DNA from: a virus
Length of the DNA: 25,449 nucleotides
IMG/VR virus record: IMGVR_UViG_3300023184_000477
Span: 1-25,449 of that record
Reading direction: 5' to 3' (one strand)
The notes under the pieces were generated by a model. The model saw only the letters and a program-made list of their open reading frames with translations. It did no database searches and was not told the origin of the DNA. A program made the position numbers and the translations under genes. Shown in pieces: positions 1 through 25,449 of the stretch (within the stretch, counting starts at the first letter, position 1; each line of letters opens with the position of its first letter).

Positions 1-2501
1 GTGGACTCACCGTACTCACTCGCCACGGCCCGCATGCGGTAGATGTGTTGGAACGTCCACTCCTTCAGGTTTGTCAGGTCGAAGTAAATCGCCCCGATCT
101 TCTTGGCTATCCACGCGCCGACCAGCGTGCATGCCATGTGGTACGCGTAGAACCGCTCCTTGGCTGAGTTGCCTCCCAGCTTGGATACGATGGCCATGGC
201 GGTGCGGTGCAGCTTGTCCTTGATCTCGGCCATGTGGGTAACCACGTACCGGAAGTAGTCATTTGCCCACACCCCGTGCACGTTGTTCACTAAGTACTGG
301 GACAGCGCGTGGTGCTCGGCGTGAATGGTAGAGTGCGCCATCAGTGAGTCCATGCGAGGGTAGTCTTCCATGGCAATTTCGAACACCCGCATCTGCGCGG
401 CTTCCGGGTTGTTCTTGACTTGAGCAAGCAGCGATGCGAGGTTCTTGTTGCTGGTAAACGTGGAGTTGAGTTGGTAGGGCGGCAGTGGCACCCGCTCCTT
501 TCCATCGCTCTGCATACCCACGCGGGGGCGACCGTTTGACATGGAGTACACCACGTCGCTGAGGTCTTTCGGGTCGGACAAGGTTCGGGTAATCTCGTCC
601 ACCAGCAGGGGTAGGTGGTTCATGACGCTGGCCCGGCCGACAATGGCCCGGGCTGTGGTGTCGGCGATCATGGTTTTTGTTGCGTTGCATAGGGCGTTCA
701 TGCCGATCAAGGCCACAGTTGATTTACCGTAGCCCGATGCCTCGGAGGACAGCGCCAGAGGGATGCCGTTCCAGCCGTTGAACCCTAGCAGAGGGACTAG
801 CGGCGCACCAAACTGAGTGCATATCGTGTACTGCCAAGGCTCACCATCCTCACGGTTGTAAAGGGTTTCCACGCCCTTAGACCACTCTTCCTTGGTGCCC
901 CGTACAGCGCCGGTCGGTAGTACAGACGGGTCGCGGATCACCGCGTCGCTGACTCTGACTTCGGTCCTTCCTTTAGCTGATACGAGTGAAGTACCGACTA
1001 GGAAGGCGGTGCGCTCGGCGTTCCACCCAAACTGCTTGAAGGTGTTGATCTCCTCAGCCTGCTTACGCAGTGTCGCAGCGTACTCGTTCATATACCACCC
1101 CAAAAATCTATCGTTATGGACGACGATCTCACGAGAAGCCAGCACCATCTTCATGCTGCGCAAGTCGGCTAGAAGCTTGGCTGGTAGCTCAAACTCCCGC
1201 CACTCTCCGTTGGGTCCGCCGCGCACGTTCATGCGCACGGTGTAGCAGAATGCCCCATCATCACCCTTGATCCGTTCAGTCAGATAGAACAGCGGGCTAG
1301 CCACGCGCTCGGGCTGCAGCACGTCGTCCTTGTCCTTCACCATTATCTTGAGCCCGTCCGCATCGGCGAAAAATCCTTGGGGCCAGTGCGGGATAGGCTT
1401 CTGTTCGGGCGGGTCAGTCTCGTCTTCAGCCGGGATGCTGATTACTGGCGTGGCCGGGATTTCCTCATACCCTAACTGCACGGGGGACTTCACCTTGCCA
1501 GCATGTGGACACCCGGTGCATCCGGCCTCGTTCTCAGCTTTGAATTTATCGCACGTCGCAGGTCCGGTCATCCAGCGGTCTAGCTTGCCTTGCGTCTCTT
1601 CTTCGCTGTACCCCGGGTGCTTGGCGCTCCACTCGTGGGCGAGTTCTTCTCCGTCGGTGCAGTGTTTGGCAACACCAAGATTGAGTCGCCACAGGGGCTC
1701 GGATTCGCTACCAGTATCACGGAAGATTCGGATTTGGTTGCAGTGCTCGACGACCCGGCTGAGTGAGGAAGGGGGAAACTCGCGGGCTGGTCCGGAGAAC
1801 TCATTTTCAAAAACCGTTGTCGCAACGCTGCGAGGTATGACGAGAGAATGTCGTTCGACATAGCGGGTAAGTAGTTCCCTATAGTAGTGGTGTGACTTAG
1901 GTACTTGATCCCGTACAAGTAGGACTGCAGTCCCCTTGTTGGTTGTGTCGATGGGGCGCAGTATGGAGGCTTCGTCTGTGTCGCGTGCTGCGTCTGACTT
2001 GAACCCTATGTGCCGCATCACCACGCGGGCCAGACTTGCAATCTCGCGCCACTCGTCCGGGGGGATAGCCTGTTCAAACGGCCAATAACAGTGGTATCCG
2101 CTGCCAGAGTCTACGAGTAGGGGGCGCGGCATCCCGGTTGCATCCATCATCGCCTTGATGGCGAGCACAGCATCTTTCTTTGTTGCGTAGTTGTCCGGCT
2201 TCAACGTGCCGTCGATCTTAACCTTACCAACGTCCATGTCCTGCCAGAGTGCTTTGACAGATAAAACGTTATCCTTGGTCCGGCCTACCGCATAGCCGAA
2301 GTCGTTGTACTTGATCTCTTTGAACGCGGAGCACGCGTGATACACGGTGCCGCCTGCAGCGGAAATCTCGGCCGCTTTCTCGGCCATGTCCGCAAAATCG
2401 TAAAATGGGTGGTGCGCCTTCTTCCCTGTCGGTAGGATTTCGACCAAGAACCTCACACCCGCGTCCGGTATTACCGTCTGCAAAAACGCCTGCATGTCCA
2501 T
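1..2501 (-). CDS. Phage primase-helicase (AEP-like primase plus P-loop ATPase), 3' end cut by window edge
   Basis: An open frame of 833 codons runs off the left edge without a stop. The N-terminal part carries archaeo-eukaryotic primase signs: the D88-x-D90 metal pair in WQDMDVG, the SGSGYHCYW motif near residues 132-140 with H137, and an RPIDTTNKG segment near 182-190. A Cys cluster (C317, C328, C331, H333) follows, as in the linker of many primases. The C-terminal part has a Walker A motif SGYGKST (589-595) and Walker B LLVDE (632-636), as in DUF927/D5-like helicases. It would make primers and unwind DNA at the phage fork. It starts at ATG 2501, 18 bp after the preceding stop, with only a weak GGAA site; a second ATG lies two codons in. 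Family-level call is strong; whether the primase also acts as a polymerase is unknown. Confidence 0.88.
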   Translation of the reverse strand, partial: MDMQAFLQTVIPDAGVRFLVEILPTGKKAHHPFYDFADMAEKAAEISAAGGTVYHACSAFKEIKYNDFGYAVGRTKDNVLSVKALWQDMDVGKVKIDGTLKPDNYATKKDAVLAIKAMMDATGMPRPLLVDSGSGYHCYWPFEQAIPPDEWREIASLARVVMRHIGFKSDAARDTDEASILRPIDTTNKGTAVLLVRDQVPKSHHYYRELLTRYVERHSLVIPRSVATTVFENEFSGPAREFPPSSLSRVVEHCNQIRIFRDTGSESEPLWRLNLGVAKHCTDGEELAHEWSAKHPGYSEEETQGKLDRWMTGPATCDKFKAENEAGCTGCPHAGKVKSPVQLGYEEIPATPVISIPAEDETDPPEQKPIPHWPQGFFADADGLKIMVKDKDDVLQPERVASPLFYLTERIKGDDGAFCYTVRMNVRGGPNGEWREFELPAKLLADLRSMKMVLASREIVVHNDRFLGWYMNEYAATLRKQAEEINTFKQFGWNAERTAFLVGTSLVSAKGRTEVRVSDAVIRDPSVLPTGAVRGTKEEWSKGVETLYNREDGEPWQYTICTQFGAPLVPLLGFNGWNGIPLALSSEASGYGKSTVALIGMNALCNATKTMIADTTARAIVGRASVMNHLPLLVDEITRTLSDPKDLSDVVYSMSNGRPRVGMQSDGKERVPLPPYQLNSTFTSNKNLASLLAQVKNNPEAAQMRVFEIAMEDYPRMDSLMAHSTIHAEHHALSQYLVNNVHGVWANDYFRYVVTHMAEIKDKLHRTAMAIVSKLGGNSAKERFYAYHMACTLVGAWIAKKIGAIYFDLTNLKEWTFQHIYRMRAVASEYGES

Positions 2502-2518
2502 GGCGATTTCCGGTGGGG

Positions 2519-2797
2519 TTAGTTAGTTTTCTTCTTGGTCTCGATGTAGTCCTTTATTTTCAATACGGCCTTAGCTCGTTGTTCAGCGTCCCGGTCAGGT
2601 GACAGCGGCAGCTTGCCTGTGTCGATAAGAGCTTTAAGTATCTGCATAGTGAAGTCGATGTGGGCTCGGTTAGCCCCGCGTGGGTACGACTTACCGTTGA
2701 GGTACGCGTTGGTCATCGGATAAGATACGCCGAACAAAACGTCAAGTTCGCCCTTTTGGCGAAGACGTGATTGCACGGCAATGGAAAAGTCGATCAT
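2519..2797 (-). CDS. Small helix-turn-helix-like protein, 92 aa
   Basis: The start ATG at 2797 is preceded by CAGGAG at good spacing. Residues about 10-45 (RLRQKGELDVLFGVS, then YLNGKSYPRG) look like a Cro/CI-type helix-turn-helix, where a short recognition helix is followed by a 'GKSYPRG' turn. The C-terminus is very basic (ETKKKTN). It sits between the probable single-strand binding protein and the primase-helicase in the same transcript. It could be a transcriptional regulator or a small DNA-binding accessory protein of replication. The fold assignment rests on pattern only and I do not recognise a named family. The coding call is firm because the ribosome binding site, spacing and lack of competing frames agree. 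Confidence 0.75.
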   Translation of the reverse strand: MIDFSIAVQSRLRQKGELDVLFGVSYPMTNAYLNGKSYPRGANRAHIDFTMQILKALIDTGKLPLSPDRDAEQRAKAVLKIKDYIETKKKTN

Positions 2798-2845
2798 GTG
2801 GTACTCCTGTTATATTTTTAACCTCTGGTACAACACGCGTTGATG

Positions 2846-2863
2846 CCGAGACGCGCCCCTCGG
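2846..2863 (-). other. Small hairpin in the 82-bp gap before the HTH gene
   Basis: On the minus strand CCGAG and CTCGG can pair around an 8-base GC-rich loop. The gap lies between the stop of the probable SSB gene and the ribosome binding site of the small HTH gene. No U tract follows, so it is not a typical intrinsic terminator. It could be an mRNA processing or stability element, or chance. Confidence 0.3.
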
Positions 2864-2879
2864 GGACAAGCCCTGCAGT

Positions 2880-3905
2880 TTAGTTGTCGAAGTCCAGCGC
2901 GTCCAGCGCCTCATCCATGCCCGCACTTGCAGCGGCAACAACCGCAGCCGGTTGTTTCACGTTTGACTGTGGCGGCACGGCCACTGCAGGGGCTTGGTTG
3001 GCTTGCGGCGCGGCCGGTGACCCGGTCTGGGAGGCTGCAGCAGCTTTGGCGCGGGTGGTTTTGGCCGGTTTTGCCGGTTCGGCCGGGGCCGATGCACCCA
3101 CACTAAACGCCGAGTTGGTGTGAGTTGTGGCCGTAACCGTAGCCGTTGCGACGGGAGCTTCGATTTGCGGCGCTCCTTCTGACACGTCATCCACCGCCCG
3201 TTCGCCAATGATGCGGCGCACAACCGGGTTGGTGATCATCGGCAGGACTTCGGCTGCCATTTCCGGCGTGATTCCGCCAATAGCCTTGAACGACAGCTTG
3301 GGGTGAGCAACCGAGTAGTCGAAGCTGATCTTGGTGACGACAGCGGCGGAACGTACCCCACGCTTGGCGAGGAAATCGCCGTACTCGGACAAGGGCATTA
3401 GGGAGTCGCCCGGCACGCGCAGCAGCATCGGGTCGTTGAGTTGACCAGCCGGGGCCACAGCCAGCAGCTTGGACGAGCGGCACGCCTTGGCCTGCGGGTT
3501 CTGCGCCGTAGCACCGGAACCTTTGGCGTTTTGCGGGCAGATCGCGCACTTGGCTGACTGCTTGTCCGGCGCGTCAGCGTCAGGCGTTTCGCCGTCTAGC
3601 GCCGAGCAGTCCGGCCGGTCGGTCGAGCCCTCAACGAAACCACCTGCGTAGAACGTATGGGCGTACCCTTTCTTCGGTCCAGCCGCAAGCACCACGACTT
3701 CCAGCGAACCTGCGGGCTCGCCGTCGCCGCCGGGTTTGGTGACGAGCGTCTTCTCCTTGCCGCGCACGATGTGGAACACCTTGCCCTTGAGGCTGATCGT
3801 CGGGTAGCCGACACCCGAGAAGCCGAACTCATTGCCTTCGGTTGCAAAGGCCGCGAGGTGGGCGGGGAGTTTTCCTGCTTGGTCCAGCGGTACTAGATTT
3901 GACAT
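2880..3905 (-). CDS. Probable single-stranded DNA-binding protein with zinc-binding cysteines, 341 aa
   Basis: The ordered N-terminal two thirds (about 1-235) contain four cysteines, C100, C120, C123 and C142, which could bind one zinc. From about 236 to 325 the chain is a low-complexity Ala/Pro/Thr/Gln linker, and it ends in an acidic tail DEALDALDFDN. A folded domain, a flexible linker and an acidic aromatic tip is the layout of SSB proteins (bacterial SSB, T7 gp2.5), and T4 gp32 also binds zinc. From memory, similar phage proteins beginning MSNLVP with a YPTISLKGKVFH segment are usually left as hypothetical. Its place next to primase, helicase and nucleases supports a role coating single strands. 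Function is inferred from architecture and context, not from a recognised OB-fold signature. Confidence 0.8.
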   Translation of the reverse strand: MSNLVPLDQAGKLPAHLAAFATEGNEFGFSGVGYPTISLKGKVFHIVRGKEKTLVTKPGGDGEPAGSLEVVVLAAGPKKGYAHTFYAGGFVEGSTDRPDCSALDGETPDADAPDKQSAKCAICPQNAKGSGATAQNPQAKACRSSKLLAVAPAGQLNDPMLLRVPGDSLMPLSEYGDFLAKRGVRSAAVVTKISFDYSVAHPKLSFKAIGGITPEMAAEVLPMITNPVVRRIIGERAVDDVSEGAPQIEAPVATATVTATTHTNSAFSVGASAPAEPAKPAKTTRAKAAAASQTGSPAAPQANQAPAVAVPPQSNVKQPAAVVAAASAGMDEALDALDFDN

Positions 3906-3923
3906 GATTCTGTATGTCCTTTT

Positions 3924-4322
3924 TTATGAACGTTGAACGTGGATACGAATTTCTTCGTGGAGGTTGACGCCGGGGGGGAGATCGTTGTGTTCGGTACGGT
4001 ACTGCGCAACACCCGTCGCGTTGGCCCGTACGTCCATCAACTCAAAGGCGTCGTTATCCTTGACGTGCTGCAGGAAAACGTCCTTGTCACCAACCGACAC
4101 AGACACCTGCATTTTCTTGAATGCCGTGCCGTAGATGGTGCGAGTTGATTCACTCCCTTCCGCCTTAAACTTCCGCAAAAGTACACCTTCAATCTTCAAC
4201 TGCTTCGCCTTGTCGGCAGCGTTGTCCATCTCGTAAACTTTCTTACGTTGGACTCTGCGGTCGCGTAGGGCGATAAACACCTTCACCAACTCGTCGTTGG
4301 GGAGGTCACTCACTTTTGCCAT
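3924..4322 (-). CDS. Conserved phage protein of unknown function, 132 aa
   Basis: It starts at ATG 4322 after an AGGAG-type site in a leader that carries a GAAA-loop hairpin. The N-terminal half is charged and probably helical (ALRDRRVQRKKVYEMDNAADKAKQL is split by a likely coiled coil). The second half is mixed, ending in PPGVNLHEEIRIHV. From memory, proteins with the pattern 'RT..GTA(Y/F)K' followed by an 'RAN' segment and 'LPPGVN' near the end are common in phages beside SSB-like genes, but none has a settled role. The gap to the SSB-like gene is 18 bp, so the two are very likely co-expressed and may work together, for instance as SSB partner or recombination mediator. That role is a guess. 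Confidence 0.82.
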   Translation of the reverse strand: MAKVSDLPNDELVKVFIALRDRRVQRKKVYEMDNAADKAKQLKIEGVLLRKFKAEGSESTRTIYGTAFKKMQVSVSVGDKDVFLQHVKDNDAFELMDVRANATGVAQYRTEHNDLPPGVNLHEEIRIHVQRS

Positions 4323-4347
4323 GGTAATGCTCCTTTTTGTGACTGCA

Positions 4348-4363
4348 ACTACTTTTCAGTAGT
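4348..4363 (-). promoter_or_regulatory. Hairpin with GAAA tetraloop in the leader of the 132-aa gene
   Basis: Read on the minus strand, ACTACT-GAAA-AGTAGT is a perfect 6-bp stem closed by a GNRA tetraloop. It lies 25 bases upstream of ATG 4322 in the 58-bp gap after the helicase gene. No U run follows. It may stabilise or mark a processed 5' end for the messages downstream; a TATACT box overlaps its start but has no visible -35 partner. Confidence 0.5.
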
Positions 4364-4380
4364 ATAGCTTAACTTTACCT

Positions 4381-6003
4381 TTACGCATACTCCTCTCGTG
4401 ATTCTTTCACCATATCCAGCAGGAGACCCTGCACCTTCTGCTTATTTTTAAGTCGCGTGTAGTATTTCCTTTCGATTTCAGTCCCCTCGATCATGACGAT
4501 CAGTTGGTTGAGTTTCTGCCCCGGGCGCGTGATCCGGGCGTTGGCCTGCACAAACGTTTCGTTTGACGAAATCGGTGCGAACCACACGATGGTGGACGCT
4601 GCAGTCAGCGTCAGACCGTGCGACATGGCACCGGGTTGGGCGACAAGGACTCGGGGTAGGGTGTTTTTCTGAAACGCCGTGAAAATGCGGTCCCGCTCGT
4701 TCTTGCTTACGTCTCCATAAATGACTTCGACTTCGGACCCGTACTGGTTACCCTGCAATGCTGCTTTTGTGAAGCTTGATTTGTTGAGCCGGTACAACAC
4801 TTTTGCGGCTACTTCTTTTACAGATACTACAAACGGCACAAACACAATGACCTTTGACCCGGACTCTTCGATTATCTCCATGAGAGCGTCGATGCGCGGC
4901 CCCACGTCCAGCTTCACCCCGCCACCGTTGGAGCCGTACACCGCACCTGACGCAACCTGAATTAGTTTTTGCGCTTTGACCGCCTCGTTCGCTGCCGTGA
5001 TCTTGCCTTCGGCTGCTTCGATGCACAGCGTGTTCATCATGTCCTTATACGCTTTCTTCTGCTGCGGGGTTAGTTCAACGGACCGTGTCGTATATGTCAG
5101 AGGGGGTAGGTCTATGCACTCGTCTCGTGTAAACCGAATGGATGGTTGCATTGCGTCATGCACAACGTCCAGCGCGTTGTCCCTAGGCAACCACAGGAAC
5201 TGATTGATCTGCCGCATGACCGTGTTCTTGAACCGATTGAAGTACGGAGGCACTCGTTCAGGCACCAGCAGCCTGCACTGCGCCCACGCATCGGTCGGGT
5301 CGTTCGGAGTCGGCGTTCCTGTCAGCCCCCACACCTTACGCGCCACCTGCTTGTTGCATATTTGGTTCAGCGCTCTGAACCGGTCGGTGCCCGAGTTGCG
5401 GCCTACCTGTGCGATCTCGTCGATGATGATCAGGTCAATGTCGTTGCGGTCCTTCAACGCTTCAACGAAGCCGGGCACCTTGATGCCGTCGTGGTTGATG
5501 AGGAATATGTCCACGTCCTGATTGAGCAGTTCTATACGCTTGGACCTAGACCCGTACAGCACGGCCACGTCAAGGTGCGGGAAGTGCGTGAATACTTCGT
5601 CGGCCCATGTACGATCAAGGGTTGACAGCGGTGTTATGACCAGCGCCTTACGCACCAGCTTGCACTGCCGCAGATAATCGTACGCCCATAACGTAGCCAG
5701 CGTCTTGCCGGTTCCTAAGTCCGACAGGTTGAATGCCCGACTTTCAAGGGATGTAAACGCTGCTGCTTCCCGCTGCGCTTCAAACGGTTTGAACTGCCCC
5801 GGCCATTTGTAGTGATACAGGATCGGCGACGGCGCGGGGAACCCCATGTTGCGTAGTACCTTCGTCTCGTCAGGCCCGTGCCGCACGGCGACGAAGTCCT
5901 TACCCCGAAAGCTGAACGGCTTGGCCGACGGGATGACGGACAGTATCGCGTTGGGGTCACGGACCCGAAGTACGAGGCACTTGTTGCGTCGACTGACTAA
6001 CAT
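4381..6003 (-). CDS. SNF2/DEAD-like helicase, 540 aa
   Basis: Superfamily 2 motifs occur in order: Q-motif-like KPFEAQREA (72-80), Walker A DLGTGKT (95-101), motif Ia LVITPLS (121-127), motif II DEIA (195-198, in place of DEAH), motif III LTGTP (227-231), motif V region SHGLTLTAAS (461-470) and motif VI QANARITRPGQ (486-496). The order and the RxxRPGQ form fit SNF2-like phage helicases that translocate on duplex DNA in replication, recombination or replication restart. It starts at ATG 6003 with AAGGAA ahead, inside the last 47 bp of the HNH gene. The full catalytic core is present and no frameshift is seen. The exact substrate cannot be told from sequence. Confidence 0.93.
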   Translation of the reverse strand: MLVSRRNKCLVLRVRDPNAILSVIPSAKPFSFRGKDFVAVRHGPDETKVLRNMGFPAPSPILYHYKWPGQFKPFEAQREAAAFTSLESRAFNLSDLGTGKTLATLWAYDYLRQCKLVRKALVITPLSTLDRTWADEVFTHFPHLDVAVLYGSRSKRIELLNQDVDIFLINHDGIKVPGFVEALKDRNDIDLIIIDEIAQVGRNSGTDRFRALNQICNKQVARKVWGLTGTPTPNDPTDAWAQCRLLVPERVPPYFNRFKNTVMRQINQFLWLPRDNALDVVHDAMQPSIRFTRDECIDLPPLTYTTRSVELTPQQKKAYKDMMNTLCIEAAEGKITAANEAVKAQKLIQVASGAVYGSNGGGVKLDVGPRIDALMEIIEESGSKVIVFVPFVVSVKEVAAKVLYRLNKSSFTKAALQGNQYGSEVEVIYGDVSKNERDRIFTAFQKNTLPRVLVAQPGAMSHGLTLTAASTIVWFAPISSNETFVQANARITRPGQKLNQLIVMIEGTEIERKYYTRLKNKQKVQGLLLDMVKESREEYA

Positions 6004-6409
6004 ACCGATTTCCTTTTCTTACGTTGTCCCTCTTAAGGATGATCTGCAAATTCCACGGCACATGCAGGCCCGATACGGTCGAACCCTGTAGTGGAATTAT
6101 GTGATCAACCTGCCACTGCTTACCTTCGTTCAACGACTTCAACTTGGCCAGCAGGTACAACTTCTTCATTTCATTTACTTGCTCGACGCTTAACCACTTA
6201 GGAGTGCCCAAAAGTTGCTTGTCGCGGTAGGTGACGTAGTATTTCTTCGTTGCTCTGCGGGCCGAGTTCTCCTTACGCCGCATGTATCTTTTGTAGTCGT
6301 TGACCTTAACGCACGCCTTGCACCGCGCTCGTAATCCGTTACTACCTCCTTTTTGTTTGGAGAATTCGCCAAGTGCTTTGGTTATGTTGCACTTGGTGCA
6401 TTGCTTCAT
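5957..6409 (-). CDS. HNH endonuclease with CxxC zinc finger, 150 aa
   Basis: An N-terminal zinc module, C4-x2-C7 and C30-x2-C33, is followed by a basic stretch and an HNH core: VDHIIPLQG (101-109, D102/H103), GLHVPWNLQII (114-124, H116, N120) and KRDNVRKGNR (126-135). All metal-binding and catalytic positions expected for HNH are present. Such proteins are often free-standing homing-like nucleases in phages, though some help packaging or recombination. The last 15 codons lie over the start of the helicase gene in another frame, which is a long overlap for this window. The start at ATG 6409 overlaps the preceding stop as ATGA, with only a weak AAGAA site, so translation is probably coupled. 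Confidence 0.88.
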   Translation of the reverse strand: MKQCTKCNITKALGEFSKQKGGSNGLRARCKACVKVNDYKRYMRRKENSARRATKKYYVTYRDKQLLGTPKWLSVEQVNEMKKLYLLAKLKSLNEGKQWQVDHIIPLQGSTVSGLHVPWNLQIILKRDNVRKGNRYVSQSTQQVPRTSGP

Positions 6410-6678
6410 TTCTTATTCTTGCCGTACATGCCGGGGTCACGGCCGCGCCAGCCCTTGTTGGTCTTCTCGTCCACCACGCGTGTGTTCGACTTCGCGTCCG
6501 ACCCGCCACGATCCAACGGCACCTTGTGGTCGACGTTCGTGCCGTCACCCTTGTGCGCCGTACCTGCGGCGATGGCTTGTCGCCTTGCCCTGTTCTGATC
6601 CACGCGATCCGCCTGTACGTCCGGGCGTTTGTTATATCGGGCTTTCGTTTCCAGTTCTTTTTTCGATGACTTAGGCAT
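6406..6678 (-). CDS. Small HNH-like protein, 90 aa
   Basis: The protein is basic and short, with NVDHKVPLDRGG (48-59) giving the D50-H51 pair and N65 in DAKSNTRVV, the condensed HNH pattern known from many small phage proteins. The rest is Lys/Arg rich. A good AAGGAG site precedes ATG 6678, and its stop overlaps the start of the larger HNH gene. It could be an active nicking or double-strand nuclease or a DNA-binding remnant. The family call rests on the core motif only. Two HNH genes in immediate tandem suggest either duplication or independent arrival, but the two proteins are not obviously similar outside the motif. Confidence 0.85.
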   Translation of the reverse strand: MPKSSKKELETKARYNKRPDVQADRVDQNRARRQAIAAGTAHKGDGTNVDHKVPLDRGGSDAKSNTRVVDEKTNKGWRGRDPGMYGKNKK

Positions 6679-6679
6679 T

Positions 6680-7204
6680 TCACTCTCCTTGTTCAGTGGT
6701 GTACTGCGTGTTTCCGTTTGGGTGCATCAGTTGTATGCAGGTTTTTTCAAAGCTGTTAATAGTGTGCTTGTCGCTAAAAGAAATCATACGGCATACCGGC
6801 AGGAGTGCAGCACGTTCCCTAACACGCTTATGCACCGATCTAGAAGACATGCCGACGTACACCACTTCCTTTTCGTTGCATAAGAAATAAACCCCCGGTT
6901 TATCGGATATTGGCTCGGCTTGCACGAGGGTTCTTACGATCTTACGAAAATTACCTTGCAACGAATCCACCTGTTGAGTTAGTTTTTTTATTTTATTGAG
7001 AAGTTCATCCCGCTCGGCAACAACCGTGTCGAATAACTGGTTACTAATTGGGGTTATGGTGGGTTCTTCTTTTTTAACAAACCATCGCACCGGAGCCTTA
7101 CGTATGGTCTTATTTTCTTTCGCTACTTGGTGTGGAGATTTTGCCTCCCCGCGACGAACCCTGTCCCAGTAAGCCCGCTGCCCCGCTCGGATAGCCTCGT
7201 TCAT
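6680..7204 (-). CDS. GIY-YIG domain protein with N-terminal coiled coil, 174 aa
   Basis: Residues 104-160 have the GIY-YIG signature: GVYFL (104-108), VVYVGMS (114-120), an Arg-rich helix SVHKRVRERA (123-132) and the acidic residue E153 in NSFEKTCIQLMHP. The GIY and YIG triplets are GVY and YVG, both common variants. Residues about 57-95 form a likely coiled coil, and the N-terminus is basic. GIY-YIG enzymes cut one or both DNA strands, and free-standing copies in phages are often homing endonucleases. An AAAGGA site lies seven bases before ATG 7204, one base after the VRR-NUC stop. It has five more nuclease or recombination genes around it. Activity is likely but not provable from sequence. 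Confidence 0.85.
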   Translation of the reverse strand: MNEAIRAGQRAYWDRVRRGEAKSPHQVAKENKTIRKAPVRWFVKKEEPTITPISNQLFDTVVAERDELLNKIKKLTQQVDSLQGNFRKIVRTLVQAEPISDKPGVYFLCNEKEVVYVGMSSRSVHKRVRERAALLPVCRMISFSDKHTINSFEKTCIQLMHPNGNTQYTTEQGE

Positions 7205-7205
7205 C

Positions 7206-7496
7206 TCATTGTCCTTTAGTTAAAACGATCCACGTTTCCAAGGCACCTAGCTCACCGTCAATCATGAACACGGTGCCACCTGCGTCTCGTATATCGTGCG
7301 ATGTGCACAGCTGCCTTGCCGTCATCTCCTTGCCGGGTGCTTTCGTTTCAATCCCTAGGTACCGCCCGTTGCAGCAACAAATGAAGTCCAAACTAGGGGA
7401 CCCCATCCCGTTCTGCACCGGACAGTGCCAGTACACCCCGTGCTTTCTTAGAAGCTTTTTTACTTGTTCCTTTACCTTCCCTTCTGGTGTTGTCAT
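7206..7496 (-). CDS. VRR-NUC domain nuclease, 96 aa
   Basis: This is a compact PD-(D/E)xK nuclease of the VRR-NUC type. It has PEGKVKEQVKKLL (4-16), D37 in PSLDF, the E50-x-K52 pair in YLGIETKAPG, and TARQ (59-62) as the trailing Gln motif. Phage VRR-NUC proteins usually have about this length and act as structure-specific or Holliday-junction nucleases, often next to SNF2-like helicases as here. The frame is open upstream to 7523, but ATG 7496 is preceded by GGAG at eight bases, so I choose it. The first 104 bp are overlapped by the end of the 97-aa gene in another frame. Confidence 0.87.
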   Translation of the reverse strand: MTTPEGKVKEQVKKLLRKHGVYWHCPVQNGMGSPSLDFICCCNGRYLGIETKAPGKEMTARQLCTSHDIRDAGGTVFMIDGELGALETWIVLTKGQ

Positions 7497-7686
7497 CCTT
7501 CCGTCTCCGTTCGTCATGCACATACAGCGAAGTCATGTGCGTTAGTTTGTTCAGCAACATCGTCTTGACGTAGAAGATGTCGGCGTTGCGCTTAGTAAGG
7601 TACGTCCTTGATTGGAACTCTCCGTCTTTGTCGTTGTGAAAAAATATTGTCCATGCTTTTCTTATTGCTGGTTTTTGTCTTTTCAT
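7393..7686 (-). CDS. Hypothetical basic protein, 97 aa, overlapping the nuclease gene
   Basis: GGAGG overlaps the preceding stop and ATG 7686 follows directly (TAAATG). Residues 1-60 (IRKAWTIFFHNDKDGEF, then YLTKRNADIFYVKTML) look like a real folded segment. The last 35 residues are Lys/Arg/Gly rich and lie over the VRR-NUC gene, so they may be under little constraint. Without it there would be a 190-bp hole in a densely packed operon, which supports coding. I do not recognise a family. The long overlap is unusual; a sequencing error that removed an earlier stop or joined frames is possible. Moderately sure that a gene is here, less sure of its 3' end. Confidence 0.6.
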   Translation of the reverse strand: MKRQKPAIRKAWTIFFHNDKDGEFQSRTYLTKRNADIFYVKTMLLNKLTHMTSLYVHDERRRKDDNTRREGKGTSKKASKKARGVLALSGAERDGVP

Positions 7687-8349
7687 TTACCTCCTTGGTG
7701 CCCAGAACTCGCAGTGATCCCGTCCAGCACCGCACCAGCCGTTACACAATCCTGACGGTTTGGGTATCCACTTGTCCTTTACATACGCTTGCTCCAATCG
7801 CGCTACCTTGGTAAAAAAGTGCGACCAGATGCCCGGCAAATCGCTCCGCCGATACGTCTCTGTCGTCACCTTCCCATGCGCAAGCCACACATACACGGTC
7901 TTCACCGTTTGTACCTGTGGGTAGTGCTGCATGGTTGCCGCAGCAAACAGCTTCAACTGGTCGGAGTCCGGCCGTACTTTCCCGGTCTTCCAATCACCGA
8001 CCAATGCCTGATCTTCGTGTACCACGCCGATGTCAATGATGCCCCGGCACCAAGCATCTTCTTCCTGAAAACCGGTCGGGGTCAAGTCTTTTTTTAAGGC
8101 AAACTGCCACTCGACCAGCTTCTCCCCGGGCATCGACAGTATCTTGTCAGCGAAGGGTTTGTATGGGGCGTAGTTTCCTTCAAGGGGCGACGTGTCGTTT
8201 AAGTAGTCTTCAAGCGCCGTGTGCACCTCCTTGCCCCATATCGTGTGCACCGTATCTGTAAAGACGATGACCTTCTTGTTCTTGGTCAGGTCGTACTGCC
8301 GTGGGCAGGTTTCGAACTGGTTGAGGGAAGAGAAGGACCACGCTCTCAT
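7687..8349 (-). CDS. Cas4/RecB-like PD-(D/E)xK nuclease with Fe-S cysteines, 220 aa
   Basis: The protein opens with WSFSSLNQFETCPRQYDL (4-21), the typical RecB-family start with C15. Catalytic residues follow: H43 in GKEVHTALE, E80, D106 in GIIDIG, the D119-W-K121 motif in VGDWKTGK, and Q131 in QLKLF. C202, C206 and C213 near the C-terminus (LCNGWCGAGRDHC) complete a four-cysteine set with C15, as in Cas4 and AddB-type [4Fe-4S] nucleases. It is probably an exonuclease used in phage recombination or end processing. The frame is open to 8409, but ATG 8349 has GGAG seven bases upstream and overlaps the polymerase stop as ATGA. No CRISPR genes are nearby. Confidence 0.9.
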   Translation of the reverse strand: MRAWSFSSLNQFETCPRQYDLTKNKKVIVFTDTVHTIWGKEVHTALEDYLNDTSPLEGNYAPYKPFADKILSMPGEKLVEWQFALKKDLTPTGFQEEDAWCRGIIDIGVVHEDQALVGDWKTGKVRPDSDQLKLFAAATMQHYPQVQTVKTVYVWLAHGKVTTETYRRSDLPGIWSHFFTKVARLEQAYVKDKWIPKPSGLCNGWCGAGRDHCEFWAPRR

Positions 8350-10337
8350 TTTGTTTCTCCGTAAGTAGTACCGACGTCGCCCTCCGACCACACAACCAAC
8401 TCGGGCCACCAGTCGGGCGGCGTTCTCATTACGTCCTGCACGATGCGCAGGTGCTCCTCGGCGTAGTCTTCCGGCACCACGTAGATGAGTTCGTCGTGGA
8501 CGCAGTGCGCCGGATACCAGCCTGTGAGTCGTCTAACCCGCAGCGCATTCTGTATAAGGGTGTTGCGAGCAAGGTGCTGCACGATGTTCTCCGTGACCTT
8601 CCCGGCGTAAATCCGCGCCCGGTTCCTACCTTCGCCGTACCACCACTCCGACTTACCCTCGGCTACTTCCTGATGCAGCCCGGGGTACCGTATCAACCCT
8701 GTGGGGGTGTGTATCCCCTCGGCTGACGTGTAGCACAGGCCCTTCTTGTCTATGACCATGTGAGCCCCGGCGTGTACCGCCGCAAGCGCCGCGTGGCACT
8801 TCTTCCACCCTTGCACGATCTCAGGGTGCTTTCTACGCCACGCCTGTACTGCCTGCTCGGCCTCATCCTCGGTGTATATCAGCTTACCCCCGGATAGTAT
8901 CTTGGCGACTGACTTGAACGTCACGCCGCCAGCGCCGAATCCAAGTCCAAGTGCCTTGACCTTCTCGCCTTGGCGCTGCGTGCCGGTAACTGCCTCGGGG
9001 GCACACCCCCACTCCATGACTGCTGCAGCGCGGTACAAGTCCGCAGTCGGGTCTTTCTTCCACATCGCCGTCGAATAAGGGACGTTCCATAAAAAATGAT
9101 TTACCCGCATCTCGATACCGGACTGGTCGGCGACTACAACCATCTTGCCCTTGGGGGCCCGTAGCGACAGGCGTAGCGCGTTGGTCGGCTTGTGGATGAT
9201 CTGCTTCTTGTCGTCCCTCGGTATCCGGGGCAAGTTCTCTTGGTTCAACTTCATGCTGCCGCCGAAGCGGCCGGTGTGTGCGGCATAGTAGTTCTTGGCG
9301 ATGGGCATGTGCCCGCCAGTGGCTTCAGCCACGGCAAGGAACGATTCGATGCGCGACTCCAAGATGGTCGACTTGACGTCTAGGCGCAGCCGTGTGGCCG
9401 CTGCCACCAAAGGATTCTCATGCTCCTGCAAGTCAAGGTACGCTTGGTCGGTCTTGGCAAAGGCGTAGGTAGTCTTGCTTGGGTCGGCTGGGGAGGGCTT
9501 GAGTGGCACGTCTACTCCATGCACCTCAAGGAAGGCGGCAAACTTGGGTGCGGACGCCAGACCTTCACGGACATTCTCAGCGAGGGTGTCTACGACCCCG
9601 GTCATGGAATTTGCTACTTCAAGGGCTACGTCCTGCCCCACAAGGCCGTCGATCCCTGCTTCCTTGGTGAAACCCAACTCATGGGCTAGACGAAACAGGT
9701 CGAGGCGTTTACGGGCCTTCTCTTCGCCTAGGGTCTTGAGCAGCAGTTCCTTGTCGCATTCGAAGTTCGGCTCCACCAGCATACGGGTGGTCATGTCGAT
9801 GATTTTCATCTCGTCGTTCGACGTCTTCTTGCGAAGTATGCTAAATAAGTCTTTGCACTGCAGGGTGTCGTTGGTGTTGTAGAGCTTCATTTCGTGCAAC
9901 TCATGCGGCGTAAATTCGTGGAGGTGCTTTCCCTTGGTTTGGACCAAAACCGCCCCATCCTTTACCCCAAGGTTGTAGTGCTTGACCAGCGCCCCAAGGG
10001 AACCTCCGACGGTCTGCGCGTGGTGTGGTCTAGCCATAGATAGGGTGCATCCCCACATGGCGGGCCACACACCACAGCGCCAAGCCAGAAGCATGGCGTC
10101 GAATCCGGACATGTTGTGTGCCACAGCAAGCTTGTCGGACCAGTCTATTGCTTGAAGCGCGGCCTTGACGGATGCTTCCCCGAACACATGAACCGCCGCT
10201 TTGCCCGGCTCTACGATGGCCACCGAGATAAGTTCGGTGTCAGGGTGCATGACATAGGCAATGGGGTTCATCTTGGTCAGTGAGTGAGTCACCGACCAAA
10301 AAGTTTCAAAGTCAATAAAGACCGGAATAAGCTTCAC
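8346..10337 (-). CDS. Family A DNA polymerase with 3'-5' exonuclease domain, 663 aa
   Basis: The exonuclease domain has motif I IDFET (D9/E11), motif II HNMSGFD (N75, D80) and motif III YNTND (Y153, D157), all intact, so proofreading is expected. The polymerase domain has HTGRFGG (354-360), NLPRIPR (368-374), motif A VVADQSGIEMR (401-411, D404), O-helix motif B from R455 through K459 to F467-G468, and motif C VHDEL (613-617, D615). The O-helix ending 'LGLGFGAGG' is the phage/prophage form, with Leu where E. coli Pol I has Phe762. There is no 5' nuclease domain, as usual for replicative phage enzymes of this size. It begins with GTG (GTGA overlap with the upstream stop). It is the likely replicative polymerase. 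Confidence 0.96.
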   Translation of the reverse strand: MKLIPVFIDFETFWSVTHSLTKMNPIAYVMHPDTELISVAIVEPGKAAVHVFGEASVKAALQAIDWSDKLAVAHNMSGFDAMLLAWRCGVWPAMWGCTLSMARPHHAQTVGGSLGALVKHYNLGVKDGAVLVQTKGKHLHEFTPHELHEMKLYNTNDTLQCKDLFSILRKKTSNDEMKIIDMTTRMLVEPNFECDKELLLKTLGEEKARKRLDLFRLAHELGFTKEAGIDGLVGQDVALEVANSMTGVVDTLAENVREGLASAPKFAAFLEVHGVDVPLKPSPADPSKTTYAFAKTDQAYLDLQEHENPLVAAATRLRLDVKSTILESRIESFLAVAEATGGHMPIAKNYYAAHTGRFGGSMKLNQENLPRIPRDDKKQIIHKPTNALRLSLRAPKGKMVVVADQSGIEMRVNHFLWNVPYSTAMWKKDPTADLYRAAAVMEWGCAPEAVTGTQRQGEKVKALGLGFGAGGVTFKSVAKILSGGKLIYTEDEAEQAVQAWRRKHPEIVQGWKKCHAALAAVHAGAHMVIDKKGLCYTSAEGIHTPTGLIRYPGLHQEVAEGKSEWWYGEGRNRARIYAGKVTENIVQHLARNTLIQNALRVRRLTGWYPAHCVHDELIYVVPEDYAEEHLRIVQDVMRTPPDWWPELVVWSEGDVGTTYGETK

Positions 10338-10528
10338 GGCGTCTCATCCGACTCAAGGAAGTGCTTGACCAGCTGCGAGGTAACGAACTCACCAATGGCA
10401 GGGATGCTGTCGCAATGGCTCTCCGTGCTTTTTAACGTGGTCAACTGATTAGTAGTTACGATGTACCCGTTGGAGATCTTACGTACGTGGAACGAAGCGT
10501 TCCCAAACTGCTCCATGGCTTTGCTCAT
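10334..10528 (-). CDS. Hypothetical protein, 64 aa, upstream of polymerase
   Basis: It starts at ATG 10528, one base after the stop of the zinc-finger gene, and ends in a GTGA overlap with the polymerase. The ribosome site is weak (GGGAAA), so coupling to the upstream gene is likely. The sequence FHVRKISNGYIVTTN suggests a small beta sheet, followed by a helical C-terminus VTSQLVKHFLESDE. The frame is open further upstream to a GTG at 10603, but that would run through the zinc-finger gene, so the short form is preferred. No family recognised; similar small beta-rich proteins are common near phage replication genes. Confidence 0.72.
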   Translation of the reverse strand: MSKAMEQFGNASFHVRKISNGYIVTTNQLTTLKSTESHCDSIPAIGEFVTSQLVKHFLESDETP

Positions 10529-10529
10529 G

Positions 10530-10691
10530 TCATTTCCCGCTGATCCAGCTGGGTTTGTTTTTGTTGAGGCACCCTTGGCAGCGCCACGATTTGATGCGCC
10601 CACCTCGGCCTTTGGCTACCAGCTTCACGCCTTCGTTAAGCTGACACGACCCGCACAGTCCCGGCTTGCGTTCTTTCAATTCTTTAATCAT
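10530..10691 (-). CDS. Small zinc-ribbon-like protein, 53 aa
   Basis: Two CxxC pairs, CGSC (about 13-16) and CQGC (about 41-44), are separated by a basic linker KGRGGRIKSW and followed by NKNKPSWISGK. This is a classic four-cysteine zinc ribbon for nucleic acid or protein binding. AGGAG lies seven bases before the ATG at 10691. Two nearer upstream codons in the same frame are too close to that site. The start overlaps the previous stop by one base (TGATG). It sits two genes before the polymerase and may be a replication or transcription accessory. Too short for many annotation cut-offs. Confidence 0.75.
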   Translation of the reverse strand: MIKELKERKPGLCGSCQLNEGVKLVAKGRGGRIKSWRCQGCLNKNKPSWISGK

Positions 10692-10831
10692 CACCATGCT
10701 CCTGTAAGTATTCCTACCATCACGACTACTCCCGCTCCTGCCAGAATCCCTTGCACCCACATCCACGTTTTCCATAGGAGGAAATCCTTATCCGTGTAAA
10801 CGCGGCACTCGCCCTGCACTACCTTCTTCAT
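10691..10831 (-). CDS. Small membrane protein, 46 aa
   Basis: This reading frame is below usual length limits but well placed. The start ATG at 10831 overlaps the previous stop (ATGA), and its TGA overlaps the next start (TGATG). The N-terminus is hydrophilic (MKKVVQGECRVYTDKDF). From about residue 18 to the end it is hydrophobic and glycine rich (WVQGILAGAGVVVMVGIL), consistent with one membrane span with the tail short and buried. The role is unknown; small phage membrane peptides may affect host membrane proteins or superinfection. Confidence 0.68.
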   Translation of the reverse strand: MKKVVQGECRVYTDKDFLLWKTWMWVQGILAGAGVVVMVGILTGAW

Positions 10832-11013
10832 AGTTTCCTCACCCTTGGTAACCCGCGCTCGTCAATCAGCTTGGTGTTGATGCCCAGTTCGATCAGCTTG
10901 ACGTACTTCTTGTCTGCTGGAATCAGCGTAGGCGGGTGGAACCATGACGGCATTGCCTCCATGCCTAGCTGCAATGGTGTCGGAGGTTTACTTAGTACTT
11001 TCTTTTTTGTCAT
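10828..11013 (-). CDS. Hypothetical protein, 61 aa
   Basis: ATG 11013 follows directly on the stop of the 182-aa gene (TAAATG), with AAGGAAC as ribosome site inside that gene's end. The protein is basic and proline rich (KPPTPLQLG, then MPSWFHPPTLIP), ending LPRVRKL, without cysteines or membrane segment. Its stop overlaps the start of the small membrane protein gene. I do not recognise a family. The 'PADKKYVKLIELGINTKLI' part could form a short helix used for binding another protein. Confidence 0.7.
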   Translation of the reverse strand: MTKKKVLSKPPTPLQLGMEAMPSWFHPPTLIPADKKYVKLIELGINTKLIDERGLPRVRKL

Positions 11014-11562
11014 TTAAGTTCCTTCGACCGAATAGCTGCGGGTGGGAGTCTGCCACTCTTTGTTTGGCGCTGGCGTGATCCACGACAGGTCGTGCCAAAC
11101 CAGCCGATTGTTGGGGTAGGCAATCCACGGCCCTGACTCTAGCGCGATCACATGGTGGTTCTTGTGCTGATCTGGCACCTCGCTCCAGCCGCCATTCATC
11201 CAATCCACCGTGAACAAGTAGTTGCCTTTGCGAATCTGCCCGTCCCGGCCCAACGCGGTAACCGCATGGTTTTTGAGGAACGGCAACGCAACCACGGTGA
11301 ACTCGTATCCGTAACTGTCCCACCAGCAGGATTGCTCTACCGGCAGCGGGTCGCAGGGCTTGCTGCATATCATGTGGATCGGTACTCGCGCCCATTGTGC
11401 GCCAGAATCCAGCATGACTTGGAACATCGGTACACGGGCTGGCTCGGCTCGAAAGGCAAAGGCCACCGCTGGCGTAAATTCCCCGTGGCCTCGCTTTTCG
11501 TCAAACAGAAATTCGTTACGGACAAAACAGGGAGTGTAAGGTGTGTCGCCTAGCAGAATCAT
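11014..11562 (-). CDS. Hypothetical protein, 182 aa
   Basis: This is a soluble-looking protein rich in aromatic residues and proline, opening MILLGDTPYTPCFVRNEFLF and holding several Trp residues (CWWDSYGYEF, WMNGGW, NRLVWHDLSWI). The predicted character is all-beta. Four cysteines occur in the first half but not in CxxC pairs. AAAGGA lies ahead of ATG 11562. I do not know a named family; the length and position suggest a phage accessory protein co-expressed with the small genes around it. A role against the host or in modifying metabolism is possible but nothing in the sequence shows it. Confidence 0.8.
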   Translation of the reverse strand: MILLGDTPYTPCFVRNEFLFDEKRGHGEFTPAVAFAFRAEPARVPMFQVMLDSGAQWARVPIHMICSKPCDPLPVEQSCWWDSYGYEFTVVALPFLKNHAVTALGRDGQIRKGNYLFTVDWMNGGWSEVPDQHKNHHVIALESGPWIAYPNNRLVWHDLSWITPAPNKEWQTPTRSYSVEGT

Positions 11563-11571
11563 GGAAGTCCT

Positions 11572-11655
11572 TTATGTACATAGAGCAAGGTAAACTCCTG
11601 CGACCAAGCACAGGGCAAACATCAGCCACAAAGCCCACTCAGGCCACGGACTCAT
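11572..11655 (-). CDS. Tiny membrane peptide, 27 aa
   Basis: A GAGGGGG site lies just ahead of ATG 11655, and the frame encodes MSPWPEWALWLMFALCLVAG followed by seven more residues. Almost the whole chain after residue 6 is hydrophobic, which fits a single membrane span. It begins as ATGA on the previous possible micro-ORF and ends nine bases before the next gene. Peptides of this size are hard to prove; position, ribosome site and hydrophobic profile favour it. Confidence 0.5.
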   Translation of the reverse strand: MSPWPEWALWLMFALCLVAGVYLALCT

Positions 11656-11702
11656 TTGTCCCCCTCACGTATGGGGGCGTTCTCGTTCAGGGTCGCGGCC
11701 AT
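11652..11702 (-). CDS. Possible micro-ORF, 16 aa
   Basis: One base after the stop of the 89-aa gene an ATG opens 16 codons (MAATLNENAPIREGDK) that end in an ATGA overlap with the membrane peptide gene. It may only serve to carry ribosomes across the gap, since its 3' end contains the ribosome site of the next gene. No family, no proof of expression. Confidence 0.3.
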   Translation of the reverse strand: MAATLNENAPIREGDK

Positions 11703-11703
11703 G

Positions 11704-11973
11704 TCAGTACAGATTCTCACTGAACAGCCGCCCTTCATCGCCACCCCAGCGCCGAAGGATTTGTCCAGCGGTTAGCGCGACCATCCACGCTTCCTCACGG
11801 GTCAGGAATACCCCCTTCTGGTCAACAAAACCCTGCTCCCATCCGTCTTTGCTGGTGCCACGGCAGATCGAATCCCAGTGGCGTGGGCCGCAGATGATCG
11901 TGTCTCGACGGCGTAACGCCGCACACACCACTCGGCGCGGCACATCGATCTTATCCAGAGTAGTGCCGCTCAT
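11704..11973 (-). CDS. Conserved phage hypothetical protein, 89 aa
   Basis: ATG 11973 is used because it overlaps the previous stop as ATGA and has GGCGGAA ahead; the frame itself is open to 12000. The core 'CAALRRRDTIICGPRHWDSICR' (split around two cysteines) and 'EQGFVDQKGVFLTREEAWMVA' followed by AGQI is a pattern that I remember from many phage genomes, where small proteins of this kind sit among accessory genes without a known role. The RHWD and TREEAW segments are the most conserved in that memory. Cytosolic, no membrane segment. Function unknown. Confidence 0.8.
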   Translation of the reverse strand: MSGTTLDKIDVPRRVVCAALRRRDTIICGPRHWDSICRGTSKDGWEQGFVDQKGVFLTREEAWMVALTAGQILRRWGGDEGRLFSENLY

Positions 11974-12098
11974 AGTTCCGCCTTTCCGGTAAGCACCCAC
12001 TTGAACGGGAACGCAAGAAGGCGCAGCAACCTGCCGAGTATTGAACTCCCGCCTCTCACGTCGAATGTTATCGTCGATTCTGTGTACTCAACCTTCAT
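11970..12098 (-). CDS. Small hypothetical protein, 42 aa
   Basis: CAGGAG lies nine bases before ATG 12098, and the stop overlaps the next start (ATGA). The N-terminal half is polar (MKVEYTESTITFDVRGG) and may form a beta hairpin. The second half is hydrophobic and basic (ILGRLLRLLAFPFKWVL), an amphipathic or membrane-associated helix. It is below common length limits and easily missed. The role is unknown. Confidence 0.68.
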   Translation of the reverse strand: MKVEYTESTITFDVRGGSSILGRLLRLLAFPFKWVLTGKAEL

Positions 12099-12502
12099 TT
12101 TGGTTGCTCCTGTGTGGTGTGGTGCGGATTGGGCTGTTGTGCGTCAGGGCGGCTACAGGCTCCGCAGGTGCAGACGTACCGCCCCTCGTTGAGGGATGCC
12201 GTCCGGTCATAGCCGTGATCGCTCTGTGCTGCGCGATCAAATATCTCCGCCCCCGGCAACTGCTGCGCCCAGTCAGGACGATCTGTTGCTGCCGTTGCGG
12301 ATCGCGGCGCGTCCATAGCTTCAGCGACTTGCCTCCATGCCTCCTGCAACTGCGTTTCCGCCGCCGCAAGGTGGCCCTTGTAAGCAATCAACTCGCGCTC
12401 TAGCTGACGGGCGAAGGGCGCTCCAACCCATTCGCCGTTAATCGGCACCGTCACTTTGCCCAAGTCCACGGCGGCAGCATCCGTCCTCGGTGTGTTGCTC
12501 AT
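12095..12502 (-). CDS. Phage hypothetical protein with central coiled coil, 135 aa
   Basis: The opening MSNTPRTDAAA with 'FARQLERELIA' after about 30 residues is a common start in phage accessory proteins. A helical, probably coiled-coil region spans about 30-70, and the C-terminal part is low complexity with a CTCGAC cysteine group near residue 108 and a Gln/Pro/His-rich tail. ATG 12502 overlaps the preceding stop and has GAGGG ahead. The role is unknown; possibly oligomeric. The cysteine group has only three residues and may bind a metal between subunits. Confidence 0.78.
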   Translation of the reverse strand: MSNTPRTDAAAVDLGKVTVPINGEWVGAPFARQLERELIAYKGHLAAAETQLQEAWRQVAEAMDAPRSATAATDRPDWAQQLPGAEIFDRAAQSDHGYDRTASLNEGRYVCTCGACSRPDAQQPNPHHTTQEQPK

Positions 12503-12795
12503 TTGCTTTCCCTCCACGCTTGTGCCCATTCCGAGACTCCTGCGGTCATTTCGCTAATGACTTTTCGCGCCGCGATCAGTTCCTCCAGCAACGCGTCCCT
12601 CTCATGCTCGGCCCTCTGTGTGCGTCCCTGAAATTGCGGAAGGATGCGCTGTTTGAGATCCGCCAGTTCTTCCACGGCAGAACAACTGCCGGGTGTCGGG
12701 CAACCGCGAGGCTCAACCGTTGCCCTGTGCTTGGCAATCAACTCTCGGTTCTCCTCTCGCCGCGTTAACCGCGCTCCTTCGTCTTCGTTATCCAC
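12499..12795 (-). CDS. Hypothetical coiled-coil protein, 98 aa
   Basis: The start is GTG 12795 with AAGGAG seven bases ahead, inside the end of the previous gene. The protein is strongly charged: residues about 42-90 (ELADLKQRIL, then EHERDALLEELIAARKVI) look like an extended coiled coil. Two cysteines (CPTPGSC) lie before it. The ribosome site is part of a 21-bp sequence also found at the previous gene junction. No named family. It may pair with the 135-aa protein, which also has a coiled coil, but this is conjecture. Confidence 0.72.
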   Translation of the reverse strand: MDNEDEGARLTRREENRELIAKHRATVEPRGCPTPGSCSAVEELADLKQRILPQFQGRTQRAEHERDALLEELIAARKVISEMTAGVSEWAQAWRESK

Positions 12796-13006
12796 CGTTC
12801 TTCTCCTTTATCAAAGCGTGTAAACGGTCTTCAATGTTCGGGCCCACTGTGCTGCGTCCCCACATATCGTTACGCCTGACATCTATGGTCAAGTCACCGT
12901 TGATGCTGTGCTTGAGCAGTCGTCCTATCTCAGCGCACGATGCTGTGAATTGTTTTGGTGCCTCGTCTGGTGGGCAGACTGTGAATGTGTAGGGTAATTT
13001 AGCCAC
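12788..13006 (-). CDS. Hypothetical protein, 72 aa
   Basis: I choose GTG 13006, with AAGGAG seven bases ahead, over the TTG at 13027 because the latter has no site and lies deeper in the previous gene. The protein is a small mixed alpha/beta chain: AKLPYTFTVCPPDE, then a helix around EIGRLLKHSI, a strand LTIDVRRND and a C-terminal helix IEDRLHALIKEKNGG. It shares the KEKNGG ending with its upstream neighbour because both ends are encoded by the same repeated junction DNA. No family recognised. Confidence 0.7.
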   Translation of the reverse strand: MAKLPYTFTVCPPDEAPKQFTASCAEIGRLLKHSINGDLTIDVRRNDMWGRSTVGPNIEDRLHALIKEKNGG

Positions 13007-13226
13007 CGTTCTTCTCCTTATCGTCAATCTTCACAGACTCAAGAAACTCCGCCAGCAGGTAAACGCAGGGCAATATCAGGTCACGGCAGATCGCATCGTG
13101 TACATCAGACTCCGTTTTGCCTACGATCTGCGCGTAGATTTTCAACGCACCGAGTCGTTCACTCACCAGCATATCAAGGTGGTCGAAGTCGAGACGTTTT
13201 ACTTTTGCAATGTTTTCGTATTTCAC
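12999..13226 (-). CDS. Hypothetical helical protein, 75 aa
   Basis: It starts with GTG 13226 (GTGA overlap) after an AAGGGGG site. The protein is mostly helical (FDHLDMLVSERLGALKIYAQ, then DLILPCVYLLAEFLESV) and acidic, ending KEKNGG. No membrane segment is convincing, though the PCVYLLAEFL part is hydrophobic. It is part of a string of five genes with overlapping junctions between 13680 and 12499. No family recognised. Confidence 0.7.
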   Translation of the reverse strand: MKYENIAKVKRLDFDHLDMLVSERLGALKIYAQIVGKTESDVHDAICRDLILPCVYLLAEFLESVKIDDKEKNGG

Positions 13227-13528
13227 AAGTCCCCCTTACGCTTTCTGTACTTCTGCGCGTACCCGTCATTTCCAAGCCACCGATCAAGCTGCGCCCTCCA
13301 ATCCCTGACCTGATCTTCACAAACCAAAATAAGATAAGGAGTCCCGCGCTTAGTTGCTACCCGTTCCATTTCTTCGTATGCAGCATCAAACCCCTGCCAT
13401 TTGCCCAACTGATGCAGCGTGAAGACTTCGTCAAGGTAGTACCAATTCTCAAGCGGGGATGCTGGCGTGGGCTTGACGCGAGGCCAGTCTGCGAGGGCTT
13501 TGTCTATCTCTGCCGTTGATATTTTCAT
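13223..13528 (-). CDS. Hypothetical protein, 101 aa
   Basis: ATG 13528 overlaps the previous stop (ATGA) with GAGGG ahead, so I prefer it to earlier in-frame starts. The chain is acidic and helical with several tryptophans (IDKALADWPRV, ENWYYLDEVFTLHQLG, EDQVRDWRAQLDRWLG). A 'VATKRGTPYLILVCEDQ' strand-like segment lies in the middle. No motif I can assign. It is well supported as coding by coupling on both sides. Confidence 0.75.
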   Translation of the reverse strand: MKISTAEIDKALADWPRVKPTPASPLENWYYLDEVFTLHQLGKWQGFDAAYEEMERVATKRGTPYLILVCEDQVRDWRAQLDRWLGNDGYAQKYRKRKGDL

Positions 13529-13680
13529 TTCTTCACCCTCCTGACCTTCAATACCTTCGGTGTCCACTTGAACACGTCCGGTAAGGCTTCCTTAAGTTTC
13601 GGCACTCGGTTCTGTGGGTGCAGCACCCACCGGGTGTCGAGCCACTTGATGGCTTCGGATAACTTCTCGGCTTGTGTCAT
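13525..13680 (-). CDS. Small hypothetical protein, 51 aa
   Basis: AAGGAG lies eight bases before ATG 13680, the best ribosome site in this stretch. The chain is basic (pI clearly high, ending KVLKVRRVKK) with a helix EKLSEAIKWLDTRWVL. The start overlaps the membrane protein stop and the end overlaps the next start. It could bind nucleic acid; no family recognised. Confidence 0.7.
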   Translation of the reverse strand: MTQAEKLSEAIKWLDTRWVLHPQNRVPKLKEALPDVFKWTPKVLKVRRVKK

Positions 13681-13838
13681 TTTATTTTCTCCTTTGTTAC
13701 TCGGTAGCAACCGTCAATAAATACCACGCCCCCCTTGTCTTCACAGGCAGACCGCTCTACGACAGCGATATACACAAAGTAAGCACACAGTGCCGCCCAA
13801 AGCAGAAGAACAATCGTAAGTGCAATATGCACCTTCAT
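13677..13838 (-). CDS. Small membrane protein, 53 aa
   Basis: ATG 13838 follows GGAGG. Residues 4-28 (IALTIVLLLWAALCAYFVYI) form one membrane span or an uncleaved signal anchor, followed by an outside-facing polar tail with two cysteines (SACEDKGG, then DGCYRV) that could form a disulfide in the periplasm. This layout suggests an inner-membrane peptide with a short periplasmic domain, as in some phage exclusion or lysis-control proteins. ATGA overlaps on both sides support it. Confidence 0.72.
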   Translation of the reverse strand: MKVHIALTIVLLLWAALCAYFVYIAVVERSACEDKGGVVFIDGCYRVTKEKIK

Positions 13839-13972
13839 TTCGCCTCCAATATTTTCTCATCCAGCGCCTTCAACAGCCCCGCCATGATTTCCCTTGCCTC
13901 TTGTGTGCTAAACGTCTGATGCGTCTTTGCCACGATGCTCTCGGCCCTGCGAATTGCTTCGGCGGGAGTCAT
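13835..13972 (-). CDS. Small helical protein, 45 aa
   Basis: ATG 13972 overlaps the previous stop (ATGA) and its stop overlaps the next start. The chain MTPAEAIRRAESIVAKTHQT plus FSTQEAREIMAGLLKALDEKI is almost entirely helical and may be a two-helix bundle. The ribosome site is weak, so coupling is likely. Too short for usual cut-offs. No family recognised. Confidence 0.62.
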   Translation of the reverse strand: MTPAEAIRRAESIVAKTHQTFSTQEAREIMAGLLKALDEKILEAK

Positions 13973-14160
13973 TTCTGTGCCCTCGTATAGATAATGGCTT
14001 CGATCATCTGCAACCTACAAGCCGTGTTGATAAGGAACTCTTCAATCGCAGCCCCTTTGCACTCCACACAGTAAGCATCGTCCGCAATGTCATCCACAAG
14101 CCGAACGACCTTGTCCACGGTGCTTTGTGTCATCTTGGTCTTCAGGGTTCTTGGTTTCAT
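13969..14160 (-). CDS. Hypothetical protein, 63 aa
   Basis: ATG 14160 overlaps the stop of the NinX-like gene and has GAGGAA ahead. A basic N-terminus (MKPRTLKTKM) is followed by helical segments and an AYCVECKGAAIEEF stretch with a single CxxC pair plus a later Cys, possibly a metal site in a dimer. No family recognised. An in-frame ATG nine codons in is an alternative start with no clear ribosome site. Confidence 0.68.
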   Translation of the reverse strand: MKPRTLKTKMTQSTVDKVVRLVDDIADDAYCVECKGAAIEEFLINTACRLQMIEAIIYTRAQK

Positions 14161-14471
14161 TTCAGTTCCTCCGGTATTTCAATCTCGTCGCCCAGCTTTG
14201 AGGCAACGTAGCAGCGCATGGCTGCGACTAAAGGTGTGGGGCCGTGTTGTTCAAAGGGGATACCCTTTGGCTTGTTGGCAACCCACGCTAGGGTTGGCGT
14301 GTACCCACGCCACAATCCGATCCCTTCCCGCTCAATGATCGGGCCACCTTGCGACCAATCCGTGGACGGCCACCAAGAATGATATTGCCCATCCTCGTTT
14401 TTATGTACAGTCCCCAACGCTTCCGCCACCGCCCAATCAAGGGCGCGGTCTGTCAGTTCACTCGTTTTCAT
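14157..14471 (-). CDS. NinX/DUF2591-like phage protein, 104 aa
   Basis: The family pattern is clear: an N-terminal MKTSELTDRALDWAVA segment, 'STDWSQGGPIIEREGI' in the middle, and a C-terminal 'GPTPLVAAMRCYVASKLGDE'. These are the landmarks of the DUF2591 group that includes lambdoid NinX, usually 100-130 residues long. The role is not known; members sit among early phage genes. The start is ATG 14471, overlapping the previous stop (ATGA). It looks complete. The assignment is based on remembered family landmarks. Confidence 0.85.
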   Translation of the reverse strand: MKTSELTDRALDWAVAEALGTVHKNEDGQYHSWWPSTDWSQGGPIIEREGIGLWRGYTPTLAWVANKPKGIPFEQHGPTPLVAAMRCYVASKLGDEIEIPEELK

Positions 14472-14986
14472 TTCAACCCCTCCAGTTCAATCAACTTGTC
14501 CAAGTAGTGCCGTGCCTTCTTCAGGTCTTCGACCCCGCCCTTGCTGCGGTATCGCACGACATACTTGATTACGTTCCCATCCAGAAACCCGCAGTCCCAT
14601 GCCGCGATAGCGTCCCACGGTTGCAGCTTCTTATCCTTGTAGTGCGTACCACCTACTTGCGTAGCGTTGGCAAGCTTGTTCATTGCCTCGTCTTCCTCTG
14701 GGGTGACAGCGATAATGTCTTTCCACAACAGGACTGGCTTGGCCCGCTTGGGGTTTGAACTCTTAGCCGTGTAGTCGTACAGGGTCTGACCGCTGACGTT
14801 CTTCGTCACCCCCTTGACGCGGGTTAGGTAATTTCCATTCCACAGCGACGACAAGCTGTTGGATACGGCCTTGACAGTGGCGTCCGGAAATCCTGCATGG
14901 ACGTTGAGCACGTTGCTCCCTCCGTTAAGCCGGATGAATGATAGTACGGCCGTAGTGAAAACACTGCGTGGGGATTTGCGTTTCAT
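14468..14986 (-). CDS. Winged-helix-like domain fused to DUF3310, 172 aa
   Basis: Residues about 108-172 match DUF3310: VGGTHYKDKKLQPWDAI, then GFLDGNVIKYVVRYRSKGG and DLKKARHYLDKLIEL. This small module is widespread in phages, sometimes labelled nucleotide kinase-like, with unproven role. Residues about 8-70 (VFTTAVLSFIRLNGG, then DATVKAVSNSLSSLWNGNYLTRV) look like a winged helix DNA-binding unit, which is not usual in DUF3310 proteins of 60-100 residues. So this may be a fused regulator. ATG 14986 has TAGGAG six bases ahead, in a short 55-bp gap after the 212-aa gene. Confidence 0.86.
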   Translation of the reverse strand: MKRKSPRSVFTTAVLSFIRLNGGSNVLNVHAGFPDATVKAVSNSLSSLWNGNYLTRVKGVTKNVSGQTLYDYTAKSSNPKRAKPVLLWKDIIAVTPEEDEAMNKLANATQVGGTHYKDKKLQPWDAIAAWDCGFLDGNVIKYVVRYRSKGGVEDLKKARHYLDKLIELEGLK

Positions 14987-15041
14987 GTGACGCTCCTATA
15001 GGTTGACGCTGACTTCTATGAGTCGTGTGTAAAGTTTAACT

Positions 15042-15680
15042 CTAATTCTGCAGCCTGCCAACTACCCCGATGCTGGTTAAAAGGTTGGTGTCAATCGTAA
15101 CCGGGGCTGCATCTTCCGTGTCACCGCCAGACTTGCTCCGCGTTACCTTGGTAGCCACTTGGTCAAGATACGTCTTAGGGATGTACAGCGCCAGATCAGG
15201 AAACGTAGTCAATGCGGCGTTAAGCGATTTGCTGCTACGCAAAAAGCTCATTAGCTGCTGTTTCACATTATCGTAAGTATCTTTGTGCTTCGCCTTGGCA
15301 ACGTCATACTCATCAAACAACTGCTTGAAATTGAGTGGGAGGTCCTTCAAGCTAACATCTACGTCAATGTATCCGTAAGACGAAGAACCCGGAGGCGCTT
15401 TTACTGTTGCGTTTATCTGAAACTCCTCGCGCTCCAACTCGATGATGTGAACGTCCATACGATTAACCGATACGTACCACGCCGGGGGAAGACAGTCCTT
15501 ATACTGAGGGTACTGCTTCCAGATGACCGCATTGCCAGCTTCGAGCATCGCTGCAACGCACTCGGGCACGTTCTTGGGGTTCTTAGGGGCTACGGTAGCC
15601 GCGTAAGCCTTGGCAGTAATCCGGGCGACATTAGCCTCGACATCGGTAATAAGGTTCTTGGATATGCGTACTAGAGACAT
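15042..15680 (-). CDS. Hypothetical protein, 212 aa
   Basis: This is an alpha/beta protein with a Tyr/Pro-rich middle (WKQYPQYKDCLPPAWYVSVNRM) and a helical C-terminus with 'SSKSLNAALTTFPDLALYIPKTYL', a pattern seen in several uncharacterised phage proteins. No catalytic motif can be assigned. GGAG lies ahead of ATG 15680, one base after the 236-aa gene. It is the last gene of the MoxR/VWA cassette before a 55-bp gap. It could be a substrate or effector of that cassette; nothing in the sequence proves it. Confidence 0.82.
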   Translation of the reverse strand: MSLVRISKNLITDVEANVARITAKAYAATVAPKNPKNVPECVAAMLEAGNAVIWKQYPQYKDCLPPAWYVSVNRMDVHIIELEREEFQINATVKAPPGSSSYGYIDVDVSLKDLPLNFKQLFDEYDVAKAKHKDTYDNVKQQLMSFLRSSKSLNAALTTFPDLALYIPKTYLDQVATKVTRSKSGGDTEDAAPVTIDTNLLTSIGVVGRLQN

Positions 15681-15681
15681 G

Positions 15682-16392
15682 CTATTTCTCCTTTACAATA
15701 AGAAACGGGACTTTGTGTTGGTCCCGGCAGTGCGTAGATATGCGTGCGTTAATATTCTCCTCGTTGCGAGAGAGGTACCTGCAGAACGATTGTCCCTCCG
15801 TGGTTGTTGGGTCTGGTATGGGGGAAGTACCGTTGATTATGCTATCCCCGGTGCTATGCCTCCACTGGTACTCATAGGACCCCTGTCCGTCGCGGCTCTG
15901 CACCTGCAGCAGCGTATCCCCCAACGCTTTGGACTCGGCGAACCGAGCCTTGACCTCGGCTTCCTTGTCCTTACGACGTGTGTACACCACGAAGTCCTTA
16001 CATCCTGTGGGTTGGGCGTGCTCGGAGAGGAACTGCAACGGCCCGGTACGATACGCGGGGCCCCTGTATATACGCTTCAGGTCGTAATGGTGCAGTACAC
16101 ACCCCCGGTCTAGGCTTGTCTTCTTGACCTCGCGGCCAGTCTCAGGGTCATGCAGTGTGAGTCCTACCAACTCCTGTATGTACACGAAGTGCAAGTCAAA
16201 CTCCTTCGCTACATGATTGCGCCAATAGGGGTTACGCAGCCCTGACTGTGTGACTTCGATGATCCCGCACTCGTACACCTTGATTCCGGGGAAAGGCTCC
16301 TTGTACTTGCGCTCGCCTTTGCCCCAGTCGATACAGTACCGTTCGCCGTAGTGCACGCTGTTGTCCACGTCTTCATAACGGATGTGTTTCAC
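15682..16392 (-). CDS. Hypothetical protein, 236 aa
   Basis: This is a soluble protein rich in His, Tyr and Arg, starting MKHIRYEDVDNSVHYGERYC. It includes 'GIIEVTQSGLRNPYWRNHVAKEF' (split by turns) and a basic region TRRKDKEAEVKARFAESKAL. Six or so cysteines are scattered without a CxxC pair. No family I recognise. ATG 16392 overlaps the previous stop (ATGA). As part of an unbroken run with the VWA gene it is probably co-expressed with the cassette and may be its partner. Function unknown. Confidence 0.8.
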   Translation of the reverse strand: MKHIRYEDVDNSVHYGERYCIDWGKGERKYKEPFPGIKVYECGIIEVTQSGLRNPYWRNHVAKEFDLHFVYIQELVGLTLHDPETGREVKKTSLDRGCVLHHYDLKRIYRGPAYRTGPLQFLSEHAQPTGCKDFVVYTRRKDKEAEVKARFAESKALGDTLLQVQSRDGQGSYEYQWRHSTGDSIINGTSPIPDPTTTEGQSFCRYLSRNEENINARISTHCRDQHKVPFLIVKEK

Positions 16393-16886
16393 AGGTGCCT
16401 CCCATACTCGGCAACATCAATGTCCATAACGTCAGGAACGCTGATCTCCGGGCTGTGTACGAACACCGTCTTCCCCAAAATCTTCTCTGCTGACCCGGTG
16501 GGGGACAGGTACATGCTTCCCTCGTAGGGACGCGAGTCGATCAATCGCTGATCCTCGCCGTCGTCCTTACGATACCGCCGCGCCCCAGCGGTATGTAGTT
16601 GGTCAGCCACCAACGCAGCAGTAAGCCGCCGGAACAGGTCATCTTCATCCCCCGAGACGTTGTTCCACGAGACGTTTCCATGCCTCCCTAACCGCACGTA
16701 TGGTGCGCGGTTCTGCTTGCGTACGACCGTCGCCAGCCTAGCGGGTACGGCACGCCCCGTTATCACCCCGGTCTTGACCATGCGTTTGAACGACGCGATC
16801 TGACGCGGCCCCATCTTGGTCACTACGACCCTGACCGTGATGCTCTCGGACAGCTTTACAACGTCCGCTGATATGTTAATGCTCAT
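16389..16886 (-). CDS. Hypothetical protein, 165 aa
   Basis: ATG 16886 has GGAGG about seven bases ahead and follows the VWA stop by two bases, so it is preferred to the in-frame start at 16958, which lies inside the VWA gene. Residues about 1-30 form strands (INISADVVKLSESITVRVVV), followed by a basic helix GPRQIASFKRMVKTG and a basic middle. The C-terminus is acidic (VPDVMDIDVAEYG). It may bind nucleic acid. No family recognised; it belongs to the MoxR/VWA gene run. Confidence 0.8.
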   Translation of the reverse strand: MSINISADVVKLSESITVRVVVTKMGPRQIASFKRMVKTGVITGRAVPARLATVVRKQNRAPYVRLGRHGNVSWNNVSGDEDDLFRRLTAALVADQLHTAGARRYRKDDGEDQRLIDSRPYEGSMYLSPTGSAEKILGKTVFVHSPEISVPDVMDIDVAEYGRHL

Positions 16887-16888
16887 GC

Positions 16889-18067
16889 TCAGCCCTCCAG
16901 TTCGTAGTAAATCGTTTCGCCGTGATCGGCGACGATGTCCTTGCCCGTCACTAACCAAACTACCGGGTAGCCGGGTGCCTCACCCCACGGAGTCTCGCCG
17001 TCGGTCAACGTGATGAACACGTCAGGCTCCACGCCGTTATCCTCGACCCACTTGAAGCCCTCGGCCATGTCCGTCCCACCGCGTGCATGAGTCGTGAATG
17101 TGATCGGGTAATCCTCGGCGCTGAACTCCTCAACGAAGGCCACACGGCTATCGGTGTGCAGCACGTACACCTTCTCCGGCTTGCACAGTTCGATGATCTT
17201 GTTGAGGTGTCCGCCAAAGTGCGGCATGGTGGAGTCTGGGACCGAACCGGACTCGTCGATCTGGATCACCACAGTCCCCATACGGGGCTCCAACCCAGCC
17301 GACGGCATGTACAAGTCATGCCCGATAAACCGCTTGTTGGGGCGTCTCCACGATACCCCGGCCTTGATCTGCAGCAGCATGAACCGCTCCAGCAGTTGGT
17401 GCCACGGCGTGACCGGGTTGATGATGTCAGCGATGAGTGCTTCCATACCGACGGGCATGGTGCCACGGGACTTGGCCGCAGTCGCCGCCTGTATGAGTTC
17501 TTGCTTGATCTCTTCGATCTGCTCGGAAGTAACATCACCTACTCCCTCACCGGACAGGTCATCGTTGCCCGTACCGGGTTGGTATGGGCCTTTACCCCCA
17601 CCGCCGTCTTCCTCGGTATCGTCGTACAGCTGCTCCCATGCGTAGTCCTTGGCACCTTCCATGAACGTACCGTTGGGCGGCAACTCCATACCGCTGGCCT
17701 TAAGGATGTCGTTGATAACCTTGTCCATGGCTGAGTTCGCAGCGCGGGGCTTGCGATGCCCGACCCTTATGTGGTGCATCATCGCGTAGTGCATAGACTC
17801 GTGGGCCAGCAGGCCCATAGCCTGCTGCACCGTCAGCGTAGAGAAGAACTCGGTACCGACGACGATCTTGCCTGCCGCTGTGACGTATGCAGTCGGTACG
17901 TCGTCCTTTATTTCGATTCGGCGCTTGAGAATGATGCTGGCGAAGAACGGTTGGTGCAGGACGAGTTGCACCTTGGCCTTGCGCAGGTTGTCCTCAGCCT
18001 TAGCCCGCATGGCGGGCGTGACTTGGACCGGCGCTGCGGGTTGCTGTACTGCCATTACTGATGTCAT
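16889..18067 (-). CDS. Zinc metallopeptidase-like plus VWA protein (DUF2201 type), 392 aa
   Basis: The N-terminal half has an HExxH motif, LLAHESMHYAMMHH (H89, E90, H93), and an N111-x3-D115 segment that suits the family's extra metal site. A Gly/Asp/Glu-rich linker (about 150-178) leads to a VWA domain with a complete MIDAS: D271-x-S273-x-S275 in IDESGS, T332 in ARGGTD and D356 in LTDGE. DUF2201 proteins with this layout usually pair with a MoxR AAA+ ATPase, found here at 19623-20651. They are often mislabelled as cobaltochelatase CobT subunits. The start overlaps the small membrane gene (ATGA). A role in remodelling or cleaving a target protein is inferred. Confidence 0.9.
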   Translation of the reverse strand: MTSVMAVQQPAAPVQVTPAMRAKAEDNLRKAKVQLVLHQPFFASIILKRRIEIKDDVPTAYVTAAGKIVVGTEFFSTLTVQQAMGLLAHESMHYAMMHHIRVGHRKPRAANSAMDKVINDILKASGMELPPNGTFMEGAKDYAWEQLYDDTEEDGGGGKGPYQPGTGNDDLSGEGVGDVTSEQIEEIKQELIQAATAAKSRGTMPVGMEALIADIINPVTPWHQLLERFMLLQIKAGVSWRRPNKRFIGHDLYMPSAGLEPRMGTVVIQIDESGSVPDSTMPHFGGHLNKIIELCKPEKVYVLHTDSRVAFVEEFSAEDYPITFTTHARGGTDMAEGFKWVEDNGVEPDVFITLTDGETPWGEAPGYPVVWLVTGKDIVADHGETIYYELEG

Positions 18068-18204
18068 GACGTGTATGCTCCTATGAGATAACCAACCATG
18101 AGGCCGAACAGCGCCCCTTTGAACTTGTTGTATGCAACGAACCTGTGGAACGCCGCAATAGTGTCGTAGTCCTCCTTGCTTACCTCCGTGGTTTCTTGGT
18201 TCAC
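18064..18204 (-). CDS. Small membrane-anchored protein in the MoxR/VWA cassette, 46 aa
   Basis: GTG 18204 overlaps the stop of the DUF3150-like gene (GTGA), and the stop overlaps the VWA start (ATGA). The chain has an acidic N-terminus (MNQETTEVSKEDYDTIAAF) and a C-terminal hydrophobic, Gly-rich span (GALFGLMVGYLIGAY). It may tether the cassette or its target to the inner membrane. It falls below usual length limits and would be missed. Wedged in frame-overlap between two system genes, it is likely a real component. Confidence 0.7.
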   Translation of the reverse strand: MNQETTEVSKEDYDTIAAFHRFVAYNKFKGALFGLMVGYLIGAYTS

Positions 18205-19118
18205 AACGCGTACCCCTTCAACGTGGCTTCCAGCGCCTCAAGACGTTCCTTCACCTGCTTACGTGCAAACTCATCTTCCTTCAACGCATCGGGTTGGAAG
18301 GCGTATGGTTTGATGATCGCGTCGATCTCGGCCAGCATGGTCGTTACCTGCGGGTCATCATTAACGTTCAACTGCGGCAACTCCTTGGACAGCGCATTCA
18401 AGTTATCCACGAAGCTGTCGTACCAACGCTGCCCCTTATCGCCGGTGTACTTGTTCAGCTTGCCGATGAAAGCCGTTACAGGATGTAGCATCCGTACGTA
18501 GAGATCCTTACCCGCCTCGGCCACCATGAGCGACAACTGCTCGTCGACCTTGGCCAGCATCTCCGGTGGCAGTGAGAACCTGAAGTCGCCAGACGTAGAC
18601 ACCGGCTCGGGGAACCAGTTGACGTACAGCCTGTGATCCATCTGCTCTACTGTGGGGTAGTCCTCGACCTTAGCGGTGGGCGATTTGCCTTGGGCGATGA
18701 GTCGTGCGTTCCTCACGTTGATGTCGGTCTGCACTAGGGTCGGCCACTGTGCAAGTATCTGCACCTTGAGGTTGTCCTGAACACTTATGTACCCACCCAT
18801 CTTCGTCGTGTAGTCGAAGTACGCAGCGTTGGGCAACAGGCGATCCCCATTGTCACCATAAGGCAGCGTCGCCTTGATGTGGTAGGTGTACATCTCGTTA
18901 CCCTTGGCTTGATACTGGTACACCAAGTTACCCTTGTCAGAGAACAACTCGCGGGACACGATCTGCCCCTCGTCACCGAGTTGCTGCTTGACTAGCGCCT
19001 CGGCGTCCTTGTCACGAACACGCTTGGCAGTACCACCACGAGACAGCCGGAACTTCATCGCCCGGTTGGATATGCTGGTGGATTCCTGCAAGGTTGCTGC
19101 GTTGATAGCTTCAGTCAT
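18201..19118 (-). CDS. DUF3150-like protein, 305 aa
   Basis: ATG 19118 has AAGGAG eight bases ahead and overlaps the previous stop (ATGA); the frame stays open to 19187 but that would lie within the upstream gene. The first half is rich in strands and Tyr (LVYQYQAKGNEMYTYHIKA). The second half is helical, with 'GQRWYDSFVDNLNALSKELPQLNVNDDPQV' broken by short turns. This resembles the C-terminal pattern that I remember from DUF3150 proteins, which often lie beside MoxR and VWA genes. The role is unknown; by synteny it is the third member of an ATPase/VWA system. The family call is tentative, the coding call firm. Confidence 0.82.
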   Translation of the reverse strand: MTEAINAATLQESTSISNRAMKFRLSRGGTAKRVRDKDAEALVKQQLGDEGQIVSRELFSDKGNLVYQYQAKGNEMYTYHIKATLPYGDNGDRLLPNAAYFDYTTKMGGYISVQDNLKVQILAQWPTLVQTDINVRNARLIAQGKSPTAKVEDYPTVEQMDHRLYVNWFPEPVSTSGDFRFSLPPEMLAKVDEQLSLMVAEAGKDLYVRMLHPVTAFIGKLNKYTGDKGQRWYDSFVDNLNALSKELPQLNVNDDPQVTTMLAEIDAIIKPYAFQPDALKEDEFARKQVKERLEALEATLKGYAL

Positions 19119-19462
19119 TTTGTCTGCTCCTTCTTGGTTATGTCGAACGTCGGTATGTCCGGAAACACTTCCTTCCACTCGCACCACTTACCCGCGCTGT
19201 AGTTCAGTGCGTAGTCAGGAAAGAAGTCCACTGTGTGCCCAAGGATCGTCAAGTACGAGTACACGCCCGGCCAGTCAGTGATACGTACGTCGTAGTAGCA
19301 GGACGTACCGAACTGTGCTGAATACCCACGTCGCTTGGTGTTGTAGTTGACTCCACCTTTGAACGCGGCCATGGCGTTGCGCTCCGCATCGGTCAGGTCA
19401 TCCGCTGTTATGCACGTCCAACCAACGGTGCAACTGTTACCCGAGTGCTTGACGTTTCTCAT
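19115..19462 (-). CDS. Hypothetical protein, 115 aa
   Basis: ATG 19462 follows AAGGAG at seven bases; the longer frame to 19561 has no site. The chain has five Cys and many aromatic residues (GNSCTVGWTCITADDL, GTSCYYDVRITDWPG, GKWCEWKEVF), suggestive of a small beta-rich fold. No family recognised. Its N-terminus is overlapped by 26 bp of the 57-aa gene. It sits between the AAA+ ATPase and the DUF3150-like gene in the same transcript and may belong to that system. Confidence 0.75.
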   Translation of the reverse strand: MRNVKHSGNSCTVGWTCITADDLTDAERNAMAAFKGGVNYNTKRRGYSAQFGTSCYYDVRITDWPGVYSYLTILGHTVDFFPDYALNYSAGKWCEWKEVFPDIPTFDITKKEQTK

Positions 19463-19610
19463 GCCGTATCTCCTTCCAACGTAGAAGAAATTGCAGCCGT
19501 GCGTCCCAGAAATCCCCACCGTCAGCAAAAACTCTAGCCAACGCGATGGCGATACGGTCATCTATCGTCTTGGCTAGATCATCCGGAACCCACTCTATGT
19601 GAGATCGCAT
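19437..19610 (-). CDS. Small hypothetical protein, 57 aa
   Basis: AAGGAG lies eight bases before ATG 19610, and the frame fills the otherwise empty space after the ATPase gene. The chain is helical and charged (SHIEWVPDDLAKTIDDRIAI, then DARLQFLLRWKEIRHEKRQ). It carries the ribosome site of the next gene within its own 3' end. No family recognised. It is just short of common length limits. Confidence 0.7.
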   Translation of the reverse strand: MRSHIEWVPDDLAKTIDDRIAIALARVFADGGDFWDARLQFLLRWKEIRHEKRQALG

Positions 19611-19622
19611 GGCTGCATCTCC

Positions 19623-20651
19623 TTACCGCAGGACTTCTGCGAACTTGACGCCCCAGCTAACGAACGCTTTCGTAGACGCAACGTCGGGGCAGCGGATCAT
19701 GCTGTCCTTGACGAACTTGGCTTGCATCTCCGGGGGGAGACGCTTGGCGTACGTAACGAGCGCATCGAACGAATTGATGTTCGCACGGTCTGCCAGCATG
19801 TCCGTCACAAGGAACTGTGCCGACACGTTCTCAGGCACCCGCGCACCTGTCGGGTTCATCTCGACTTCCTCGGGGGAAGGCAGCGTCGGTGCCAGACTAC
19901 GGAACGCCATCAACTCGGATGCGAACCCCTTGCCGATACGCCCGGCAATCGTGGCATAGGGCGTCGATGATTCGCGCCCCAGCTTACGGGCAATCGTGCT
20001 CCACGCACGGGGAGTCGGGTTGATCTTCTTGGCGGGGTCGAACTGGAACGCTTGGTCGCCCTTCATGCGGATGAAGCGCATCACCAGCAAGTCCATGGTC
20101 GGGTCGTTCAACATGTACTCGACCTGCGACTCGGCGTCGTACCGCGTGCCATACATGTAGCAGCGGTTGTATATGATCGACGGAACCCGGTTCGCACCAG
20201 CACGGTCGGACGTGCGGTTGCCAGCCCAGATGTGCACCGAACCCTTCGGCAGGTACAGGTCGTCGATACGGTTCTCCAAGAACCGCGTAGCGTAGGAACC
20301 TTGCACGGGCACCGTGCCACGGGGAAGCTCGTCGGCGAACCAGACGGCCGGGAAGTCGATGAGGAACTTCTTATCCTTCAACCAGTGAATCTGATTCGGA
20401 TTTTCCGAATCCCGGAACGGCAGGCCCTTGCCGTCAGTCGTGTCCTCCAACTCCGCGTTGCCGATGAACAGGGGCATGTTGCACGCCTTCGCCGCCTGCG
20501 CAACTACTTCGGACTTAGCCGAACCCGGCGGGCCTTCAAGTCCAACTGACTCCCCGTTCTGGATGTGGTTGATGGTGATCGGCAGGAGTTCCTTGGGAGT
20601 GAGTTCGATTAGTTCCGACTCGTCCTGCTGCACTGCGGCGGTTTTCGCCAT
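19623..20651 (-). CDS. MoxR-type AAA+ ATPase, 342 aa
   Basis: Walker A is GPPGSAKS (40-47), Walker B is VWFADE (103-108), and a sensor-1 Asn lies in WAGNR (N145). The spacing and the small size fit the MoxR branch of AAA+ ATPases, which assemble as rings and act with VWA proteins to remodel or load cofactors into targets. In phages these are often labelled CobS-like because of a shared fold. TGGAG lies eight bases before ATG 20651. It is the first gene after a 186-bp structured leader, so it probably opens its own transcript or a processed one. The VWA partner is at 16889-18067. Confidence 0.92.
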   Translation of the reverse strand: MAKTAAVQQDESELIELTPKELLPITINHIQNGESVGLEGPPGSAKSEVVAQAAKACNMPLFIGNAELEDTTDGKGLPFRDSENPNQIHWLKDKKFLIDFPAVWFADELPRGTVPVQGSYATRFLENRIDDLYLPKGSVHIWAGNRTSDRAGANRVPSIIYNRCYMYGTRYDAESQVEYMLNDPTMDLLVMRFIRMKGDQAFQFDPAKKINPTPRAWSTIARKLGRESSTPYATIAGRIGKGFASELMAFRSLAPTLPSPEEVEMNPTGARVPENVSAQFLVTDMLADRANINSFDALVTYAKRLPPEMQAKFVKDSMIRCPDVASTKAFVSWGVKFAEVLR

Positions 20652-20837
20652 TTGAATTGCTCCATGTGTATTGTGTTGCCCCTGCGTTATGTCGCAGGGG
20701 GGTGCAGCGGTTACGTACCGTTGGGCTACCGCTAAACGAGGTAAGACCTCACGCCCCTATATAATCAATCCGCCAGCGTTGGCACGATCAGACTTCACTG
20801 GTTTCGCGTGACTTAGTAAGGTTAGGGTCTACTTACT
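20652..20837 (-). promoter_or_regulatory. Structured leader of the MoxR/VWA cassette
   Basis: This 186-bp gene-free gap has three hairpins. Pair 1 is CCCCTGCG/CGCAGGGG with a 6-base loop (20679-20700). Pair 2 is AGCGGT/ACCGCT (20706-20733). Pair 3 is GAGGT/ACCTC with a 3-base loop (20738-20750). On the minus strand, GGGGCG just upstream of pair 3 can also pair with CCCC of pair 1, giving a possible three-way junction that competes with hairpin 1. An AT-rich TTATATA lies around 20756-20763 but no good -35 box goes with it. It may be a promoter region, a processed 5' end or a protein-binding leader. Confidence 0.5.
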
Positions 20838-21098
20838 TCATGACACGTTCTCCTTTTCGTCGCATGGAGGCAACTCGGTGTCTATTACGTCTAGCCACAT
20901 CTGACATTCTGCGGATATGCTGGCCCCCCTAAACGTAGGGTTCAGCGTCAGCATTACCAACTTCAACCGGTACTCGTCACGCAGGGCACGCAGTCCTTCT
21001 TTCTGCGCCGGGGTCAGTACGTCCTTGGGCCGTAGGTCGGGGGCATGAGTTGTGACGTAGCCCACGGCCTCTAGTGCGTCACGAAGTTGGTTAGGCAT
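20838..21098 (-). CDS. Hypothetical protein, 86 aa
   Basis: GAGGA lies about seven bases before ATG 21098. The protein is helical and charged (LTPAQKEGLRALRDEYRLKLVML), with two Cys near the end (AECQMW, PPCDEKE). No motif assigned. It is the last gene of the run 23507-20838, before the structured leader of the ATPase gene. Coding is supported by start site and three-base spacing to the upstream gene. Confidence 0.75.
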   Translation of the reverse strand: MPNQLRDALEAVGYVTTHAPDLRPKDVLTPAQKEGLRALRDEYRLKLVMLTLNPTFRGASISAECQMWLDVIDTELPPCDEKENVS

Positions 21099-21101
21099 GG
21101 G

Positions 21102-21326
21102 TCAGTCCTCTGTGATACCCATAACGTCGGCTCGACGTTCAACGATTGCTTTGATCTTCCCGGTCTTCTCCCACGAACGCCATGCCTTGCACGCCCCGCA
21201 GCGACGGTCGTAGAGGCTGCACTTCTTACCAACGTAGTGCACCAACTCGGCCTTGGTCAGTGGGATGGTGACGTACACCCACAGGGGGTACTTGAACTTG
21301 TCTGTCGGAATGGGTGGGGGTTTCAT
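21102..21326 (-). CDS. Small cysteine-containing protein, 74 aa
   Basis: The chain opens MKPPPIPTDKFKYPLWVYVT and contains 'KKCSLYDRRCGACKAWRSWEK', where three Cys in a CxxxxxxCxxC arrangement could bind zinc or a cluster with one more ligand. The N-terminus holds a beta segment. No family recognised. ATG 21326 follows the phosphatase stop by one base, with AGGAGA inside the end of that gene. Confidence 0.75.
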   Translation of the reverse strand: MKPPPIPTDKFKYPLWVYVTIPLTKAELVHYVGKKCSLYDRRCGACKAWRSWEKTGKIKAIVERRADVMGITED

Positions 21327-21327
21327 C

Positions 21328-21813
21328 TCAGAAGTCTCCTTTCGCTACCTGCATGCACACGAGCCCGTTCCTGCGCCACATATCGACGACTTGTTGCCTG
21401 TCGTCGACGCAGAAAAGAATTTCTTCCTTGACCAGCTTGGTGTCGAGTATCTCCTGCTTGACGATGTAGTCCGCCCGAGTGTCACCGTCCGGCCGCATGT
21501 AGAGGTCGAAGTCGCGGTCGTGCTCCACTTGGCAGAATACGTGCTGCATCAGCCAACTGAAGGTCGCATCCCGCGTGCGCTCGGGCCTGCCTGTGACGAA
21601 CACAATGTCGTGGTAGGTCGCGTCGATCATGGCGACCAGCATGGTACGCACACCTTCATGCACCGTGTCCATGTGGCATAGATCATGGAACTGCTCGTAG
21701 TCCCGGTGCTTGTTCTTCGTTCCGTCGGGCTTGAACTTCTCCACGAGGTGGCGACGGTGGTCGCAGTTGGCCAGCGTACCGTCGATGTCGAATACAAGGG
21801 TTTTGCGTGCCAT
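21328..21813 (-). CDS. HAD-family phosphatase, polynucleotide kinase 3'-phosphatase-like, 161 aa
   Basis: HAD motif I is FDIDGTLAN (8-16; D9 nucleophile, D11), motif II is the Thr in IVFVTGRPE, the Lys of motif III lies in YIVKQEIL, and motif IV is FCVDDRQQVVDMW. The compact single domain with 'VTGRPERTRDAT' and no kinase P-loop resembles the phosphatase half of T4 PseT (Pnkp). It may remove 3' phosphates from cut RNA or DNA ends, helping repair after host nucleases. The ATG at 21813 has GGGAGG ahead and overlaps the previous stop (TGATG). The substrate is inferred from family only. Confidence 0.88.
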   Translation of the reverse strand: MARKTLVFDIDGTLANCDHRRHLVEKFKPDGTKNKHRDYEQFHDLCHMDTVHEGVRTMLVAMIDATYHDIVFVTGRPERTRDATFSWLMQHVFCQVEHDRDFDLYMRPDGDTRADYIVKQEILDTKLVKEEILFCVDDRQQVVDMWRRNGLVCMQVAKGDF

Positions 21814-22073
21814 CACGCCCTCCCGGTAAGTATGAGTAAGGCAATGCCCAAGGGCACGCCCTGCTTCTTAAGGTTCTTCGCCGCCGCGTAGTAGCTGCCT
21901 TCGCCCGTAAAGTCACGGTACTTCATACGGTAGAACCTGCCTACCGTGGCATTGACATGCGTTTCCCTGCGGGACACTTCGCGTGCTTCCTCCATCTCAC
22001 GCAGTGCACGCGGTGCACGCGGTGCACGCGGTGCGTTGGAGCGGTAGATTTCTTCGACTGTCATGTTGTTCAT
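21813..22073 (-). CDS. Hypothetical protein with APR repeats, 86 aa
   Basis: GGAG lies seven bases before ATG 22073. After a short helix (NNMTVEEIYR) the chain has a tripeptide repeat APRAPRAPRA (about 14-23), coded by a 9-bp tandem repeat. A helix EMEEAREVSRRE and a basic aromatic region VGRFYRMKYRDF follow. The C-terminus is hydrophobic (GVPLGIALLILTGRA), perhaps a short membrane-associated helix. No family recognised. The repeat may vary between relatives. Confidence 0.72.
   Translation of the reverse strand: MNNMTVEEIYRSNAPRAPRAPRALREMEEAREVSRRETHVNATVGRFYRMKYRDFTGEGSYYAAAKNLKKQGVPLGIALLILTGRA
21999..22034. repeat. 9-bp tandem repeat, four copies
   Basis: ACGCGGTGC is present four times head to tail on the plus strand; the first copy has A for G in the fifth position. 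It lies in frame in the 86-aa gene and codes for Ala-Pro-Arg units, so copy changes would not shift the frame. Confidence 0.85.
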
Positions 22074-22074
22074 C

Positions 22075-22299
22075 TCAGTTCTCCTCGGACAGCGGATCTT
22101 TCCTGCTATCTATGTAGGACACGCGCAGGGCTATCGGGAGCAGGAAGAATTCTACAAACCCGCCCGTGTTCCAGCGGATACCTACCCCCATCTCATGCCG
22201 ATTTACCACCCACACCACAGATATAAAACTCCACGGCTTCAGGTTTATAACCCACGCCGCGAATCCCAAATTATTGTCCTTGTCACTTACGATATTCAT
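22075..22299 (-). CDS. Hypothetical protein, 74 aa
   Basis: ATG 22299 overlaps the previous stop (TGATG); no good ribosome site is seen, so coupling is likely. The chain has strand-like aromatic segments (NLGFAAWVINLKPWSFISV), then 'MGVGIRWNTGGFVEFFLLPIALRVSYI', in which the last part could insert into a membrane, ending in a charged tail RKDPLSEEN. Beta-rich or membrane-associated; no family recognised. Confidence 0.7.
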   Translation of the reverse strand: MNIVSDKDNNLGFAAWVINLKPWSFISVVWVVNRHEMGVGIRWNTGGFVEFFLLPIALRVSYIDSRKDPLSEEN

Positions 22300-22568
22300 C
22301 ACCAGAACCGACGAAGAACATCTGCCATGAACACACGCAGGTTGCCGGACTGTAGGTGCCCCATCCGGCTAGGCCACACCACTTCTGAACCCCACTCCGG
22401 GTGGTCCTTGTACACCTCCACGTACATACCATAGAGGTAAAACGCTTTGCAATTCGGCACGGTAGGCACCACCTCGGCGGCGCGATACAGCCGCACCAAC
22501 TCCTGCAAAAGCGCCACCGTATCCTCAAGGCGGGTGGATAGGTACTGCTCTGGCTTAGCGTGCGTCAT
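22299..22568 (-). CDS. Hypothetical protein, 89 aa
   Basis: ATG 22568 has AAGGA about eight bases ahead. The chain is helical at first (STRLEDTVALLQELVRLYRA) and then mixed with several aromatic residues (AFYLYGMYVEVYKDHPEWG). No metal or catalytic motif. It ends in a TGATG overlap with the next gene. No family recognised. Confidence 0.72.
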   Translation of the reverse strand: MTHAKPEQYLSTRLEDTVALLQELVRLYRAAEVVPTVPNCKAFYLYGMYVEVYKDHPEWGSEVVWPSRMGHLQSGNLRVFMADVLRRFW

Positions 22569-22583
22569 GAGTCGTGTCCTTGG

Positions 22584-22778
22584 TTAGTCGGTGTACGGCG
22601 AAGGGATCGGCCCAAGCTGCACCGTGTCCAAGTCCTTGGCCTTCAGGGCTTGCTTGCCTATGCGCCGCAGCTTGCGGTTGTTCTGCGCTTGGGTGTACTG
22701 GCCAGACTTGGAGTGGGCCCCGCGCTGGCACTGCGCACAGTGGCAGGACTTGTTGAATGTGAACTTGGTGTTGGTCAC
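22584..22778 (-). CDS. Small basic zinc-finger-like protein, 64 aa
   Basis: Start GTG 22778 with AAGGAGG ahead and a GTGA overlap with the upstream stop; the longer frame to 22943 would lie inside that gene. The N-terminal part has SCHCAQC (11-17), a closely spaced Cys/His group that may bind zinc with another ligand. The rest is rich in Lys and Arg (NNRKLRRIGKQALKAK). It probably binds nucleic acid. No family recognised. Confidence 0.7.
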   Translation of the reverse strand: MTNTKFTFNKSCHCAQCQRGAHSKSGQYTQAQNNRKLRRIGKQALKAKDLDTVQLGPIPSPYTD

Positions 22779-23200
22779 GCGGCCTCCTTGTCTGCAAACA
22801 GGCGAACCCCGCCCCTGCTGGTACGCAGGCGGGTGTAGTACTTGGTCTTCTCGTCTCTTACATGCCAGAAGAACTGCATGTAAGCATCGAATACTGGGTT
22901 CGACGGCTTGTAGCCTTCGTCCGAGATGATGTCCCAGTACCAATGGGGGGTCAGGTCGTCACCGTCGCCATCGTGATCCCGCAACTCCATGCAGAAGCCC
23001 GGCGTGATGGTCAGGACGACATTGGAGTCGGTCAGGGGGTTGAACCACGACAACCCGACCGACACATCTGCGTCGGACAACTGGGGGTGAGAACAATCTG
23101 CCGACCACAGCTTGAACTCGTGGCGCAGATGGTGCCCCGCACACTCCTGCAGGGCTTGCTCCATAACACTTATCCACAGAGGGCCTTCGGCTCTGTCCAT
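22775..23200 (-). CDS. Hypothetical protein, 141 aa
   Basis: AAGGAGG lies four bases before ATG 23200. The protein is acidic in the middle (ELRDHDGDGDDLTPHWYWDI), a segment with Asp spacing that could bind calcium, and has a hydrophobic start 'LWISVMEQALQECAGHHL'. The C-terminus has basic residues (KTKYYTRLRTSRGGVRLF). No named family. The Asp-rich motif is suggestive only and no fold is assigned. Confidence 0.75.
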   Translation of the reverse strand: MDRAEGPLWISVMEQALQECAGHHLRHEFKLWSADCSHPQLSDADVSVGLSWFNPLTDSNVVLTITPGFCMELRDHDGDGDDLTPHWYWDIISDEGYKPSNPVFDAYMQFFWHVRDEKTKYYTRLRTSRGGVRLFADKEAA

Positions 23201-23221
23201 GAAACCTCCTTGTAGGTGGGG

Positions 23222-23356
23222 TCAGTCTTCGACCCCGTGACGTTCCTCGCACTCGGTGTCATTACCGCACACCTCCTTGGCCTCTACGTACGAGACCAAC
23301 GCTGCCACGGCAAGAACTACCACGGCGAACCACGCGACCAGCTTGTCAGCGGTCAT
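23222..23356 (-). CDS. Small membrane protein, 44 aa
   Basis: GGGAG lies ahead of ATG 23356. Residues 5-25 (KLVAWFAVVVLAVAALVSYV) are one membrane span; the tail EAKEVCGNDTECEERHGVED is acidic with two Cys that could pair in the periplasm. The layout parallels the 53-aa membrane protein at 13677-13838. It overlaps the upstream gene by 11 bp. A perfect 6-bp hairpin (GGGGTC/GACCCC) overlaps its stop codon but no U tract follows. Confidence 0.68.
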   Translation of the reverse strand: MTADKLVAWFAVVVLAVAALVSYVEAKEVCGNDTECEERHGVED

Positions 23357-23507
23357 GGCTTTCTCCCTCTGTGGTGGCGGGCATAACGACCCAAGACATT
23401 GAATCGGCCTTCGCAGCCGTTACGGCCGCATCAAACTCTTCCTTGCTCATTCCGACCTTCCGCGCTGCAATCAGCGCGTCCATGATCAAATCCTGAATAT
23501 GCTTCAT
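23346..23507 (-). CDS. Small helical protein, 53 aa, first gene after the repeat region
   Basis: ATG 23507 has GAGG seven bases ahead; an in-frame start at 23528 lacks a site. The chain is almost entirely helical (HIQDLIMDALIAARKVGMSK, then FDAAVTAAKADSM). It is the first gene downstream of the gene-free repeat region, so its expression would respond to any operator there. No family recognised. Confidence 0.68.
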   Translation of the reverse strand: MKHIQDLIMDALIAARKVGMSKEEFDAAVTAAKADSMSWVVMPATTEGESHDR

Positions 23508-23612
23508 GTCACACCTCTTAGTAAACAATTAACTTAGCTTTACATTGTACGCCTGTCCGGATTCTTCGCTCGGACTGTCCCTGTGGTGCTGATTTGTGTA
23601 GGGTAGCGGCAA

Positions 23613-23710
23613 TGCAAAGGTAAGTTGGTGTCGGAGGCGACCACTCGTCCACGGCGTTTCGTCGATAGGGCCCTTCCCCCTACCGCCGCCGACACCAACT
23701 TACCTTTGCA
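23613..23710. repeat. 22-bp perfect inverted repeat, long stem-loop
   Basis: Left arm 23613-23634 and right arm 23689-23710 are exact reverse complements over 22 bp (left arm begins TGCAAAGGTAAG). After one mismatch four more pairs (GGCG/CGCC) continue the stem. The spacer is 54 bp and has one TAGGGC. No T run follows on either strand, so it is not a simple terminator. Confidence 0.9.
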
Positions 23711-23715
23711 CACTA

Positions 23716-24046
23716 GGGGGTGTGCCCTAGAAAAAAAGGGGGTGTGCCCTAAAACGGCGAAAACTAGGGCAGTAACAATTCTGATTGGAATCATGGACTT
23801 CGGCTTGATGTGCCCTAGTGCCCTAGTTTTCCAGCGTTCCTCCGTCCGGAAAGAGAGCGTAGTACCCTTACAACACCAAGGGATATTACTGCACAATTCC
23901 GGAGAGATATAGGAAATACTAGGGCAGTGGGGGCACATATATATAATTCATTAAAGAATATATATATATAAGAGACACTTACCTAGTAGGGCGGTGTGCC
24001 CTAATCGGTGTGCCCTAAACCCAAAATTTTAGGGCTTCAGGGCACA
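23716..24046. repeat. Array of TGTGCCCTA-type sites
   Basis: The core GCCCTA or its complement occurs at 23724, 23746, 23765, 23812, 23820, 23920, 23987, 23998, 24012 and 24030, with a degenerate copy AGGGCACA at 24039 and another TAGGGC at 23666 in the loop of the inverted repeat. Two 14-bp direct copies (GGGGGTGTGCCCTA) start 22 bp apart at 23716 and 23738, and two CGGTGTGCCCTAA copies start 14 bp apart at 23992 and 24006. Several sites face each other as palindromes, for example 23744-23771 and 24009-24046. Confidence 0.9.
23937..23971. other. AT tract within the repeat array
   Basis: Thirty-three of 35 bases are A or T, mostly alternating (AT)n on both sides of an ATTC/GAAT inverted repeat. 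The surrounding DNA is GC rich. Such a tract beside iterons is a likely DNA unwinding element; it could also be a promoter's AT-rich upstream part. Confidence 0.7.
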
Positions 24047-24161
24047 TTAAGTACAGCTTTACAAAGATGTAGCCAGAGGTGCAATTTAGGTGGGGGGTTA
24101 TGCGGTGCACCACGGCTTAGGAAAGGACAGCTTTACATCAGCTGCCCAGACCTAAAGCGTG

Positions 24162-24767
24162 TTACATGCCAGCGATTTCGGCATCCTTGCGTTTATCGGC
24201 CACGGCTTCGGACTCCGTGACCTTATCAAGCGCAGCAACATCCTGCACCGCGTTGGCGATGAATTGCTCGCCGATGTACTTGTTGTACGTTGCGGTCATA
24301 CGCGCCAGCAATTCGGCGTGTTGCAGCGTTGCGCCTTTCTTCGCGGCCTTGTTCAGCCTGTCGATCAGCTTGTCGATCTCTTCCTGAACATCGAACACCG
24401 ACTTCGGCTCGGGGGCCTTTTTCGCGGTCGTCCACGCGAACGCCATGACTTCATCAGCGTAAGCGTCAGTCCACGCAAGCGGCTCCTTATCCGTACGTGC
24501 CGCCACGTCGAAGAACATCATGCCTTTGGTTTCCTTCGAGTAGGCCAGATTGCCGAATTTCTCGAAGAACGCCACGACTGCGGCCTTGACGTGCGGGTTC
24601 ACCACTTCCAGCAATTGCTGCGCCGGGGTAGCGTTGCGATCTTTGCAGACCGAGAACGCCACGGCCGCGACTGCGGCCAGCTGAATGTTGCCGTCCAATT
24701 CCTTCGACGTGCGGCCGATATTGCCAACGGCCACGGCGAATTGCTTTTTGTTCATCGAATGCTTCAT
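24162..24767 (-). CDS. Hypothetical early protein, 201 aa
   Basis: GGAG lies seven bases before ATG 24767. The protein is helical and charged. Segments include FAVAVGNIGRTSKELDGNIQ, an Ala-rich hydrophobic stretch LAAVAAVAFSV, and a C-terminal helical part with DVQEEIDKLIDRLNKAAKK that is likely a coiled coil. No family recognised with confidence. It lies between the 18-bp repeat and the origin-like region, and is the second gene from the right. An early host-directed or replication-initiation role would fit the position, but nothing in the sequence shows it. Confidence 0.82.
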   Translation of the reverse strand: MKHSMNKKQFAVAVGNIGRTSKELDGNIQLAAVAAVAFSVCKDRNATPAQQLLEVVNPHVKAAVVAFFEKFGNLAYSKETKGMMFFDVAARTDKEPLAWTDAYADEVMAFAWTTAKKAPEPKSVFDVQEEIDKLIDRLNKAAKKGATLQHAELLARMTATYNKYIGEQFIANAVQDVAALDKVTESEAVADKRKDAEIAGM

Positions 24768-24795
24768 TTTGATTCTCCATGCTTGGTTTAGGGGG

Positions 24796-25093
24796 GACTG
24801 CTATATGCGCCGCAGGTACTACTTGATCTTGCGGGAAACCCGGTCACGCGTTACCGCGTAGTACACGGGTTGGGTTATCCATGCTTTGCTTGCGGTTCGT
24901 TCCGGAACGGTTACATCTCCGGAATACACCTCACCTACCAGACTCGGCTTTGCGTTAGCCGATTTGAAGTATCCGTACAGCGTGTTGCTGGCGGATTTGA
25001 TTGGCGCAGTATCTGTGCGAAGTACAGCCAGCTGGCTTTGTGTGCAGCGTACGGTCATAAGATTCTCCGGTTCACGCGGCGCATATAGCAGTC
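24796..25093. repeat. 18-bp perfect inverted repeats around the 79-aa gene
   Basis: GACTGCTATATGCGCCGC at 24796-24813 and its exact reverse complement at 25076-25093 enclose 262 bp with one gene. No target-site duplication is visible outside the repeats. A TGCTTGGTTT direct repeat also occurs at 24780-24789 and 25149-25158, just outside each arm. Confidence 0.9.
24819..25058 (-). CDS. Hypothetical protein, 79 aa, rightmost gene
   Basis: ATG 25058 has GGAG six bases ahead; the frame is open upstream to 25163 but the extra part crosses the inverted repeat and hairpins and is unlikely to be translated. The chain is beta-like and basic (MTVRCTQSQLAVLRTDTAPI, then SLVGEVYSGDVTVPERT, ending RDRVSRKIK), with few helices. 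No family recognised. It would be the first gene expressed from the leader at the right end. Confidence 0.72.
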   Translation of the reverse strand: MTVRCTQSQLAVLRTDTAPIKSASNTLYGYFKSANAKPSLVGEVYSGDVTVPERTASKAWITQPVYYAVTRDRVSRKIK

Positions 25094-25110
25094 GACTCTC
25101 CCGAGTCGAC
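25091..25110 (-). promoter_or_regulatory. Perfect hairpin with GGGA tetraloop
   Basis: GTCGACTC and GAGTCGAC pair over 8 bp around a 4-base loop, which reads GGGA (a GNRA loop) on the minus strand. It overlaps the edge of the 18-bp inverted repeat by three bases and lies 33 bases before ATG 25058. Confidence 0.65.
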
Positions 25111-25132
25111 GCTCTAGACTTTAGCCTACTAC

Positions 25133-25155
25133 CCAAGCAGGTTAATCCTGCTTGG
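25133..25155 (-). terminator. Strong 9-bp hairpin in the leader, possible attenuator or rightward terminator
   Basis: CCAAGCAGG and CCTGCTTGG pair perfectly over 9 bp with a 5-base TTAAT loop. Read on the plus strand it is followed by TTTGG, a poor U tract; on the minus strand no U tract follows. It may limit transcription from either side or stabilise the leader. Confidence 0.4.
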
Positions 25156-25426
25156 TTTGGCATGGTCTAGGCATTCCCCCACCTCTCGACAATTTGGAGC
25201 TTTGTGCCCCGGCTACCCCGTCCACCCTAATGTTTGGGGATCGCTGTCTACTAGCGCGCCCGGTACTTCCCCGAACCGCTCGACCTCTCTGCGAGTTTGG
25301 CATCCTAGGCAATAGGCCATTGGTGCGTATACGCGGATAACGTCCTAACCGGAAGGGTTCCTGCGAGCCTTATCGCCCGGTACGGGTTAGAATCCACTCA
25401 CCGTACAGGTAGGGGCGTGTCAACCA

Positions 25427-25449
25427 CCCCCCCTCCCCCCCCTCCCCCC
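25427..25449. repeat. Low-complexity C tract at the right edge
   Basis: Twenty-one of 23 bases are C, with single T at 25434 and 25443. It is unlike the rest of the window and abuts its end, so a sequencing or assembly edge effect is likely; a real molecule end is possible. Confidence 0.7.

Follow-up and report, generated by a model that had tools for sequence, protein, structure and literature searches.

Iterons combined with an AT-rich region make up the origins of phage lambda and of plasmids pSC101 and R6K, the two plasmid origins also containing an IHF site; the iterons of lambda and the plasmids are about 18 to 22 bp long, and the bound Rep or O protein recruits the host helicase. Phage P4 is initiated by its alpha protein, a primase-helicase that recognizes short iterons close to an AT-rich region through a winged helix at its C terminus; P4 ori/crr differs from the locus described here in its iteron words and in having a separate crr. 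In the excerpts of two reports, PICI origins consist of an AT-rich region flanked by two sets of iterons, and SaPI Rep binds the iterons through its C-terminal domain (PMC7581432, PMC6092414). The excerpt of the first report also states that Cch contains DUF927 and that the C-terminal domain of Cch2 binds direct repeats; the SCCmec element has only three iterons, located downstream of cch2, and that excerpt describes no split set around an AT tract (PMC7581432). The layout with two iteron sets has so far been described as special to phage-parasite islands. The phages considered here appear to be an exception, and no description of such an origin in phages was found in the open-licence subset of the literature. 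Here, we describe an array of short words that is likely a phage replication origin and compare it with these systems.

The 25,449 bases of DNA that were analysed (the window) form one virus record, possibly a fragment. Its iteron array occupies positions 23666 to 24046, in an intergenic gap with a minus-strand gene on each side, and consists of 11 exact GCCCTA/TAGGGC words in both orientations (23666-24035) plus a degenerate facing copy, TGTGCCCTG, on the minus strand (24038-24046), whereas only 4 exact hexamers occur in the other 25 kb. A recount confirmed the number of exact and degenerate copies that a sequence-only reading of this DNA had placed in about 380 bp (381 bp). That reading had put the chance expectation at about 0.2. 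Simulation with local composition (n = 5000) gave a figure nearer 0.6 (mean, 0.56; maximum, 4), which changes nothing. Across 100 simulated 25-kb genomes, no 6-mer exceeded 6 copies within 381 bp, against the 11 observed. The following details of that reading also hold: direct pairs 22 bp apart (23721/23743) and 14 bp apart (23995/24009), facing pairs, and, among the words, an AT tract of 35 bp (23937-23971). Three features had gone unremarked: a head-to-tail word pair with an 8-bp period, a 27-bp inverted repeat, and the minimum stability of the AT tract within the window. The G-rich front of the unit (AGGGGGTGTGCCCTA) is common to only two copies and was therefore left out of the word definition.

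The AT tract is the candidate DNA-unwinding element of the array, and no 40-mer of the window is less stable than the one starting at 23937 (z = 5.7). On one side, the tract is flanked by a single minus-strand word (23920-23925) and, farther away, by the plus-strand head-to-tail pair (23809-23825; words at 23812-23817 and 23820-23825). On the opposite side lies a set of words at 23987-24046, which starts with words at 23987 (minus), 23998 (plus), 24012 (plus), and 24030 (minus) and closes with the degenerate copy. An IHF-like site, AATCATGGACTTC (23789-23801, plus strand), lies about 17 bp past the pair, a place that matches the one in relatives; with 2 mismatches to WATCAANNNNTTR, it is the best match in the array and a weak one. 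The inverted repeat beside the array (23613-23710) has arms at 23613-23639 and 23684-23710 that are 96% complementary and separated by 44 nt. Its predicted RNA fold is a strong hairpin (-63.4 kcal/mol; z = -5.6 relative to shuffles), and Rfam gave no match for the region. The window ends in a C run with a few T (25425-25449), which probably reflects the end of the assembly rather than biology.

A DNA-level search with the window gave no match among cultured phages, and relatives were collected through two genes. A search with the metallopeptidase-type (DUF2201) gene yielded 54 viral loci, many of which proved to have a word cluster at the equivalent position in a generic scan for dense short words that did not assume the window's own word. 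A search with the neighboring phrog_1448-family gene yielded 50 contigs, the window included and not all of them independent; 40 of the 50 have arrays of 6 to 12 copies no more than about 850 bp from that gene, while shuffles gave at most 4 to 5. In the five contigs with 4 copies or fewer, the DNA on that side is no longer than 219 bp. Among cultured cousins, the array is present in Pseudomonas phage Rollin and, in a weaker form, in Rhizobium phage RHph_TM3_14A; no comparable split array was found in the more distant phage KPP25, which has a related polymerase. A cluster of AAAGCC in L046 and L030 was rejected as an array because it has a single orientation and overlaps an open reading frame.

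In the related contigs, the element is constant in place and plan, and its word is variable. Most relatives have outer words of mixed orientation and then, next to the AT tract, a head-to-tail triple with an 8-bp period. A spacing of about 100 bp separates this part from an opposed pair (also with an 8-bp period), which is followed by the IHF-like site about 16 bp farther on and by two to four additional words. The array in the window is looser than most: its pair corresponds to the opposed pair that relatives conserve, and words lie on either side of the AT tract, but a triple with an 8-bp period is absent. Its word, TAGGGCA, recurs in L011, which is among the closest relatives, and other relatives use TAAGACAA, TTAGACAA, AACGTCAT, GGAACAAT, TGTAATA, TGCTACA, CATAACA, or AAGTTAC, with GTGGACA in L010. 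The sequence-only reading had given absence of the array from close relatives as one refutation of its proposal; the array is present in relatives, but the same word is not kept across clades.

Two further properties of the element recur among the relatives. In 19 of 24 loci, the window among them, no 40-mer of the locus is less stable than the AT tract; two of the loci are views of one contig. At the scale of whole genomes, it is the weakest 40-mer in six of eight (G006, G007, for which 60,000 of 63,305 positions were read, G008, G011, Rollin, and the Rhizobium phage), ranks second in G009, and is outside the top three in G012. The exact IHF consensus WATCAANNNNTTR occurs in 15 of 38 arrays compared with 1.3 expected from shuffles, and many of these sites lie 199 to 243 bp from the array start. 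Cumulative GC skew, which had been put forward as a check on an origin, was run on the relatives with a divided outcome: G006 and G012 have their minima near the array, as G009 roughly does, but those of G008 and G011 are some kilobases away, and G007 gave no clear outcome. Because genes diverge at the array and divergent transcription confounds the measure, we treat GC skew as weak support. Taken with the conserved position of the arrays, the weakest-DNA AT tract, the fixed place of the IHF-like site, and some of the skew minima, the earlier suggestion of origin iterons is well supported, and the array is likely a phage replication origin.

The sequence-only reading had also offered repressor sites as an alternative, a less probable one that explains less than an origin does. 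A cooperative operator array bound by a phage regulator and controlling early transcription would suit the location of the array in relatives, close to where leftward late genes give way to a rightward early operon, and L010 has two more arrays, with other words, that are possible operators. In most relatives, however, the array follows the first early gene rather than preceding it, and in L038 and L052 it is on the other side, which speaks against a fixed relation to the promoter of that gene. A scan limited to sigma-70-like promoters found none in 23200-24900, and no conserved regulator gene was found among the compared genomes. The weak AT tract and the IHF-like site, both within the array, are features that an origin needs. 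We consider the operator explanation unlikely. Recognition of the array by terminase as a packaging site (cosB- or pac-like) is a far more distant prospect. Terminase genes do lie 1.5 to 2 kb from the array in many relatives, the Rollin record begins just beside its array, and lambda cosB likewise brings IHF together with repeats bound by terminase. The distance to terminase is, though, about 6 to 7 kb in Rollin and the Rhizobium phage, the contig ends of six large relatives lie away from the array, and we know of no packaging site in which about 10 words surround the genome's weakest DNA.

The sequence-only reading had recognized no known initiator gene, but the window encodes a recognizable candidate: a DUF927 primase-helicase (3-2501, minus strand), our proposed initiator, of which 833 amino acids are present before the contig end cuts off the C terminus. 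In relatives, the protein is about 990 amino acids long and has a C-terminal extension that the window's copy lacks because the contig ends. In G012, the gene is split over three overlapping frames (L117:4593-7471), the result of frameshifts or sequencing errors. The same module of the window contains an SNF2-type helicase (4381-6003, minus strand), which is conserved in array-carrying relatives, and a family A DNA polymerase (8346-10337, minus strand). All six whole or nearly whole relatives keep the primase-helicase, the polymerase, and the SNF2 protein, along with VRR-NUC, a Cas4-like protein, and several proteins without an assigned function. A profile of 13 primase-helicases matched 5dgk, the Cch active helicase (7.5e-29), and 8tch, a SaPI-type "pathogenicity island protein" (8.7e-19), in the PDB. 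The model of the C-terminal domain (pLDDT, 79; pTM, 0.76) has the strand-helix-helix-strand-strand order of winged helices, and its first match in a PDB fold search was again Cch, over all 124 residues, in a weak hit (E, 1.1; probability, 0.47).

The C-terminal domain is more variable than the helicase core. In two TAAGACAA phages, 74% of the domain is shared, with 86% identity in the core; between a TAAGACAA phage and the TTAGACAA phages, 67% of the domain is shared, with 93 to 94% in the core. These comparisons are no more than suggestive of covariation between the domain and the word. The AACGTCAT word was predicted in G028 and G018, whose helicase C termini resemble that of G012, and gave no match there; both contigs are fragments that may exclude the origin region.

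The primase-helicase is the best candidate for the protein that binds the array. Two other proteins that had been nominated from the sequence fared poorly, as homologues of the 92-amino-acid helix-turn-helix protein were limited to 2 of the compared genomes and DUF3310 is missing from several genomes that carry the array. Among the genes scanned beside the array, none matched an O- or Rep-type initiator in Pfam or PHROG. The array could also be an origin whose iterons are bound by another phage protein, such as the product of the phrog_1448-family early gene (24162-24767, minus strand; 201 amino acids), the syntenic neighbor of the array in most relatives. That gene adjoins the array, on one side or the other, in nearly all relatives found by phrog_1448, and its product is small and mostly helical, with a helix-helix-hairpin stretch in the AlphaFold model. 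The model, however, has no fold match in the PDB, and a direct search with the 201-amino-acid protein gave no match in viral contigs or phages. Arrays occur without phrog_1448 in L010 and G013 (by profile search) and in L023 and L024, which have another gene at that place. The same word accompanies phrog_1448 proteins that are only 19 to 27% identical (L035/L043 compared with L038/L052), while different words accompany proteins that are about 50% identical (L012, L019, and L020). In addition, many podophages have phrog_1448 as an early gene but showed no split arrays of this kind. Being decoupled from both the array and the word, the phrog_1448 product was rejected as the binder, and an origin read by a protein other than the primase-helicase seems improbable to us.

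A primase-helicase-driven origin places the locus closest to the SaPI/PICI type. Both have two iteron sets around an AT-rich region, words that are specific to the element, and an element-encoded helicase from one initiator family (DUF927/Cch/SaPI Rep). They differ in several respects. A PICI origin is immediately 3' of rep, whereas the array in the window is about 21 kb from the primase-helicase gene, and no array was found beside the helicase gene in G006. The phage helicase has a primase part fused to it, and arrays in the relatives have a conserved IHF-like site and a fixed 8-bp triple and pair. The phage arrays also belong to whole phage genomes rather than satellites: the relatives carry terminase and other late genes, RHph_TM3_14A being annotated with terminase, portal, and capsid, which is not what is expected of a helper-dependent satellite such as a PICI. 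Since the layout and the initiator family agree with a PICI origin and the position after rep does not, we describe the element as one that would work like a PICI origin and do not file it as one. For SCCmec, the likeness lies in the protein, as no other matched the phage primase-helicase better than Cch in structure or in sequence.

In the mechanism that we propose, an AT-rich unwinding element is flanked by two sets of short iterons, and the phage DUF927 primase-helicase, which resembles SaPI Rep and Cch, would bind the iterons, probably in the form of two hexamers, via the winged-helix-like domain at its C terminus. IHF would bend the DNA beside one iteron set and so help the primase-helicase, which would then melt the AT tract, load as a helicase, prime, and hand over to the phage family A polymerase. 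Judging from layout, conservation, and helicase homology together, we think it probable that the array is a phage origin that works in this way, like a SaPI/PICI origin driven by the primase-helicase. The occurrence of a probable SaPI-like origin and a SaPI-Rep-like primase-helicase in full-size phages makes a phage source, or a shared ancestor, of the replication module of satellites plausible. It also offers an origin that can be tested in a phage group that is large and for the most part uncultivated, and the clade-specific words form a natural series for learning how this initiator family reads DNA. We speculate, more tentatively, that in a widespread phage lineage one blueprint (triple, AT tract, opposed pair, and IHF site) has had its 8-bp word repeatedly swapped while the C-terminal domain of the primase-helicase changed in step. 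If this doubtful idea were true, origin and initiator would diversify together as private lock-and-key pairs, perhaps shutting satellites and competing phages out of the replication machinery.

Several repeats were observed in the relatives apart from the element itself. In Rollin, four copies of a 25-bp palindrome, AAAAGGTAGnAAnTTnCTACCTTTT, and a single half-copy occur in addition to the TATGCAA array (L133:1-395). In Acinetobacter phage MD-2021b, a 1.6-kb gap upstream of the phrog_1448 gene contains numerous direct repeats of the TTCTTATCA type, almost all of which point the same way (L065:4497-5428). In several podophages (L123-L132; tf, Bf7, VPp1, and others), phrog_1448 is among the first of the early genes and either lies near the genome end or follows a long gap. 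L010 and L007 have a second array, distinct from the origin-like array, of TTAGACAACTA words in one orientation just upstream of a MoxR-like ATPase gene (L010:7605-7868 and L007:596-857); these words could be operators. A third array in L010 (2784-3105), in a divergent region beside the terminase genes, combines TTTGACAA words with tandem ATTTAAATACGGC-type units. Near-identical hairpins, CTCGGGGGAATnATTCCCCnGAG, also precede many L010 genes, ahead of the ribosome-binding sites (4243-4268, 4702-4726, 5466-5494, 8972-8996, and others), as if each mRNA leader had the same stem.
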